Positions 1-64,000 of a stretch of 64,000 nucleotides of DNA are shown one piece after another (the stretch's first letter is position 1; each line of letters opens with the position of its first letter). Location of the stretch: NCBI GenBank assembly GCA_001898935.1, contig MKVT01000009.1:186001-250000 (forward strand), read 5' to 3'. Under the pieces are notes generated by a model. It had not been told where the DNA came from. It did no database searches and saw only the letters and a program-made list of their open reading frames with translations. This DNA comes from Paludibacter sp. 47-17. Lineage in GTDB: Bacteria; Bacteroidota; Bacteroidia; Bacteroidales; Paludibacteraceae. The translations under genes and the position numbers were made by a program.

Positions 1-1
1 G

Positions 2-631
2 GATAGTGTGTTAGGGGAAATTCCGAAAGGGTGGAGTGTTAATCAATTATCTGATCTTATTCAAATAACAGGAGGTGGAACGCCTAAACGATCTAACGAC
101 GAGTTTTGGAACGGAAATATACCTTGGTTTTCTATCAGAGATATTTCAAATAATTCTCAGGCTATTATAATTGATACTGTTGAGAAAATTACTGAATTGG
201 GTTTAAAATCTTCTTCAACAAAACTTCTTCCAAAAGGAACTACAATTATTACTGCTCGTGGTACTGTTGGTAAACTTGCATTTATTTCTATTCCAATGGC
301 TATGAATCAATCTTGTTATGGAATAAACGGCAAAGATGGGATAGGGAATTATTACAATTACTACAATATCAAACAGGCAGTTAAGTTATTACAACAAAAT
401 ACACATGGTGCTGTTTTTGATACAATAACAACTACTACTTTCAATACTGTTTCAGTTCCATTTGGTAATGTTGATTTGACAATAAATTTCGACAATATAG
501 TTCATGAATTATTTGAAAGCATAGAGAACAATCTAAAAGAAAACAAAAATCTTTCAAATTTAAGAGACATACTTCTCCCAAAACTAATCTCTGGCGAGTT
601 AAATGTCACCAATAATTCGGTGGAAATATAA
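2..631 (+). CDS. hsdS: Type I restriction-modification specificity subunit HsdS, 3' part (truncated by window edge)
   Basis: The reading frame is open to the left edge; codons for D-S precede the first in-frame GTG, so this is the end of a longer gene. The visible part starts with LGEIPKGW, the usual opening of a target recognition domain. It continues through GGGTPKR and IPWFSIRDI and ends with the conserved helix RDILLPKLISGEL. HsdS directs HsdM and HsdR to a bipartite DNA site, and this half would be the second recognition domain plus the C-terminal conserved region. It lies 58 bp upstream of a toxin gene and shares orientation with the broken hsdR. Base composition is clearly more AT-rich than the rest of the window. 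The family call is firm; the recognition site cannot be predicted. Confidence 0.88.
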   Translation, partial: DSVLGEIPKGWSVNQLSDLIQITGGGTPKRSNDEFWNGNIPWFSIRDISNNSQAIIIDTVEKITELGLKSSSTKLLPKGTTIITARGTVGKLAFISIPMAMNQSCYGINGKDGIGNYYNYYNIKQAVKLLQQNTHGAVFDTITTTTFNTVSVPFGNVDLTINFDNIVHELFESIENNLKENKNLSNLRDILLPKLISGELNVTNNSVEI

Positions 632-679
632 TATTCTATAAAATCAAAAAGTCATTAACCTTTTTCGTAAATAATTTTG

Positions 680-687
680 TATATTTG
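680..687 (+). promoter_or_regulatory. Candidate -7 box for the toxin-antitoxin genes
   Basis: TATATTTG matches the Bacteroidota -7 consensus TAnnTTTG and lies in the short gap between hsdS and the toxin gene. No TTG-type -33 element is visible at the expected distance. The box ends only 2 bp before the GTG start, so transcription from it would begin about at the start codon. Confidence 0.4.
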
Positions 688-689
688 CA

Positions 690-1022
690 GTGAAAATAAC
701 ATACAAGAATAAAAAACTGGAGAAATCACTCACTGATGATAAGGAACTTATCAAGACTTATGGTGAGCTGGCAAAGAAGATTAAGCAGCGTGTAAAGGAG
801 TTGACGGAAGCAGATAGTTTACTCGTTATTTCTCAGCTTCCGGCTTTGCGCTTACACCCTTATAAAGGTAACAGAATTGGTGAATGGTCAATCGATATCA
901 AAGAAAACTGGCGCATAATCTTTGAAATTGCCCAAGACCCAATACCCAAACAAGATGGCGGAGGCGTTAACCTCCTTTTGATTACAGCCATTGAAGTAGT
1001 TTCAGTAGAAGACCCTCATTAA
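690..1022 (+). CDS. HigB/RelE-family toxin (killer protein)
   Basis: A 110-residue protein of the HigB/RelE/ParE superfamily, ribosome-associated mRNA interferases that are held inactive by a cognate antitoxin. Family-like features are the N-terminal KLEKSLTD segment, the central LPALRLHPYKGNRIGEWSIDI and the strand ENWRIIFEI, which carries conserved basic and aromatic positions. The start is GTG; no ATG lies near the N-terminus, and the KLEKSLTD segment begins at residue 10 as in relatives. The antitoxin gene follows after 12 bp, so the order is toxin first, as in hig loci. The pair is wedged between hsdS and hsdR. The length is normal for the family. Function is inferred from family and context only. 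Confidence 0.85.
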   Translation: MKITYKNKKLEKSLTDDKELIKTYGELAKKIKQRVKELTEADSLLVISQLPALRLHPYKGNRIGEWSIDIKENWRIIFEIAQDPIPKQDGGGVNLLLITAIEVVSVEDPH

Positions 1023-1034
1023 AAAACGAAAGTC

Positions 1035-2138
1035 ATGACTAATTTAGAAGCAAAAAAATCACTCTTATCCTGCCCGGGTGATACAATTCAAGAAACAATA
1101 GACGAAATAGGTATGTCGCAAGCCGAATTGGCTGAGCGTATTGGCAGGTCTGTGCCCAAACTAAACGAACTGATAAAGGGAAAAGCACCCATAACGAAAG
1201 AAACAGCCACTAAACTCGAATACGTATTAGGCATTCCGGCAATCTTTTGGCTCAATTTAGAACGTAGTTATCAGGACGAACTACTGGAAATTGAGCAAAT
1301 GGAGTTTTTGGAACGATGTATTGAATGGCTAAAAGCATTCCCTGTTTCTGCAATGAAAAAATTAGGACTTTTACCAAAAACGAACGAAAGTTCTGTTTTG
1401 GTTGAAAGTCTATTGAAATTTTTCAGAGTGGCTTCGCCTGTTCAGTGGTCAAGTTTATATACAAATAACGAATTGGCATTTAAAATAAACCTCAATCACA
1501 CTGCCGAACCTCAGGCTATTTCGGTATGGTTGCGTTTGGGAGAACTACAAGCTGAAAAAATCCAAACTGCCGAATTTGATAAAAAATTAATTCGTGAGCG
1601 TTTTGATAAAATTCAGGATATATGTTTTCGAAATCCTGAGAATTGGAAAGAGGCTTTGCAACAAATTTGCAGTGAATGCGGTATTGCATTGGTATATACA
1701 CCCTGTATATCTAAAGCTCCGATATATGGAGCCACAAGGTGGATTAGAAACAGTACCAAGCCACTAATTCAAATTACGGACCGCCAAAAAGATTATAATG
1801 CGTTTTGGTTTACTTTCTTCCATGAATTAGCCCATATTTTGCTACATGGCAAAAAAGATATTTTTATTGAAGGTTTAGGAGATATTGCCCCTGACAAAGA
1901 AAAAGAGGACGAAGCAGATGCTTTTGCAGCTCGAATGTTGTTGTCCGAAAAAGAAAGAAATGAACTGTTTCGCAATACCAATTATTCTACTGAATTGATT
2001 AGATCATTCAGTCAGAAATACAAAAAAAATCCTTCCATTATTGTATCTCAAATTCAACGTGAAGGTAAAATCGAATACAGCGATTTTAGGTTGAACAGAT
2101 TAAAAATCAGAGTAGAATTTGGCCGGATAATACTTTAA
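1035..2138 (+). CDS. HigA-like antitoxin: XRE helix-turn-helix fused to ImmA/IrrE-type zinc peptidase
   Basis: A 367-residue protein. Residues about 15-75 form an XRE/HigA helix-turn-helix (MSQAELAERIGRS, then LNELIKGKAPIT). Residues about 240-330 carry a COG2856 (ImmA/IrrE) metallopeptidase domain with the zinc motif HELAH near residue 263 and a downstream EDEADAFAARMLL helix that should supply the third ligand. The HTH would bind the operon promoter and neutralise the upstream toxin. The peptidase could cleave the protein itself or another repressor, as ImmA does in ICEBs1, but that is inference. A typical HigA is about 100 residues, so the long fusion is notable. The gene follows the toxin by 12 bp and precedes hsdR by 3 bp, which suggests one transcript. 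Confidence 0.85.
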   Translation: MTNLEAKKSLLSCPGDTIQETIDEIGMSQAELAERIGRSVPKLNELIKGKAPITKETATKLEYVLGIPAIFWLNLERSYQDELLEIEQMEFLERCIEWLKAFPVSAMKKLGLLPKTNESSVLVESLLKFFRVASPVQWSSLYTNNELAFKINLNHTAEPQAISVWLRLGELQAEKIQTAEFDKKLIRERFDKIQDICFRNPENWKEALQQICSECGIALVYTPCISKAPIYGATRWIRNSTKPLIQITDRQKDYNAFWFTFFHELAHILLHGKKDIFIEGLGDIAPDKEKEDEADAFAARMLLSEKERNELFRNTNYSTELIRSFSQKYKKNPSIIVSQIQREGKIEYSDFRLNRLKIRVEFGRIIL

Positions 2139-2141
2139 GCA

Positions 2142-5100
2142 ATGGCAGTTATATCAGAGGACCATATAGAGCAAGTTGTAATTCAGGAATTCGTTGAATT
2201 GGGTTATCATTATCTCAATGGTGCTGATATATCGCCCGATGGTCATTCTCCCGAGCGTGAATACCGCGAAGTTATTTTGAAGTCCAGACTTCAAAATGCC
2301 ATTGCGTTAATCAATCCCACCGTGTTCCGGCAGATGCACAGGAAGAGGCCTTACGAAAAGTACTCCGTTCCGATAGTCCAAACTTATTTCAAAACAACTA
2401 TCAATTTCATAAATACCTCACCGATGGAGTTGATATTGAGTACCGTAAAGGAGATAGAATTGCAGGTGATAAAGTTTGGTTGATAGATTACAATAAGCCC
2501 GAAAACAATGAGTTTTTGGTTATCAATCAATTCACAATTATTGAGGGCAATGTAAACAAACGCCCGGATGTCATTTTTTTTGTAAACGGTTTGCCTTTTG
2601 TGGTTATTGAACTCAAAAACGCAGCTGACGAAAACGCAACCATAAAAACAGCTTTCAATCAACTACAGACCGACAAACAAGCCATTCCTTCCTTGTTTCA
2701 ATACAATGCCTTATTGATTGTTTCCGACGGTTGGGATGCTCTGTATGGTTCGCTTACAGCTCCCAAACAGTTCTTTGTACCTTGGAAATCTATTGACGGC
2801 AATGTGGTAGCAGATGAAAACATGCCACAAATGGAAGTAATAGCTAAAGGTATGCTCAATAAAAAAGTTCTGCTCGACCTTATCCGTCATTACATTGTAT
2901 TACACCAAAACAAAGACCAAATCACTAAAATAGTACCACGCTATCACCAATACTTCGCAGTCAACAAAGCGGTAGAAACTACAAAAAAGGCAACAGCTGT
3001 AAATGGTGACCAATGTGCAGGTGTTATTTGGCACACACAAGGCAGCGGTAAAAGTCTGAGTATGGTTTTTTATGCTGGTAAATTAGTATTGTCATTAAAC
3101 AATCCTACTTTGGTAGTACTGACAGACCGTAACGATTTAGACGACCAGCTTTTCGATACTTTTACTTCAAGTCAGGATTTACTTCGCCAAACGCCAGTAC
3201 AAGCTGAAAACAGAGACCATTTAAAAAGTTTACTTAGTGTTTCTTCGGGTGGTATTGTGTTTACAACTATTCAAAAGTTTTTACCTGAAATTGAAGAAAA
3301 AATTGAATTAGCTGATGGCAAATTCAAAAACATAAAAGGTCAATTCGAAGAATTATCGGACCGAAGAAATATCGTTGTTATTGCCGACGAAGCGCACCGC
3401 AGTCAATACGATTTTATGGACGGCTTTGCTTAACACATGCGTGATGCTTTGCCTAATGCTTCATTTATTGGCTTTACAGGTACTCCAATTGAAAACACAG
3501 ACAAGACTACACAAGCTGTTTTTGGTGATTATATCGATGTCTACGACATTCAGCAAGCAGTTGAAGATGGAGCGACTGTGCGTATTTTCTACGAAAATCG
3601 TTTAGCGAAAATCACTCTCAAAGAAGAAGAAGAAGAAGAAGAAAAACCCCGTGTTGATGCTGAATTTGAAGAACTAACAGAGGGTGAAGAAACAACAAGC
3701 AGTCAACAATTAAAAGCCAAATGGGCAAGGCTCGAAGCTATTGTAGGCAACGAACACCGATTACAACTCATTGCAGCCGATATTGTAAACCACTTTGAGC
3801 AACGAAATGAAATACTCGACGGAAAAGGTATGATCGTCTGTATGAGCCGCCGTATATGTTGATTTATACGATGAAATAATCAAAATCAGACCCGATTGGC
3901 ATAGTGAGGATGATACAGAAGGAGCAATAAAAGTCGTTATGACTGGCTCTTCTTCCGACCCATTAAATTTTCAACCACACGTCAGAAATAAACCCAAGCG
4001 GAAAGCTTTGGGTGAAAGACTGAAAGACCCGAAAGATAAACTGAAATTAGCCATTGTTCGTGATATGTGGCTAACAGGTTTCGATGCCCCTGTGTTGCAT
4101 ACCCTTTACATTGACAAGCCAATGAAAGGGCATAACCTTATGCAGGCCATAGCGCGTGTAAACCGTGTTTATAAAGACAAAGAGGGCAGTTTAATTGTTG
4201 ATTACATTGGTATTGTTACAGAGCTCAAAAAAGCCTTATCGGTTTACACGGATAATGGCGGGAAAGGTGCTCCAACTTTCGACCAGGAAGAAGCAGCTTC
4301 AGTGATGATGAGTAAATATGAAATTTTGGCTCAAATGTTCAAAGAACAACCCACCGATAAATCTCAACCGAAAGGTTTCGATTATAATTCATTTTTTACT
4401 TTGTCACCAAAGCAAAAATTATATTTCCCAATTCAGGCAGCTAATTATATTTTAGGATTAGAAAGTGGGAAAGACCGTTTTATTAATGCTGTAACAGCAT
4501 TGTCAAAATCATTTGCTATTTCAGTTCCACACCCCTATACACTTGAAATCAGGGATGAAGTTGGTTTATTTCAAGCCATTAAAGTTCGTATTGTAAAAGT
4601 AACCGAAAGCGCAAAAACAGGTAAAACTGACGAAGAGATTGAGACAGCTATAAAGCAAATTCTTTCAGATGCAATAGTTTCTGATGAAGTAGTAGATATC
4701 TTTGATGCTGCCGGCATTAAGAAACCAGATATTTCTATTTTATCTGATGAATTCTTAGCCGAGATAAAAGGTATGCAACATAAAAACCTTGCATTTGAAT
4801 TGCTCAAAAAACTATTGAATGACGAGATAAAATCACGCAGAAAAACCAACTTGGTACAGTCCAAGAAATTCTCTGAAATGTTAGATCAGGTAGTCCGAAA
4901 TTATCAGAATAACCTTATAACATCCGCAGAAATTATTGAAGAAATGATTCGGCTTGCCAAAGAGATTAAAGAAGCTGACCGGAAAGGAGAAGGTTTAGGT
5001 TTAGATTTCAGAGAATTTGCTTTTTATTCAGCCTTAGAAGTGAATGATAGTGCTGTATCGATTTTAGGTAACGATGTTTTACGACATATCGCACGTGAAT

Positions 5101-5356
5101 TAGTTGACACTGTTGCAAGAACACAAGCATAGATTGGACTGTGAGGGAAAATGTTCAAGCAAAAATGAGAATTGCAGTCAAAAAGATTCTTCGCAAACAT
5201 GGCTATCCTCCTGATATGGAAGTTAAAGCCACCGAAACCGTTATTGAGCAGGCTAAACTACTTGCAGAGAGTTTTACAAGCAAAAGTAATTATCATATAG
5301 GAAATAATAATCAGAATCTTGAAGCTGCAGAACCCAGAACAAGTAGATTAGTATAA
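2142..5356 (+). pseudogene. hsdR: Type I restriction endonuclease subunit HsdR, broken by three frameshifts and a stop
   Basis: Five ORF-track pieces (2142-2483, 2480-3433, 3437-3862, 3939-5132, 5141-5356) join into one HsdR of roughly 1,070 residues. Visible motifs in order are the N-terminal nuclease region (IVIELKNAADENATI), Walker A (HTQGSGKSLSM), the DEAH box (VVIADEAHRSQYDF), motif III (GFTGTPIE), the helicase motif [12 protein letters not shown] and the C-terminal RKHGYPPD region. The breaks are: (1) near 2322-2326, an extra GT, after which the frame reads PADAQEEAL; (2) an in-frame TAA at 3431-3433 between DGFA and HMRDALP; (3) near 3857, loss of two bases between SRRIC and VDLYDEI; (4) near 5114, loss of one base before [12 protein letters not shown]. 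As written, no functional restriction subunit can be made. Sequencing error cannot be excluded, although the neighbouring genes are intact. Confidence 0.9.
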
Positions 5357-5378
5357 ATCCATTACAAGAATCATAACG

Positions 5379-5397
5379 AGTACACCTTTAGTACACC
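5379..5397. repeat. Short direct repeat AGTACACC beside the tRNA-Leu 3' end
   Basis: AGTACACC occurs at 5379-5386 and 5390-5397, separated by TTT. It lies between the end of the broken hsdR and the 3' end of tRNA-Leu. Repeats of this type can be integrase arm or core sites, but no integrase gene is in the window, so the role is only suggested by position. Confidence 0.35.
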
Positions 5398-5403
5398 CCG
5401 GCA

Positions 5404-5443
5404 AAATAGAATCCCCTCTCAATCAGTCGATTAAAAGGGGATT
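5404..5443 (-). terminator. Hairpin terminator of the tRNA transcript
   Basis: Read on the minus strand, AATCCCCT and AGGGGATT form an 8-bp stem around an 18-nt loop, starting 4 nt after the tRNA-Leu 3' end and followed by CTATTTT. It suits the end of the tRNA-Gly/tRNA-Leu transcript. Confidence 0.55.
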
Positions 5444-5447
5444 TTCG

Positions 5448-5530
5448 TACCCGAAGCGGGACTTGAACCCGCACAGCCGTGAAGCCAAAGGATTTTAAGT
5501 CCTTCGTGTCTACCATTCCACCATCCGGGC
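5448..5530 (-). tRNA. tRNA-Leu (anticodon TAA)
   Basis: The minus strand reads GCCCGGATGGTGGAATGG at the 5' end. The anticodon stem-loop AAGGA-CTTAAAA-TCCTT has anticodon TAA, followed by a long variable arm (TGGCTTCACGGCTGT) and a T-arm GCGGG-TTCAAGT-CCCGC. The acceptor stem pairs GCCCGGA with TTCGGGT, and the discriminator is A. The 83-nt length and long variable arm fit a class II leucine tRNA. No CCA is encoded. Its 3' end faces the AT-rich restriction island. Confidence 0.93.
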
Positions 5531-5552
5531 AGGAATGACTCCTGTAAGTGAG

Positions 5553-5625
5553 AGCGAAAAACGGGACTCGAACCCGCGACCCTAACCTTGGCAAGGTTAT
5601 GCTCTACCAACTGAGCTATTTTCGC
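5553..5625 (-). tRNA. tRNA-Gly (anticodon GCC)
   Basis: The minus strand begins GCGAAAATAGCTCAGTTGG. The anticodon stem-loop AACCT-TGCCAAG-GTT gives anticodon GCC, and the T-arm is GCGGG-TTCGAGT-CCCGT. The acceptor GCGAAAA pairs with TTTTCGC. Length is 73 nt without an encoded CCA. It lies 22 bp upstream of tRNA-Leu in the same direction, so the two are probably processed from one transcript. Confidence 0.93.
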
Positions 5626-5643
5626 ATAATTTGAATCGGCATT

Positions 5644-5700
5644 GAGCGCAGTTGGTAGAGCAGTCCTGTCTGCTTTTGGGGCAACTGAGCTATTTTCGCA
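5644..5700. other. Scrambled tRNA-derived fragments
   Basis: A 19-bp segment at 5682-5700 is an exact second copy of the 5' end of tRNA-Gly (first copy 5608-5626) on the minus strand. Beside it, at 5646-5661, GCGCAGTTGGTAGAGC on the plus strand is an inverted tRNA D-arm with one mismatch to the tRNA-Gly D-arm. AATCGGC follows both copies of the 19-bp segment. No complete cloverleaf can be folded, so this looks like a tRNA remnant left by duplication or recombination, not a working tRNA. Confidence 0.6.
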
Positions 5701-5709
5701 AATCGGCTG

Positions 5710-5717
5710 CAAATATA
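5710..5717 (-). promoter_or_regulatory. -7 box for the tRNA-Gly/tRNA-Leu transcript
   Basis: The minus strand reads TATATTTG, a match to TAnnTTTG. It lies just upstream of the tRNA fragment and the two tRNA genes; no clear -33 element is seen. Confidence 0.45.
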
Positions 5718-5838
5718 CTGTTTTTTTTTGAATTCCGAAATCTTAGAGCCAAAAAAAGCGGAAAAGTAGCAACACTCCCCGCTCTCTTTTAATCATTTCG
5801 CCGATGGATTCCGCATCCAACGGGTGGCGTTCCGGCCA

Positions 5839-6036
5839 TCAGGCCAGGCTTACAAACATTTCGCCTTCCACTTCGGTGAAAATCACCTTACCTTCGCGGG
5901 CTAACCAACCCAGCGCCAGGTTCAATTCGGCTTCTTTCAGCTTAGTGGCTTTCTTAACGGCTTTCAAACTTTTTGAACCGTCTTCCAACGCCGACCAAAC
6001 AAGTCCGGCATTGCTTCCAATTGTTTCTTTAATCAT
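5839..6036 (-). CDS. Small winged helix-turn-helix protein (PF10771/DUF2582-like)
   Basis: A 65-residue protein, essentially one winged-helix domain: NAGLVWSALEDGS, then the recognition region LKAVKKATKLKEAELNLALGWLAREGKV, then a short wing ending EGEMFVSLA. It resembles the PF10771 winged-helix family common in Bacteroidales. It is presumed to bind DNA, but no target is known and it has no effector domain. It is a single-gene unit with its own upstream promoter. The pairing and function are inference; the fold call is fairly secure. A weak 5-bp hairpin followed by a T run lies downstream (about 5751-5783). Confidence 0.75.
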   Translation of the reverse strand: MIKETIGSNAGLVWSALEDGSKSLKAVKKATKLKEAELNLALGWLAREGKVIFTEVEGEMFVSLA

Positions 6037-6056
6037 AATTAATTTTTATTACGCTG

Positions 6057-6089
6057 CAAAGATACAATAAATTATGTTATAAAACACAA
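6057..6089 (-). promoter_or_regulatory. Promoter of the small winged-helix gene
   Basis: On the minus strand, TTG (6089-6087), a 22-bp spacer and TATCTTTG (6064-6057) match the Bacteroidota -33/-7 pattern, 21 bp upstream of the start codon. Confidence 0.55.
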
Positions 6090-6128
6090 CACCACAAGAC
6101 ATTAACTTGAAAAAATCTTCAGAATATG

Positions 6129-7928
6129 TTATTTAACATACATTTCGTCGATCAATACCTTATAACGTTGCTCCACAATCGGACGCTTGAGCTTCAAGGT
6201 ATTCGTGAGTTCGCCCGTCTGTATGCTGAACGGCGTAGCCAACAATGCAAATTTCTTGATCTGCTCGTGAGCCGCCATCCCCTCCTGTTGCTTTCGGATA
6301 CACGAATCGATCAGTTCGATTACCTGGGGCTTTGCAAGCAGCTCCTCCGTAGTGCCGAACGAAATCCTGGCCTTGCGGGCAAACTCCTCCACCGCCGGAA
6401 GCGCCGGAGCGATCAGGGCCGTAACATAAGGTTTCTCGTTACCGATCACCGCCACCTGTTCGATGTATTTATCCAGGATCAAGCGCGTTTCAATCTCCTG
6501 CGGAGCAATGTACTTCCCATACGAAGTTTTGAACAAATCCTTCAGCCGGTCGGTGAGAATAATACAATCGTTGCGCAAAAAGCCGGCATCACCCGTACGA
6601 AAAAAACCATCGTCGGTAAAGGCCGCTGCATTCGCTTCGGGATTCTTATAATACCCCCTGAAAATGGTACGTCCCTTCAGCATGATTTCGTTATCGGCCC
6701 CAATTTTCACCTGAATACCGGGAATAAGCCGTCCCACGGTGCCAAACTCATAACCAACCGGCTCGAAAAAACTTACCGTGGCCGTGGTTTCGGTGAGTCC
6801 ATAGCCATACGCAATAGGCACTCCCATACTTTTCAGAAAAATATTAATATCGTCGGACAGCTTTGCCCCGGCCACCGGGAACAATTTCGCGTTCTCGATA
6901 CCGATTGTCTTTTTTACTTTCGAATAAATAAGCGTATCGGCAATTTTATACTTAATACGCAGTCCCAGTCCGGGCTTCAGCCCATTACGCAACATATCGA
7001 TATTATACTTCCTGCCCACTGCCAGCGCCCAGGTAACGATCCCCTGCTTCGACGGCGGCATCTTGGCAATATTCTCCTGCACCGCCGCATAAACCTTCTC
7101 CCAGAAACGCGGCACAGCACACATCATGGTAGGGCGGACCTGTTTGATAGCCTCCGTAATTTCGATCGGCCGGAGATTGACGTAAACAGTCACGCCATTG
7201 GCCACACACAGGTAACACCACATACGCTCGAATACATGCGACATGGGCAGAAAGGCGATGGAAGTATCCTGATCGGTCATTTCGGGAATGCGGATGCGGT
7301 GAACGCGAACAGCTTCGTCGAGACAGGAATGGGGCAGCATTACTCCTTTGGGATTGCCTGTAGTACCCGATGTGTAAAGAATGCAGGCCAGATCGTCCTC
7401 AGTTGCAGCCTGCTGACGTTCGCGCACATCCAACTGCCGGTTCGACCGGCGACCGGCTTCCAGCACATCGGCAAAACGAAGGGTGTCTGCATCTTTCAAT
7501 TCCACATCCGGATCGTACACCACTATTGTTTTCAGCACCGACGAGCGCTGTTTTACCTCCAGTGCAATTTCATACTGCGCCTGATCGCCCGCAAAAAGGA
7601 TTTCAATGGCCGAATCGTTGACAATAAATTCGATTTGCTGAGCTGTAGAAGTAGCATACATAGGCACCACTACCGCACGATTGGCAAACAAAGCATAATC
7701 GGTTACCATGTTCTCGACCATATTGTTCGAAAACTGTCCTACCCGGTCGCCTTCTTTCAATCCCATCTCGTAGAGCCGTTTGGCCAGGGCGGTCACTTGT
7801 TCCGACATAGCGGTCCAGCTTAGCGAAGTCCACTCGTCGGTAATTTTTTTACGGTGATAAAATGCGGTACGTTCGCCGTATTTCTTAGCTTGCCCGGCAA
7901 TAATTTCGGCAAAATGAAGCGTTTCCAT
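6129..7928 (-). CDS. fadD: Long-chain fatty-acid-CoA ligase (AMP-forming)
   Basis: A 599-residue ANL-superfamily adenylating enzyme that activates fatty acids with ATP and CoA. Visible motifs are the P-loop-like LYTSGTTGNPKGVMLPH, the A5 motif YGYGLTETTA, the A7 motif FFRTGDAGF with ILTDRLKDL, and the C-terminal GKYIAPQEIE lid segment carrying the catalytic lysine region. Length and motif order fit the bacterial and eukaryotic-type long-chain ligases (COG1022). It follows rnc by 44 bp but has its own -7 box. Position beside acpP-fabF fits a role in fatty acid recycling for phospholipids. The chain-length preference cannot be read from the sequence. Confidence 0.92.
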   Translation of the reverse strand: METLHFAEIIAGQAKKYGERTAFYHRKKITDEWTSLSWTAMSEQVTALAKRLYEMGLKEGDRVGQFSNNMVENMVTDYALFANRAVVVPMYATSTAQQIEFIVNDSAIEILFAGDQAQYEIALEVKQRSSVLKTIVVYDPDVELKDADTLRFADVLEAGRRSNRQLDVRERQQAATEDDLACILYTSGTTGNPKGVMLPHSCLDEAVRVHRIRIPEMTDQDTSIAFLPMSHVFERMWCYLCVANGVTVYVNLRPIEITEAIKQVRPTMMCAVPRFWEKVYAAVQENIAKMPPSKQGIVTWALAVGRKYNIDMLRNGLKPGLGLRIKYKIADTLIYSKVKKTIGIENAKLFPVAGAKLSDDINIFLKSMGVPIAYGYGLTETTATVSFFEPVGYEFGTVGRLIPGIQVKIGADNEIMLKGRTIFRGYYKNPEANAAAFTDDGFFRTGDAGFLRNDCIILTDRLKDLFKTSYGKYIAPQEIETRLILDKYIEQVAVIGNEKPYVTALIAPALPAVEEFARKARISFGTTEELLAKPQVIELIDSCIRKQQEGMAAHEQIKKFALLATPFSIQTGELTNTLKLKRPIVEQRYKVLIDEMYVK

Positions 7929-7958
7929 TATTTTTGAATTTAATTGTCATAACCCCGG

Positions 7959-7966
7959 CAAAGATA
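7959..7966 (-). promoter_or_regulatory. -7 box upstream of the acyl-CoA ligase
   Basis: The minus strand reads TATCTTTG, 31 bp upstream of the ligase start and immediately after the rnc stop. It suggests that the ligase can be transcribed independently of acpP-fabF-rnc. A TTG lies 24 bp further upstream, within rnc. Confidence 0.5.
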
Positions 7967-7972
7967 AAAAAA

Positions 7973-8743
7973 TTACTGAACTTCCTCCTGCAATTCGCCT
8001 AAAATAGAAGGATTGTTCATTAGTTTTTGATAGGCCTCGAGCGAAGCTTTTTGCTGCGATATCTTTTTGCTGACGCCTTTCGCCTGCGCCATCACCCGTC
8101 CCGCGATCAGGAGCCGGGAAGTAAAAACATGCTGATTGGACGCAGCATCGCGCTCCTCGTCGACCTCGAAGTCGTACGGAAGATGGTATTTCTGACACCA
8201 TTCGATAATGCGCGATTTATAATTACGCTCGTCGGTTGCCAGCCGGTCGATATCCACCAGTTTCGAAAACACCCGCTGTTCGACAAAACGTTTGCACTGC
8301 TTGTAGCCATAATCGAGGTAAATAGCCCCCATCAGCGCTTCGAAAGCATTTCCGTAGATATTGCGGTTGGCCGTACGGTTCACGTTCCGCGAAGTCACCA
8401 CCAGCTTATCGAGTCCCATATCCACGGCCAGGCGGTTGAGAAACTCGCGGCTCACCACTTTGGAGCGGGTATTGGTAAGAAAGCCTTCGCGCTGATGCGT
8501 GTAATGATTGAAGAGAATATCGGTAACCACCGAATTGAGCACGGCATCGCCCAGGAATTCGAGCCGTTCGTTGCTGAGCATATGTCCGCGGGCCGAGTGG
8601 GGCGTCGACGAACGATGGCGCAATGCCAGCTGATAATAGGCGAGTTTATCGGGATAAAAACCGAGTATACGGTACAATTGCAAATAAGACCCCTTCCGCG
8701 CACGCGAAAAGAGTCTTATTTTACGCAAGATATACTGTATCAC
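7973..8743 (-). CDS. rnc: Ribonuclease III
   Basis: A 256-residue double-strand-specific endoribonuclease for rRNA and mRNA processing. The signature ERLEFLGDAVLNSVV holds the catalytic acidic residues near position 60. The second metal-binding acidic cluster is in NAFEALMGAIYLDYGY. A double-stranded RNA-binding domain occupies the last 70 residues (YKSRIIEWCQKY through QKASLEAYQKLM). It starts 1 bp after the fabF stop, and the order acpP-fabF-rnc is a common Bacteroidales arrangement, so it is probably cotranscribed with fatty acid synthesis genes. Confidence 0.96.
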   Translation of the reverse strand: MIQYILRKIRLFSRARKGSYLQLYRILGFYPDKLAYYQLALRHRSSTPHSARGHMLSNERLEFLGDAVLNSVVTDILFNHYTHQREGFLTNTRSKVVSREFLNRLAVDMGLDKLVVTSRNVNRTANRNIYGNAFEALMGAIYLDYGYKQCKRFVEQRVFSKLVDIDRLATDERNYKSRIIEWCQKYHLPYDFEVDEERDAASNQHVFTSRLLIAGRVMAQAKGVSKKISQQKASLEAYQKLMNNPSILGELQEEVQ

Positions 8744-8744
8744 T

Positions 8745-10007
8745 TTACTTTACAAATTTTTTTACAATTACGCTCGCGTTATGCCCGCCAAAACCGAAGG
8801 TATTCGACAGGGCCGCATTCACGGTACGTTTCTGAGCTTTGTTGAAAGTGAAATTCAGATTGTAATCGATTTCCGGATCGTCGTCGCCTTCTTCGTGATT
8901 GATGGTAGGAGGAACGATATCGTTCACCACCGACAATACGGCCACTATACCCTCCACCGCACCGGCGGCACCCAGGAGGTGACCCGTCATCGATTTGGTC
9001 GAACTGATATTCAGCTTATAGGCATGATCGCCGAAAACATCCTTGATAGCTTTTGCTTCCGAAACATCCCCCACAGGAGTGGCTGTTCCGTGAACATTAA
9101 TATAATCGATATCTTCCGGCTTCAGGCCTGCATCCTTCAATGCGCGCTGCATCACCAGTTTAGCGCCCAACCCTTCGGGATGGGTAGCCGTGAGGTGATA
9201 TGCATCGGCCGACATACCGCCACCCACTACTTCGCAGAGGATATTGGCGCCACGGGCCAGAGCATGTTCCAGTTCTTCGAAAATAAGACACCCGGCACCT
9301 TCGCCCATCACAAAACCATCGCGGCTCTTGCTGAACGGGCGCGAAGCCGACTCGGGAGTATCGTTGCGGGTCGACAAGGCAGTAAGCGCGTTGAAACCAC
9401 CCACACCCCCCGGAGTAATCGCCGATTCGGCACCCCCGCACACAATTACATTCGCCTTACCCATACGGATATGGTTGAACGAATCGATGAGCGCGTGAGT
9501 CGACGACGCACAAGCCGAAGCTGTCGAGTAATTGGGACCGCGGAAACCATACTGCATCGAAATCAGACCGGCAGCAATGTCCGAAATCATCTTCGGAATG
9601 AAGAATGGATTGAATTTCGGACCATTCTCCTGATTCTGGTAATAAAAACCTATCTCCTGTTCGAAGGTCGTAATCCCACCGATACCGGCAGAAAAAATAA
9701 CCCCTACCTCGTCTTTATCAATCGCGTCCAGGTCGAGACCGCTATGCTCAATGGCTTCTTTGGCTGCTACCATCGACAATTGCGCATAAATGTCCATTTT
9801 CCGGGCTTCCTTGCGATCGAAATGCAGGTTGGGATCAAACTCCTTAATCTGACAGGCAAATTTCGTTTTAAAATTCGTAGTGTCAAATCGGGTAATCGGG
9901 GAAGCACCGCTCTTTCCATTGATAATACTATTCCAGAAGTCCGGAATAGTATTACCAAGAGGAGTAACGGCACCCAGCCCGGTTACTACAACTCTTTTTA
10001 ATTCCAT
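8745..10007 (-). CDS. fabF: Beta-ketoacyl-ACP synthase II
   Basis: A 420-residue condensing enzyme that elongates acyl-ACP with malonyl-ACP. The nucleophilic cysteine lies in STASACASSTHAL, and the two histidines of the Cys-His-His triad in NVHGTATPVGD and SMTGHLLGAAG. The N-terminal RVVVTGLGAVTPLG and C-terminal NTFGFGGHNASVI are typical of FabF. It lies 21 bp after acpP, which encodes its carrier, and 1 bp before rnc. Length is normal and no oddities are seen. Confidence 0.97.
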   Translation of the reverse strand: MELKRVVVTGLGAVTPLGNTIPDFWNSIINGKSGASPITRFDTTNFKTKFACQIKEFDPNLHFDRKEARKMDIYAQLSMVAAKEAIEHSGLDLDAIDKDEVGVIFSAGIGGITTFEQEIGFYYQNQENGPKFNPFFIPKMISDIAAGLISMQYGFRGPNYSTASACASSTHALIDSFNHIRMGKANVIVCGGAESAITPGGVGGFNALTALSTRNDTPESASRPFSKSRDGFVMGEGAGCLIFEELEHALARGANILCEVVGGGMSADAYHLTATHPEGLGAKLVMQRALKDAGLKPEDIDYINVHGTATPVGDVSEAKAIKDVFGDHAYKLNISSTKSMTGHLLGAAGAVEGIVAVLSVVNDIVPPTINHEEGDDDPEIDYNLNFTFNKAQKRTVNAALSNTFGFGGHNASVIVKKFVK

Positions 10008-10028
10008 AATGAAAATTAGGAATAAATA

Positions 10029-10259
10029 TTATAAAGCCTCGATGTATGCGATAGCATCACCTACAGTAGAGATTTTTTCAGCCTGATCTTCAGGAATGGT
10101 GATTCCGAATTCTTTTTCGAATTCCATGATCAGCTCTACCGTGTCTAATGAATCTGCACCCAGATCGTTAGTGAAACTAGCTGTAGGAACTACTTCAGCT
10201 TCGTCAACACCTAATTTCTCAACGATGATAGCTTTTACTTTAGCTGCAACTTCTGACAT
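10029..10259 (-). CDS. acpP: Acyl carrier protein
   Basis: A 76-residue acidic four-helix carrier. The serine in [15 protein letters not shown] is the attachment point for 4'-phosphopantetheine. It carries growing acyl chains to FabF and the other fatty acid synthesis enzymes. It is the first gene of acpP-fabF-rnc and diverges from purN across a 149-bp AT-rich region that should hold both promoters. Confidence 0.97.
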
Positions 10260-10363
10260 AATTTTAGTTTTTTAAGTTGATAAATAAAATTTGTTGTTTA
10301 ATTTTGCGGTGCAAAGTAAAGTAATTTTCCCGACATACACTAAAATTTGTCGAAAAAAAAGCT

Positions 10364-10371
10364 TATTTTTG
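10364..10371 (+). promoter_or_regulatory. -7 box for purN
   Basis: TATTTTTG matches TAnnTTTG and lies 37 bp upstream of the chosen purN start. A TTTG at 10346-10349 is nearer than the usual -33 spacing, so only the -7 element is proposed. Confidence 0.45.
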
Positions 10372-10408
10372 CACAAAATGCGATAAATTGAGCAGAATAC
10401 CCTCTTCT

Positions 10409-10978
10409 ATGACCCCAAAAATAGCCCTTTTTGCCTCCGGTTCGGGATCGAACGCCGAGAATATTATCGAATATTTTTCAGAAAGCCGGGAGCTTCTTTT
10501 TCCGATCATTGTATCGAACAAATCCGATGCATTTGTTCACGAGCGGGCCCGCCGGTTAGGGATACCTTCGTACACATTTTCGGCGGCACAATTCCGCGAA
10601 GGTACGGCAATTATTGAATTACTGCAAGCAAATGCGATCGACTTTATAGTATTGGCCGGATTTCTGCTCAAAATCCAGGCGCCTATCCTGCAGGCCTATC
10701 CCAATAAGATTATCAATATACATCCTGCCCTGCTTCCGAAGTACGGAGGAAAAGGCATGTACGGACATCATGTTCACGAAGCCGTGGTGGCTGCTGGCGA
10801 GCGTGAATCGGGCATTACCATTCATTATGTCAATGAGAATTACGATGAGGGGGCTATCATTTTTCAGGCCCGTTGCGAACTTACTCCCTTCGACACACCC
10901 GAAACGGTGGCCGAAAAAGTACATCAATTAGAATATAAATATTTTCCGGAAACAATCAAATCAATTGTTACTTGTTAA
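10409..10978 (+). CDS. purN: Phosphoribosylglycinamide formyltransferase
   Basis: A 189-residue enzyme transferring a formyl group from 10-formyltetrahydrofolate to GAR in purine synthesis. The N-terminal FASGSGSNAEN binds phosphate. The catalytic N-H-D set appears in NIHPALLPKYGG and in SGITIHYVNENYDEG. The ORF track starts at a TTG seven codons upstream, but the ATG at 10409 places the family's first strand (KIALFASG) directly at the N-terminus and fits the -7 box. The last codons fall within one arm of an inverted repeat. Confidence 0.95.
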   Translation: MTPKIALFASGSGSNAENIIEYFSESRELLFPIIVSNKSDAFVHERARRLGIPSYTFSAAQFREGTAIIELLQANAIDFIVLAGFLLKIQAPILQAYPNKIINIHPALLPKYGGKGMYGHHVHEAVVAAGERESGITIHYVNENYDEGAIIFQARCELTPFDTPETVAEKVHQLEYKYFPETIKSIVTC

Positions 10979-11035
10979 TTATCCACCATCAGAGGGAGGC
11001 CGGACAACTGCCCCGTCCGTTAACAAGTAACAATT
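10963..11035. repeat. 16-bp perfect inverted repeat spanning the purN stop codon
   Basis: AATTGTTACTTGTTAA (10963-10978) is repeated as its reverse complement at 11020-11035. The 41-nt loop holds a second 5-bp hairpin, CGGAC/GTCCG, at 11001-11019. The first arm contains the final purN codons and stop. There is no T tract, so it is not a standard terminator; it may protect the purN 3' end or be a small repeat element. Confidence 0.6.
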
Positions 11036-11057
11036 CACCAATTAATAATTTAATAGA

Positions 11058-12158
11058 ATGGCTTTACAATGTGGTATCGTCGGTCTGCCCAACGTGGGTA
11101 AATCGACACTTTTCAACTGTTTATCGAATGCAAAGGCACAGGCGGCTAATTTCCCGTTTTGCACTATAGAGCCCAATGTGGGTGTAATTACCGTTCCCGA
11201 CGAGCGGCTTACCAAACTGGCCGAGCTGGTGAATCCGCGGCAGATTGTACCTACTACGGTAGAAATTGTGGATATTGCCGGCCTCGTGAAGGGCGCCAGC
11301 AAAGGCGAAGGGCTGGGCAATAAATTCCTGGCCAATATCCGCGAAACCGACGCCATCCTGCACGTGCTGCGGTGTTTCGAAAACGACAATATCACGCATG
11401 TGGACGGCAGCATTAATCCGGTGCGCGACAAGGAGATTATCGATACCGAGTTGCAGCTGAAGGACCTGGAAACGGTGGAGAGCCGTATCAACAAAGTGCA
11501 GAAGCAGGCGCAGACCGGCGGCGACAAACAGGCCAAAATCGTATACGACATCCTGCTGCGTTACCGCGAAGCGCTGATGCAAGGGAAATCGGCCCGCACG
11601 GTAGTACTCGACAAGGCCGAACAACCTTATGTGAAGGATTTGTTTTTACTTACCGATAAACCGGTAATGTATATCTGCAATGTAGACGAAGCCAGTGCCG
11701 CCACCGGCAACGCCTATGTGGAGGCCGTGCGGGAGGCTGTGAAAGACGAAAATGCCGAAATCCTGGTCGTAGCTGCTGCTACCGAATCCGACATAGCCGA
11801 GCTGGAAACCTACGAAGAACGTCAGGAATTTCTGGAGGCTGCCGGGTTGGAAGAATCGGGTGTGGCCCGCCTCATCCGCTCGGCTTATAAACTGCTCAAC
11901 CTGCAGACTTATTTTACTGCCGGCGTACAGGAAGTACGTGCTTGGACTTTCCACCGGGGATGGAAAGCACCGCAGTGTGCGGGAGTGATTCACACCGACT
12001 TCGAGAAAGGCTTTATCCGTGCCGAGGTAATTAAATACGACGATTTCGTGACCCTGGGTTCGGAAACCGCTTGTAAGGAGGCCGGCAAGATGGCTGTAGA
12101 AGGAAAAGAATACGTGGTACAGGACGGCGACATCATGCATTTCAGATTTAACGTGTAA
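11058..12158 (+). CDS. ychF: YchF/OLA1-family ATPase
   Basis: A 366-residue Obg-like P-loop ATPase that associates with ribosomes and stress responses. The P-loop is [11 protein letters not shown], and the G3 region reads [18 protein letters not shown]. In place of the GTPase NKxD motif there is NVDE (YICNVDEAS), which in this family shifts specificity from GTP to ATP. A helical domain follows the G-domain core, and a TGS domain forms the C-terminus ([20 protein letters not shown] through [13 protein letters not shown]). It appears to be a monocistronic unit closed by a strong terminator. Confidence 0.95.
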
Positions 12159-12200
12159 CGCAACCGACACCCGACTTTTTTGGCGTTCAGCACGCTTGTT

Positions 12201-12238
12201 CCCCCGGAAGTTAGCTCTAACTTCCGGGGGATTTTTTT
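12201..12238 (+). terminator. Rho-independent terminator after ychF
   Basis: CCCCCGGAAGTTA and TAACTTCCGGGGG form a 13-bp perfect stem with a 4-nt loop, followed by ATTTTTTT. The 213 bp that follow (to 12451) are AT-rich leader DNA in which no gene or clear site was seen. Confidence 0.9.
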
Positions 12239-12451
12239 ATACTATGCTGTTAATCTGGTTTTTTGACCTAAAAATAACGATAAATTAAAATTATTTTGTT
12301 ATAGGTTCAATTTGTTTACTAATGTTCGTTATATACAATGTTTATATGAAAGATATCGGTATAAAACGTACGATTATTGTTTTTTTCTTCAGTTTGTCCA
12401 AAAAAAGAATAAAAACACAGAATTAAACCTGCAGAATAATAGAAATTTATC

Positions 12452-12459
12452 TATATTTG
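12452..12459 (+). promoter_or_regulatory. -7 box for the large T9SS protein gene
   Basis: TATATTTG matches TAnnTTTG. Transcription would start near 12465, downstream of the GTG chosen by the ORF track, which supports the ATG at 12482 as the start. No TTG-type -33 is evident. Confidence 0.5.
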
Positions 12460-12481
12460 TAACGTGTTTTCCAAAAACAAG

Positions 12482-15400
12482 ATGAGAATGGGTTATAAAA
12501 ATTACTTCCTTAGCTTAACTCTGCTTATTTGCAGTACATTTCTGTATGGGCAAGAGAAGGTACAGACCGTTGCCGGGAGTACCGGGACGAACGCCCGGAC
12601 ATCCTTCTCCCTAACCCTCGGAACTGCTCCACAAGCCGGAAACACTCTGATCGCGGTCATTTCGGGCAGAACGACTACTCAAAACAATGTGACCAGCATT
12701 ACACAGACCGGTGTAACATGGACAAGAGCTGTATCCAGAGCGAATACTACAAATGTCAATATTGAAATCTGGTATACTACGGCCATTCAAAGCAATGCAA
12801 GCCCTTCTATCACATTTAGTCAGGGATTGGCCCGCACGGCCGTATCGGTAATAGAATACAGCGGACTGGTTTATAATACTACTCCTCTCGACCGGACTGC
12901 CAGCAATTACGGCAACAATTCCACCCCTTCTACAGGAACTACTTCAATCACCACGGCCAGTCGTGAAGTATGGATTGGAGGTATTGGCTTAAGTAGCAGC
13001 AGCTACAACCTTACCAACATCAGCAACAGCTTCACGTCGATTGGTGCCGTTAGCTCAACCAACGGTACTGCTACCAATAACGCCAGGGTTTTTTCGCTGG
13101 AAAAAATTGTAACCGCAACGGGCCAGGCGTATACCGGCGGGAATACTACTTCGTCGAGATGGGCAGGCGCTATAGCCACTTTCAGAATTCAGGAAGCTTC
13201 TATTTCCAGCTTCACACCCTCCGTCGTGTATGCGGGCGGAGGCGCTACCATTACCATTAACGGCGCTGGTTTTACTAATGTCACCGCAGTGCGTTTCAAT
13301 GGCGTAAGTGCGACATCTTTTACGGTGAACAGCAGCACACAACTAACCGCAACGGTTCCTGCAGCGGCCACCAGCGGGACCATTACCGTAGAAACCACCT
13401 ATGCCGGAACGGCCGTCAGCCCCTCATCGCTTACTATCTGGGACATCCCTCAGCCTACTGCCGTAATTACCAACACTTCCTGCCCTTTGAGCTCCGACGG
13501 CGCCGTTACGCCCGACAACATCCCTACGGCCCTGAACTTTAATTCGCTCGATGTAAACACCGGAGGAACATTGTTAAACGGCCTCACCGCTTTTACTCTC
13601 GAGGGATGGATAAAAACAACCGCCTACAACCGCAACAGTTTCTTCGGGCAAAACGATGCTGTTGAATTCGGATTTACCGCGAGCGGCGAACTGGAGCTTT
13701 GGTCGGAAGGACTGAGGCTTGCCGCCATTACAAGCGGTTCGCCCTATCCGAAAGATGGGGAATGGCATCACGTGGCAGGAGTCGGAAACGGTAGTTCGTT
13801 GAGAATTTACATAGACGGAGTGCTGGTTGTTACCCAAACGCACGGAGCGTTGACAGCTCCTGTCAATTACGGAAGTTCGACCTATAACACACGCCTCGGC
13901 GCTTATGTATGGGGCACAACCGCCGATTACTTCAACGGTCAAATGGCCAAAGCAGGCTTCTGGAACCAGGAACTGACTCCTGCTCAAATCGCCAATCTGG
14001 CTCAGGAGCTTCATCAGTACAGTAATACCGACACGGGATTAATTGCCGGATTTAACTTTTTCGAAGGCAGCGGATCAACGCTTTCGCACGTACCTTCGGG
14101 CAACGCAGCAACCATGACCGGGACGCCTACCTGGTCCGAGCTCTTTGAATATAGCTGGACAAGAAACGGAGGCGGATTTACATCGACTTCAAAAAATATC
14201 AGCGGCATTCCGACCGGAACTTACAATTTGTCGGTTTCGGGGAGTACGACCAACGGAGCAAACAGTTTCGTGGTAACCACCGATGCCACTCAACTGGAAT
14301 GGCTCGGCTACACCACCGACTGGAACACCGCCTCCAACTGGCAGTGCGGAGTAATCCCCACCACCGACACCGACGTATTGATTCCAACCTATCCCGTGGG
14401 AGGCAACCAGCCTACCATCGGATCGGCAGGAGCCGTGTGCCGCGATATCACCATCAGCAACGGAGCCATGGTCAGCCTGGGAGGAGCATATAATTTTGCT
14501 ATTTACAACAATCTGACCAACAACGGTGTTTTAAAGATCGAGACCGGCACCGTAACGGTAGCGGGAACTATTGCAAACGATACCATATTCACCAAAAACA
14601 GTGTACCCGTGAAAACGAGCTATCCGGGAACCGTGATTTACAACGGCACTGCTGCACAGACGCTCATCAACAATGCCACTTATACCACATTGGTAATCGA
14701 CAATACCACCGGAGTCTATCTTCCGGCATCCAGCCACAACACAGCAACCAGTCTGATCATCAACACAGGGGCTTATCTTGAAATCGGAACCGGCCGGGCC
14801 ATAACAGCCGCCACGGTTACCAACCACGCGGGCGCCGGAGGTCTGAGGCTGAAATCGGATTCCAATGTACCCAACGGGAGCCTGATCTTCGGCAACCCGG
14901 TGGGGAACCCGGTAGAGGCTACAGTCGAAATGTATTCGAAAGCCTTCAAATCGACCACGCCGGTGGCCGGACAGTATTATAAATGGCAATACTTCGGCAT
15001 ACCTCTGCGCACGCTGGCCACCGCGTCGCCCACTTTCGACGGATCGTTTGTACGCAAGTACGATGCAACCGGCAAAGTCGACCTGGGCAACAGCAATTTC
15101 GGAGCAAAGTGGGACGCACTGAACAACATGTCGGCGCTCGCTTCGTTCGACGGTTACGAAATCACGCACGACTCGCCGCGCACCATCGTGTACCAGGGAA
15201 TACTTGAAAACGGCAATTTCGTCAGGAACTCGGGCAATCCTCTGATTTATTATCCCAATGCAGCGTATCCGGGACATCACCTGTTTGCAAATTCCTACAC
15301 GGCGGCCATCGGCATTGCGGGAATTAATTTCGGCGCCGAAACAGAAGCAACGGTATACCTTTATAATACGGGAAGTTATGGCGACTGGGTTACCGAAGGC

Positions 15401-16291
15401 TATGGCACCAGCGATGGCGGAGTAACCGGACAATACGTGGCCATACCGAAAAACCTGGCCAATCCGACCATCCCTTCGGGACTTCCGCGCGAAATCCCCT
15501 CCATGCAAGGCTTTGTGATCCGGAAACTACATCAGGATACCAGTAATCCGGGCACTTTCACTGTAGAAATACCGTATAGTACGGTTGCCGGGAAAAACAC
15601 TACTGTTCAACGAATGGCAACCAACGACTCCATTCGTCCTGCGCCGCTGCCTGCTTTGTATCTGGATGTAAAAGATACCCGATCGACCGACCGGCTGTGG
15701 ATTTTCATGAACGACACGTGCAGCAAGAGCTTCGATAATGGCTGGGATGGCGAAAAGCTCATGAGTAAAACGGACGCCCCGCAACTGTTCGCTCTGATGC
15801 CCGACCGCAACTACCAGGTATTTACAACCAATTCGATCCGGAATGTACTGATCGGTTTTATGACCGGCAAGGAACAACACTACGAATTGGTCGTTACGCA
15901 CCGGGAAACCGGCGGGCTGTACCCCGAAGGTATTTTCCTGGACGATCTGGTAACCGGTACCCGCACCGATATCTCGGCCGATGGAACACGCTACAGCTTT
16001 ACAGCCTCGGCCAGCGATCCGGTGAAACGGTTCCTGATACGAATCGGGAACTCGGACGAAAAGGTTGAAATTTCGGACGATATAATGGTATACGCCATCA
16101 ACAACAAGCTTACTATCGGCAACTATTCGGCTCACGACCAAACGGTCAAGGTGTACGATACCCTCGGACGATTGCAGTTTACGGCCATGGTGGCTAAAGG
16201 CGAACAATACCAGCGCCGTACGGGTCTTTCAGCCGGCGAATACATCATTCAGTTCTCGTCGGGAAAATCGCACAAACTTAGAATGAACTAA
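12482..16291 (+). CDS. T9SS-sorted multidomain surface protein (IPT/TIG and LamG domains)
   Basis: A 1,269-residue protein from the ATG at 12482. A signal peptide (YFLSLTLLICSTFLYG) is followed by a Ser/Thr-rich beta domain (about 20-235). Next come an IPT/TIG fold (about 240-320, SSFTPSVVYAGGGATITINGAG) and a LamG/concanavalin-like domain (about 350-560, with FTLEGWIKTT and GEWHHVAGVGNGSSLRIYIDG). The following stretch resembles the repeat-rich stalk of the T9SS proteins at 43-56 kb. The last 75 residues look like a T9SS type A sorting domain (VKVYDTLGRL, then LSAGEYIIQF). It should be exported across the outer membrane and attached to the surface, possibly binding carbohydrate through LamG. 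No catalytic domain was recognised. It is followed after 5 bp by a small membrane protein gene. Confidence 0.8.
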   Translation: MRMGYKNYFLSLTLLICSTFLYGQEKVQTVAGSTGTNARTSFSLTLGTAPQAGNTLIAVISGRTTTQNNVTSITQTGVTWTRAVSRANTTNVNIEIWYTTAIQSNASPSITFSQGLARTAVSVIEYSGLVYNTTPLDRTASNYGNNSTPSTGTTSITTASREVWIGGIGLSSSSYNLTNISNSFTSIGAVSSTNGTATNNARVFSLEKIVTATGQAYTGGNTTSSRWAGAIATFRIQEASISSFTPSVVYAGGGATITINGAGFTNVTAVRFNGVSATSFTVNSSTQLTATVPAAATSGTITVETTYAGTAVSPSSLTIWDIPQPTAVITNTSCPLSSDGAVTPDNIPTALNFNSLDVNTGGTLLNGLTAFTLEGWIKTTAYNRNSFFGQNDAVEFGFTASGELELWSEGLRLAAITSGSPYPKDGEWHHVAGVGNGSSLRIYIDGVLVVTQTHGALTAPVNYGSSTYNTRLGAYVWGTTADYFNGQMAKAGFWNQELTPAQIANLAQELHQYSNTDTGLIAGFNFFEGSGSTLSHVPSGNAATMTGTPTWSELFEYSWTRNGGGFTSTSKNISGIPTGTYNLSVSGSTTNGANSFVVTTDATQLEWLGYTTDWNTASNWQCGVIPTTDTDVLIPTYPVGGNQPTIGSAGAVCRDITISNGAMVSLGGAYNFAIYNNLTNNGVLKIETGTVTVAGTIANDTIFTKNSVPVKTSYPGTVIYNGTAAQTLINNATYTTLVIDNTTGVYLPASSHNTATSLIINTGAYLEIGTGRAITAATVTNHAGAGGLRLKSDSNVPNGSLIFGNPVGNPVEATVEMYSKAFKSTTPVAGQYYKWQYFGIPLRTLATASPTFDGSFVRKYDATGKVDLGNSNFGAKWDALNNMSALASFDGYEITHDSPRTIVYQGILENGNFVRNSGNPLIYYPNAAYPGHHLFANSYTAAIGIAGINFGAETEATVYLYNTGSYGDWVTEGYGTSDGGVTGQYVAIPKNLANPTIPSGLPREIPSMQGFVIRKLHQDTSNPGTFTVEIPYSTVAGKNTTVQRMATNDSIRPAPLPALYLDVKDTRSTDRLWIFMNDTCSKSFDNGWDGEKLMSKTDAPQLFALMPDRNYQVFTTNSIRNVLIGFMTGKEQHYELVVTHRETGGLYPEGIFLDDLVTGTRTDISADGTRYSFTASASDPVKRFLIRIGNSDEKVEISDDIMVYAINNKLTIGNYSAHDQTVKVYDTLGRLQFTAMVAKGEQYQRRTGLSAGEYIIQFSSGKSHKLRMN

Positions 16292-16296
16292 ATACA

Positions 16297-16986
16297 ATGA
16301 AAAAGTTAGATAGCCCACTTTTTAACATCATCATTACCATCCTTATACTGGTAGGCCTTTACTTTGCCTATCAATGGGTGTTCGACGAAATTGAGAAAGA
16401 CAGTCTTGGATACGTGGGCACCTCTTCCGAACGAATAAACATCGGCATTTCGGGCGACCATCGCATGAGCGGTTATTCCGGCTCCGGCAACGCGGGCCGA
16501 AGTGGCCGCGGTGCAAAACGGCCTGCTGTCACGGGACTTCCTCCAAGCGCCGATGCTTTTGCTACCGGCATGCTTCTATCGGCTCCTTTCGAAGGGAGCT
16601 CTCTATCGGGAAAAGCTGTAGTACGCCGCAATTATGCGGCCGAAGGGATACAACAACCTATGGTATACGCGGTTCACACCGGCGAAAGTCATTCCAACAG
16701 GACGGGCGCCATGCCGGGTGGCGGGGGAAGTTATATGTTCTTCAGCGGCCGCCGGTCGGCTACAGGATCGCAGCAGGTACGACCACAAGGAGCACTGGCC
16801 ATTGCTCAAAACAACCTCAATCAGACCCAACCTTTCCGGTCGGCCGAAGAAGATCCGCTGGTTCCCCGCAAGCCCGACCCGGGAACCGACCCTACGGGAA
16901 ATCCGATTCCCCTTTCCGATGGAAACTGGATAATGCTGGTGCTGGCCGGAGTGTACCTGGCAGTGAAATTAAAACAAGCAGATTAA
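16297..16986 (+). CDS. Small membrane protein of unknown function, partner of the upstream T9SS protein
   Basis: A 229-residue protein with a hydrophobic N-terminal segment (FNIIITILILVGLYFAYQW) and a second short hydrophobic segment at the extreme C-terminus (WIMLVLAGVYLAVKLKQ). Between them lies a Gly/Ser/Arg/Pro-rich stretch of low complexity with no recognisable domain. The C-terminal pattern, PxxDGxW followed by a hydrophobic run and basic residues, recalls small Bacteroidota proteins encoded beside T9SS cargo; this is from memory and unverified. It starts 5 bp after the T9SS gene, so cotranscription is likely. Its stop overlaps the stop of the convergent DUF4831 gene by 3-4 bp. Confidence 0.65.
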   Translation: MKKLDSPLFNIIITILILVGLYFAYQWVFDEIEKDSLGYVGTSSERINIGISGDHRMSGYSGSGNAGRSGRGAKRPAVTGLPPSADAFATGMLLSAPFEGSSLSGKAVVRRNYAAEGIQQPMVYAVHTGESHSNRTGAMPGGGGSYMFFSGRRSATGSQQVRPQGALAIAQNNLNQTQPFRSAEEDPLVPRKPDPGTDPTGNPIPLSDGNWIMLVLAGVYLAVKLKQAD

Positions 16987-18068
16987 CGTTTCGGAACGAC
17001 CGTCTGCTGAATCCGGACCAGCCGGCCGGTCGCGACATCCACTTCCATCGTTACATCAGCGCCGGTAAACAGCGCCGCGCTGTAGGGGATCAATACTCCC
17101 AGCTGCGAAAGGGTAGTTTGCTGTTTGAGTAAGGTAGTGACCCCATCGCTTATTTCAACTATTGCATTGGCCGGAACAACGGTGTACAGTGCAATTTCGG
17201 CCGGAGCCTGTTTCGATTTCTTTTTTGATGCCTGAGCCTTCAGCGCAGCAGCCGAAGGCGTAGGAATAGCTTCGTGATCGATAACCACATAATAAGGTTC
17301 GCCTCCCAGATCGTCGTTGGCAACCAAGCCGCGGCTGGCCGACAGGCGGAATAAAATAGCTTCATTTTCGACCGAATCGGGAATAAAACTCACCTGTCGA
17401 CGTTCGGTTGTACGACGTACTTCACCCACAAACAATTCGGTCAGCTCGCGTTCCTGACGGTCGAGTCCCTGCAACATTTGTTTCAACGATTCGCCGTCGG
17501 CCGGCAATTGTTCCAGTTCGCCGCTCAGCAGGTTCATCCGGCTTTCGCGGATGGCATAAATCTGATAGGCGGCCCCTTCGGCCATTTTGGCCATCGAACC
17601 GGCCATCATGTATTCCTGGTTCAGCGGCAATATCCCTTCGGGCCGGGCGGGCTGCGGTGCGGCCACACGCTCCACGCGCCGTTCGCTGATCGGCTGCCGG
17701 GGAACAGGGACATTAACTCCGGCAAGAAAACCTTCTTTTGTTACTGCAAGGCCGGGCAGAAGCTCCGGCGAAACAGCGAAACGACGTGCAGGATCGAGCA
17801 CCGGCCGCGTCGACATGCGCACCGACTTCAGCCGATACTGAGTCGATTCGGCCGTTACAACTTTGCTGGTTGCCAGGTAACGTTGCGAATACTGATAAAA
17901 CACACCCGGCTTTTCGGTCACCTTTTCAATCTCCAGTTCGAACACCAACTCGGTGGCAGGCAATGCATAAACCAGTTCGGGTTCGCCCGAGTACACATAT
18001 GGAGTTTGTGCTTGCGCTACAGCAACACAGGCAGCCACACAGGCAATGGCAAAAAGTTGTTTCATCAT
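16983..18068 (-). CDS. DUF4831 family exported protein
   Basis: A 361-residue protein with a signal peptide (MKQLFAIACVAACVAVAQAQ). The rest resembles DUF4831, a Bacteroidota family of unknown function: paired modules starting PYVYSGEPELVYALPATELVFELEIEK, a mid-section YAIRESRMNLLSGELEQLP, and a C-terminal half with DGVTTLLKQQTTLSQLGVLIPYSAAL. It is predicted to be periplasmic or outer-membrane associated. It starts 24 bp after topA, so it is probably cotranscribed with it. The start could be either of two adjacent ATGs. No activity is known for the family. Confidence 0.8.
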   Translation of the reverse strand: MMKQLFAIACVAACVAVAQAQTPYVYSGEPELVYALPATELVFELEIEKVTEKPGVFYQYSQRYLATSKVVTAESTQYRLKSVRMSTRPVLDPARRFAVSPELLPGLAVTKEGFLAGVNVPVPRQPISERRVERVAAPQPARPEGILPLNQEYMMAGSMAKMAEGAAYQIYAIRESRMNLLSGELEQLPADGESLKQMLQGLDRQERELTELFVGEVRRTTERRQVSFIPDSVENEAILFRLSASRGLVANDDLGGEPYYVVIDHEAIPTPSAAALKAQASKKKSKQAPAEIALYTVVPANAIVEISDGVTTLLKQQTTLSQLGVLIPYSAALFTGADVTMEVDVATGRLVRIQQTVVPKR

Positions 18069-18092
18069 AACAGTAACAAATTAACGATTAAC

Positions 18093-20423
18093 TTATTTTT
18101 TCTTACGTGCAAAGGATTTTTTCTTCGCTCCGGCAGCCGGTTGCTGGGCGACCAACTCCGCACAGGCTTCGGCAGTAAGCGTCGCCGGATCGGTTCCTTT
18201 CGGTATTTTATAATTCGCTTTCTCGAATGTGAAATATGGCCCGAAACGGCCGTTAAGCACCTGGTATTCGCCATTTTCGCCCAACACACTGATCACCTTA
18301 TTACGCTCGGCTTCACGTTTGGCCTCGATAATGCCTACTGCTGCTTCGGCACCGATAGCCATCGGATCCTCACCCTTAGGCAACGAGTAAAATGCACCGT
18401 CGTGACGGATATAAGGTCCGAAGCGACCTACCGCCACGGTCATTTCCTTACCTTCAAATTCGCCGATGGTCCGCGGGAGTTTAAACAATTCGAGGGCTTC
18501 TTCAAGGCTTATATTTTCGATCGACTGATCCTTACGCAGCGATGCAAATACCGGTTTTTCCTCTTCTTCGGCCGTACCTATCTGAGCAATAGGACCATAA
18601 CGCCCGATCTTCACAGCCAGCTGCCGCCCGCTTACCGGATCGGTACCCAGTACCCGCTCGCCCGACTGGCGCTCCGAATTTTTCAGCGTATCTTCCACGA
18701 TCGGATGGAACTTTTTGTAAAACGCATCGATAAGGTTCACCCAATTGATGGTACCCTCGGCCACTGTATCAAATTCCTTTTCGATACGGGCCGTGAAATC
18801 GTAACTAAGAATGGAGGGAAAATATTCGGTAAGAAAATCGTTCACCACCATACCGATATCGGTTGGAAACAACTTTCCCTTTTCGGCACCCGTATTTTCG
18901 GTCTGAATTTTATCGCTTATCTTTCCCCCTTTAAGCGTCAGCAGGTTGTAGTTACGCTTTTCGGCCGGCCGGTCGCCTTTCTCCACATAGGTACGATTCT
19001 GAATCGTGGTGATGGTAGGCGCATAGGTCGACGGGCGGCCGATGCCCAGCTCTTCGAGCTTACGCACCAGACTGGCCTCGCTGTAACGGGGCGGTTTCTG
19101 GGTAAAGCGCTGCTGGGCAGTAATAATCTCGGCATTCAGCACTTCGCCCGATTTCATTTGCGGGAGCAGTCCTTCCTGCTCGGTTTCTTCGTCGTCGGTC
19201 GATTCGAGGTATACTTTCAGGAAACCATCGAACACAATCACTTCGCCCGAAGCGACAAACTTATACTGATTACACGAACAACCAATCACAATCGAGGTTT
19301 TCTCGAGCTCGGCATCGGCCATTTGCGAAGCAATGGTCCGTTTCCAAATCAGTTCGTAAAGTTTTTGTTCCTGCGCGGTGCCACTGATGGTATGCGCATT
19401 CATATAGGTGGGACGGATGGCCTCGTGGGCTTCCTGGGCCCCTTTAGCTGTAGTTGTGAATTTCCGGATTTTCACATAACGGTCGCCGGCCATCGATTTA
19501 ATTTCGGCCTTGGCAGTATTGAGTGCCAGGTCGGAGAGGTTCACCGAGTCGGTACGCATGTAGGTAATTTTTCCCGATTCGTAGAGCGACTGCGCCACCC
19601 GCATGGTTTGCGAAACCGCAAAACCCAGCTTACGCGAGGCTTCCTGCTGGAGGGTGGAAGTAGTAAACGGCGGAGCCGGCGATTTTTTCGAAGGCTTGGT
19701 AACGATATCCTCTACTTTAAAATCGGCCGACTTACAATGCTCCAGAAATGCCATCGCTTCCTCTTTGGTTGCAAAGCGATGCTGCAGTTCGGCTTTGAGC
19801 ACCACCCGGTTCCCTGTTGCATCGGGTCCTGCCAGCTCGGCCATCACCCGGTACGACGATTCGGCGGTAAACTGATTGATTTCGCGTTCCCGTTCCACGA
19901 TGAGGCGTACGGCCACCGACTGCACCCTTCCGGCCGAAAGCGACGGACGGACCTTACGCCAAAGAACAGGCGAAAGTTCGAAGCCAACGATACGGTCGAG
20001 CACACGACGAGCCTGCTGGGCATCGACCAGGTGAAGATCGATGTCGCGCGGGGTTTCGATGGCACGCAAAATAGCATCCTTTGTAATCTCGTGAAATACA
20101 ATCCGTTTGGTGTTTTTTTTATCTAATTTCAGCTCATCGAACAAATGCCAGGCAATAGCTTCCCCCTCCCGGTCTTCGTCGGAAGCCAGCCATACTGTTT
20201 CGGCTGTTTTTGAAGCCTTTTTAAGTTCCGACACTACTTTCTTTTTGTCGGACGATACGACATAAACGGGCGCGTAGTTATTATCGAAGTCGATCCCTAT
20301 ACCTTTTTCGGCTAAATCGCGGATATGACCAAAGCTCGACATAACCTGATAATCGGTCCCCAGAAATTTTTCAATAGTTTTCGCTTTTGCAGGCGACTCA
20401 ACAATTACAAGGTTTTTCGACAT
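18093..20423 (-). CDS. topA: DNA topoisomerase I
   Basis: A 776-residue type IA topoisomerase that relaxes negative supercoils. The Toprim domain opens with LVIVESPAKAKTIEKFLG and includes LASDEDREGEAIAWHL. The catalytic tyrosine is in ITYMRTDSVNLS, near residue 288. The C-terminal third lacks the cysteine zinc ribbons of the E. coli enzyme and instead carries three repeats with a GRxGPY core (IGRYGPIAQIG, VGRFGPYIRHD, NGRFGPYFTFE), followed by a lysine-rich tail (KKKSFARKKK) suited to binding DNA. This C-terminal type is usual in Bacteroidota. The gene leads a probable operon with the DUF4831 gene. Confidence 0.96.
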   Translation of the reverse strand: MSKNLVIVESPAKAKTIEKFLGTDYQVMSSFGHIRDLAEKGIGIDFDNNYAPVYVVSSDKKKVVSELKKASKTAETVWLASDEDREGEAIAWHLFDELKLDKKNTKRIVFHEITKDAILRAIETPRDIDLHLVDAQQARRVLDRIVGFELSPVLWRKVRPSLSAGRVQSVAVRLIVEREREINQFTAESSYRVMAELAGPDATGNRVVLKAELQHRFATKEEAMAFLEHCKSADFKVEDIVTKPSKKSPAPPFTTSTLQQEASRKLGFAVSQTMRVAQSLYESGKITYMRTDSVNLSDLALNTAKAEIKSMAGDRYVKIRKFTTTAKGAQEAHEAIRPTYMNAHTISGTAQEQKLYELIWKRTIASQMADAELEKTSIVIGCSCNQYKFVASGEVIVFDGFLKVYLESTDDEETEQEGLLPQMKSGEVLNAEIITAQQRFTQKPPRYSEASLVRKLEELGIGRPSTYAPTITTIQNRTYVEKGDRPAEKRNYNLLTLKGGKISDKIQTENTGAEKGKLFPTDIGMVVNDFLTEYFPSILSYDFTARIEKEFDTVAEGTINWVNLIDAFYKKFHPIVEDTLKNSERQSGERVLGTDPVSGRQLAVKIGRYGPIAQIGTAEEEEKPVFASLRKDQSIENISLEEALELFKLPRTIGEFEGKEMTVAVGRFGPYIRHDGAFYSLPKGEDPMAIGAEAAVGIIEAKREAERNKVISVLGENGEYQVLNGRFGPYFTFEKANYKIPKGTDPATLTAEACAELVAQQPAAGAKKKSFARKKK

Positions 20424-20567
20424 ATTATTAGGTAGTTATTTAAAACATCGGGTGCAAAATAACAAAAACAAATTTGTATCTCCCAAATTTCGAGAATATT
20501 ATTTCAGAATTTTAATGTTAAGGTTTACCGATCGGCCGTTTTTCCCTTCTCTTTCAACCGAAAAACA

Positions 20568-20650
20568 CCTGTACTTCAACTCCCTTATACAACTTCTGCA
20601 TGGAAAATCCAATTGATTGCAGAAGTTGTATAAGGGAGTTGGAGTACAGG
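20568..20650. repeat. 33-bp near-perfect inverted repeat (long hairpin)
   Basis: The arm at 20568-20600 (CCTGTACTTCAACTCCC and onward) is matched by its reverse complement at 20618-20650 with a single mismatch, around a 17-nt loop. It lies between the M16 peptidase stop and the topA start, both minus strand. The stem is longer than ordinary terminators and has no long T tract on either side. It may end the peptidase mRNA, form an RNase III substrate, or be a small palindromic element. Confidence 0.8.
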
Positions 20651-20666
20651 GCCGTTTAAGCTATCG

Positions 20667-23480
20667 TTATTCCGCCGGTTTCATTACTACTTCCATCACA
20701 TTGCCCTGATCGACAATGCGTTTGAGTGTTTCCTGAATAAACTGGGGAGTGAGTGCATTCACCGCTTTGGTATAGTCGTCTACAAAATTCAGTTCATCCT
20801 GATAATAGCTCACGATAGTGCTCTGCCACCAGTTGTTTTCACGCAAATCTTCGGAATATTTCTTCAGCATGTTTTCTTTCACCTTCTGCAGGTCGTCTTC
20901 GCGGGGACCTTTTTTAACGATATCGTCCACTTCCTTGTGAATGATCGCCATTAAGCGCTGTTGTTTTTCGGGATCGGTATCGAACTGCATCATTATGATC
21001 CCCTCTTCGATCGGGGTATTGCTGGCTGAACCGCGCACACCCACGCCATACGAACCACCTTCTTTTTCGCGGATGCTTTCGAGGTAACGCATATTCAGAA
21101 TATTGCCGATAGCCGTCATAGCCGTACGGTTGACCATGGTATACGGAAGCTGTCCGCTGTAAAGTATAAAGTTGGATGCCTTATTAATCTCCATTTTGCG
21201 TTGGAAATGATTGTTAGCCAATCCGCGAGGTTTGCGAATCTTCACATCGGTAAATGTTTCCTTCTTGCTTTTCGATTTCAAGCCGCCGAGGTAAGTCAGA
21301 ATGGCCTGACGCACTGCCGGATCGTCGGGGTTAATATTGCCCGTAAATACAAAGGTGAAGTCGCCCGGCATACCGAAACGTTCCTTGAAAATGGCCAGGG
21401 CACGCTCCTGATCGAGCAGTTCGATCGTGTTCATATTCAGCACGACCGTACGTGGGTGACGGTTGTTGACCATCATGGTAACCGAATCGTTGAAGGCAAC
21501 GCGCGGGTCGCTGGCGGCATTGGCAAGCGATGCTTTGTACATATTCATGAGTGAGGCAAATGCCTCTTTATCCGTGCGCGGAGCCGTGAAATAAAGGTGC
21601 ACCAGCTGCATCATGGTTTCAAAATCGCTCACCGACGAACGGCCGTTGAACCCTTCGGTATACGAACCAATCTGAGGCGAAACCGATGCCATTTTACCGG
21701 CAAGCACTTTATTAAGGTCGACCTGCGAGAAAGTGCCCAGTCCGTTGTTGACCACCACCTGGGCTGCCATCGATGCCGAAATAATATCCTTCGTATTTTT
21801 CACTTTCGACACACCACCTTCGCTGAACGCCGACAGCAGGATTTCATCTTTTTTAAACTCGGTAGGTTTGAAAACCACCGTCACACCGTTTTTCAACACC
21901 CACTCGGTAGTACCCAGCGTAGCATTCGTGCTCACTTTCTTTATCTTCCCGGCCTTAGGAACTTTCGCTATAAGCGGACGGTTGATATCATCTTCCTTAT
22001 TAGCCGTATATTCGGCTTTCTTCACCGCATCGAGGGTAGCCAGCACCTGTTCGTTTGTCGGGATGATAACCGACGGTTTATCGGGAGCCATAAACGAAAC
22101 GATGAGGTTCTCGTCGGTCACGTAATTTTTCACAATCTGGTTCAGGCGGTCGGCCGTAACATGCGGCATAATCTGCTGCAGTGTCTGGTATTCCCATTCG
22201 ATACCCGGAATAGGTTCGGCATCGAGGTAGTGACGAACATATTCGCGCACCAGATTACGGTTTTTCTGATTTTTACGGTCGTTGTAAGCATTCTCCATCG
22301 ATTTCATCAACTCCGATTTGGCACGTTCCACTTCGGAATTGGTAAATCCGAACCGACGCAGTTTTTCGGCTTCCGACAACAAAGCTGCGAGTCCTTCGAG
22401 TTCTTTCCCTTCTTTAGGAACCACCAGCAACTGAAACGCGTCGGTCGACTTCACCAATTCGCCATACATGGCGTAGCCACCCACGAAGGGAGCATCGGCA
22501 CGCTGGGTGATTTCGTCGAAGCGATAGCCCATGATGGTAGAAATCATCTGGTTAAGCACCCCGGTAAGGTAGCCGGCCATCGACAATTTCACTTCCTGGG
22601 GCAACTTTTTATGCTTGTATTCCAGTTCGATACGCGTCATGCGCGCTTCTTTGTCCTTTACAACCGAAATAATGGGTTCAACATTGTCGGCAATTTCATA
22701 AACAGGACGTTCGCCGGCGTTTGGCTTCGCCGGAATATCGGCAAACATGGTTTTGATGCGTTGTTCTACCCAGTCGACATCCACATCGCCGATCACATAA
22801 ATAGCCTGCAGATCGGGACGGTACCATTTTTCGTAGTAATCGCGGATTGCTTTGTGCGAGAAGTTATTAATCACCGCAGTATCGCCGATCACATCGCGTT
22901 TGGCATACTGCGACCCCGGATACTTCAGGTAATTGGATGCTTTCCACATCCGGCGTTCGGCTCCGGCGCCCGTGCGCCATTCCTCACGGATTACTCCGCG
23001 CTCGTTGTCGATCTCCTCACCGGCCAGGGTGATAAAACTCGACCAATCGTGAAGCACGAGCAGAGCACTGTCGATAACACTCTGACGGGTAGTAGGCACG
23101 TCGGACAGATTATAAACCGTTTCGTCGAGCGAAGTATAGGCATTAATATTAGTACCGAACTTCACCCCGATCGATTCGAAGTACTCGATCAGCAGTTTTC
23201 CGGGATAATGTTTAGTACCATTGAACGCCATATGTTCGAGAAAATGCGCCAACCCGTTCTGATCGTCATTTTCGAGTATAGCGCCCACATTCTGAGCAAT
23301 ATAAAACTCGGCACGCTCTTTGGGTTGCTGGTTTTTACGGATGTAGTAGGTAAGCCCGTTGTCGAGTTTTCCATACCGGATCTGGGGGTCCATAGGGACA
23401 GGAACTAATTGCTGTGCCGAGGCAAACAAACTGATACCCAGTAACACAGCCATGAACAGAAGTTTACGAAAAGTTTTCAT
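20667..23480 (-). CDS. M16 family zinc peptidase, exported (pitrilysin/PqqL-like)
   Basis: A 937-residue protein with a signal peptide (FRKLLFMAVLLGISLFASAQ). The inverted zinc motif is HFLEH at residues 79-83, and the distal glutamate region follows (ERGVIREEWR). A second M16-like half with no zinc motif forms the C-terminal part (HFQRKMEINKASNFILYSG, then SYGVGVRGSASN), as in full-length two-domain M16 enzymes. It is predicted to degrade peptides in the periplasm. It diverges from the free-methionine-sulfoxide reductase gene. Length is typical for PqqL-like members; substrate is unknown. Confidence 0.9.
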   Translation of the reverse strand: MKTFRKLLFMAVLLGISLFASAQQLVPVPMDPQIRYGKLDNGLTYYIRKNQQPKERAEFYIAQNVGAILENDDQNGLAHFLEHMAFNGTKHYPGKLLIEYFESIGVKFGTNINAYTSLDETVYNLSDVPTTRQSVIDSALLVLHDWSSFITLAGEEIDNERGVIREEWRTGAGAERRMWKASNYLKYPGSQYAKRDVIGDTAVINNFSHKAIRDYYEKWYRPDLQAIYVIGDVDVDWVEQRIKTMFADIPAKPNAGERPVYEIADNVEPIISVVKDKEARMTRIELEYKHKKLPQEVKLSMAGYLTGVLNQMISTIMGYRFDEITQRADAPFVGGYAMYGELVKSTDAFQLLVVPKEGKELEGLAALLSEAEKLRRFGFTNSEVERAKSELMKSMENAYNDRKNQKNRNLVREYVRHYLDAEPIPGIEWEYQTLQQIMPHVTADRLNQIVKNYVTDENLIVSFMAPDKPSVIIPTNEQVLATLDAVKKAEYTANKEDDINRPLIAKVPKAGKIKKVSTNATLGTTEWVLKNGVTVVFKPTEFKKDEILLSAFSEGGVSKVKNTKDIISASMAAQVVVNNGLGTFSQVDLNKVLAGKMASVSPQIGSYTEGFNGRSSVSDFETMMQLVHLYFTAPRTDKEAFASLMNMYKASLANAASDPRVAFNDSVTMMVNNRHPRTVVLNMNTIELLDQERALAIFKERFGMPGDFTFVFTGNINPDDPAVRQAILTYLGGLKSKSKKETFTDVKIRKPRGLANNHFQRKMEINKASNFILYSGQLPYTMVNRTAMTAIGNILNMRYLESIREKEGGSYGVGVRGSASNTPIEEGIIMMQFDTDPEKQQRLMAIIHKEVDDIVKKGPREDDLQKVKENMLKKYSEDLRENNWWQSTIVSYYQDELNFVDDYTKAVNALTPQFIQETLKRIVDQGNVMEVVMKPAE

Positions 23481-23556
23481 ACATTATTATTTTATATTAG
23501 GAAGTCGATAAGAGGGTACATTTTAACAAAACGATCTGCAAAGTAAGCAAATAAAT

Positions 23557-23589
23557 TTTGAATAAGCTGCGAAAAAATGTATATCTTTA
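23557..23589 (+). promoter_or_regulatory. Promoter of the free-Met-(R)-sulfoxide reductase gene
   Basis: TTTG (23557-23560), a 21-bp spacer and TATCTTTA (23582-23589) match the Bacteroidota -33/-7 pattern, 47 bp before the ATG at 23637. The ORF track start at 23577 lies inside this promoter and is therefore rejected. Confidence 0.6.
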
Positions 23590-23636
23590 CCATCTTTTTA
23601 CCAAAAAACTTACTGAAAGTTCCATTTACAACATTT

Positions 23637-24116
23637 ATGGCAGAAAAATTAGTACTTACTACCGGCGCAACAAAGGAAGAAAAATACCGGCAGCTGCTCC
23701 CCCAGCTCGGGGCGCTGACCGGTGGCGAACCCGACATAACGGCCAACATGGCTAACCTGGCAGCAGCCCTGCATCAGGCATTCGGCTGGTGGTGGGTAGG
23801 GTTTTACCGCGTACAGGACGACGAACTGGTACTGGGCCCGTTTCAGGGTCCCATTGCCTGTACGCGTATCCGGAAAGGAAAAGGAGTATGTGGCACCGCG
23901 TGGGCCGAAAAACGCAGCCTGCTGGTGCCCGATGTGAATGCCTTCCCGGGGCATATCGCCTGCAGTTCGCTGTCGGTAGCGGAAATAGTGGTACCGGTTT
24001 ACGATGCTCAGGGCGAAGTAGCTGCGGTGCTCGACGTGGACAGCGAGCGCTACGACATCCTCGACGAAACCGATGTACATTACCTGGAACAAGTGGCCGG
24101 GCTGCTATACCGGTAA
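23637..24116 (+). CDS. msrC: Free methionine-(R)-sulfoxide reductase (GAF-domain)
   Basis: A 159-residue single GAF-domain enzyme that reduces free methionine-R-sulfoxide in the cytoplasm. The three family cysteines are visible in GPIACTRIRKGKG, GVCGTAWAE and HIACSSLSVAEIVVPV. The signature tail LDVDSERYDILDETDVHYLEQV is also present. The ATG at 23637 follows a good promoter and matches the usual N-terminus. It converges with the TonB-dependent receptor gene with only 3 bp between stops and no obvious terminator. Confidence 0.92.
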   Translation: MAEKLVLTTGATKEEKYRQLLPQLGALTGGEPDITANMANLAAALHQAFGWWWVGFYRVQDDELVLGPFQGPIACTRIRKGKGVCGTAWAEKRSLLVPDVNAFPGHIACSSLSVAEIVVPVYDAQGEVAAVLDVDSERYDILDETDVHYLEQVAGLLYR

Positions 24117-24119
24117 AGA

Positions 24120-26228
24120 TCAGAAGCTGAGGAGCGCCTGAAGGTAGATATTGCGTCCCGGCTCCAGCCGGTTCACTCCCCGTAAGGTGGAGAACCAGGC
24201 TTTGTATTCGGTATTGAGCAAGTTGCGAACACCGCCGGTGAACCGGATATCGACGCTTCCGAGCGACCGGGGAGCGGTATCGAACAGCCAGTTCACTACC
24301 GCATAGCGATGGCGGTCGACGCCCGGTGCCGGTTCGGCAGTCTGGTATTCCCATTCCACCATCAGCGAGCTGTTGAGTTTCCGCGCCAGGTGATAATTGA
24401 GCTTTACGATACCGTTCAGCGGCGGCAGCCAGGGCATCAGCAGTCCGGTCGAACGGTCTTCGGCATACACATAAGCCAGGCTGGTTTCCACATCAAATCC
24501 CGTAGCAAACAACCACTTCAGCTCCAGCTCGGCACCATAATACATCGCCTTATCAACATTGGTATTCACCCAGGCAGGCACTACCTGGCCGCCGGTAAGG
24601 GTATAGCTGCCCATGGTTTCGGCAATCATATCGAACAGGTAATTGGTAAACACATCGGTTTTCAGGTAAAAGCGCGGCATCGAAAAACTGTAGCCTAAGT
24701 TGGCAAAAAGTCCTTTTTCGGGACGCAGGTCAGGATTTCCCACCCGCAGGATGCCCTGTTGATCGATGTATTTAAAACGCTCCTCCATCGAAGCGGCCCG
24801 GTAGGCATTGGCCATCGACCACACGAACCGGTGGGCGCGGGTCGGTATAAACTCCACGTCGACATGCGCTGCGTAGGCCAGCTCCCGAGTCGTACGGTCG
24901 GCAAACAAAATGGTTTTATTGTGTGGCAGGGTGGTGCGTTCTCCTTTACTGAGCTTGTATTTATACACTTCCTTGAAAGCAGTATCGTTTTCGGTACGGA
25001 TATAATCGATGCGCACACCCGAGTTGATATTCCAGCGGTTAGGATCGACCACCCACCGGTACTGGCCAAAAACACCCGCGTTGGCCATGGAAGCCCGGGG
25101 GGTAGGCTGTTCGGCAGTAAAAATAGTATCGCCGGCCGTGGTGATGCGGATACGGGTGGTTGCCTGATCGCGCACCCAACCTTCGGTTCCCACCGTAAGC
25201 GTATGGTAATCGTTGAAATACAAATCGGCGGTTGCCCGGCCACCCGAAGTGCGGTTCACACTTCCGGGGAAAATAGCGGTGGTCGGGTTTACCACGTTCT
25301 CGACCTCCCGGGTTAGATTTTGAGTATATGCTTTGAAGCGCAGCTCGCTGATGAGGTCGGACAGATCGGTAAACACATACTCGCCGCTGAGCTGATTACG
25401 CACAAATCCCAGGTACCGTGCTGTTGCAGCAGGCGGGAAGGCAGCCCCACCGGGCAGTCCCGCATTCCGGGCTTCATAATGCTGGTAACTCACCAGCAGT
25501 TCCTGATCGTCGTCGTACCGCATCGCACCCCGGAGCGCAAAGTTGGCATCGTTGAACTGGCTGTTGGCCATCGGCCCCTGGGGTGTGGCATAATTTTGGG
25601 CTTTACGCAGCGCTCCGTCCAGCTGCAGGTACCAATTGTCCTCGGCCACACTTACCGCCGCATTACCATGCATCAACGAATTAACCGTTTGAAATCCCAC
25701 CCCCGCATTACCCGCGACCCTCCGCGATTCGGCATAGGCCGGGCGTTTCGACACAAAATTGACGACTCCGCCCAGCGCTCCGGTACCAAACAATACCGAA
25801 CCGGCGCCTTTCACGATTTCGATGCGTTCCGTCGAACTCAGGTCGAACACCGAAAGGGCCCCTGCGATATCGGTAGCCGTTTGAATACGGTCTCCATCGC
25901 TCAGAAACAACAACTTGGCTTCGGAAAAGCCCCGCAGGTTGACCGAGGTGGCCCAGGCACCGTCGCGGGTCATGGTCAGGCCCGGCACCTGGTGGAGCAG
26001 CTCGGCGGGGCTCGCCATGCCTTTCGTTTCAATATCGCGGGTTGTAACCATCTCGACCGGCAGATTGAGTTTGGAGTTCAGGATACCACTCACCGTGATT
26101 TCGGAAAGCTGCTTCACGACGGTGAGCGAATCGGGAGTTGATTTAACGCGGGCCTGCGCCGGCACTAACATAGACAGTGCGATCAGCAGAGCGGGCATAC
26201 GAAATGGCAGATAAGTATTCATGTACAA
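24120..26228 (-). CDS. TonB-dependent outer membrane receptor
   Basis: A 702-residue receptor. A signal peptide (about 1-27) precedes a short N-terminal segment with VKQLSEITVSG, then the plug domain (MASPAELLHQVPGLTM, GSVLFGTGALGGVVNFVSK), then a 22-strand beta-barrel ending in a C-terminal phenylalanine (YLQALLSF). There is no carboxypeptidase-like N-terminal domain and no adjacent SusD, so it is not a SusC-type glycan importer. The architecture is closer to siderophore, heme or cobalamin receptors. No ferric-regulator box or ligand-handling gene is seen beside it, so the ligand is unknown. Confidence 0.9.
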   Translation of the reverse strand: MYMNTYLPFRMPALLIALSMLVPAQARVKSTPDSLTVVKQLSEITVSGILNSKLNLPVEMVTTRDIETKGMASPAELLHQVPGLTMTRDGAWATSVNLRGFSEAKLLFLSDGDRIQTATDIAGALSVFDLSSTERIEIVKGAGSVLFGTGALGGVVNFVSKRPAYAESRRVAGNAGVGFQTVNSLMHGNAAVSVAEDNWYLQLDGALRKAQNYATPQGPMANSQFNDANFALRGAMRYDDDQELLVSYQHYEARNAGLPGGAAFPPAATARYLGFVRNQLSGEYVFTDLSDLISELRFKAYTQNLTREVENVVNPTTAIFPGSVNRTSGGRATADLYFNDYHTLTVGTEGWVRDQATTRIRITTAGDTIFTAEQPTPRASMANAGVFGQYRWVVDPNRWNINSGVRIDYIRTENDTAFKEVYKYKLSKGERTTLPHNKTILFADRTTRELAYAAHVDVEFIPTRAHRFVWSMANAYRAASMEERFKYIDQQGILRVGNPDLRPEKGLFANLGYSFSMPRFYLKTDVFTNYLFDMIAETMGSYTLTGGQVVPAWVNTNVDKAMYYGAELELKWLFATGFDVETSLAYVYAEDRSTGLLMPWLPPLNGIVKLNYHLARKLNSSLMVEWEYQTAEPAPGVDRHRYAVVNWLFDTAPRSLGSVDIRFTGGVRNLLNTEYKAWFSTLRGVNRLEPGRNIYLQALLSF

Positions 26229-26259
26229 TCGATTAACCGGGTGAATAATGTTGGAAGCC

Positions 26260-26296
26260 CAAAATTACAAAAATTAAAATTAAAGTATTATCTTTG
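26260..26296. promoter_or_regulatory. Divergent -7 boxes between TonB receptor and C69 peptidase
   Basis: On the plus strand TATCTTTG (26289-26296) lies 20 bp before the peptidase ATG. On the minus strand TAATTTTG (26267-26260) lies 31 bp before the receptor start. Both fit TAnnTTTG; neither has a clear -33 element. Confidence 0.45.
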
Positions 26297-26316
26297 TTTT
26301 CCTTTTTTAAAAGAAT

Positions 26317-27972
26317 ATGTCAATAATGAAGAAAATAGCCCTTTTCCTGTTCCTGGTTGCGTCGGGTTACCAGGCCTATGCCTGTACCAATTTGCTGGCC
26401 GGCAAGCTGGCCACCACCGACGGATCGACCATGATTACCTACGCTGCCGATTCGTACGCATTGTTCGGCGCGTTGTATCATTACCCTGCCCGCACCTATC
26501 CCGAAGGCGCCATGCTCGACATTTACGAGTGGGATACGGGCAAGTACCTGGGTCAGATCAAGCAGGCCACGCAAACCTATTCGGTAATAGGCAATATGAA
26601 CGAATATCAGGTAAGTATTGCCGAAACCACTTTCGGCGGTCGTGAAGAGCTGGTGGATACGACAGGAATTATCGACTACGGCAGCCTGATGTACATCGCG
26701 CTGCAACGTTCGCGTTCGGCCCGCGAAGCCATCAGGGTAATGACCACCTTGGTAGAGGAATACGGATATTACAGTTCGGGGGAGTCGTTTTCGATTGCCG
26801 ATCCCAACGAGGTATGGATTATGGAAATGATAGGCAAAGGTCCGAAAAACAAAGGAGCGGTTTGGGTAGCCCAACGCATTCCCGACGATTGTATTGCGGC
26901 GCATGCCAACCAGGCGCGCATCACCACTTTCCCTTTCGACGATAAAAACAATTGTTTGTATTCGGTGGATGTAATTGCCTTTGCCCGCGAAAAAGGATAT
27001 TTTAAAGGCAGAAACAAAGACTTCAGCTTTTCGGATGTGTACGCACCGCTCGATTACGGCGCTTTGCGCGCTTGCGAAGCCCGCGTGTGGAGTTTTTTCC
27101 GCCAGGCGAGCACCGGTATGGATCACTACATCGATTACGTCAGCGGCGAATCGGCCGAACGTATGCCTTTGTGGGTGAAACCGGCAAAAAAGCTGAGCGT
27201 GGAGGACATGAAGAATTTCATGCGCGACCAGTACGAAGGTACGCCGCTGGATATCACGAAAGGTGTCGGAGCCGGCATGTACGGTTCTAAATTACGGTTG
27301 AGTCCCCTGAGTTTCAAGCTCGATGGCGAAACCTATTACCACGAGCGTCCGATCGCCACTCAGCAGACCGGCTTTTCGTTCGTGGCCCAAATGCGCAACT
27401 GGCTGCCGCCTTATATCGGCGGAATTCTGTGGTTTGGGGTCGACGATGCAGCCTTTAATATTTACACTCCCATGTACTGCGGTATCAACAGCGTACCCAC
27501 CTGTTACAGCGAAACCAACGGCAGCCTGCTCGAATACTCGCCCACATCGGCCTTTTGGGTTTACAACCAGGTTTCCAATTTCGCATACGCCAAATACAGT
27601 TTGATGATCGACGATATCCGCAAGACGCAAAAGCATTGGGAATCCAATTTCCGCACCCTCATACCGAGCATCGACAAAACAGCGCTCGATCTTCCTGAGA
27701 CTGCCGCCCGGGAGTTCCTCACCACCTTCAGTCATTCCCAGGCCGAAAACTCCACCACCGCCTGGCGACGGCTGGGCGAGTACCTGCTGGTAAAAAATCT
27801 CGACGGCGTGGTTAAAAAAGAAGAAAACGGTCAGTTTTTGATGAACGACAAGAAGATTCCTCAGGGAATTATTCGCCCGGGGTACCCCGAAGAAGTATTA
27901 CGGCAGATGGTAAAAGAAAACCCGGGGATGAAGGCGAAAACACAGGTGGAGCTGGATTCGTTACGGAATTGA
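26317..27972 (+). CDS. Peptidase family C69 dipeptidase, exported
   Basis: A 551-residue N-terminal nucleophile hydrolase. A signal peptide ([15 protein letters not shown]) ends directly before [16 protein letters not shown], so cleavage would expose the catalytic cysteine at the mature N-terminus. Conserved C69 elements include [15 protein letters not shown] and [17 protein letters not shown]. It should hydrolyse dipeptides in the periplasm or at the surface. ATG codons at 26317 and 26326 are both possible starts. The unit is closed by a strong terminator that overlaps the guaA promoter region. Relatives are common in protein-fermenting Bacteroidales. Confidence 0.9.
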
Positions 27973-27997
27973 GACGGAAGTGCAACGCGATTGCCGG

Positions 27998-28036
27998 TTG
28001 TACGGATTTGCGGTGCAAATCCGTACAATTTTTTTT
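27998..28036 (+). terminator. Rho-independent terminator after the C69 peptidase
   Basis: TTGTACGGATTTGC and GCAAATCCGTACAA form a 14-bp perfect stem with a 3-nt loop (GGT), followed by eight T. The next promoter begins 2 bp later, so it separates the peptidase from guaA tightly. Confidence 0.92.
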
Positions 28037-28038
28037 CG

Positions 28039-28046
28039 TATCTTTG
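28039..28046 (+). promoter_or_regulatory. -7 box for guaA
   Basis: TATCTTTG, 21 bp before the guaA ATG. The expected -33 position falls within the terminator hairpin and shows no TTG. Confidence 0.5.
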
Positions 28047-28067
28047 CGCGAAATTTCAAATCTCCGT

Positions 28068-29588
28068 ATGACCGAAAAGATTATCATTCTCGACTTTGGT
28101 TCTCAAACCACCCAGCTGATCGGACGACGCCTCCGGGAGTTGAACGAATATTGCGAAATCCTTCCTTACAACAAGTTTCCCTCTACTACCGACGGTATTA
28201 AGGGGGTAATTCTCTCCGGCAGTCCGTTCTCGGTGTACGATCCCAGTGCATTCGGAGCCGACCTGTCGGCCTTCAGGGGCGAGCTGCCGGTACTGGGCAT
28301 CTGCTATGGAGCACAGTATATGGTACATGTGTCGGGCGGAAAAGTAGAAGCTGCCGGCTCGAGAGAATATGGCCGCGCACAACTCACCACCGTCGATGCC
28401 AACGATCCGTTGATGAAAGGCATTCAGCCCGGTTCGCAAATCTGGATGTCGCATGGCGACTCCATCACCCGCCTTCCCGAAAATTTCAAACGTATAGCTG
28501 CCACCGACGATCTCGACCTTGCTGCCTTCCGCATCGAAGACGAAATGACCTGGGGCGTGCAGTTTCATCCCGAAGTATACCATACGCTCGACGGCATTCT
28601 GCTGCTCGAGAATTTCCTGTCGATCTGCGGTTGCCGGCGCGACTGGACCCCGGCTTCGTTTATCGAAACCACTATCGAAGAGCTGCGCGAGCAACTGGGC
28701 AACGACAAAGTAGTGCTCGGACTGTCGGGAGGCGTGGATTCATCGGTGGCCGCCGTGCTGCTGCACCGGGCTATAGGCGACAACCTCACCTGTATCTTCG
28801 TGGATCACGGACTGCTTCGTAAAAACGAATTTGAAACCGTAATGCGCGACTACGAACACCTGGGGTTGAACGTTATCGGGGTGAATGCCCGCGAATACTT
28901 CTACAAAAACCTGGCTGGTGTAACCGATCCCGAAAAGAAACGGAAGATCATCGGCGCCGGCTTTATCGATGTTTTCGACCAGGAGGCGCATAAAATTCAG
29001 GATGTAAAATGGTTGGCCCAGGGAACCATTTACCCCGACGTGATCGAATCGCTGTCGATTACCGGCACCGTGATCAAGTCGCACCACAATGTGGGCGGTC
29101 TGCCCGAACGTATGAAACTGAAACTGTGCGAGCCGCTCCGGCTTCTTTTTAAAGACGAGGTCCGCAAAGTGGGCACCGAGCTGGGCATGATGCGTCATCT
29201 TATTAAACGTCAGCCCTTCCCGGGTCCGGGCCTGGCCGTGCGTATTCTGGGCGATATTACTCCCGAAAAAGTGCGTATCGTGCAGGATGCCGACGATATT
29301 TTCATCAACGGGCTCCGCGAATGGAACCTGTACGACAAGGTATGGCAGGCCGGAGTGATTCTGCTCCCGGTACAATCGGTCGGGGTGATGGGCGACGAAC
29401 GCACCTACGAAAACGCGGTGGCTTTGCGCGCAGTGACTTCCACCGATGCCATGACGGCCGACTGGGCACAGTTGCCTTATGAGTTTCTGGCGAAAATGTC
29501 GAACGAAATTATCAATAAAGTAAAAGGGGTGAACCGCGTGGTGTACGACATCAGCTCGAAACCGCCGGCAACCATCGAGTGGGAATAG
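28068..29588 (+). CDS. guaA: GMP synthase (glutamine-hydrolysing)
   Basis: A 506-residue enzyme converting XMP to GMP. The class I glutaminase domain comes first, with catalytic Cys79 in [10 protein letters not shown] and the His-Glu pair in [11 protein letters not shown]. The ATP pyrophosphatase P-loop is [13 protein letters not shown]. The C-terminal dimerisation domain runs to PPATIEWE, the standard end. The ORF track starts 33 codons early, inside the terminator; the ATG at 28068 gives the usual [13 protein letters not shown] start and follows a -7 box. tatD starts 4 bp after the stop, so the two genes are probably cotranscribed. Confidence 0.97.
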
Positions 29589-29592
29589 GTTC

Positions 29593-30444
29593 ATGATCGA
29601 CACACATGCCCATTTATACGCCGAAGAATTCGACGACGACCGGGATACAATGCTGCAACGGGCGAAATCGGCCGGCATTACAAAAATCGTGCTTCCGAAT
29701 ATCGATTCGGCTTCGCTGCAGCGAATGCTGAAGCTGGAGTCGGAGTATAGCGGGTATTGCTACGCGGCCATCGGGGTGCATCCCACGAGCATCGGTCCCG
29801 GTTACGAAAACGAGCTGGCGATGGTGGAGCAGGAACTGAAACGGCGAAACACACGACCTGCCGAAGGCACAGGTGTTCGGACCGCCGAAACGGCGCAAAA
29901 CACGGTCGGGGACGGAACGGGCCAGCTCCCGCCTTACCTTGCCATCGGCGAAATAGGCACCGACCTGTATTGGGACAAAACCTATATCGACCGGCAGCAG
30001 TACGCCTTGTCGCGCCAACTGCAATGGTCGGTCGATTACCGGCTTCCCGTCATCATCCATGTGCGTGATTCGTTCGAAGCCACTTTCGAGGTACTGAACG
30101 ACTTCAAAGGCAAGGGATTGCGGGGCGTATTCCACAGTTTCACAGGCACGGCCGCCCAGGCGCATACTATAAACGAATTCGGAACGTTTTACCTGGGAAT
30201 AAACGGGATCGTGACCTTCAGGAATTCCGGTTTACGCGACGAGCTGATCCAACTTTCGCCCGAAAAACTCCTGTTGGAAACCGATGCTCCCTATCTGTCG
30301 CCGGTTCCGCACCGCGGAAAACGCAACGAAAGCAGCTATCTGACGCTGATAGCCGCCCGGCTGGCCGAATTATACGGCCTTCAACCCGATGAAATTGTTC
30401 GAATTACCACTCAAAATGCTAATTCGCTCTTCAATTTTAAGTAA
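29593..30444 (+). CDS. tatD: TatD-family metal-dependent DNase
   Basis: A 283-residue amidohydrolase-fold nuclease. Metal ligands are visible in MIDTHAHLYAEEF, IGEIGTDLYWDKTY, VIIHVRDSF, GVFHSFTG and LLETDAPYLSP. Between residues about 80 and 112, where relatives have a short linker, there is an insertion of about 30 residues rich in Thr, Gly, Glu and Arg (RRNTRPAEGTGVRTAETAQ and onward). It is in frame and unlikely to disturb the active site. It lies 4 bp after guaA. The physiological role of TatD proteins (DNA repair or degradation) is only partly established. Confidence 0.92.
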   Translation: MIDTHAHLYAEEFDDDRDTMLQRAKSAGITKIVLPNIDSASLQRMLKLESEYSGYCYAAIGVHPTSIGPGYENELAMVEQELKRRNTRPAEGTGVRTAETAQNTVGDGTGQLPPYLAIGEIGTDLYWDKTYIDRQQYALSRQLQWSVDYRLPVIIHVRDSFEATFEVLNDFKGKGLRGVFHSFTGTAAQAHTINEFGTFYLGINGIVTFRNSGLRDELIQLSPEKLLLETDAPYLSPVPHRGKRNESSYLTLIAARLAELYGLQPDEIVRITTQNANSLFNFK

Positions 30445-30512
30445 AATAGCTGACAAAAGCGTGATATATGTCAAAATTTCAGCCTTAAAGGGACAATTTA
30501 GAAAAAAAATTA

Positions 30513-30541
30513 TTTGTATGTCATAAATTTTTGCTAACTTG
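30513..30541 (+). promoter_or_regulatory. Promoter of tRNA-Ser
   Basis: TTTG (30513-30516), an 18-bp spacer and TAACTTG (30535-30541), 12 bp before the first tRNA base. This is a reasonable Bacteroidota promoter. Confidence 0.5.
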
Positions 30542-30553
30542 CGCCCCTAATTT

Positions 30554-30643
30554 GGAGAGGTGCTCGAGTGGTTGAAGAGGTACGCCTGGAAAGCGTATAT
30601 ACGGTGTGGAATCGTATCGAGAGTTCGAATCTCTTCCTCTCCG
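30554..30643 (+). tRNA. tRNA-Ser (anticodon GGA)
   Basis: GGAGAGG at the 5' end pairs with CCTCTCC at 30636-30642, with discriminator G. The anticodon stem-loop TACGC-CTGGAAA-GCGTA gives anticodon GGA. A long variable arm and a T-arm (GAGAG-TTCGAAT-CTCTT) make a 90-nt class II serine tRNA. No CCA is encoded. It lies 76 bp upstream of the exbB gene. Confidence 0.94.
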
Positions 30644-30719
30644 CAACAGGTTGAAAATCACAACTGATTAAATAAAAACACAAAAAAAGTAACAAAGTAA
30701 AAATTCAAAAAAAAGTAAA

Positions 30720-31499
30720 ATGAAAAAGGTATTTGCAACTTTCTCAATCGTGGCACTTTTAGCTTTTGGTATTACATCAAGTGTCATCGCTCAGGATTCT
30801 GTTCAGACTGATACTACAGAAGCAGTACAGGCAGAAGTAGAAACTACAACAACCGAAGTGGTTGAAGAAACCGGTATGCACAAAGCGTTGAAACAGAAAT
30901 TCATCGAAGGTGACGCGATGTGGATGGCTCCCGTAGCCTTTGCTCTGATTCTCGGTCTTGCACTGAGCATCGAACGTATTATCTACCTGAGTCTTTCGTC
31001 GACCAACACCAAGAAATTACTCGAGAACATCGACGAAGCATGGTCGAAAGGCGGCGTAGCGTCGGCTATGGAAGTTTGTAAAAACACCCGCGGTCCGGTT
31101 GCTTCTATTTTCTACCAGGGTCTTTCGCGTTACGAAGAAGGAATCGACGTTGTTGAAAAATCAGTAGCATCGTATGGTGGCGTTCAGCTCGGCCTGCTCG
31201 AAAAGAACCTGACATGGATCTCGCTGTTTATCGCACTTTCTCCTTCGTTAGGATTCTTGGGAACAGTAATCGGTATGATCCAGGCCTTCGACAAAATCCA
31301 GCAGGTAGGTGATATTTCGGCAACCGTAGTAGCAGGTGGTATCAAGGTGGCCCTTCTTACAACCGTATTCGGTCTTATTTCGGCTATGATTCTTCAGGTA
31401 TTCTACAACTATATTTTAACCATCATCGAAAGTTTGACAAGCGACATGGAAGACGCTTCGATTTCGTTGCTGGACATTATAGTTAAACATTCAAAATAA
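30720..31499 (+). CDS. exbB: MotA/TolQ/ExbB proton channel family protein
   Basis: A 259-residue inner-membrane protein. The N-terminus has a signal-like hydrophobic segment (FSIVALLAFGITSSVIAQ) and an acidic/Thr-rich periplasmic stretch. A transmembrane helix lies at about 76-96 (WMAPVAFALILGLALSIERI), followed by a cytoplasmic region, then two helices typical of the family (LFIALSPSLGFLGTVIGMI and VALLTTVFGLISAMILQVFYNYI). With ExbD it forms the proton-motive-force motor for TonB. It is the first of four genes in one operon (exbB, unknown, exbD, exbD), the common Bacteroidota arrangement. Confidence 0.92.
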   Translation: MKKVFATFSIVALLAFGITSSVIAQDSVQTDTTEAVQAEVETTTTEVVEETGMHKALKQKFIEGDAMWMAPVAFALILGLALSIERIIYLSLSSTNTKKLLENIDEAWSKGGVASAMEVCKNTRGPVASIFYQGLSRYEEGIDVVEKSVASYGGVQLGLLEKNLTWISLFIALSPSLGFLGTVIGMIQAFDKIQQVGDISATVVAGGIKVALLTTVFGLISAMILQVFYNYILTIIESLTSDMEDASISLLDIIVKHSK

Positions 31500-31507
31500 G
31501 CATTGCT

Positions 31508-31981
31508 ATGTTGAAAACAGTAAAATTCTTAGGATTATCACTGGTAGTGCTTTCGTTCGTACTGCTCCTCGCGTTCTTTTTGACGCTCGGACAGGGAGGC
31601 GAATCGCTGACCAGCGCGTCGGGAGAACCGATCCATGTTCCCCTGCTTACCGATACAATTATTTACTGGGGTTATGTGTTGTTCGGACTTGCAATATTAG
31701 TTGCTGTTGGGGTAGCACTCGTCAACTTTGTAAAATCGTTTATTACCAACCCCGGTAGCGCTATCAAATCAATTATTCCGGTTATCCTTTTCCTCGGTAT
31801 CTTCGTCGTATCCTATTTATTGGGAAGTGGCGAACGGTTGTCGATTATCGGATACGAAGGAACACAAAACGAAGGTCTGTGGGCTCAGATTACCGACATG
31901 TTCATCTACACCCTCTACACTCTTTTTGTAATTTTGATCGTAACTATCTTTGGAGCACGTATCTATTCGGCTCTCAAATAA
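31508..31981 (+). CDS. Four-helix membrane protein of unknown function in the ExbBD operon
   Basis: A 157-residue protein with four predicted transmembrane segments (FLGLSLVVLSFVLLLAFFLTL; WGYVLFGLAILVAVGVALVNF; IIPVILFLGIFVVSYLLG; MFIYTLYTLFVILIVTIFG). It starts 8 bp after exbB and ends 27 bp before exbD, so it belongs to the same transcript. A similar small membrane protein sits at this position in many Bacteroidales as I recall, but no function has been assigned. It may be an accessory subunit of the motor complex; that is inference from position only. Confidence 0.75.
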   Translation: MLKTVKFLGLSLVVLSFVLLLAFFLTLGQGGESLTSASGEPIHVPLLTDTIIYWGYVLFGLAILVAVGVALVNFVKSFITNPGSAIKSIIPVILFLGIFVVSYLLGSGERLSIIGYEGTQNEGLWAQITDMFIYTLYTLFVILIVTIFGARIYSALK

Positions 31982-32008
31982 ATTAATCCATTTAATTGAA
32001 AAAAACGA

Positions 32009-32590
32009 ATGGCAAGGAAATTAAATGAAATCAATGCGAGCTCAATGGCGGACATTTCGTTCCTGCTGCTGATCTTCTTCCTGGTTACCACCTCGATGAA
32101 CGTCAGTACAGGTTTGACCCGTCGTCTTCCGCCGCCGCTGCCCCCCGATCAGCAACCACAGGATATCGATATTAATAAACGAAACCTGTTTGTTGTAAAG
32201 ATTAACAGCCAGAATCAGCTGTTGGTGCAGGGTGAGGAACTCGACATCCGGGACCTGAAAGAAAAAGCCAAAGAGTTCATCAAAAATGCTGCCAACGATC
32301 CGAATATGCCTGCTAAATACCAGAAGGAATTCGACTTGATTGGCACCATGGAATATACGAAAGAGCACGTAATATCGGTGGGTAACGACGTGGACACGCA
32401 ATACCAGGCCTATATCGATGTGCAGAACGAACTGGTGGCTGCTTACAACGAACTCCGTAACGAACTTGCTCAGGATAAATTCGGCAAATCGTTTGAAGAG
32501 TGCGACGAACGTCAGCAGAAAGTATTACAGGAAGTTTATCCTCAGAAAATCTCGGAGGCTGAACCCAAAAATTATGGAGGAGGTAAATAA
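32009..32590 (+). CDS. exbD: ExbD/TolR family protein 1
   Basis: A 193-residue protein with a short cytoplasmic N-terminus (LNEINASSMADISFLLLIFFLVTTSMN). The single transmembrane helix carries the proton-relaying aspartate (MADISFLL). The periplasmic domain is longer than classical ExbD, with an added helical, charged section (about 95-185, FDLIGTMEYTKEHVISVGND and beyond) before the end. It shares one base with the next exbD gene, so translation may be coupled. Confidence 0.9.
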   Translation: MARKLNEINASSMADISFLLLIFFLVTTSMNVSTGLTRRLPPPLPPDQQPQDIDINKRNLFVVKINSQNQLLVQGEELDIRDLKEKAKEFIKNAANDPNMPAKYQKEFDLIGTMEYTKEHVISVGNDVDTQYQAYIDVQNELVAAYNELRNELAQDKFGKSFEECDERQQKVLQEVYPQKISEAEPKNYGGGK

Positions 32591-33060
32591 TGGCACAAAT
32601 CAGAAAAAAAGAGAAAAAAGAAGCTCCGGCTCTAAGTACCTCGTCGTTGCCCGACATTATCTTCATGCTCTTATTCTTCTTTATGGCGGTTACAACCATG
32701 AAAGAGGTAACCTATAAAGTAAGAGTAACAACCCCCTCGGCTACTGAGCTTCAGAAGTTGGAAAACAAGTCGCTGGTTCGCTACATTTATGTGGGTGAGC
32801 CGATGCCCGAGTTCCGCGAACAGTTTGGTTCGTCGACCCGTATACAGCTCAACGACCAGTTTGCCGATGTAAGTGAGATTGAAAGCTTCATTACACTCGA
32901 ACGTAGTGCAATGAAAGAAGAAGATCAGAACGTGATGACGGTTTCGCTCAAGGCGGATAAAGACACCAAAATGGGTATTGTAACCGACATCAAACAAGCA
33001 CTGCGTAGAGCCTACGCCCTCAAGATCGTGTATCAGGCAGGAGCGCGTAAGGCTTTCTAA
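32590..33060 (+). CDS. exbD: ExbD/TolR family protein 2
   Basis: A 156-residue second ExbD. The basic N-terminus (RKKEKKEAPALSTSSLPDIIFMLLFFFMAVTTM) contains the membrane helix with the conserved aspartate (LPDIIFML). The C-terminal periplasmic domain ends in the usual KADKDTKMGIVTDIKQALRRAYALKIVYQA fold. The start codon overlaps the stop of the preceding exbD by one base. Two different ExbD proteins per ExbB are usual in Bacteroidota and may build a heteromeric motor. Confidence 0.9.
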   Translation: MAQIRKKEKKEAPALSTSSLPDIIFMLLFFFMAVTTMKEVTYKVRVTTPSATELQKLENKSLVRYIYVGEPMPEFREQFGSSTRIQLNDQFADVSEIESFITLERSAMKEEDQNVMTVSLKADKDTKMGIVTDIKQALRRAYALKIVYQAGARKAF

Positions 33061-33089
33061 TAAAGCAAATACCGCAGATAAAATCCGCA

Positions 33090-33128
33090 ACTGTCCTCCG
33101 GTTTTACCACCGGGGGACAGTTTTTTTT
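33090..33128 (+). terminator. Rho-independent terminator after the ExbB/ExbD operon
   Basis: ACTGTCCTCCGG and CCGGGGGACAGT form a stem of about 12 bp with one T-G pair and an 8-nt loop, followed by a run of T. It closes the four-gene operon 30 bp after the last stop. Confidence 0.9.
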
Positions 33129-33245
33129 ACGCAACCGGCGAAGGGAAAACCGGGGGAACGGGTTTTTCACCGGTCCGGTAGCGGCGCCCCCCGGGTCATC
33201 CCTACTTTATCGCAACGATTATAGCGCTCGTTCCATTTTTTTTTG

Positions 33246-33253
33246 TAATTTTG
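33246..33253 (+). promoter_or_regulatory. -7 box for ileS
   Basis: TAATTTTG fits TAnnTTTG and lies 41 bp upstream of the ileS ATG. No TTG-type -33 was found. No T-box-like leader is visible in the 160 bp after the exbD terminator. Confidence 0.45.
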
Positions 33254-33294
33254 CGCCTCAATTTCAAGTTTACTAATCAGCTACTTAACATACT

Positions 33295-36200
33295 ATGCAG
33301 TTTCAGGAATATCCCCGTCTCAATCTGTCCGACATCAACAAGAAAATGCTTTCCCACTGGAAAGAACACGAACTTTTTCGTAAAAGTGTTGAAATGCGTG
33401 AAGGCCAGCCTACCTTCGTATTTTACGAAGGACCGCCCTCGGCCAATGGTATGCCAGGTATTCACCACGTGATGGCCCGCGCCATCAAAGATATTTTTTG
33501 CCGTTACAAAACCATGCAGGGTTTCCAGGTAAAGCGCAAAGCCGGATGGGACACTCACGGATTACCGGTGGAACTGGGTGTCGAAAAAGCCCTGGGGATC
33601 ACCAAAGAAGATATTGGCAAAACCATTTCTGTCGACGAATACAACGCTGCCTGCCGCCGCGATGTAATGAAGTATACCCGCGAATGGGAAGATCTGACCG
33701 AAAAAATGGGTTATTGGGTGGACATGAATGATCCGTACATCACGTACGACAACCGCTATATCGAAACCCTCTGGTGGTTGCTCAAGCAGCTTTATAACAA
33801 AAATTTGTTGTACAAAGGATACACTATTCAGCCTTACTCGCCTGCAGCCGGAACCGGATTAAGCACACACGAGCTCAACCAGCCGGGTTGCTACCGCGAT
33901 GTGAAGGATACTACCTGCGTGGCTCAGTTCAAAGTGAAAGAGGCGGCGAAACTGCCGTTTGACGTGAAATATCCGGAAAGTTGCTACTTCCTGGCCTGGA
34001 CGACCACCCCCTGGACATTGCCGTCGAATACGGCACTTTGCGTGGGCCCCTCGATCGAGTATGTGCTGGTGAACAGCTTTAATCCTTACACACACCGGCC
34101 GGTATCGCTGGTATTGGCGAAGGAACTGGTGAATGCGCATTTCAACCCGAAAAACGCAGCGCTGAAATTAGAGGAGTATAAGGAAGGAGATAAGAATATC
34201 CCGTTTGAAATTGCGGGTTACTGCAAAGGTAGCGATCTGACCGGCATTACTTACGAACAGCTCATCCCCTGGGTGAATCCCGGCGAAGGAGCTTTCCGGG
34301 TAATTACCGGCGATTTCGTAACGACAGAAGATGGTACCGGTATCGTGCACATCGCTCCTACTTTTGGAGCCGACGACGACCGCGTGGCAAAAACCCACGG
34401 CGTTCCGGCCTTGTTGCTCATCGATAAAGACGGCAATCGTCAGCCGATGGTGGATAAGAGCGGCCGCTTCTTCCGCCTGGAAGATCTGGATCCCGACTTC
34501 GTATCGACCCATATGAACGTTGAACTGTACCAGGAGTTTGCGGGTAATTATGTAAAAAACGCCTATAGCGACGAACTGAAGGACAGCGAAACCACCCTCG
34601 ACATCGACCTGAGCGTGATGCTGAAACAACAGGGCCTGGCTTTTAAAATCGAAAAGCATGTGCACAACTATCCGCACTGCTGGCGTACCGATAAGCCCGT
34701 GCTGTATTACCCGCTCGACAGCTGGTTTATCCGCACCACCGCCTGCCGTGAGGAAATGATAGAGCTGAACAATACCATCAACTGGAAACCACAGTCGACC
34801 GGCACCGGCCGTTTTGGCAAGTGGCTCGAAAATCTGCAGGACTGGAACCTGAGCCGGAGCCGCTATTGGGGTACTCCCCTGCCCATCTGGCGCAGCGACG
34901 ACGGCAGCGAAGAAATCTGCATCGGTTCGGCCGAAGAACTGATGACCGAAATCGACAAATCGGTAGCCGCCGGCTTCATGACCGGGAACCCGTTTAAAAA
35001 CTTCCGTCCAGGGGTATATACGGCCGAAAACTACGCGGTGGCCAACATCGACCTCCACCGTCCGTATGTCGACAACATCGTACTCGTATCGCCTTCGGGT
35101 AAACCCATGAAGCGCGAACTCGACCTGATCGACGTGTGGTTCGATTCGGGTGCCATGCCTTATGCTCAGCTTCATTATCCGTTCGAGAACAAGGAACTGG
35201 TGGAATCGGGAAGTTTCTTCCCTGCCGATTTTATTTCCGAAGGGGTGGACCAAACCCGCGGCTGGTTCTTCACCCTGCACGCCATCAGCACGATGGTGCG
35301 CGGTTCGGTAGCTTTCAAAAGCGTGGTATCCAACGGATTGGTACTGGATAAGAACGGAAACAAGATGTCGAAACGACTGGGAAATGCCGTCGATCCTTTT
35401 TCAACCATCGAAACCTATGGTTCGGACCCGCTGCGCTGGTACATGATGACCAACGCTTCGCCCTGGGACAACCTCAAATTCGATATGGAAGGAGTCGAAG
35501 AAGTGCGCCGTAAATTCTTCGGCACCTTGTACAACACTTATTCCTTCTTTGCCCTCTATGCCAATGTGGACGGATTCGACGGCAGCGAAACACGGGTCCC
35601 GGTTGCCGAACGCCCGGAAATCGACCGCTGGATACTGTCGTTGCTCAACACCCTGGTGCGCGACGTGCAGGAATATTATGAAAACTACGAACCTACGAAA
35701 GCCGGACGTGCTATTTCCGATTTCGTGGGCGAAAACCTCAGCAACTGGTACGTACGCCTCAACCGGAAACGCTACTGGGGAGGCGAAATGAATACCGATA
35801 AGCTGGCAGCCTATCAAACCCTGTACACCTGCCTCGAGACCGTAGCACTGCTGATGGCGCCCATCGCGCCTTTCTATGCCGACCGTTTGTTCCTCGACCT
35901 GAATGCCGTCACCGGGGGTAACACCGCCGAATCGGTACACCTGGCCGATTTCCCGAAAGCCGACGGTACGCTGATCGATAAGCAGCTGGAAGACCGGATG
36001 CAGATGGCTCAGCAGATTTCGTCGATGATACTGGCGCTCCGCCGGAAGGCCGAGAAAAAAGTGCGTCAGCCGTTGATGAAAGCCGTGGTGCCTTCGTACG
36101 ACGACTATTCGTACCGGCAGCTGCAGTCGGTTGCCGATATTATAAAGGCCGAAGTAAATGTGAAAGAGCTCGAAGTATTGGCAGCCGATGCCGACATGGT

Positions 36201-36729
36201 GAACCTGGTGAAGAAAATTAAGCCTAACTTCAAAACCCTGGGTAAAAAATACGGTAAATTGATGAAAGATATTGCCAATGCTATGGCTTTGTTCGGCAAC
36301 CCGCAAATCAAGTCGCTCGAAACCAATGGTCGCTACTTATTGGAGCTCGGCGATACGACCGTTGAAATTCTGACCGAAGATGCCGAAATTTTCACCGAGG
36401 ATATGCCCGGCTGGCTGGTAGCCAACGAAGGCAAACTTACCGTAGCGCTCGACATTACCGTAACCGACGCCTTGCTGCGCGAAGGAATTGCCCGCGAGTT
36501 GGTAAACCGCATCCAAAACCTGCGAAAATCAGGGGGACTGGAGATTACCGATAAAATAAACATCCGTATCGAAGAGCGGACCGAGATCGCCGAAGCTGTG
36601 AAGGAATATGCCGACTATATAGCCGGACAAACACTGGCCTCGTCGCTCGAACTGGTTCCGGCTGTCGACGATGCCACCGAGCTCGACTTTGAAGAGTACG
36701 TGGTGAAACTCAGGATAACGAAACAGTAA
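33295..36729 (+). CDS. ileS: Isoleucyl-tRNA synthetase, eukaryote-like (IleS2) type
   Basis: A 1,144-residue class Ia synthetase. The HIGH-equivalent motif appears as PSANGMPGIHHVMARAIKD near residue 50, and KMSKR as GNKMSKRLGN near residue 690. The editing domain (about 190-400) includes WTTTPWTLPSNTALCVGP and VTTEDGTGIVHIAP. The PSANGxPGIHH form and the C-terminal extension without a four-cysteine zinc site mark the IleS2 class shared with eukaryotes, as opposed to IleS1 of E. coli. IleS2 enzymes are generally less sensitive to mupirocin, which would be the expected phenotype. It is a single-gene unit between the exbD terminator and a 12-bp-stem hairpin. Confidence 0.95.
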   Translation: MQFQEYPRLNLSDINKKMLSHWKEHELFRKSVEMREGQPTFVFYEGPPSANGMPGIHHVMARAIKDIFCRYKTMQGFQVKRKAGWDTHGLPVELGVEKALGITKEDIGKTISVDEYNAACRRDVMKYTREWEDLTEKMGYWVDMNDPYITYDNRYIETLWWLLKQLYNKNLLYKGYTIQPYSPAAGTGLSTHELNQPGCYRDVKDTTCVAQFKVKEAAKLPFDVKYPESCYFLAWTTTPWTLPSNTALCVGPSIEYVLVNSFNPYTHRPVSLVLAKELVNAHFNPKNAALKLEEYKEGDKNIPFEIAGYCKGSDLTGITYEQLIPWVNPGEGAFRVITGDFVTTEDGTGIVHIAPTFGADDDRVAKTHGVPALLLIDKDGNRQPMVDKSGRFFRLEDLDPDFVSTHMNVELYQEFAGNYVKNAYSDELKDSETTLDIDLSVMLKQQGLAFKIEKHVHNYPHCWRTDKPVLYYPLDSWFIRTTACREEMIELNNTINWKPQSTGTGRFGKWLENLQDWNLSRSRYWGTPLPIWRSDDGSEEICIGSAEELMTEIDKSVAAGFMTGNPFKNFRPGVYTAENYAVANIDLHRPYVDNIVLVSPSGKPMKRELDLIDVWFDSGAMPYAQLHYPFENKELVESGSFFPADFISEGVDQTRGWFFTLHAISTMVRGSVAFKSVVSNGLVLDKNGNKMSKRLGNAVDPFSTIETYGSDPLRWYMMTNASPWDNLKFDMEGVEEVRRKFFGTLYNTYSFFALYANVDGFDGSETRVPVAERPEIDRWILSLLNTLVRDVQEYYENYEPTKAGRAISDFVGENLSNWYVRLNRKRYWGGEMNTDKLAAYQTLYTCLETVALLMAPIAPFYADRLFLDLNAVTGGNTAESVHLADFPKADGTLIDKQLEDRMQMAQQISSMILALRRKAEKKVRQPLMKAVVPSYDDYSYRQLQSVADIIKAEVNVKELEVLAADADMVNLVKKIKPNFKTLGKKYGKLMKDIANAMALFGNPQIKSLETNGRYLLELGDTTVEILTEDAEIFTEDMPGWLVANEGKLTVALDITVTDALLREGIARELVNRIQNLRKSGGLEITDKINIRIEERTEIAEAVKEYADYIAGQTLASSLELVPAVDDATELDFEEYVVKLRITKQ

Positions 36730-36744
36730 GTGATGAACATTACG

Positions 36745-36785
36745 GAATAAAGGGACGGCTGGTAGAATCGGTTGTCCCTTTATTC
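36745..36785 (+). terminator. Stem-loop after ileS
   Basis: GAATAAAGGGAC and GTCCCTTTATTC form a 12-bp perfect stem with a 17-nt loop, 15 bp after the ileS stop and 9 bp before the next start. There is no T run after the stem, so termination may be partial. Confidence 0.6.
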
Positions 36786-36794
36786 GACTCAATC

Positions 36795-39050
36795 ATGAAT
36801 TTTAACCCTATAAAACTAATATTAATTCTGGCCTGTATGCAATGCTTGTTTGTTTCGCAAGCTAAAACCGGCCCTGTAAATTGCTTTTCGTATGCGGTGG
36901 TGGAACCGGACACTCTGCCCGTCCTTCAGCTCATGAAAGAAGGTGTAAGAGCATTTCGTGCTGAAAACAAAGAAGAACTCGAAAATTTAATCGCGTTGAG
37001 CGAGCAACTGTTGGCGACCGACAGCACCTTCATTTTTATACTGGCCAGCGACAAGTTGATTTCCGAATCCCAACAGCTGTTAGCCAACCACGAACATCTC
37101 TACAACTTCAACCAACTTCCCTGGCCTACTGCAAAAGAGCTGAAATATTCCAACCAATCCGCCATCCTATTAAGCACGCAACAAACCATTCAGAAAATTA
37201 GCTCTTTATCGGACAGATACAACGGCAAAGCAGATTATATCGTATGGAAATGCCCGGAAGAACTCCCCGATTATGCGTCCTTATACACGTTTTGGAACCT
37301 CAATGCACAGCCTGTGAATTTCTTTGAATGTAACTACGGGCAACTTCGCCAGGTACAAGAACTCATTCAGAAATTAAATCAAACCGACAGAATCTCGGGC
37401 TGCTTTATGTCCGGAGGAAAGCTGATCAACGGAGTAACCATCAATGCGAGCGACAACTACCTTTCCAATACTCAATTTTGTTTCCCTTTTAAAGAATTCA
37501 TCAACTTAAAAACACAGAAGAACAGTTATGAGTTAATCCCTCAATGGATACTTGCCCACTCCTCCACAGACTATATGTATTCCGTCATTGAGGCTACCCG
37601 CATTCCCATCGCAACCGGCAAAATACTGCACCTGAAATCTTCAGGAAAAAGTCAGTATCCCGGGGGGAACAAAAACCTGTTCCGGAACCATGGCGTAAAA
37701 ATTCATAAAGACGACACCGGGACATTCCATCATTTCGACGGGAACGCATTCTACACATTTGCAACCGACGAATTGAAAGATAGTTTGTTGAATATAACGC
37801 TATCAACTCGCTTTCGAATCACAAAACCAGCCACCTACCACTCCATCATTTGTCAAGGTTTAAATTTCATACTTAAGGTTCATCGCGGTTTTTTATGTTT
37901 GACCATCCCAACCCAAGCCGACTACTATTTGTCCGGTATCCCTATTGAGCTTAATACCTGGTATACGATTTCGCTGGTAATTACCGAAGGCAGCAAGCTG
38001 AAAGTGTATACGAACGGAGAACTCAACGACACAATAACCATACCTCCCATAAGTACCGGAACTGACTTGTTCATGATAGGCAACAGCCCTTATCAGGAAC
38101 GCTTTCAAGGCGATATTCGTGATATTCAGCTGTGGAATCGCGGACTGGACAGTACGGACATTGCCGGATTATACTCCCCCCAAAAAAACATCAACTTCTG
38201 TTGGCTGGTTCTGATCCCGGTTATTTTTCTTTCAATTCTATCAGGAATCGTTCTGTTCCGACGAAAACGGCAACGGGCGCCGGTACCTCCGACAGCAAAA
38301 GTCGAAAAGCCAGGAAGGATGCTAACATCCAAACCGCCGGGCCATCACAACAGTTTATTTCTTTTCGGCGAATTCTCATTATTCAACAATACGGGCGAGA
38401 ATTTAATGAACCAGATGTCGCCCAAAACCCAACAGTTATTCTTGCTGGTTACGCTTAAAACCCTCCTTGGCGATGGAATTACCACGCGAGAACTGAATGA
38501 TGTACTCTGGCCGGGAATGCACGATGCTGCGGCAAAAAATAACAGAGGCGTCACGATATTCAATCTCCGCCAGGTGATGTCCGTTTCCACGGGCCTCATG
38601 CTTGATTATGCCGATAAACATTGGACTATCAAAGGATTGGAAAACTATTACATTGACTTTCAAGCTTTCAGACAACAAAAGGAAGTGTTTTCGGCAAATA
38701 CAACAAACCTCACTTTATTAAATGACTTACTCGATATCCTTTCGCAACCTTTCCTGCAAAGCATTCAGTTGGAGTGGCTCGATAGTTATAAAAACAACGT
38801 GAACGAGGAGCATCTCAAGTGGTTAATGACTGTTTCAACCCTGCCGGCAGTTCGGCAGCAACCTGATGTGATGCTAAAAATTGCAACGGCCATGTTTGCA
38901 ATCGACGAAGTAAACGAAACTGCATTGCATTTGCGGATAAATGCTTACCGAAATAAAGGATTCGAAGCGTTGGCGCGAACAAGCCTCGAGAATTTCAAAA
39001 AAAGATACCGGCTTTTATACAACGAAGAATATTCGCATGTGGATTTCTGA
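36795..39050 (+). CDS. Predicted membrane-spanning transcription regulator: external LamG domain, one TM helix, cytoplasmic winged helix
   Basis: A 751-residue protein with an unusual order of parts. A signal peptide (IKLILILACMQCLFVSQA) is followed by an unrecognised extracytoplasmic region (about 27-295). A LamG/concanavalin-like domain comes next (about 305-465, with LNTWYTISLVITEGSKLKVYTNGE and GDIRDIQLWNRGL). One transmembrane helix (about 475-495, CWLVLIPVIFLSILSGIVLF) is followed by a basic stop-transfer RRKRQR. The cytoplasmic part has an OmpR/SARP-like winged helix (about 530-640: LFLFGEFSLFNNTGENL, TTRELNDVLWPGMHDAAAKN, RGVTIFNLRQVM) and then a helical BTAD-like tail. This suits a one-component sensor that reads glycan outside and controls genes inside. 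It lies 100 bp upstream of the surface glycosidase cluster, its likely target. Codon composition is more AT-rich than in neighbours. The DNA-binding role is inferred from the fold pattern. Confidence 0.7.
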   Translation: MNFNPIKLILILACMQCLFVSQAKTGPVNCFSYAVVEPDTLPVLQLMKEGVRAFRAENKEELENLIALSEQLLATDSTFIFILASDKLISESQQLLANHEHLYNFNQLPWPTAKELKYSNQSAILLSTQQTIQKISSLSDRYNGKADYIVWKCPEELPDYASLYTFWNLNAQPVNFFECNYGQLRQVQELIQKLNQTDRISGCFMSGGKLINGVTINASDNYLSNTQFCFPFKEFINLKTQKNSYELIPQWILAHSSTDYMYSVIEATRIPIATGKILHLKSSGKSQYPGGNKNLFRNHGVKIHKDDTGTFHHFDGNAFYTFATDELKDSLLNITLSTRFRITKPATYHSIICQGLNFILKVHRGFLCLTIPTQADYYLSGIPIELNTWYTISLVITEGSKLKVYTNGELNDTITIPPISTGTDLFMIGNSPYQERFQGDIRDIQLWNRGLDSTDIAGLYSPQKNINFCWLVLIPVIFLSILSGIVLFRRKRQRAPVPPTAKVEKPGRMLTSKPPGHHNSLFLFGEFSLFNNTGENLMNQMSPKTQQLFLLVTLKTLLGDGITTRELNDVLWPGMHDAAAKNNRGVTIFNLRQVMSVSTGLMLDYADKHWTIKGLENYYIDFQAFRQQKEVFSANTTNLTLLNDLLDILSQPFLQSIQLEWLDSYKNNVNEEHLKWLMTVSTLPAVRQQPDVMLKIATAMFAIDEVNETALHLRINAYRNKGFEALARTSLENFKKRYRLLYNEEYSHVDF

Positions 39051-39103
39051 AAAAACAAGATAATTAACCGTCTTGTTAGCCGATATTTTAATCCTGGCTC
39101 CTC

Positions 39104-39111
39104 TATTTTTG
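39104..39111 (+). promoter_or_regulatory. -7 box for the GH89 gene
   Basis: TATTTTTG fits TAnnTTTG and lies 39 bp before the start. The nearest TTG upstream is 28 bp away, too far for a standard -33. A 7-bp hairpin AACAAGA/TCTTGTT (39054-39077) lies just before it. Confidence 0.4.
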
Positions 39112-39150
39112 CGTATCAACAGTTGTTGTTAAACTTAAAACGCAAAAATC

Positions 39151-42100
39151 ATGAAACAAAGAATTACCACCTTATTGGTTGTCGCTATTCTGACGGCAAT
39201 TTCGTCAGTTGCCCGAAACAGCGCTCCGTTTGACAAGTTTGGTGCGCAGGCTCAAGCCCTGAGCGGCACAAATTCGCCAAGTGCCGATTATGCGGTTTCA
39301 TTCGACGGAAATTCTTCGCTGAAACCATCAGGGGCAATCCCTCCATTTGGCTCTACCTTTACCATTTCGGGTTGGATTTTCCCAGCCTTGAATACTTCCG
39401 GAACCATACGCACTATCGCCTCCTGGGCGTCGACAGGTAGCGGCGCTGTAGGGAATTTTTTCCGGATCGAAGGCGACGATAATTTATTTTACGGACAATG
39501 GAACGGAACGTTTAAGAAAGCACGGTCGACTACCCAGCTCAGTTTTGGGAAATGGCAACACGTAGCGCTGGTGAAGGATAACAATACCCTGCGTTTTTAC
39601 ATCAATGGCAAGGAAAGCACCGCTGTTTATACCAACGGCGCAGCTCCCATGAACAACAACTCCACAAGCGACGGATTCAGGTTTGGCGGATTGTATCAAA
39701 ACGGATCATTCGTTGAAGCCTTCAAGGGGCAAATGAACGATCTGGCTTTTTATACTTCGGCCCGGACGGCTGCCCAGCTTTCGGCCGAATACACTGAGGG
39801 GGTAGATACTTCGGAACCTTCCCTGTGGGGATACTGGGACTTTAACGACAAAGCTGCGGTAGCAACCGATAAGTCGGGCAAGGGAAATTCCTTAACCCTG
39901 ATGGGGAATATTCAATATACCGAAAAGATGGAGGAACTCATTCCCGATGGAGGAACGCTGAGCACCGGACAGGCAAAAAACACGACCGTTCATGCCTATA
40001 TCCACTCCAATGCTCCGGGCAAATTGTATTGGGCTGTTTATCCTTCGCCGACTCCGGCCATCACCGTACAAGACGTAAAAAACGGCACGAATTCGCTCCG
40101 TTCGGGCGTTAAAGAGTACCAAACACATCCGTACACCGATTTCTGGATCATCAACCGTCTTAACCCGGCCGGTACCTACACGTTGTACGGGATACTCGAA
40201 GTACCCGGAACCGAGGACAAACTGATTTCAACCCCTTTCAGCACAACGAATTCGACAAGGGATTTATCTTCACAAATCACAGCCGTACAGTCGCTTATGC
40301 AACGAATGCTACCCGCCAGAGCCTCCGAATTCGAATTTACGGCCATCGAGCCGGTCGACGATGTGCTCGATGTATTCGAGCTACGTTCAGAGGGTGGAAA
40401 GATAAAGGTCGGCGGCAGTTCGGCCACCGCCATGGCGGCGGGTGTGCGTTATTACCTGAATACGTACTGCAACGCGTCGTTCTCGTGGAATGGCGATCAG
40501 AATATTTTACCCAGCCCCCTCCCCGCACTCTCCGCACCTGTACGTAAAGAAACCACTTACCGGCATCGGTATGCCCTGAATTATTGTACGCTGAACTACA
40601 CCATGTCGTTTTGGGACTGGGAGCGTTGGGAACGTGAAATCGACCTGATGGCGACGCAGGGTGTGAACCTGTTTCTTTCAGGCATTGGCACCGAGGCAGT
40701 ATGGCAAAACGTAATGCAGAAATACGGCTACACCTTCGACGAAATTCAGGAATTCATTCCCGGCCCGGCCTATACAGCCTGGTGGCTGATGGGAAATCTG
40801 GAGGGCGAAGGAGGTCCGGTGAGCCGGGAATATATAAACGGACGCGTAGCCTTACAAAAGAAAATAATTGCCCGCGCAAAGGAATTGGGCATGGAAGTAG
40901 TGTTGCAGGGATTCTGTGGCTTTGCACCTACTACCATCGGCAGTAAAATTCCGGGGATTACAGTTCACGGCCAGGGCGAATGGGTGAGCGGATACAAGCG
41001 TCCGGTAGTGGTAAGCGGACCCAAGGCTTTCGAACTCGCTGCCAGCTGGTACGAAGAATCGGCCCAAATATTCGGCGTAGCCAACTACTATGGCGGCGAC
41101 CTTTTTCATGAAGGCGGTCGGGTTCCGGCCGGCATGGATGTAACGCAATTTGCTGCCGACATCCAGGCCGAAATGCTGAAAGCCAATCCCAATGCGGTTT
41201 GGGTGCTTCAATCGTGGCTCCACAACCCCAAACCCGAACTACTGGTGGGGCTCAAAAAAGACCAAACACTGGTTATCGATTTGGGCAACGAACGCGACAA
41301 TGGCTGGTTGCGCGATGCACCGGCCGCGTTTACCAATATCCCCTGGGTATACAGTGTCATTCAGAATTTCGGAGGACGAATGGGTATCTACTCGCGGCTG
41401 CAACGCATTGCCGACAATCACTACGAAATGCTTCATCATGCAAAGAAAGGCAACAACTGGGGAATAGGTATTGCCCCCGAAGCCATCACCTTCAATCAGG
41501 TAGGATACGATATACTATGGAATATGGTGTGGGAAACAGGCAAAATCGATATCCAGGAATACGTTAAACGGTTTGCGAGCTATCGTTACGGCCAGCAACT
41601 GGAAGAAACCACTGCGGCCTGGCAGCTACTCGCCACTACTGCCCTCAATTGCCCGGGAAGCAGCTGGCAGGACGGAGCCTCGGAATCGGTCATCAATGCG
41701 CGGCCGGCGCTGGACATTACAAAAGCTTCGTCGTGGTCGACCACCTCCCTGTATTATGATGCGAAAGCCATTTTACCCGCCTGGACAGGGATGTTGAAAG
41801 CTGCCGGCCAGCTTGCCGACAAAACCACCTATCGTTTCGACCTGGTAGACATTACCCGGCAATGCCTGTCGAACTACGCGCAAGACCTACAAAAAGAAGT
41901 AACGGCTGCCTTCCGTGCTAAAAACAAAACCCTTTTTGCCTCCAAAAGCAGGCTGTTCCTCGAACTGATACTCGATATGGACAGTTTATTGCGTACCCGC
42001 CGGGAATGCATGTTGGGCCCGTGGATAGCCGGCGCACGCGCACTGGGAACCAACGAAGCCGAAAAAGACCTGTTCGAGATGAATGCACGGGCACTGGTGA

Positions 42101-42651
42101 CCACCTGGGACATGAAAAAAGACGGTGCGCTCCACGATTATTCGCACCGCGAGTGGGCCGGACTCACCAAAAGCCTGTATTACGAACGTTGGAAGCTATT
42201 TTTGAGCGACTTGCAGGGACAATTGGATGGCAAAGCAGCACAAAACAACAACTTTTTCACGAAGCTTGAATATCCGTGGATTTCGAAATTCGGCGAGCTG
42301 CACAACACGCAGCCGGAAGGCGATGAGATCGAAATGTCGGTTTATTTGTACAACAAATACATGCCGTTGATACAAAACACCACCAATAATACAACGATCG
42401 ACCTGCCCCCTAACAACAACCGGTTGATACTTTATCCCAATCCAGCTACGGAGCAATGTCGCCTGCAATTTCCAGTTGAACAAATACTAACCGTAACAGT
42501 CACCGATCTGCAGGGGAAAGTGCACTTGAGCAGCCGGGAAGCAGGCGCCACTATCACCTTACACACCCATACGCTCTCCAATGGAGTTTACTTCGTACAC
42601 CTGCACAACGAGAACATCAATACTTCCCTGAAATTAATAGTCGAACGCTAA
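39151..42651 (+). CDS. Surface alpha-N-acetylglucosaminidase (GH89) with LamG domain and T9SS sorting signal
   Basis: A 1,166-residue secreted enzyme. A signal peptide (LLVVAILTAISSVA) precedes a LamG domain (about 45-240, FTISGWIFPALN and KWQHVALVKDNNTLRFYINGK). The NAGLU N-terminal domain (about 370-455) contains SEGGKIKVGGSSATAMAAGVRYYLN. The NAGLU catalytic barrel (about 465-810) starts YRHRYALNYCTLNYTMSFWDWERW and contains candidate acidic residues in SGIGTEAVWQ and YYGGDLFHEGGR. The helical C-terminal domain follows (about 820-1060). The final 80 residues are a T9SS type A sorting domain (ILYPNPATEQCRLQF). GH89 enzymes release terminal alpha-linked GlcNAc from heparan sulfate or mucin caps. 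It lies directly after the putative LamG regulator and at the head of the sialidase cluster. Confidence 0.92.
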   Translation: MKQRITTLLVVAILTAISSVARNSAPFDKFGAQAQALSGTNSPSADYAVSFDGNSSLKPSGAIPPFGSTFTISGWIFPALNTSGTIRTIASWASTGSGAVGNFFRIEGDDNLFYGQWNGTFKKARSTTQLSFGKWQHVALVKDNNTLRFYINGKESTAVYTNGAAPMNNNSTSDGFRFGGLYQNGSFVEAFKGQMNDLAFYTSARTAAQLSAEYTEGVDTSEPSLWGYWDFNDKAAVATDKSGKGNSLTLMGNIQYTEKMEELIPDGGTLSTGQAKNTTVHAYIHSNAPGKLYWAVYPSPTPAITVQDVKNGTNSLRSGVKEYQTHPYTDFWIINRLNPAGTYTLYGILEVPGTEDKLISTPFSTTNSTRDLSSQITAVQSLMQRMLPARASEFEFTAIEPVDDVLDVFELRSEGGKIKVGGSSATAMAAGVRYYLNTYCNASFSWNGDQNILPSPLPALSAPVRKETTYRHRYALNYCTLNYTMSFWDWERWEREIDLMATQGVNLFLSGIGTEAVWQNVMQKYGYTFDEIQEFIPGPAYTAWWLMGNLEGEGGPVSREYINGRVALQKKIIARAKELGMEVVLQGFCGFAPTTIGSKIPGITVHGQGEWVSGYKRPVVVSGPKAFELAASWYEESAQIFGVANYYGGDLFHEGGRVPAGMDVTQFAADIQAEMLKANPNAVWVLQSWLHNPKPELLVGLKKDQTLVIDLGNERDNGWLRDAPAAFTNIPWVYSVIQNFGGRMGIYSRLQRIADNHYEMLHHAKKGNNWGIGIAPEAITFNQVGYDILWNMVWETGKIDIQEYVKRFASYRYGQQLEETTAAWQLLATTALNCPGSSWQDGASESVINARPALDITKASSWSTTSLYYDAKAILPAWTGMLKAAGQLADKTTYRFDLVDITRQCLSNYAQDLQKEVTAAFRAKNKTLFASKSRLFLELILDMDSLLRTRRECMLGPWIAGARALGTNEAEKDLFEMNARALVTTWDMKKDGALHDYSHREWAGLTKSLYYERWKLFLSDLQGQLDGKAAQNNNFFTKLEYPWISKFGELHNTQPEGDEIEMSVYLYNKYMPLIQNTTNNTTIDLPPNNNRLILYPNPATEQCRLQFPVEQILTVTVTDLQGKVHLSSREAGATITLHTHTLSNGVYFVHLHNENINTSLKLIVER

Positions 42652-42683
42652 CACAACCGAGTCAACCAGGATCTTCAAACGAC

Positions 42684-42757
42684 CTATTTGTCCCAAATAG
42701 CACTTAATGAAATCTTTTATGTTTTAGTGTTATTAATTATCTATTTTTATGTTTTAG
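42684..42757 (+). promoter_or_regulatory. Candidate operator sites upstream of the 43 kb surface gene
   Basis: CTATTTG-TCC-CAAATAG (42684-42700) is a perfect 7-bp palindrome. Downstream, TTTTATGTTTTAG occurs twice, at 42715-42727 and 42745-42757, exactly 30 bp apart (about three helical turns). The second copy ends 11 bp before the -33 element. Paired direct repeats at this spacing are typical binding sites for OmpR-type winged-helix activators. Binding by the regulator at 36795-39050 is a hypothesis; the DNA is AT-rich, so chance similarity is possible. Confidence 0.4.
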
Positions 42758-42768
42758 AGCACATTTCA

Positions 42769-42799
42769 TTGTTAGTTTAATTACTTTATTTATATTTGC
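42769..42799 (+). promoter_or_regulatory. Strong Bacteroidota promoter for the 43 kb surface gene
   Basis: TTG (42769-42771), a 20-bp spacer and TATATTTG (42792-42799) match the -33/-7 consensus almost ideally. Transcription would start near 42805, leaving a leader of more than 200 nt. Confidence 0.65.
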
Positions 42800-43018
42800 A
42801 AATTATTTTATTATTACAGCATTTTATCACGATCAGTTTAATCAAATAATCTTATCAATGCGAATGAAGAAAATAACGATCCCTGCAATTCTTAAAAAGC
42901 CATAATGAGCTCCTTCCTTATTCCTCAAAATCTTCATTAACCCGAATAAAGGACAACCGCCTCTTTATGCACAATGAGCTTCTTACAAATTAACCCTTAA
43001 ATTTTAAATTTAGTTTTT
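42800..43018 (+). other. Long untranslated leader
   Basis: No ORF or tRNA was found in this stretch before the ATG at 43019. It contains two related segments, CATAATGAGCTCCTT (from about 42901) and CACAATGAGCTTCTT (from about 42970), which differ at two positions. They could form an mRNA regulatory element, but no known riboswitch was recognised. Confidence 0.4.
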
Positions 43019-46000
43019 ATGAAAAAATTGCTACACATCTCAGCTTTACTTGTGGTGCAGCTTCTCTACACCCAAAGTTACGCAGCGGCCGTCATGCCGC
43101 AGGTGAGTGCCGGATCAGTGGAATACTGGTACCACATTTCTTTTCAAAACGGCACAAACATGGTGCTTCAGGACAATGGAGAAGATGCCATTCTGACCAC
43201 ACAGGCTATTTCGGTAGGAGCAGACAATCAGCTTTGGAAATTTGAAGCATCTGCAACAAGCGGAGAGTATGTTTTTACTTCAAAAGCGGGCAGAAAAATT
43301 TATTGGGACGGAACTGCTTCCCGATTCAAGGCAGGAAGCGACGACACACCCACCAATATTAAATTCATTGCCTCTGCAAACACAACCAGACCCAATTCAT
43401 GGGAATTGCAACGCACCGGATCGACCCGGGCTATGAATCCAAACGGCGGAGCAAGCGCCGGCAGCCAAATAGGCGAATGGTACCTGGGCGATATCGGCAA
43501 CACGATCAAATTCCACACCGCACCTTTTAAAACAAGCTCGGGAGCTACCGAGTACTGGTATCAGCTCGTATTTCAGCGATACACCGGCAACCTGGCTATC
43601 CGCGACAATGGTGAAGATGCGATCCTTACCTCCGAAACACTGGTGGCAGGCGCCGAAAATCAGCTCTGGAAGATTGAAGTATCAGTTAATCCCGGTTTTT
43701 ATATTTTCACGTCGAAGGCAGGGCGAAAAATCTATTGGGACGGAACTGCTTCGCGATTTAAAGCAGGAAGCGACGATACCGGAGTCGATCTTAAAACCTT
43801 AATGTCGGGCAACAACGACTACGCTCTGTCCTGGGAACTTCAGCGGACCGGATCGAGCAACGGATTAAATCCATACGGAGGTTCGTCGGCCGGAAGACAA
43901 TTAGGAGAAACGACCTTGGGAGATGGCGGGAATGTACTGAGATTTATTTCCGCACAGAATTTTCTCCGGAATGCCATAACTACTGCACAGAATAAACTGA
44001 CGAACACCCTTGCAGGAAGCGATCCGGGCACGTATACCACCGCCGACCGTACAACACTGGGAAATGCCATTAACACGGCAATAACCGCTTTGTCAGGCTC
44101 CTCGACCGATGCAGAATACCTGACTGCCAAGACCAACCTGGAAACGGCTGTAAGTACGTATACCAATTCGGTAATCACACCTCAACTCAGCACGCCGGGG
44201 GACGAACGTTGGTATTATATCCAGGGAACACGTCCGGCCAACACCTACCTGTCGAGCAACGGAGCAGGGGCTCAGCTTTCATCCAAAACCGTAATACCCG
44301 ACGACACCCAGTTATGGAAATTTGTGGCCAATACCAACAGCCCGGCCAATGGTTTTGCAATGGTGAATAAAGCTACCGGCGAATACCTGAACGCCAACAC
44401 CCCCTACAACACCAGCATCAATTCGGTGGCAACCATGCCCACCAATAATCTGCAATTTATCGCCAGCGATATCTACTCTGATAAAATAGTTCGCTTCTGG
44501 ATCGAAAACACTGCCGGATCGACACCTGTTTTCCGCCTGCACGCAGGTAATCCGAATATATTGAACTGGAACGGTAATGCATACGACAACAGTAGCTGGC
44601 TAATCCTGGACTACAACGTGGCACAGAAAGTTTTCCTTCAAACCAGCATCAACGACGCTGCCGGTTTATTGGCCGGTACTACCCAGGGAAGTTATTTTGG
44701 AGAATACACTGCCGAAGCCCGCAGCACCTTACAAACAGCTATAAACACTGCTCAGGCCGTTCACGATGATCCTTCGGCAACGATCACCGAAATTCAAGAT
44801 CAGCGGACCGCCATACAGGCTGCAATCGCTACTTACAAAGCAGCTGCAAACTCCGATATCAACGGACTTGTTTCGACCAGCCCCTACAAGTACCGTTGGT
44901 ACAGAATTAAAAACAGAAATTATTCCTCTAACGATATCATAAGCTCCAATGGAGTTGCGGAAAATGGCGGTATAATCACACAAAATGCAGGAACTGCTAC
45001 CGACAACGAACTGTGGCGGTTTGAAATAAATACCGGAGGAACGGCTGTGAAAATCATCAACAAAGCAACCGGCCTGGCTATCAAAGAAAACGGTCAAAGC
45101 GCCCAATCTACTTTAGTAAAACCGGCAAGCGCCACCGAGTTTACCTTCACGCGTATTGATCTGTTTTGGGCCATCGGACGTGTAGGTGCAACGCAATATC
45201 AATACCTGCATCGTGACGGATCTTCGCGATTAGTAGGCTGGGAATCGTCGGCAACAGCTTCCAACTGGGCATTGCAATTTGTAGAGGAAGCCGAAATACC
45301 CCTTGGCATTCCTGTAGCCCCGATGGTATCAACTACCGATAAACCGGTATATTACATGATCCAGTCGGCCTCCAACGGTTCGGTCAACTTAAGTGGCGGA
45401 GGGAAAAATTACCTGGATCATTTACTGTATGCACCGACCAACACCAACAATGTGAATCTCAAACACGATAAACGCTCGACCCTTATCGGCGCCGGCATCA
45501 GTATGGATAATGCATTATGGCAACTGATCGAAGAAGGAGGGAAACTTAAACTAAAAAACAAAGGTACCGGGCTGTATATGAACGATGCACGCTTCGGTAC
45601 AACGGTGAGCGATCAAACCTTCTCGGCTGTTCCGATAAGCGGCACCACCAATCAATACCTGCTTAAGACTTCAACCCAGGCGAATCCCGCGGTAGCCTGG
45701 TACAATGAGGCTAACGGCAACTATATTGACCGCTGGGGCTCTACCGCCGCCAATAGTCAAGTAGCCTGGTACTTTATTGCTCCTGCATTCTCGGGCACTT
45801 CCGACTTCAGCAATGCTGCCGACTGGACCAATGGTGTCGTTCCTGCCGATAACATGGCCGTTGCGATCAACAGCAACGCTACCATCGCTACCGACAAAGC
45901 GTTTAACGGTCTGCATATCGCTACCGGCAAAACCCTCACGGTAAATGCAGGAAAGGGATTAACCGTTCACAATTCCATCACAGGAAGCGGAACCTTACTT

Positions 46001-47332
46001 CTGAGATCCGATGCTGCCAACGGAACGGCTACCGTAACCGGAAATGTTACCGGCACTGCCACCGTAGAACAACACCTGCCTGCTGCTACCGAACGTACCT
46101 GGTGGTACCTTGCCAGTCCGGTGACCGGAGCTGCATGGACGGTATTCGGCAGCAATCAGGTGGGAAATTACAGCGAATCAACCCGCAGCTACTCGGCTCC
46201 CTTTGCAGCAGCCGAAACACTGGAAGCCGGCAGGGGATATGTAGTGAAAATGAATGCCACAGAGGCAGCAGTGTATCAATTTGCCAACAAAACGCTGAAT
46301 AACGGCAATATTTCGGTGCCGCTTACCCGCTCGGTAACCGGAAACCTCGACAACAAACGTGGTTTCAACCTTGCAGGCAACCCCTATCCTTCGTACCTGA
46401 ACTGGGGAATGGCTTACGATGCCGCCACCAACGTTCGTTCCACGATCTGGTACCGCACCCAAGGGACAAGTGCAATGGAATTCCACACCTATAATGCCGC
46501 ACTGGGCGTAGGAGTTCCCGCGTCGGCGAGCGGATACATACCTCCGATGCAGGCCTTCTGGGTGAAGGTGGACACCGATCCTATCGAGCCTGAAACCGTC
46601 AGCAACGGAACGCTGAACTTCACCAACGCGATGCGTGGTCATGCCAATTCCTCCGAAAACCGCCTGAAAGCTCCGGCTACCGGCACACTACCGCTACTTC
46701 GCCTGGAACTCAGCAACGGAACCGCCAGCGACGAAACGGTGATTACCATCCACGACAGCGCGTCGGACAATTTCGATCGTTACGATTCTGAAAAAATGAG
46801 CAATACCGGTGCAGCTGAAGTATTTACCCTTACCGGAACCCAGGAATTGGTCATCAACGCCCTGGCGAAAAGCGAAGGTAGCAAATCGGTGCGCCTGGGT
46901 ATTCGCCCTGCCGGTGCAGGCAATTTCACCCTGAAGGCGACGGAATTGAAAAACATGGACGATATAGCGCTTATCCTGCACGACCATCAACTCAACACAC
47001 GAACCGAACTTAAGCTGAACGAAAGCTACAGCTTTATTTCCGAAGCCACCGCCACCAACGATCGCTTCAGCGTAGAACTCCGCGCACCGGGAGCCACCAC
47101 CTCGGTAAACGATGTTCCGGACCAACTGAAAGTAGGCGTATCCGTAGCCGGCCGTCTTACCATCGAAGGTCCGGTAACTGCCGGTAGCATCATCGGCGTG
47201 TACAACACGGTAGGACAGCAGGTATTCTCCCAGGCTGCTACCGGTAGTTATACCGAGCTTGACCGCGCGTTACATCCCGGCGTATACATCGTGAAAATCA
47301 ATAACACATCCATTAAAGTAACTGTAAAATAA
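43019..47332 (+). CDS. Giant T9SS-sorted lectin-like surface protein without a recognisable enzyme domain
   Basis: A 1,437-residue protein with a signal peptide (ISALLVVQLLYTQSYA). Two near-identical ricin-B-like modules of about 140 residues come first (from residues 34 and 177), both containing QLWK and SKAGRKIYWDGTASRFKAGSDD-type segments. FIVAR-like helical spacers (GTYTTADRTTLGNAINTAI; GEYTAEARSTLQTAINTAQ) alternate with three further ricin-B-like modules up to about residue 920. A beta-rich stalk (about 925-1350, RGFNLAGNPYPSYLNW) and a C-terminal T9SS type A domain (IIGVYNTVGQQVFSQ, GVYIVKINN) follow. The fifth module closely matches the N-terminal module of the sialidase at 47600. It is likely an adhesin that binds the same glycans as the sialidases, with a 55-codon gene starting 9 bp after its stop. 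Confidence 0.8.
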   Translation: MKKLLHISALLVVQLLYTQSYAAAVMPQVSAGSVEYWYHISFQNGTNMVLQDNGEDAILTTQAISVGADNQLWKFEASATSGEYVFTSKAGRKIYWDGTASRFKAGSDDTPTNIKFIASANTTRPNSWELQRTGSTRAMNPNGGASAGSQIGEWYLGDIGNTIKFHTAPFKTSSGATEYWYQLVFQRYTGNLAIRDNGEDAILTSETLVAGAENQLWKIEVSVNPGFYIFTSKAGRKIYWDGTASRFKAGSDDTGVDLKTLMSGNNDYALSWELQRTGSSNGLNPYGGSSAGRQLGETTLGDGGNVLRFISAQNFLRNAITTAQNKLTNTLAGSDPGTYTTADRTTLGNAINTAITALSGSSTDAEYLTAKTNLETAVSTYTNSVITPQLSTPGDERWYYIQGTRPANTYLSSNGAGAQLSSKTVIPDDTQLWKFVANTNSPANGFAMVNKATGEYLNANTPYNTSINSVATMPTNNLQFIASDIYSDKIVRFWIENTAGSTPVFRLHAGNPNILNWNGNAYDNSSWLILDYNVAQKVFLQTSINDAAGLLAGTTQGSYFGEYTAEARSTLQTAINTAQAVHDDPSATITEIQDQRTAIQAAIATYKAAANSDINGLVSTSPYKYRWYRIKNRNYSSNDIISSNGVAENGGIITQNAGTATDNELWRFEINTGGTAVKIINKATGLAIKENGQSAQSTLVKPASATEFTFTRIDLFWAIGRVGATQYQYLHRDGSSRLVGWESSATASNWALQFVEEAEIPLGIPVAPMVSTTDKPVYYMIQSASNGSVNLSGGGKNYLDHLLYAPTNTNNVNLKHDKRSTLIGAGISMDNALWQLIEEGGKLKLKNKGTGLYMNDARFGTTVSDQTFSAVPISGTTNQYLLKTSTQANPAVAWYNEANGNYIDRWGSTAANSQVAWYFIAPAFSGTSDFSNAADWTNGVVPADNMAVAINSNATIATDKAFNGLHIATGKTLTVNAGKGLTVHNSITGSGTLLLRSDAANGTATVTGNVTGTATVEQHLPAATERTWWYLASPVTGAAWTVFGSNQVGNYSESTRSYSAPFAAAETLEAGRGYVVKMNATEAAVYQFANKTLNNGNISVPLTRSVTGNLDNKRGFNLAGNPYPSYLNWGMAYDAATNVRSTIWYRTQGTSAMEFHTYNAALGVGVPASASGYIPPMQAFWVKVDTDPIEPETVSNGTLNFTNAMRGHANSSENRLKAPATGTLPLLRLELSNGTASDETVITIHDSASDNFDRYDSEKMSNTGAAEVFTLTGTQELVINALAKSEGSKSVRLGIRPAGAGNFTLKATELKNMDDIALILHDHQLNTRTELKLNESYSFISEATATNDRFSVELRAPGATTSVNDVPDQLKVGVSVAGRLTIEGPVTAGSIIGVYNTVGQQVFSQAATGSYTELDRALHPGVYIVKINNTSIKVTVK

Positions 47333-47341
47333 ATATTCATT

Positions 47342-47509
47342 ATGAACAACAAGCAAATCAAACCCTACGAAAGTCCGGAAATAGCATTAGTACTGCTTGA
47401 CCACGAAATCTCACTGCAACTTGCATCGGATCCGGATCCGATGGGAGAACCCGACTGGACAAGTAAGGCTCAAGACAATTTCACGAGCGATCCTTATCAA
47501 TTAATCTGA
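47342..47509 (+). CDS. 55-residue protein of unknown function, copy 1 (not in ORF track)
   Basis: The ORF runs from ATG at 47342 to TGA at 47507-47509, beginning 9 bp after the stop of the giant lectin-like protein. Its product reads YESPEIALVLLDHEISLQLASD, then PMGEPDWTSKAQDNF and DPYQLI at the end. It has no signal peptide, transmembrane segment or cysteine and is acidic. A second gene at 55749-55916 encodes a clear homologue in the same position after another T9SS protein, which makes it very likely to be a real, selected gene. A strong terminator follows, so it is the last gene of a two-gene unit. Small proteins starting Y-x-x-PEI are common in Bacteroidota as I recall; function unknown. 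Confidence 0.8.
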   Translation: MNNKQIKPYESPEIALVLLDHEISLQLASDPDPMGEPDWTSKAQDNFTSDPYQLI

Positions 47510-47540
47510 TGAAGCACAGGCTAATTGAATGAATACCCCA

Positions 47541-47580
47541 AACAGGAAACACCCCGGAAGTGTGTGTTTCCTGTTTTTTA
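47541..47580 (+). terminator. Rho-independent terminator after 55-residue gene copy 1
   Basis: AACAGGAAACAC and GTGTTTCCTGTT form a 12-bp perfect stem with an 11-nt loop, followed by TTTTT. It separates the lectin/small-gene unit from the sialidase that starts 20 bp later. Confidence 0.88.
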
Positions 47581-47599
47581 ACACCCAAGTATCAAATCC

Positions 47600-50500
47600 A
47601 TGAAAAAACTCGTACTTTTTTTAAGTGTATTGCTCTGGTGGAGCCTGCAAGGCTTTTCATTGCTTGCACAAGTAAACGGCACCGCTTCGCGGCCGGTAAT
47701 TTCAACTGCAGCTACACCGGTTTATTATTACATCGAATCGGCATCGAACGGGACGGTAACCGCCGGCTCAGGAACCGCCAATTACCTGGGAAATCTGATG
47801 TATGCTCCCTCCGCTACCAGCGGCGTGAGGATTAAGCACAATCTCAGAGCATCCATCACTCCCCTCGATAATGCTCTGTGGCAACTCATCAGCGAAGGTG
47901 GTGCGCTGAAACTTAAAAACAAAGGTACAGGCTTGTACCTGACCGGAAGTCATACCGGCGTGACGTCGACCACCAATACCTATATTTACAGCGAATACGG
48001 TTCGACCACTCAATTCGTAATGCGCACCAGCGACCAGGCCAGTTTTACGATAGCCTGGGGAAGCAACAATCTGGATCGATGGGGAACCTCCTTGGGCGCC
48101 AACAGCCAGACGGCCTGGTATTTCATTTCGCCTTCGGAACTGAATTCCAGGATTGCCGAGGCGGTAGGACTGTTCAACACCACTAAAGCCGGCGTACATC
48201 CGGGCCAATATCAGGAAGCAAGCCGCAGCACATTTTCCACTGCTATACAAAATGCGGTTGCTGCACGCGACAACGCCGATGCCGGCGACGATGCCGACGC
48301 CCTCTCTACCCTCACCACCGCTATCACCACCTATCAGAACTCGCAAAACCAACTTCAGATCAGCTCGGGCAGCAACGAATACTGGTACTGGATTAAAGGC
48401 ACACGAGGATCGGCAGCCACCGCTTTGTACGCCGAATTCCAGTCGGCTGGCACACAGGTGCTCAACAAGGACAGAGCCCTGACCGACAAGCAACTCTGGA
48501 AGATTGTAGCCAATGGCAGCGGATATGCGCTTCAAAACAAAGCAAGCGGGACGTATATGAATACGAATATCGCGAACAATACTTTACTAAAAACAGAAAC
48601 TGCACCACCAACAGCAAAACCGGTTTATTTTAATAAATCGACCTATGCTACGGATGCTGTAGATAAGATTCAATATTATTTGATCGAAGACAATACTACG
48701 TCAACAGGTGTTTCTTTCCGGATGCATGCGGGGGGAAGCAGTCATAACTGGGGACTGATGAACTACACAGGCGGCATTTCCGACAATTGCTCGTTCCAGT
48801 TTCTTGCCTACGATCCCGACGATGTACTCTCGACTGCCATCACCGAGTGCGAATCGGTATATACAAAAGCAGTTACCGGTACAAATCCCGGGCAATACAC
48901 TCCGGACAACAAAGCCACGTTCCGCGCAGCCATCGATGCAGCGATAAGCGTCAACATCAGCAGCTCGGCCACCAGTGAAGAAAAGACCACAGCTGCAGGC
49001 ACTCTGAACCAGGCAAAATCCACTTTTACAGCAAGCCGCAATCCGATTAAGTTAAGCACCGCCGGGGATGAGGTGTGGTACTATATTGTTTCGGCTCACT
49101 CGGGATACAGTTCGGGCCAGGTGATGACCAACCAGAACAACACTGCCGGCACCAGCATTCTGTATTCCGCTAAAACCCAGGATCCGAATAAGCTCTGGAA
49201 ATTCACCGATAGGGGAAATGGTAAGGTAGCGATTCAAAATCGCGCTTCCTCGCTGTATATTTCGGCTAATCCTCGCAACGACGGAACCACCGCAACGGCC
49301 GTCGGCTTCAACGTCGTCTGGCTGAGCGAAGGGGCTCAGTTGCTGATGAATGCAGACGGACAATCCTACCTTCACGCACAACAGGCAGGCACGGTTATCG
49401 TTACCTGGGGCACCAGCGATGTCAATTCGGCTTCGGCCTGGCGCCTAGAAGAAATACCTGCTGCGGACGAAAATCTACCCGTCGGCATCACTTCGGTGAG
49501 TGTCAACCAAGGTACCTACACTACTACCGGACGCGGAAATACCGACCATGGAATGGCCTATGCCACACTGAGCACCAGCGGTTTCGCAGGCACTGCAGCT
49601 GTCACTTCCATCACCGTCGACTTAACCGGAACCAGCCATACCGCCGCCATCGAACGTTTGAAACTCTACTCCACCGGTTCGTCCACCCGCCTCAATCCCG
49701 CTACACACACGCTGCTCAGCGTGGTGGAAGGTCCTTTTACCACCTCCGACCCCATCGTCTTCACACTGAATTCGCCAGCCACTGTTGCTCCCGGCACACA
49801 TCAGTTCTATATTGCCGCCGACATAGCCGAAGAAGCTGCGGAAGGCGCCATCCTCGACAACCGAATTCTCTCGGTAGCTTATACCGACGGGAACAGTCAG
49901 GCACAAACCATCGCTCCGGCAACAACCACGACCCCCCTGCACAGCATTGTATTCCTCACCCGCACGGTGGTCGTACAACCGGGCGATTACGGCTCCGTGA
50001 GCTACCGGATCCCGGCTCTTACTATTGCACCCGACGGCGCATTGGTGGCACTTACCGACAAGCGGAAATACCATTCGGGCGACCTGCCGGCCGACATCGA
50101 CGTAATTGCTCAACGCAGCACCGATGGCGGTAAAACATGGTCGGCGCCGGTTACCGTCGCACAAGGCGCCAGCAGCAGCACAGGATTTGGCGATGCGGCC
50201 ATCATTCGCTCCAACAGCGGCAAGCTGCACGCACTTTACGTGGGCGGACAAGGATTCTTCGCCTCCACAGCAGCCAATCCGATCCGCTCGTACATCTCCA
50301 CCAGCGCCGACAACGGTATCAGCTGGTCGGCACCGCGCGACATCACCTCGCAACTGTATGGCGCCGGATGTAGCGATCCGGTACGGGCCACCTGGCTGGG
50401 CTCTTTCTTCGGCTCCGGACAAGCCCTCTGCCTGCGCGACGGGCGGCTGATGGCCGTGATGGCGGTGCGCGTACCGGATGCAGGGATAAAAAACTATGCA

Positions 50501-52612
50501 GCGTATTCCGACGACGACGGCCTCACCTGGCAGGTATCCAACAAAGCCATCGACGGCGGCGACGAAGCTAAGGTAGTAGAACTCGACAATGGCGACATCC
50601 TGATGAGCACCCGCACCGGCGGCAACCGTCTCTGGACCAAATCGGCCGACAGGGGCGTCAACTGGAGCCCGCAAAGCAGCTGGACCGAGATCTGGGGTAA
50701 TGCCTGCGATGCCGATATCGTTCGCTATACTTCCACCACCGACGGGTACGAAAAAAGCCGGCTGCTCCACACCCTGCCCAATGCCTCCGACCGCCGCAAC
50801 CTCACCATGTGGATGAGCGAAGACGAAGGTACCACCTGGCCGGTGAAAAAAACCATTTGCCCCGGCACCTCGGCGTATTCGTCGGTCACTATTCTCCCCG
50901 ACGGCACCATCGGAGTGTATTTTGAAGAAGATGGATCGAACGCGTACACCATGACCTTCGTGAACTTCAGTTTGAACTGGCTGACCTCCGGCACCGACAG
51001 CTATCAGAATTCGCCGGCAAAAGCGTATCGCACCAAAAACAGCGGTAACTGGAGCGAACCCGGCAACTGGGAAGTAGCTACCCATACGGCCGTGTGGGTG
51101 ACACCCACCCGGCAGCCCACCCATCAATCGCCGGCTATTACGGTTGCCGCCACACACGAGCTCACTATCGATAATGCCGCCACAGCCGACGTGCTTACCG
51201 TAGAAGCCGGTGGAAAACTCACCATCGCCGGAGGAAAAAGCCTGATTGCCAACCAACTGAAATTGAAAGGTAATACCACCGACGGTACCGCCACCCTGCT
51301 GAACCAGGGCAGCTTTACCGGCACCCTCGAAGTAGAACAAGCCCTTACCGGCAAGAGCAGCGCCGAAGCCTCCGACAACTGGTGGTACCTGTCGAGTCCG
51401 GTGAGCAATGCCACTGCAGCTGTATTTCTTACCGGCAACAACAAGTTGGGCTCTTACAACGAAGCGGCAGCCACCTATCCTCAGATTGTCAATTCGACTG
51501 CGATGCTGACACCGGGCACCGGCTATCTGGTACAACTGAACACTGCCGGCAGCTATACCTTCAGCGGAACAGCCAATACCGGCGAAATCACCATCCCCTT
51601 GAGCCGTACCGGAAACAGCAACGCCAAGCGAGGATTCAATCTCATTGGAAATCCTTACCCATCGTACCTCCACTGGAATACCGTCACCGGTTTCGGCACC
51701 GAAAGCCGGCGGACCGATATTCGTCCCACCATTTGGTACCGCACCCGAACGGCAGGCGGAGCCATGGTATTCGATACCTTCGACGGAGAGGACGGCACCG
51801 ACAACGGCAGACAAGGACTGGTCAATGGATTTATTCCTCCCCTGCAGGCCTTCTGGGTAAAAGTGAATGCCGACAACAGCACAACCAACCTGGTGCTGAA
51901 CGACCATCACCGCACTCATCGCACGGGTGCCGGCCACCTTCTGAAAGTTAAATCAGCCGGGGAGAGAAAAGTGATTCGCCTGACTATCGGCAACGGTATC
52001 AACCGCGATGTCACCATCATCTCCACCAATCCCGATGCCGACAGCGGCTACGATGCCCTCGATTCCGAAAAAATGAGTGCCGGAAATACCGCCGTGCCCG
52101 AAATCTTTACCCTGGCAGGAGAACATGAGCTGGTGATTAACAAACAAAAAGAACTGAGGGCGGGGATGCGCTTCGAAGTGGGCATTCGTCCCGGAACGGC
52201 AGGCACCTTCACCCTCAGCTTGAGCGAAGGCACCGTTACCGGCGGATTGGGATGCGAGTTGACCGACCACCACACCGGCGCAGTAACGCAACTGGAGGTA
52301 GGCGACAGCTATACCTTCACTTCCGACGGCAGCGCCGCCAACGACCGTTTCACCTTGCACCTACGCACTCCGGGAGCTATTACGGCCCTACCTCGGGACA
52401 GCATCACCCCGGTGAACGTTTCCACCACCTCCGAAGGGCATCTCCGGATAAGCGGTGCAAAAGCCGGCGGGCAGATACAGGTGTTCGATATCGCCGGCCG
52501 GATGATTTGCTCCGAAACAGCCGGCAAAGAGGAACATATCATTTCCGCCGCTTTGGGGGCCGGCATGTATCTGGTCCGAGTCGGGGACCAGCTGGTAAAA
52601 ATCAACCTTTAA
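47600..52612 (+). CDS. Giant surface sialidase (GH33) with lectin modules and T9SS sorting domain
   Basis: A 1,670-residue exo-alpha-sialidase. A signal peptide (VLFLSVLLWWSLQGFSLLAQ) precedes an N-terminal ricin-B-like module (YYYIESASNGTVTAGSG through SQTAWYFIS), then alternating FIVAR and ricin-B-like modules to about 620. A sialidase N-terminal beta domain occupies about 630-780 (VNQGTYTTTGRGNTDHGMA). The catalytic propeller (about 790-1130) has the arginine motif YRIPAL, Asp boxes (STDGGKTW, SADNGISW, SDDDGLTW, SEDEGTTW), the EAKVVELDNGDILMSTRTGG region with acid and arginine residues, and the tyrosine segment TSAYSSVTILPDG. A stalk like that at 43 kb follows, ending in a T9SS domain (GMYLVRVGDQLVKINL). 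It should release terminal sialic acid from glycans at the cell surface. No promoter was recognised in the 20 bp after the upstream terminator. Confidence 0.93.
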   Translation: MKKLVLFLSVLLWWSLQGFSLLAQVNGTASRPVISTAATPVYYYIESASNGTVTAGSGTANYLGNLMYAPSATSGVRIKHNLRASITPLDNALWQLISEGGALKLKNKGTGLYLTGSHTGVTSTTNTYIYSEYGSTTQFVMRTSDQASFTIAWGSNNLDRWGTSLGANSQTAWYFISPSELNSRIAEAVGLFNTTKAGVHPGQYQEASRSTFSTAIQNAVAARDNADAGDDADALSTLTTAITTYQNSQNQLQISSGSNEYWYWIKGTRGSAATALYAEFQSAGTQVLNKDRALTDKQLWKIVANGSGYALQNKASGTYMNTNIANNTLLKTETAPPTAKPVYFNKSTYATDAVDKIQYYLIEDNTTSTGVSFRMHAGGSSHNWGLMNYTGGISDNCSFQFLAYDPDDVLSTAITECESVYTKAVTGTNPGQYTPDNKATFRAAIDAAISVNISSSATSEEKTTAAGTLNQAKSTFTASRNPIKLSTAGDEVWYYIVSAHSGYSSGQVMTNQNNTAGTSILYSAKTQDPNKLWKFTDRGNGKVAIQNRASSLYISANPRNDGTTATAVGFNVVWLSEGAQLLMNADGQSYLHAQQAGTVIVTWGTSDVNSASAWRLEEIPAADENLPVGITSVSVNQGTYTTTGRGNTDHGMAYATLSTSGFAGTAAVTSITVDLTGTSHTAAIERLKLYSTGSSTRLNPATHTLLSVVEGPFTTSDPIVFTLNSPATVAPGTHQFYIAADIAEEAAEGAILDNRILSVAYTDGNSQAQTIAPATTTTPLHSIVFLTRTVVVQPGDYGSVSYRIPALTIAPDGALVALTDKRKYHSGDLPADIDVIAQRSTDGGKTWSAPVTVAQGASSSTGFGDAAIIRSNSGKLHALYVGGQGFFASTAANPIRSYISTSADNGISWSAPRDITSQLYGAGCSDPVRATWLGSFFGSGQALCLRDGRLMAVMAVRVPDAGIKNYAAYSDDDGLTWQVSNKAIDGGDEAKVVELDNGDILMSTRTGGNRLWTKSADRGVNWSPQSSWTEIWGNACDADIVRYTSTTDGYEKSRLLHTLPNASDRRNLTMWMSEDEGTTWPVKKTICPGTSAYSSVTILPDGTIGVYFEEDGSNAYTMTFVNFSLNWLTSGTDSYQNSPAKAYRTKNSGNWSEPGNWEVATHTAVWVTPTRQPTHQSPAITVAATHELTIDNAATADVLTVEAGGKLTIAGGKSLIANQLKLKGNTTDGTATLLNQGSFTGTLEVEQALTGKSSAEASDNWWYLSSPVSNATAAVFLTGNNKLGSYNEAAATYPQIVNSTAMLTPGTGYLVQLNTAGSYTFSGTANTGEITIPLSRTGNSNAKRGFNLIGNPYPSYLHWNTVTGFGTESRRTDIRPTIWYRTRTAGGAMVFDTFDGEDGTDNGRQGLVNGFIPPLQAFWVKVNADNSTTNLVLNDHHRTHRTGAGHLLKVKSAGERKVIRLTIGNGINRDVTIISTNPDADSGYDALDSEKMSAGNTAVPEIFTLAGEHELVINKQKELRAGMRFEVGIRPGTAGTFTLSLSEGTVTGGLGCELTDHHTGAVTQLEVGDSYTFTSDGSAANDRFTLHLRTPGAITALPRDSITPVNVSTTSEGHLRISGAKAGGQIQVFDIAGRMICSETAGKEEHIISAALGAGMYLVRVGDQLVKINL

Positions 52613-52620
52613 CTTTTCAC

Positions 52621-52658
52621 AAGGTCTTGAAAGCATTCGGCTTTCAAGACCTTTTTTT
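52621..52658 (+). terminator. Rho-independent terminator after the giant sialidase
   Basis: AAGGTCTTGAAAGC and GCTTTCAAGACCTT form a 14-bp perfect stem with a 5-nt loop, followed by TTTTT. Confidence 0.92.
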
Positions 52659-52738
52659 ATCACTCCCGCTTTCTGTTCCCCTTATGTTAAATCGTCGTCC
52701 CGTGTACAATAAAAGGTAAAGAACGAACGAAATTGACC

Positions 52739-52767
52739 TTTGTGTTGACACCTATGCTGTAGCTTTG
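52739..52767 (+). promoter_or_regulatory. Promoter of the beta-helix surface protein gene
   Basis: TTTG (52739-52742), a 17-bp spacer and TAGCTTTG (52760-52767), 23 bp before the start codon. It fits the Bacteroidota pattern with a slightly short spacer. Confidence 0.5.
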
Positions 52768-52790
52768 CCTCAACTAATTATCAATACTTT

Positions 52791-55739
52791 ATGAAGAAAC
52801 TTATTTTATTGGCACTGATCCTGTGTAGCATACAGGGCTTTGCAAAACGGTACCTGGTACAAACAGGAGCTCCCGGCGCAGCCACATGGAGGGCAGCCGG
52901 AGACGGAGAAGAGCTGGTCGACCTGACGGCGAATGGTCAATCGTTCAACACATGGTACAATGCGACTGTAATTTCAACCGATGAAGTGTGGATTGCGGCA
53001 GGAAACTACGTATTGAGTGGAGTCAACACGGTCAGTCAATCGAATCATTCGGTGTATGGCGGCTTCGCCGGTACAGAGGTTCAACCTTCGGACCGGGCAA
53101 AGGGAAGCGTTGCCTGGGCATTCACGAACGAAACAATCCTGGACGGAAATAATGCAACCCAGGTTTTACTTGCCGGCGGCCCCTTGTCGAATGTGGTATT
53201 CGACGGCATCACCATCACTAAAAGCACCGCGTCCAATGCAGCCGCGCAGTTCAGAAGCGGGGTAACCCTGCAAAATTGCAAAATCACAAACAATACTTCA
53301 ACGGGGAACGGAGGCGGAATTAACTTGTACAACGGAGGCAGTGTAACGAACTCCTATATTGCCGCAAACCTGGCATCACACGGAGGCGGAATATATTCGA
53401 ACACTGCTAATGCCGAAACTGCTTCCATTACGGGTTGTTTGATCGAAGACAACAGAGGCAGCTCTACGTGCGGAGGAATACGGGTTCAGGGCGCCGGACC
53501 CGGTACGACAGTAGTCACTAATTGTATTATCCGGGGTAATAAAGGGTGGGACGGAACATCGGCCAAACCAGGAGGAGCTATTTACACGAATTCGGGGAAC
53601 AATAGCTTTATCAATTGCTTGATTGTAAACAACTCGGGCACCAATACCGTTTATTTTAACGGAGGAAATCTATTCAATACAACAATTGCCAATAACGTAG
53701 GACAGGTGTTAATTGCAAGCGCATCAAACTCGATGTCGCTCACCAACTGCCTCGTTTGGGGCAACAAAACCGACACTTCAGGTGCTACCAACACCGGAAT
53801 CACAAGCAACACCGGCAACCTGAACGTAACCATTAAAAATTGCGGCATTTCGCCGGCACCAGGTGCAGGCTGGACGCAACAAGCGAATTTCACCCTCGAA
53901 TACGGAAACGAATCGCAACAAAACGACAAAGGACCCGGTTTCGTTTTACCGACCACTTTCTGGGGTGCTCCCGGCAGCCCCTCCCAACAAACTGAATTGG
54001 AAAATGCGGACTGGTATATCAAAAACACTTCGGGAGCCATCAACAAAGGAACAGCAAACGTAAGCTATACGAACGACTTATCGGGTAACCCGCGTCCTCA
54101 AAACGGAACTTTCGATATTGGCGCTTACGAGCGAATACCCCTGTATTACACATCGGTAAAAACCGGTTCGTGGAGCGTCACCGGCACCTGGAACAGTTCG
54201 ACCGACAAACTTAACTGGACGGCCGCGGTAGACGTTCCTTCCGTATACGACCAAAGCGTTGTTGTTCAAAACGATCATGAAATAAACGTGAATGTCAACG
54301 GCTCATCTACCACACTCATTATTCAACCGAAAGGCAAGCTGACAATCGATGCCGGCCAGACATTAAATCTATCGGCAACGCTTACACTGGAAAGCAACGC
54401 AAACGGAACTGCTACTGTGGTAGACGCCAACACCGACCTTAACGGATTGACTGTTGCAGGAGCCACTTCCGTGCAACACTACCTTCCGGGTGGCGGACGT
54501 ACGTGGTGGTACGTAAGCAGCCCGCTTACCGAAGCATCCAGCACTATATTCGACGGAGATAAGATTGGCAAACATGTGGAAGATTATGAAAATGATGGTG
54601 ACGAAACAACTTCAGCGCCTTATTACACCTCCCCTTTCTCCACTCCCGAAAATCTAAATCCGGGGCGCGGATACATGGTAAAAAGGACAGCTCCCGCCAC
54701 CGGCACGACCTACACCTTCACCGGCGGATCGCTCAACACGGGTAATATTACCCTCACTCCTACCCGCACCGGAACCAGCCAGGGAGCCCGGGGATTCAAC
54801 CTGCTCGGCAATCCGTATCCTTCGTATATCGACTGGGATGCGATTCACGAAGAATCGACCAATATGCGCAACGCAATCTGGTTTCGAACATTTGATACCA
54901 CAACAGGCAGTATGATTTTTCACACCTATGGCGATGGTGATGCCGTACCGGAAATTACATCACCGAAAATTGCTCCGATGCAGGCTTTCTGGGTAAAAGT
55001 GGATAAAGACAACACGCCTGCTTCAGTAACGTTCAGAAACATCCATCGCTCGCATTTCACCACCGGAGCCAATCCGCTGAAAGTGAAAACAGCCGGCAAC
55101 CGTCAGCGCCTCCGCCTCGTCATAAGCAATGGCTCTGCCACCGACGAAACCTTGCTGGTGGGCAAATCGTATGCATCGAATAGCCTGGATAATTACGATA
55201 TTGAAAAAATGTCGGACAACAACGGTGAAATACCTGAAATTTATTCCCTTATCGATCATCAGGAATTGGTGATCAACTCCATGCAGGAACTGAGCGATGG
55301 ATTGGTCGTAGCGCTCGGCATTCGTCCGGGCAAGCCGGGCAATTTCAGTATCGAAACCACACAGTTGGAAAATATCAACGGAAGGGTTATATTGGTGGAT
55401 CAACTTACTGGCACGGAAACAGAGCTAAATCCGGGCTCCGGCTACTCGTTTACCGCCGATGGAACCGCCAACAACCGCTTCAGCCTTGAGTTTCGCGCTC
55501 CGGCTGCTATTACAGGTTTTCACAACGCCAACAGCCAACTCAAGGTGGTTGCGTCCGGCAACAGCATCGTGATCCAAGGATTGTCAGCCGGTAAGGTGGT
55601 ACGTATTTTTAATACAATGGGACAAGAACTTTACAGCGCAACAGTTTCGGCCGACCGTACCGAATTACAGCACTCCTGCTCACCGGGCTTATACCTGGTA
55701 AAAGTGAATAATGAAACCACTAAAGTAACCGTAAAATAA
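52791..55739 (+). CDS. T9SS-sorted parallel beta-helix surface protein
   Basis: A 982-residue protein with a signal peptide (LILLALILCSIQGFA). Residues about 110-340 form a right-handed parallel beta-helix, seen as repeated short strands with Asn and Gly turns (VVFDGITITKSTASNAAAQF, SGVTLQNCKITNNTSTGNGGG, TVVTNCIIRGNKG). Residues about 440-890 match the stalk of the proteins at 43 and 47 kb (RGFNLLGNPYPSYIDW, PMQAFWVKVDKDN). The T9SS type A domain is at the end (VVRIFNTMGQELYS, LYLVKVNNETTKVTVK). Such beta-helices occur in polysaccharide lyases and in adhesins; no catalytic residues can be assigned. A 55-codon gene begins 9 bp after its stop. Confidence 0.82.
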   Translation: MKKLILLALILCSIQGFAKRYLVQTGAPGAATWRAAGDGEELVDLTANGQSFNTWYNATVISTDEVWIAAGNYVLSGVNTVSQSNHSVYGGFAGTEVQPSDRAKGSVAWAFTNETILDGNNATQVLLAGGPLSNVVFDGITITKSTASNAAAQFRSGVTLQNCKITNNTSTGNGGGINLYNGGSVTNSYIAANLASHGGGIYSNTANAETASITGCLIEDNRGSSTCGGIRVQGAGPGTTVVTNCIIRGNKGWDGTSAKPGGAIYTNSGNNSFINCLIVNNSGTNTVYFNGGNLFNTTIANNVGQVLIASASNSMSLTNCLVWGNKTDTSGATNTGITSNTGNLNVTIKNCGISPAPGAGWTQQANFTLEYGNESQQNDKGPGFVLPTTFWGAPGSPSQQTELENADWYIKNTSGAINKGTANVSYTNDLSGNPRPQNGTFDIGAYERIPLYYTSVKTGSWSVTGTWNSSTDKLNWTAAVDVPSVYDQSVVVQNDHEINVNVNGSSTTLIIQPKGKLTIDAGQTLNLSATLTLESNANGTATVVDANTDLNGLTVAGATSVQHYLPGGGRTWWYVSSPLTEASSTIFDGDKIGKHVEDYENDGDETTSAPYYTSPFSTPENLNPGRGYMVKRTAPATGTTYTFTGGSLNTGNITLTPTRTGTSQGARGFNLLGNPYPSYIDWDAIHEESTNMRNAIWFRTFDTTTGSMIFHTYGDGDAVPEITSPKIAPMQAFWVKVDKDNTPASVTFRNIHRSHFTTGANPLKVKTAGNRQRLRLVISNGSATDETLLVGKSYASNSLDNYDIEKMSDNNGEIPEIYSLIDHQELVINSMQELSDGLVVALGIRPGKPGNFSIETTQLENINGRVILVDQLTGTETELNPGSGYSFTADGTANNRFSLEFRAPAAITGFHNANSQLKVVASGNSIVIQGLSAGKVVRIFNTMGQELYSATVSADRTELQHSCSPGLYLVKVNNETTKVTVK

Positions 55740-55748
55740 AATACGATC

Positions 55749-55916
55749 ATGAACGAATATCGAAACAACCGCTACGAGCGTCCGGAAATAACACAGGTAC
55801 AACTTGATCTTGAAATTTCACTTCAGCTTGCATCGGATGTAAATCCTATGGAAGAACCCGACTGGACGAGTAAGGCTCCGGAAAATTTCACAAACGATCC
55901 GTATCAACTTACCTAA
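55749..55916 (+). CDS. 55-residue protein of unknown function, copy 2 (not in ORF track)
   Basis: The ORF runs from ATG at 55749 to TAA at 55914-55916, starting 9 bp after the beta-helix protein stop. The product (YERPEITQVQLDLEISLQLASD, then PMEEPDWTSKAPENF and DPYQLT) is 55 residues long like copy 1 and identical to it at most positions of the middle and C-terminal parts. The shared core is LDxEISLQLASDxxPMxEPDWTSKA. The conservation of length, spacing and sequence while the N-termini vary argues for selection on the protein. It lacks cysteines and membrane segments, and no modifying enzyme is nearby. Confidence 0.8.
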   Translation: MNEYRNNRYERPEITQVQLDLEISLQLASDVNPMEEPDWTSKAPENFTNDPYQLT

Positions 55917-55925
55917 GCATCATCA

Positions 55926-55962
55926 CCCGGGAGACCTTCACCAGTCTCCCGGGCGCTTTTTT
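55926..55962 (+). terminator. Rho-independent terminator after 55-residue gene copy 2
   Basis: CCCGGGAGAC and GTCTCCCGGG form a 10-bp perfect stem with an 8-nt loop, followed by CGC and six T. The rest of the 230-bp gap to the next gene is AT-rich upstream DNA. Confidence 0.9.
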
Positions 55963-56058
55963 GACCCCTCCTCTCCCGAACGGGAGCAGGCTGCATTCGG
56001 CCTCTGAGGCTTCAGACTGTTTTTCAGCAAGTCCTCTCCTGGAATAAAATTACTATAT

Positions 56059-56103
56059 TTTTATTATCATCGCTTTTATTATTAAACTATTTTATTATCT
56101 TTG
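56059..56103 (+). promoter_or_regulatory. Repeat-containing promoter region of the short sialidase
   Basis: TATCTTTG at 56096-56103 fits TAnnTTTG. TTTTATTAT occurs three times, at 56059, 56074 and 56090, spaced 15-16 bp, with the last overlapping the -7 box. They may be binding sites, but such AT-rich repeats arise easily by chance. No TTG-type -33 is seen. Confidence 0.4.
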
Positions 56104-56147
56104 CCTCCAAAATATTTATTTAATTACTAATTCATCCGGTTCCTATC

Positions 56148-57761
56148 ATGAAAAAACTCTTCGGGATTGCATTATTCGGCGTACTGATGGGAGGTGCGGC
56201 GCTGCCTTTACAGGCATCATCGGCGGGTATCGACTCGGTGCTCGTGCATCAGGGCACGTACACCACTACTGCAATCGGACATCGCGACTACGGTATGGCG
56301 CGGATTGAGGTGTTCGCTTCGGACGAAGGTGCGGTGCTCCACTCGGTAACCATCGACCTGACAGGCAGTTCGCACGCCAAAACAATCACAAAGCTCAAGC
56401 TGTATCATGCGGGCGCTCAGCTCCGGCTGAAAACAGCAAGCCAGGCATTGATAGCCGAAACGAAAGGTCCGAAATCGAATACGAAAGCGGTAGTGCTTAA
56501 ACTTAAAAAACCGCTGCCCCTGGCAAAGGGTCGTACCAACCTGATTGTGGCGGCCGATATTTCGGACAAAGCGGCAGAGGGCGCCATTGTCGACAACCGT
56601 GTATTGTCGATACAGATAAGCAAAGAAGGGGAAAAACAAACCATACGGCCCCAACAACCCGAAACTCCATTGTACAGTATTGTATTTCTGAAACGTACCG
56701 AGGTGCTGAAACCGGGCGACTTCGGCTCGAAGAGCTACCGGATCCCGGCATTGGTAACTGCTGCCGACGGCTCCCTGGTGGTAATGACCGACCGTCGCAA
56801 GTACAACTCGGTCGACCTGCCCGAAGATATCGATGTAGTAGCGCAACGCAGTACCGATGGAGGCAACACATGGTCGGAGCCCCGCATCGTGGCCAAAGGC
56901 ACCGGACACGGCAAAGGCTATGGCGATGTAGCCCTGATCAAGGCCTCCAGCGGCAAACTCATCGCTTTATACGTGGGTGGTCCCGGCCTCTGGAAATCGA
57001 CACCCGAAAATCCCAACCGGCATTATATGTCGACCAGCTCCGACAATGGTCTTACCTGGACAGCCCCTCGTGATATTACCCCGCAGATTTACGGCGCCGA
57101 ATGTGCCGACCCGGTACGGTCGAAGTGGATGGCATCGTTCTTCGGGTCGGGTCAGGGACTAAGCATGCGTTCGGGACGGGTGATGGCCGTAATAGCGGTG
57201 CGCGAACCCGGCAGGAACGGACTGCACAATTACGCTGTTTATTCCGATGACGAGGGTGAAACATGGAAAGTCTCGGAACGTGCTATTGTGGATGGCGACG
57301 AAGCCAAGGTGGTAGAACTCGACAATGGCGACATCCTGATGAGCAGCCGTACGCGCGGCAACCGCCTCTGGGCCAAATCGACCGATGGCGGCATCACCTG
57401 GGGAAACCGCAACAGCTGGAGCGAAATCTGGGGCAATGCCTGCGATGCCGATATCGTACGCTACACTTCGGTGAAAGATGGTTACGACAAGAGCCGCATC
57501 CTCCACACCTTACCCAACCACGCCACCCGCCGCAACCTGGCCGTGTGGATGAGTTACGACGAAGGTACCAGCTGGCCGGTAAAAAAAGTACTCTGCCCGG
57601 GAACCTCGGCCTATTCGTCGGTGAGCATCTTGCCCGATGGCACCGTAGGGGTTTACTTTGAAGAAGACGAGTCGGAGGTATATACCATGACCTTCATCGC
57701 TTTCACCCTCGACTGGCTCTCGTCGGGCAACGACAGCTACAACGCTCCGTACAACAATTAA
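56148..57761 (+). CDS. Compact sialidase (GH33) without T9SS domain
   Basis: A 537-residue exo-alpha-sialidase. A signal peptide (LFGIALFGVLMGGAALPLQA) is followed by the N-terminal beta domain (about 25-175, VHQGTYTTTAIGHRDYGMA) and the catalytic propeller (about 185-530). The arginine motif YRIPAL, Asp boxes (STDGGNTW, SSDNGLTW, SDDEGETW, STDGGITW, SYDEGTSW), EAKVVELDNGDILMSSRTRG and the tyrosine segment TSAYSSVSILPDG are all present. It lacks the lectin modules, stalk and sorting domain of its two neighbours, so it should remain periplasmic or be released by another route. The size and layout resemble sialidases of Bacteroides, Tannerella and Porphyromonas. Confidence 0.94.
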   Translation: MKKLFGIALFGVLMGGAALPLQASSAGIDSVLVHQGTYTTTAIGHRDYGMARIEVFASDEGAVLHSVTIDLTGSSHAKTITKLKLYHAGAQLRLKTASQALIAETKGPKSNTKAVVLKLKKPLPLAKGRTNLIVAADISDKAAEGAIVDNRVLSIQISKEGEKQTIRPQQPETPLYSIVFLKRTEVLKPGDFGSKSYRIPALVTAADGSLVVMTDRRKYNSVDLPEDIDVVAQRSTDGGNTWSEPRIVAKGTGHGKGYGDVALIKASSGKLIALYVGGPGLWKSTPENPNRHYMSTSSDNGLTWTAPRDITPQIYGAECADPVRSKWMASFFGSGQGLSMRSGRVMAVIAVREPGRNGLHNYAVYSDDEGETWKVSERAIVDGDEAKVVELDNGDILMSSRTRGNRLWAKSTDGGITWGNRNSWSEIWGNACDADIVRYTSVKDGYDKSRILHTLPNHATRRNLAVWMSYDEGTSWPVKKVLCPGTSAYSSVSILPDGTVGVYFEEDESEVYTMTFIAFTLDWLSSGNDSYNAPYNN

Positions 57762-57781
57762 CTTTAGTTTCTTTTTCAATA

Positions 57782-57816
57782 GAAGTTTCCGGTGAACAAC
57801 CATCACCGGAAACTTC
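57782..57816 (+). terminator. Stem-loop between the two sialidase genes
   Basis: GAAGTTTCCGGTGA and TCACCGGAAACTTC form a 14-bp perfect stem with a 7-nt loop. No T run follows, so it may stop transcription only partly or protect the upstream mRNA. No promoter is visible between it and the next start. Confidence 0.6.
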
Positions 57817-57860
57817 AAGTTAACTCGAGCCGGTTCACTTGCCGGCCAAAATCTATACCC

Positions 57861-60800
57861 ATGAACATCAATTTCCGTACACTTTTACTCCTTTTATCCA
57901 TTACCGGCGCCGGTTTCAGCACTCAGGCCCAGGTAAACGGAACAGCCGTTGCTCCCGCCGCTTCTACCGCATCCAACCCGGTATATTACATGATCGAGTC
58001 GGCTTCCGACGGATCGTACTCCTTCAACGGCTTTACCGGCGACTTCCGCGGCAACGTGATGATTTCGCCCGCAACCGCCGGAAAAATAATCCACAACAAA
58101 CTGAGCACAGCTCCGTCGCAGGATCATGCCTTGTGGCAGATTATCGTGGTAGACGGCGTTCAGGTGCTGAAAAACAAAGGCACCGGCATGTATATGACCG
58201 GTTCGCACAGCGTTGGAACAACTGCAGCCGGCAACGATTTCAACTTCGACCTTATAGCCGGAAAACAATACCGGCTCCGCAACGGCACCTTAAGCTACGC
58301 CAATACCTGGCAGAACAACCTCTGCGACCGCATCAACACCGGCTTTCAGGCCAACAGCCTTACCGCATGGTATTTCATTTCACCATCGCCGCTCGGAGCT
58401 ACCATTGCGACTGCTCAAAGCATACTTACAACCACCCGGGTGGGCGTTCATCCCGGACAATACACATCGGCCAACCGCAAAATCCTGCAGGATGCCATCG
58501 CGGCAGCAATAGCCGCACGCGACAATTCCACTACCGACGACGACGAAACTGCACGGATCACCCTCGAGGCAGCTATCGCCGCCTATCAGAATTCGCAAAA
58601 CGAACTCCGCATCAGCAACGATCAGGAGGAATTCTGGTACTGGATAAAAGCCATGCGGGGCAGCAGCAATGTTGCGCTCTTTGCCGAAAACATGGGCACA
58701 GGAACACAGGTGATCCACAAAGAACGTTCGGTAAAGGACGCCCAACTCTGGAAACTGGTAGCCAGCGGCGAGGGATATTCCATCGTGAACAAACAAGGAG
58801 GCGTATACCTCAACACCGACGTGGCCTACAATGCCCTTATAACTACAACAACCGCCAAGCCTGCCAGGGCTGTATACTTCAACAAATCGAACTACGCTAC
58901 CGATAATACCGAGTATGTTAATTATTATTTAGTGGAGGACACCAAGGTATCGGCATCGGCACAATTCCGGATGCATGCAGGCTCCAGCTCGCACAATTTC
59001 GGACTGATGAACTGGAATGGCGGTATCGCCGACAATTCATCGTTCCAATTCCTGCTGTACGATCCCAACGATTTACTAAACGTAGCTATCATGAGCCACG
59101 AAGAAGTATACGCAGCCAGCCCGCAGGGCACCAATCCCGGAACCTATCCGGCAGCAGCCCGCACGGCCTACCGGGCCGCCATCGATGCTGCCAGAACACT
59201 CAGCAACAACGAGACGGCCACCTCCGAAGAAAAAAACGCAGCGGTTGCGGCCTTGGAAGAAGCTAAAAGCGCTTTCCTGGCAACCCGCAACCCCATTAAA
59301 CTCAGCACCGTCAATGCCGACGTGTGGTACTATATTGTTTCAGCCGGACCCGGTTACAGCAACGGACAGGTGATGACCAACCAGGGCAACACCGCCGGAT
59401 CGATGATCGTGTTCGGAACCAAAGTGCTCGACCCGAACAAACTCTGGAAATTCACCGACGCCGGAAACGGAAAAATAACGATTCAAAATATGGCTTCGGC
59501 CCTTTACATCGCTGCCAACCCGCGCAACGGAGGGACTACCGCCACACCGGTTGCTTTTACTGCCACCTGGATGGGCGCCGATGCACAGTTCCTGTTCAAT
59601 GCCGACGGACAAACTTACCTGCACGCCCAGCAAAGCGGATCGCTGATCGTGACCTGGGCTACCAATACCCTGGGATCGGCTTCGGCCTGGAAACTGGAAG
59701 AATTACCGGCTTCGGACACCACCCGTCCGCTGCGCATTTCGTCAGTAACGGTCAATCAGGGCACCTATACAACTACTTCGATAGGCGCAACCGATCATGG
59801 ATTGGCCAATATCGCCCTGACTACCGACGGCATCCTCGGCAGTGTAAAATTGAAATCGGTTACCATCGACCTGAACGGAACCAGCCGCTCCGCAGCCATA
59901 AAAAGCATCAAGCTGTATCACACCGGCTCGTCGAACCGGCTGAATGCAGCGACTCATACCTTACTGGCCCGGGTCGACAATCCGGCGTCGGTGAACAATA
60001 CTATAAAACTGGAACTTACCACCCCCTATCAATTGCCGGTGGGTGCTACCCAGCTGTATGTGGCAGCCGATATTTCGGAGGAAGCGCTGGAAGGCGACAT
60101 TGTGGACACACGCGTGCACACCATCGACTACAGTTACCTGACCGGCACCGACACTATTGCCCGTCCCACCGCCATTGCCACACCGCTACACAGCATCGTG
60201 TACCTGAAACGCGTACAGGTATTAACGCCGGGCGATTATAATTCGGTAAGTTACCGCATTCCGGCTATCGTAACCGCGGCCGACGGTTCGCTCGTGGTGC
60301 TTACCGATAAACGCAAGTACAATTCGGGCGACCTTCCGGGCGATATCGACATTGTTGCCAACCGGAGCACCGATGGCGGCGCCACCTGGTCGCAACCCGT
60401 GACGGTAGCCTTGGGTACCGGCGGCGGGAAAGGCTTCGGCGATGCTGCTATGGTGAAAGCGAAGAGCGGCCGGTTGATTGCATTATTTGTAGGCGGACCG
60501 GGTTTATTCAACTCGACTCCCGAGAATCCCATCCGTTCGTATATGTCGACAAGCGACGACCATGGAGTAACCTGGACAGCACCCCGCGACATTACGCCCC
60601 TTCTCTACGGTGCACAATGTTCCGACCCCGTGCGCGCCAAATGGCAGGGCTCCTTCTTTGGATCGGGCCATGCCCTGTGCACCCGTTCGGGCCGCGTGAT
60701 GGCGGTGATTGCCGTACGGGAACCCAATATGAGCGGACTGCAGAACTATGCCGTATATTCCGACGACGAAGGCGCTACCTGGAAGGTATCGCAGCGCGCC

Positions 60801-61463
60801 ATCATCGGAGGCGACGAAGCCAAGGTAGTGGAACTCGACAATGGCGATATCCTGATGAGCAGCCGCACCGGCGGTAACCGCCTGTGGGCGAAATCGACGG
60901 ATGGCGGTGAGTCCTGGGGCACAAAAAACAACTGGCCCCAGCTATGGGGAAATGCCTGCGACGCCGATATTCTGCGCTATACTTCGGTAAAGGACGGCTT
61001 CAACAAAAGCCGCCTGCTGCATACGCTCCCCAACGCGTCGGACCGCCGCAACCTCACCATGTGGATCAGCTACGATGAAGGCACCAGCTGGAATACGAAA
61101 AAAACAATCTGCCCGGGTACTTCGGCCTATTCGTCGTTCACCATCCTGCCCAATGGCAATATCGGTGTTTATTTCGAGGAAGATGGCTCGAATGCCTACA
61201 CCATGACCTTCGTTGAATTCACGTTGAAGTGGCTCACCAACGGAGCCGACACCTACGAGCCGCCCCTTACATCGGTCGATGAGCTTAACGACGGGATCAA
61301 CCTGACGGTGATAGACCGCAGGATTTATCTCGATGGGAATACTACCGGATTCCGGATCTATACGCTGGGAGGTATCGAAATCGATGGCGGACAAGCCCTG
61401 GAAAAGGGTGTGTATATCGTAAAGGTCGCCGGCAAAGCTAACCGCAAGTTAATTGTAAACTAA
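57861..61463 (+). CDS. Large surface sialidase (GH33) with lectin modules and short T9SS domain
   Basis: A 1,200-residue enzyme from the ATG at 57861. The ORF track begins 23 codons earlier, at a GTG inside the preceding hairpin. The signal peptide is LLLLLSITGAGFSTQA. The N-terminal 630 residues parallel those of the sialidase at 47600: a ricin-B-like module (VYYMIESASDGSYSFNG), FIVAR spacers (GQYTSANRKILQDAIAAAI; GTYPAAARTAYRAAIDAAR) and further lectin-like modules. The N-terminal beta domain (VNQGTYTTTSIGATDHGLA) and propeller follow, with YRIPAI, Asp boxes (STDGGATW, SDDHGVTW, SDDEGATW, STDGGESW, SYDEGTSW) and TSAYSSFTILPNG. The T9SS type A domain (GFRIYTLGGIEIDGG, GVYIVKV) comes directly after the propeller, without the long stalk. 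Possibly transcribed with the compact sialidase. Confidence 0.93.
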   Translation: MNINFRTLLLLLSITGAGFSTQAQVNGTAVAPAASTASNPVYYMIESASDGSYSFNGFTGDFRGNVMISPATAGKIIHNKLSTAPSQDHALWQIIVVDGVQVLKNKGTGMYMTGSHSVGTTAAGNDFNFDLIAGKQYRLRNGTLSYANTWQNNLCDRINTGFQANSLTAWYFISPSPLGATIATAQSILTTTRVGVHPGQYTSANRKILQDAIAAAIAARDNSTTDDDETARITLEAAIAAYQNSQNELRISNDQEEFWYWIKAMRGSSNVALFAENMGTGTQVIHKERSVKDAQLWKLVASGEGYSIVNKQGGVYLNTDVAYNALITTTTAKPARAVYFNKSNYATDNTEYVNYYLVEDTKVSASAQFRMHAGSSSHNFGLMNWNGGIADNSSFQFLLYDPNDLLNVAIMSHEEVYAASPQGTNPGTYPAAARTAYRAAIDAARTLSNNETATSEEKNAAVAALEEAKSAFLATRNPIKLSTVNADVWYYIVSAGPGYSNGQVMTNQGNTAGSMIVFGTKVLDPNKLWKFTDAGNGKITIQNMASALYIAANPRNGGTTATPVAFTATWMGADAQFLFNADGQTYLHAQQSGSLIVTWATNTLGSASAWKLEELPASDTTRPLRISSVTVNQGTYTTTSIGATDHGLANIALTTDGILGSVKLKSVTIDLNGTSRSAAIKSIKLYHTGSSNRLNAATHTLLARVDNPASVNNTIKLELTTPYQLPVGATQLYVAADISEEALEGDIVDTRVHTIDYSYLTGTDTIARPTAIATPLHSIVYLKRVQVLTPGDYNSVSYRIPAIVTAADGSLVVLTDKRKYNSGDLPGDIDIVANRSTDGGATWSQPVTVALGTGGGKGFGDAAMVKAKSGRLIALFVGGPGLFNSTPENPIRSYMSTSDDHGVTWTAPRDITPLLYGAQCSDPVRAKWQGSFFGSGHALCTRSGRVMAVIAVREPNMSGLQNYAVYSDDEGATWKVSQRAIIGGDEAKVVELDNGDILMSSRTGGNRLWAKSTDGGESWGTKNNWPQLWGNACDADILRYTSVKDGFNKSRLLHTLPNASDRRNLTMWISYDEGTSWNTKKTICPGTSAYSSFTILPNGNIGVYFEEDGSNAYTMTFVEFTLKWLTNGADTYEPPLTSVDELNDGINLTVIDRRIYLDGNTTGFRIYTLGGIEIDGGQALEKGVYIVKVAGKANRKLIVN

Positions 61464-61512
61464 AAAGAGCTTAATTGCAAACCGCATCCGTGCGTAATTT
61501 GCTGAAAAGTTG

Positions 61513-61520
61513 TACCTTTG
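61513..61520 (+). promoter_or_regulatory. -7 box for the DUF4834 gene
   Basis: TACCTTTG fits TAnnTTTG and lies 25 bp before the ATG at 61546, which excludes the earlier ORF track start at 61510. Confidence 0.5.
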
Positions 61521-61545
61521 CCCCGAACCATTAACAAAAGCCATC

Positions 61546-61776
61546 ATGTTTCATTTTCTTATCTTTCTGCTGATTCTTGGCGTTGTGATCCTTTTATCCG
61601 TTATCTTCGGCGTATTCGGATTTATCAGGATGCTGTTCCGCGGCCCCCGTCAACGGCAAGCACAACACCCCTACTCAGGCACCGATCCGTTCGGGCAGAC
61701 GTCCGGCAACACCCGAAAAGGAAAAGTAATCTCCGACCAGGAAGGCGAATACGTCGATTACGAAGAAATAAAATAA
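61546..61776 (+). CDS. DUF4834 family small membrane protein
   Basis: A 76-residue protein. One N-terminal transmembrane helix (FLIFLLILGVVILLSVIFGVFGFI) is followed by a basic segment (RMLFRGPRQRQ), then a hydrophilic tail ending EGEYVDYEEIK. The tail pattern, with KGKVI and EGEYVDYEEI, is characteristic of DUF4834, a Bacteroidota family of unknown role. The cytoplasmic tail may interact with other proteins. The start at 61546 follows a -7 box. It converges on birA with 2 bp between the stops, and its terminator lies inside the birA coding region. Confidence 0.8.
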   Translation: MFHFLIFLLILGVVILLSVIFGVFGFIRMLFRGPRQRQAQHPYSGTDPFGQTSGNTRKGKVISDQEGEYVDYEEIK

Positions 61777-61778
61777 TC

Positions 61779-62507
61779 TCAAACGAGGAACCGAACTTCC
61801 TTGAAATAAAAACCGGACTCGTCTCCGGTTTTTTCTTTTAGTACCAGCCGGCCGTCGTCGTCGACCCGGACTATGCTTGCCTCGAACCGCCCTTTGCCGT
61901 CGGAATAAAAAGGATGAAATCCCTCGCGCCGGTACAACAGGCGGGCGTATCCGGCCCGTATCGCATCGGCTTCGCAGGAATAAATTTCAAAAAGATGGTG
62001 GAGAATCCCGTGCATTACATTTTTGATGCGGTGACGATGTCCCGACAGCTGCTTTAACGAAACCGGATTAGGAGCATCGGAATAAAACGTAGTCTGGTTA
62101 ATGTTCAGTCCCACCCCGATCACACACGACTTGATACAGCCACCTTGCAGCACATTTTCGATTAAAATCCCGCCCAGCTTACGGTCGTTCCAGTAAATAT
62201 CGTTGGGCCACTTTACCGTAAAGGCATCTTTGTCGTCGGGAAGAAGTTGATGCAAGGTATGGACGATGGCCAGCGAGATAAGCTGCGAAAGCACAAACTG
62301 AGAGGCAACGGGGATGTGTTCCGGGCGGAGCAATACACTGAACAATAAATTACGCCCACGCTCCGACTCCCACCGGTTGGTGCCCTGTCCGCGCCCGGCC
62401 TCCTGATAGCCCGCACGAACCACGAATCCTTCCGGCAGCACGACTTCGCGCAGCCTGGTTTTCATCCACTGGTTGGTGGAATCCACAACCGCTAAATACC
62501 GATACAT
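61779..62507 (-). CDS. birA: Biotin-[acetyl-CoA-carboxylase] ligase
   Basis: A 242-residue group I biotin ligase without the DNA-binding domain of E. coli BirA. Visible motifs are VDSTNQWMK near the N-terminus, the biotinyl-AMP binding segment AGYQEAGRGQGTNRWES (GRGxxxRxW type), VKWPNDIYWNDRKLGGILIE and GVGLNINQT. It joins biotin to carboxylase carrier domains. ATGs at 62528, 62516 and 62507 are possible starts. The last gives the compact MYRYLAVVDSTN start used by relatives and lies just after the priA stop, while the first would overlap priA by 20 bp. It is probably translated from the same transcript as priA. Confidence 0.93.
   Translation of the reverse strand: MYRYLAVVDSTNQWMKTRLREVVLPEGFVVRAGYQEAGRGQGTNRWESERGRNLLFSVLLRPEHIPVASQFVLSQLISLAIVHTLHQLLPDDKDAFTVKWPNDIYWNDRKLGGILIENVLQGGCIKSCVIGVGLNINQTTFYSDAPNPVSLKQLSGHRHRIKNVMHGILHHLFEIYSCEADAIRAGYARLLYRREGFHPFYSDGKGRFEASIVRVDDDGRLVLKEKTGDESGFYFKEVRFLV
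61810..61834 (+). terminator. Terminator of the DUF4834 gene, inside the 3' end of birA
   Basis: AAACCGGA and TCCGGTTT form an 8-bp stem with a 6-nt loop, followed by TTT. It starts 33 bp after the DUF4834 stop and lies within the last codons of the opposing birA gene. Confidence 0.7.
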
Positions 62508-62508
62508 C

Positions 62509-64000
62509 CTATACATCGCTTTCCGCACTGATTTTCACACTTTTATATTCGGGTATCGTAAGCACATACTCCATGACCACCGCCAGAATTTCGCGCACAC
62601 GTGCTACACTGGCGCCCGACTCCACCTTCAGCACGATCAACCTTAAATAGTGATTCTGAATGCGCGATACCACCGGAACAACCGGTCCGGCCACCCGGTC
62701 GGCAAACTGACGGCGCAACTCGGCCGCCAACCGTACCGATGCCCGCGACACCACTTCCGCATCCTTATGCTTGAGGGTAAGCTGAATCATCCGGTAAAAA
62801 GGAGGATACTTAAACAGCTGACGCTCCTGGCATTGGGTAGCAAACATAGCCTTATAGTCGTGCGTAAGTACCTGACGGATGACCGGATGTCCGGGCGAGC
62901 CGGTTTGCACGACCACCTTCCCGCGCCGGTGCCTGCGCCCCGCACGCCCGCTTACCTGGGCTATCATCTGAAAGGCACGCTCGTGGGCCCTGAAATCGGG
63001 GAAATGAAGCATATTATCGGCATTCAGAATTCCCACCAGGCTCACCCGCTCAAAATCCAATCCCTTTGTAACCATCTGCGTCCCAATCAGAATATCCACC
63101 TTTCCCGCTTCCATATCGTCAATAATCCGCTGATAGGCCTTTTTCGAACGTGTCGTATCCAGGTCCATCCGCTGCACCTTCGCCCCGGGAAACAACAGTT
63201 TTATCTCATCCTCGATCCGCTCGGTACCGAAACCTTTCGAATCGAGCTGCGCCGAGGCGCACGCCGGGCAGGCCTTCGGCACCGGCTCCGTATATCCGCA
63301 GTAATGGCAATTCAGGGTATTGAACACGGCATGATGCGTGAGACTCACATCACAATTTTTGCACTTAGGCACATGTCCGCACGCCTTGCACTCCAAAAAC
63401 GGAGCATAACCGCGCCGGTTCTGGAACAAAATCACCTGTTCCTTATTGGCCAGCGAACTGCGGATTGCATCGAGCAATACATCCGAGAAATAACCTTCCC
63501 GTTGCTTTTTCCTGTACGCCTCCTTCATATCCACCACCACCATTTCGGGCAGCTCCATCTCCTCGTGCCGTTCGTGCAATTCCACCAGCCCGTATTTGCC
63601 GTTCAGCGTATTGTAATAACTCTCGATAGCCGGGGTGGCCGAACCCAGCAAGGTTTTGGCCCCATGCATCGATGCCAGCACGATAGCTGCATTACGTGCA
63701 TGATAACGGGGCGCCGGATCCAGTTGCTTATAACTCGATTCATGCTCTTCGTCCACAATCACCAGACCCAATTGGCGGAAAGGCAAAAATACCGACGAAC
63801 GGACTCCGATAATCACATCGTAGCCGCGGTCGTGCAATACCTTGTTCCAAATCTCCACCCGCTCATTATCCGAAAAACGCGAATGATACACCCCCAGCCG
63901 ATTGCCGAACACCCGCCGCAGGCGACTGGTGAGCTGCGTGGTAAGCGCGATTTCGGGCACCAGGTACAATACCTGCCGGCCTTCGGCCAGCACCCGTTCG
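62509..64000 (-). CDS. priA: Primosomal replication helicase PriA, C-terminal part (truncated by window edge)
   Basis: The frame is open to the right edge, with E-R codons before the GTG used by the ORF track. About 495 residues of the C-terminal part are present. Helicase motifs include LYLVPEIALTTQL, the DEEH box (VIVDEEHESSYKQ), TLLGSATPAIES and the late motifs ILIGTQMVTKGLDF and VSGRAGRRHR. Between them is the zinc-binding region with paired cysteines (CKACGHVPKCKNCDVSL and CHYCGYTEPVPKACPAC). PriA restarts stalled replication forks. The Walker A motif and the N-terminal DNA-binding domain lie outside the window. The stop lies 1-2 bp from the chosen birA start. Confidence 0.95.
   Translation of the reverse strand, partial: ERVLAEGRQVLYLVPEIALTTQLTSRLRRVFGNRLGVYHSRFSDNERVEIWNKVLHDRGYDVIIGVRSSVFLPFRQLGLVIVDEEHESSYKQLDPAPRYHARNAAIVLASMHGAKTLLGSATPAIESYYNTLNGKYGLVELHERHEEMELPEMVVVDMKEAYRKKQREGYFSDVLLDAIRSSLANKEQVILFQNRRGYAPFLECKACGHVPKCKNCDVSLTHHAVFNTLNCHYCGYTEPVPKACPACASAQLDSKGFGTERIEDEIKLLFPGAKVQRMDLDTTRSKKAYQRIIDDMEAGKVDILIGTQMVTKGLDFERVSLVGILNADNMLHFPDFRAHERAFQMIAQVSGRAGRRHRRGKVVVQTGSPGHPVIRQVLTHDYKAMFATQCQERQLFKYPPFYRMIQLTLKHKDAEVVSRASVRLAAELRRQFADRVAGPVVPVVSRIQNHYLRLIVLKVESGASVARVREILAVVMEYVLTIPEYKSVKISAESDV

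Follow-up and report, generated by a model that had tools for sequence, protein, structure and literature searches.

The product of the ORF at 36795–39050 is very probably an inner-membrane, one-component activator of the SARP type that acts on the adjacent GH89 gene via a predicted operator. The domain layout of this regulator, its SARP fold, the operator at the GH89 promoter and the link between such operators and the regulator family were all established by computation. The relevant features of the window (the whole 64-kb stretch of DNA analyzed here) are as follows:

36795–39050, plus strand: membrane SARP-type regulator, an ORF of 751 aa
36795–36863, plus strand: signal peptide MNFNPIKLILILACMQCLFVSQA, predicted by eye and from hydropathy
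36876–37694, plus strand: N-terminal ectodomain, residues about 28–300 (AF2 pLDDT mostly <50; without relatives in the searches)
37785–38165, plus strand: LamG / concanavalin A-like domain, residues 331–457 (Pfam; AF2 and Foldseek jelly-roll matches)
38193–38261, plus strand: TM helix, residues about 467–489, followed by the basic stop-transfer sequence RRKRQR (hydropathy)
38352–38633, plus strand: winged-helix DNA-binding domain, residues about 520–613 (AF2 model, Foldseek)
38643–39029, plus strand: BTAD-like helical repeat domain, residues about 617–745 (AF2 model, Foldseek)
39064–39094, plus strand: predicted operator TTAACCG / TTAGCCG / TTAATCC, direct repeats with a 12-bp period (sequence pattern)
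39104–39111, plus strand: -7 element TATTTTTG at the GH89 promoter, located 9 bp past repeat three and 47 bp ahead of the ATG
39151–42651, plus strand: GH89 alpha-N-acetylglucosaminidase with LamG and a T9SS sorting tail, the predicted target (1166 aa; Pfam)

Both ORFs were found where the original prediction had placed them, and its description of the regulator, with a signal peptide, a LamG domain, a single TM helix with a basic stop-transfer sequence, a winged helix and neither kinase nor receiver, was confirmed. The Kyte-Doolittle profile shows an N-terminal hydrophobic segment (1.78 at residue 3) and a peak of 2.67 at residues 470–488, which adjoins FRRKRQR. With one strong TM segment followed by RRKRQR, the expected topology is a cytoplasmic C-terminus and a periplasmic LamG side. 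A Pfam search of the protein returned no histidine kinase, receiver or AraC domain, and no sigma-70-like or anti-sigma cytoplasmic domain emerged from Pfam or Foldseek, the cytoplasmic part being a winged helix and a BTAD domain. A DNA-binding domain and a TM region thus reside in one polypeptide, which is how a transmembrane transcription regulator (TTR) is defined (PMC10269533). The term “trans-envelope”, under which the protein had been introduced, turned out to be too strong. The regulator has one inner-membrane helix and does not cross the outer membrane, and hence its LamG domain is placed in the periplasm. The GC content of the regulator gene is 43.7% compared with 50–56% in its neighbors, which suggests separate ancestry or acquisition. 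The stretch that separates ileS from the regulator gene holds a perfect 12-bp inverted repeat (GAATAAAGGGAC/GTCCCTTTATTC, 36745–36785), located 9 bp ahead of the regulator ATG.

The AF2 model of residues 505–751, which was built with a 20-sequence alignment, is a confident one (mean pLDDT 91.6, pTM 0.85) and contains the anticipated cytoplasmic winged helix, whose recognition helix spans residues about 577–597. In a Foldseek search with this model, each of the six PDB chains that scored E <0.001 was a SARP protein, aligned at full length (239–249 columns). The matches are to AfsR in transcription complexes (8hvr_I, E 9.8e-7; 8k60) and to EmbR (2fez, 2ff4), and the order of domains in the model, a winged helix and then a BTAD helical domain, is that of the SARP fold. 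The regulator sequence itself gave no hit to Trans_reg_C or BTAD and no match to a Pfam DNA-binding model, and weak hits to Trans_reg_C / BTAD were obtained for 2 of 20 relatives. Hence, SARP membership is based on the fold and the operator and not on sequence family. The one-component membrane regulator of the original prediction is supported by these AF2 and Foldseek results, which refine it to the SARP type.

The own genome contains one member of this regulator family. Members were found in 23 of the 300 genomes of the taxonomic family, and further classes and families of the phylum have members too. Truncated copies aside, the relatives are about 840–900 aa long, and all 19 that we examined have a Kelch region ahead of the TM helix. 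The window regulator is a divergent member in which the usual Kelch ectodomain is replaced. Homology between its ectodomain and those of the Kelch relatives was rejected: hhalign detected no likeness, so that the regulator joins a sensor of another kind to the output part common to the family. The MAFFT alignment forces the two ectodomains together and is not to be read in that region. Two further loci deserve mention. At L093 7402–9959, adjacent ORFs of 485 aa and 364 aa, the second of which contains the SARP domain, look like a split family member. At L096 9758–10573, a soluble 271-aa SARP paralogue adjoins a membrane member and has a perfect triple repeat with a 12-bp period (ATTAACCC) upstream.

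The ectodomain has a domain that the original description did not include, the N-domain (residues about 28–300). Searches of genomes from the order (393) and the class (395) returned no convincing relative, and AF2 gave no confident structure for it. A PI-PLC-like TIM barrel, suggested by eye, was unsupported by Pfam, by a PDB sequence search and by a PF00388 search of the own genome, and an EAL-domain match in one other genome (G206) looked like chance. The LamG part of the AF2 ectodomain model is better (pLDDT mostly 57–90 by block). Pfam identifies it as Laminin_G_3 (E 7.5e-13), and in Foldseek it matches concanavalin A-like jelly rolls, including the lectin domains of trypanosomal sialidases. 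It is only distantly similar to the LamG domain of the GH89 enzyme (23% over 77 aa, E 0.004), and the earlier suggestion that the two recognize related glycans gained nothing beyond family membership.

The predicted operator begins 14 bp after the regulator stop codon. A comparison with shuffled local sequence gave p 0.029 for the triple repeat. Since local shuffling alone gave only this value, we tested the triple repeat on the relatives, in which the predicted operator is a triple direct repeat TTAAYC/GTAACC with an 11- or 12-bp period, ending 8–9 bp before a -7 box TAnnTTTG. The geometry was fixed to an 11-bp period whose third repeat begins 15 bp ahead of TAnnTTTG, or to a 12-bp period with a distance of 16 bp. 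Self-repeat scores of 12 or more were then attained by 15 of 29 genes right after a regulator and by 9 of 176 genes further away. The Fisher p of 2.4e-9 is optimistic because this geometry was picked post hoc. About half of the relatives' +1 genes are without a detectable operator. A weight matrix derived from 17 relatives' sites, with the window site left out, scored 30.3 bits at the GH89 promoter (39104). This is first in the window by 18 bits, the next score on either strand of the 64 kb being 12.0 bits and that of five shuffled windows at most 13.1, and it falls in the range of the relatives' own sites when these are left out of the matrix (21–38). A 15-bp inverted repeat (87%) at 39105–39149 overlaps the GH89 -7 box and reaches the start codon region.

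At up to three mismatches, the GH89-promoter site is the sole match to the 12-bp consensus in the 4.2-Mb own genome. Its zero mismatches are by construction, as the consensus was drawn from it, and the informative part of the scan is that the own genome shows no second site. The 11-bp pattern occurs at 51 sites in 8 regulator-positive genomes compared with 2 sites in 9 genomes without a detected regulator, and the reversed pattern, used as a control, occurs once across all 18 genomes. These counts bear on whether the repeat at 39064 could be a general promoter element or the site of another regulator, with the membrane protein acting elsewhere. The AT-richness of the sequence and the p of 0.029 from local shuffling alone would be in line with such an element. 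However, sites are abundant where the regulator is present and nearly absent where none was detected, they are enriched at the gene adjoining the regulator, and the 12-bp pattern is found once in the own genome, beside its single family member. We consider such a general element or a site of another regulator very improbable. Three genomes (G192, G200 and G178) have 10–16 copies of the 11-bp operator each, and in G200 some eight of them lie on about 52 kb of contig 60 alone.

In the recognition helix, the residue before the conserved Asn is Lys in all TAACC/12-bp regulators, the window protein included, and Arg, Leu or Ser in all TTAA/11-bp regulators. The association, from which one may read an operator code of the membrane-SARP class (Lys, Arg, and Leu or Ser for TAACC, TTAATC and TTAAGG, respectively), was seen post hoc and is confounded by phylogeny.

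Genes below the 11-bp operators start shortly downstream and have signal peptides. They encode GH92 enzymes (8 of 44), metallophosphoesterases with CBMs, sulfatases, GH38, GH130, GH43 and GH2 enzymes and SusC-type receptors, and many are mannose- or sulfate-related. The regulators' neighbors within the taxonomic family include GtaA-like proteins (8 of 68), sulfatases (5) and also GH92, GH43 and GH125, and in the wider phylum sample the neighborhood is mixed. The association of homologues with glycosidase genes thus stands within the taxonomic family and via the operators, and is weaker elsewhere in the phylum. That the relatives' targets are overwhelmingly glycan enzymes speaks against a regulator that is otherwise as described but whose ectodomain senses a protein partner or the state of the envelope (for example, a secreted lectin or T9SS cargo) and not a free glycan. 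Protein binding is frequent among LamG and Kelch folds, the relatives' sensor is a different fold and the N-domain lacks a confident AF2 structure, and we regard such sensing of a protein or of the envelope state as a serious, if not the favored, possibility. The ligand of the regulator ectodomain is probably a glycan fragment.

The Pfam matches of the ORF at 39151–42651 (GH89/NAGLU, E 1.4e-97; its own LamG, E 1.3e-18) bear out the prediction of a LamG-containing GH89 enzyme. The rest of the 39–61 kb cluster encodes three sialidase-type and several lectin proteins, and the location of all genes from 39151 to 61463 on the same strand would suit control of the entire cluster by the regulator. 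However, five -7 boxes were seen in intergenic DNA between 39 and 62 kb, and the repeats accompany just one of them, that of the GH89 gene. The gene at 43019 has its own -7 box without them and scores 8.6 bits, mostly from the -7 box. As the GH89 promoter alone carries the operator, whole-cluster control is not supported and appears improbable. Of the control formerly deduced from position, the part concerning the GH89 gene now has sequence evidence behind it, whereas for the rest of the 39–61 kb region no other site was found.

Also of note in the window are two small ORFs (47342–47509 and 55749–55916), each just upstream of a sialidase-type gene. They encode similar 55-aa peptides, xYExPEIxxVxLDxEISLQLASD...EPDWTSKA...DPYQL, which have no Pfam match. 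Type I restriction HsdR at 2480–5132 appears to be in pieces, an N-terminal part (2480–3433) and a C-terminal part (3939–5132) separated by a 141-aa ORF (3437–3862), all on the plus strand, and it may be broken.

We propose that the periplasmic N-domain and LamG sense a ligand, probably a glycan fragment, and that the signal would pass through the single TM helix to the cytoplasmic winged-helix/BTAD domain. The latter is predicted to bind the three 12-bp-spaced direct repeats at 39064–39094, where side-by-side protomers, by analogy with SARP biochemistry, may bring in RNA polymerase at the -7 box (39104). This would switch on the neighboring gene for the surface GH89 enzyme, activation being presumed here over repression. 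In other family members the Kelch propeller would be the sensor, and mannosidase, sulfatase and SusC genes would be controlled via the same kind of operator. The cytoplasmic domain might also be freed by regulated proteolysis and become a soluble activator, as could be indicated by the scattered operator sites, of which a single genome has up to 16, and by the soluble paralogue in L096. However, the only site of the own genome, 14 bp past the regulator gene, suits a tethered protein, and we find proteolytic release unlikely.

Bacteroidota commonly have membrane one-component regulators (PMC10269533), and therefore the general kind to which the proposed tethered activator belongs is already known. 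Our literature search, for which subscription journals were mostly beyond reach, brought up no account of TM-SARP regulators with a Kelch or LamG ectodomain, nor of their operator. Reviews of glycan control in Bacteroidota give three regulator classes. Membrane-tethered SARPs probably constitute a further Bacteroidota-wide class beside HTCS, SusR and ECF/anti-sigma, with a readable operator code and exchangeable sensors, the LamG plus N-domain version being a single case so far. If so, this phosphorelay-free class with a defined operator would make regulons readable from sequence in many uncultured Bacteroidota, and orphan enzymes could be linked to sensors. Furthermore, the promoter architecture through which SARPs control antibiotics in Streptomyces would prove to work at the very different -7 promoter of Bacteroidota, and the natural ectodomain swaps would allow signal transfer through one TM helix to be studied. 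The match at the GH89 promoter suggests a little-described route to switch on glycan-degrading enzymes.

In SARP promoters, direct repeats are 11 or 22 bp apart and the 3' repeat is 8 bp from the -10 element (PMC10936776), and the PimR operator consists of three heptamers with 4-bp spacers (PMC5930380). The corresponding values are 11 and 8 in most relatives and 12 and 9 in the window. The window regulator has in common with the actinobacterial SARP activators (AfsR, EmbR, PimR) both the winged helix plus BTAD fold and the operator design, with repeats of 11 (or 12) bp placed 8–9 bp before the -10/-7 element. However, actinobacterial SARPs are soluble, whereas the window SARP domain lies on the C-terminal side of a TM helix that is preceded by a periplasmic sensor, and, unlike theirs, its operator stands at a Bacteroidota TAnnTTTG promoter. 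ToxR and CadC carry the DNA-binding domain at the N-terminus and the periplasmic domain at the C-terminus, so that their domain order is reversed relative to the window regulator, in which a BTAD domain is added. In other respects ToxR, CadC and the TTRs (PMC10269533) are alike with it, being one-component, single-pass proteins with a winged helix inside and a periplasmic sensor.

Similar to HTCS, SusR-like and ECF/anti-sigma systems (PMC3878776), the window regulator would be an adjacent, membrane-associated regulator of surface glycan-degradation genes, but it has no kinase, receiver or sigma factor. Its predicted operator is a tight triple repeat, whereas those systems have two sites with long or 21-bp spacing. 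The two sites of a SusR-type operator are about 67–77 bp apart (PMC3878776), and this motif description sets SusR-like regulators apart from the window regulator, with its predicted operator of three sites 12 bp apart. Finally, the Kelch-TM-SARP relatives are homologous to the window regulator in the TM-adjacent and cytoplasmic parts and have the same operator design and glycan-gene neighborhood, but their ectodomain is a Kelch propeller, whereas that of the window regulator is an N-domain plus LamG.
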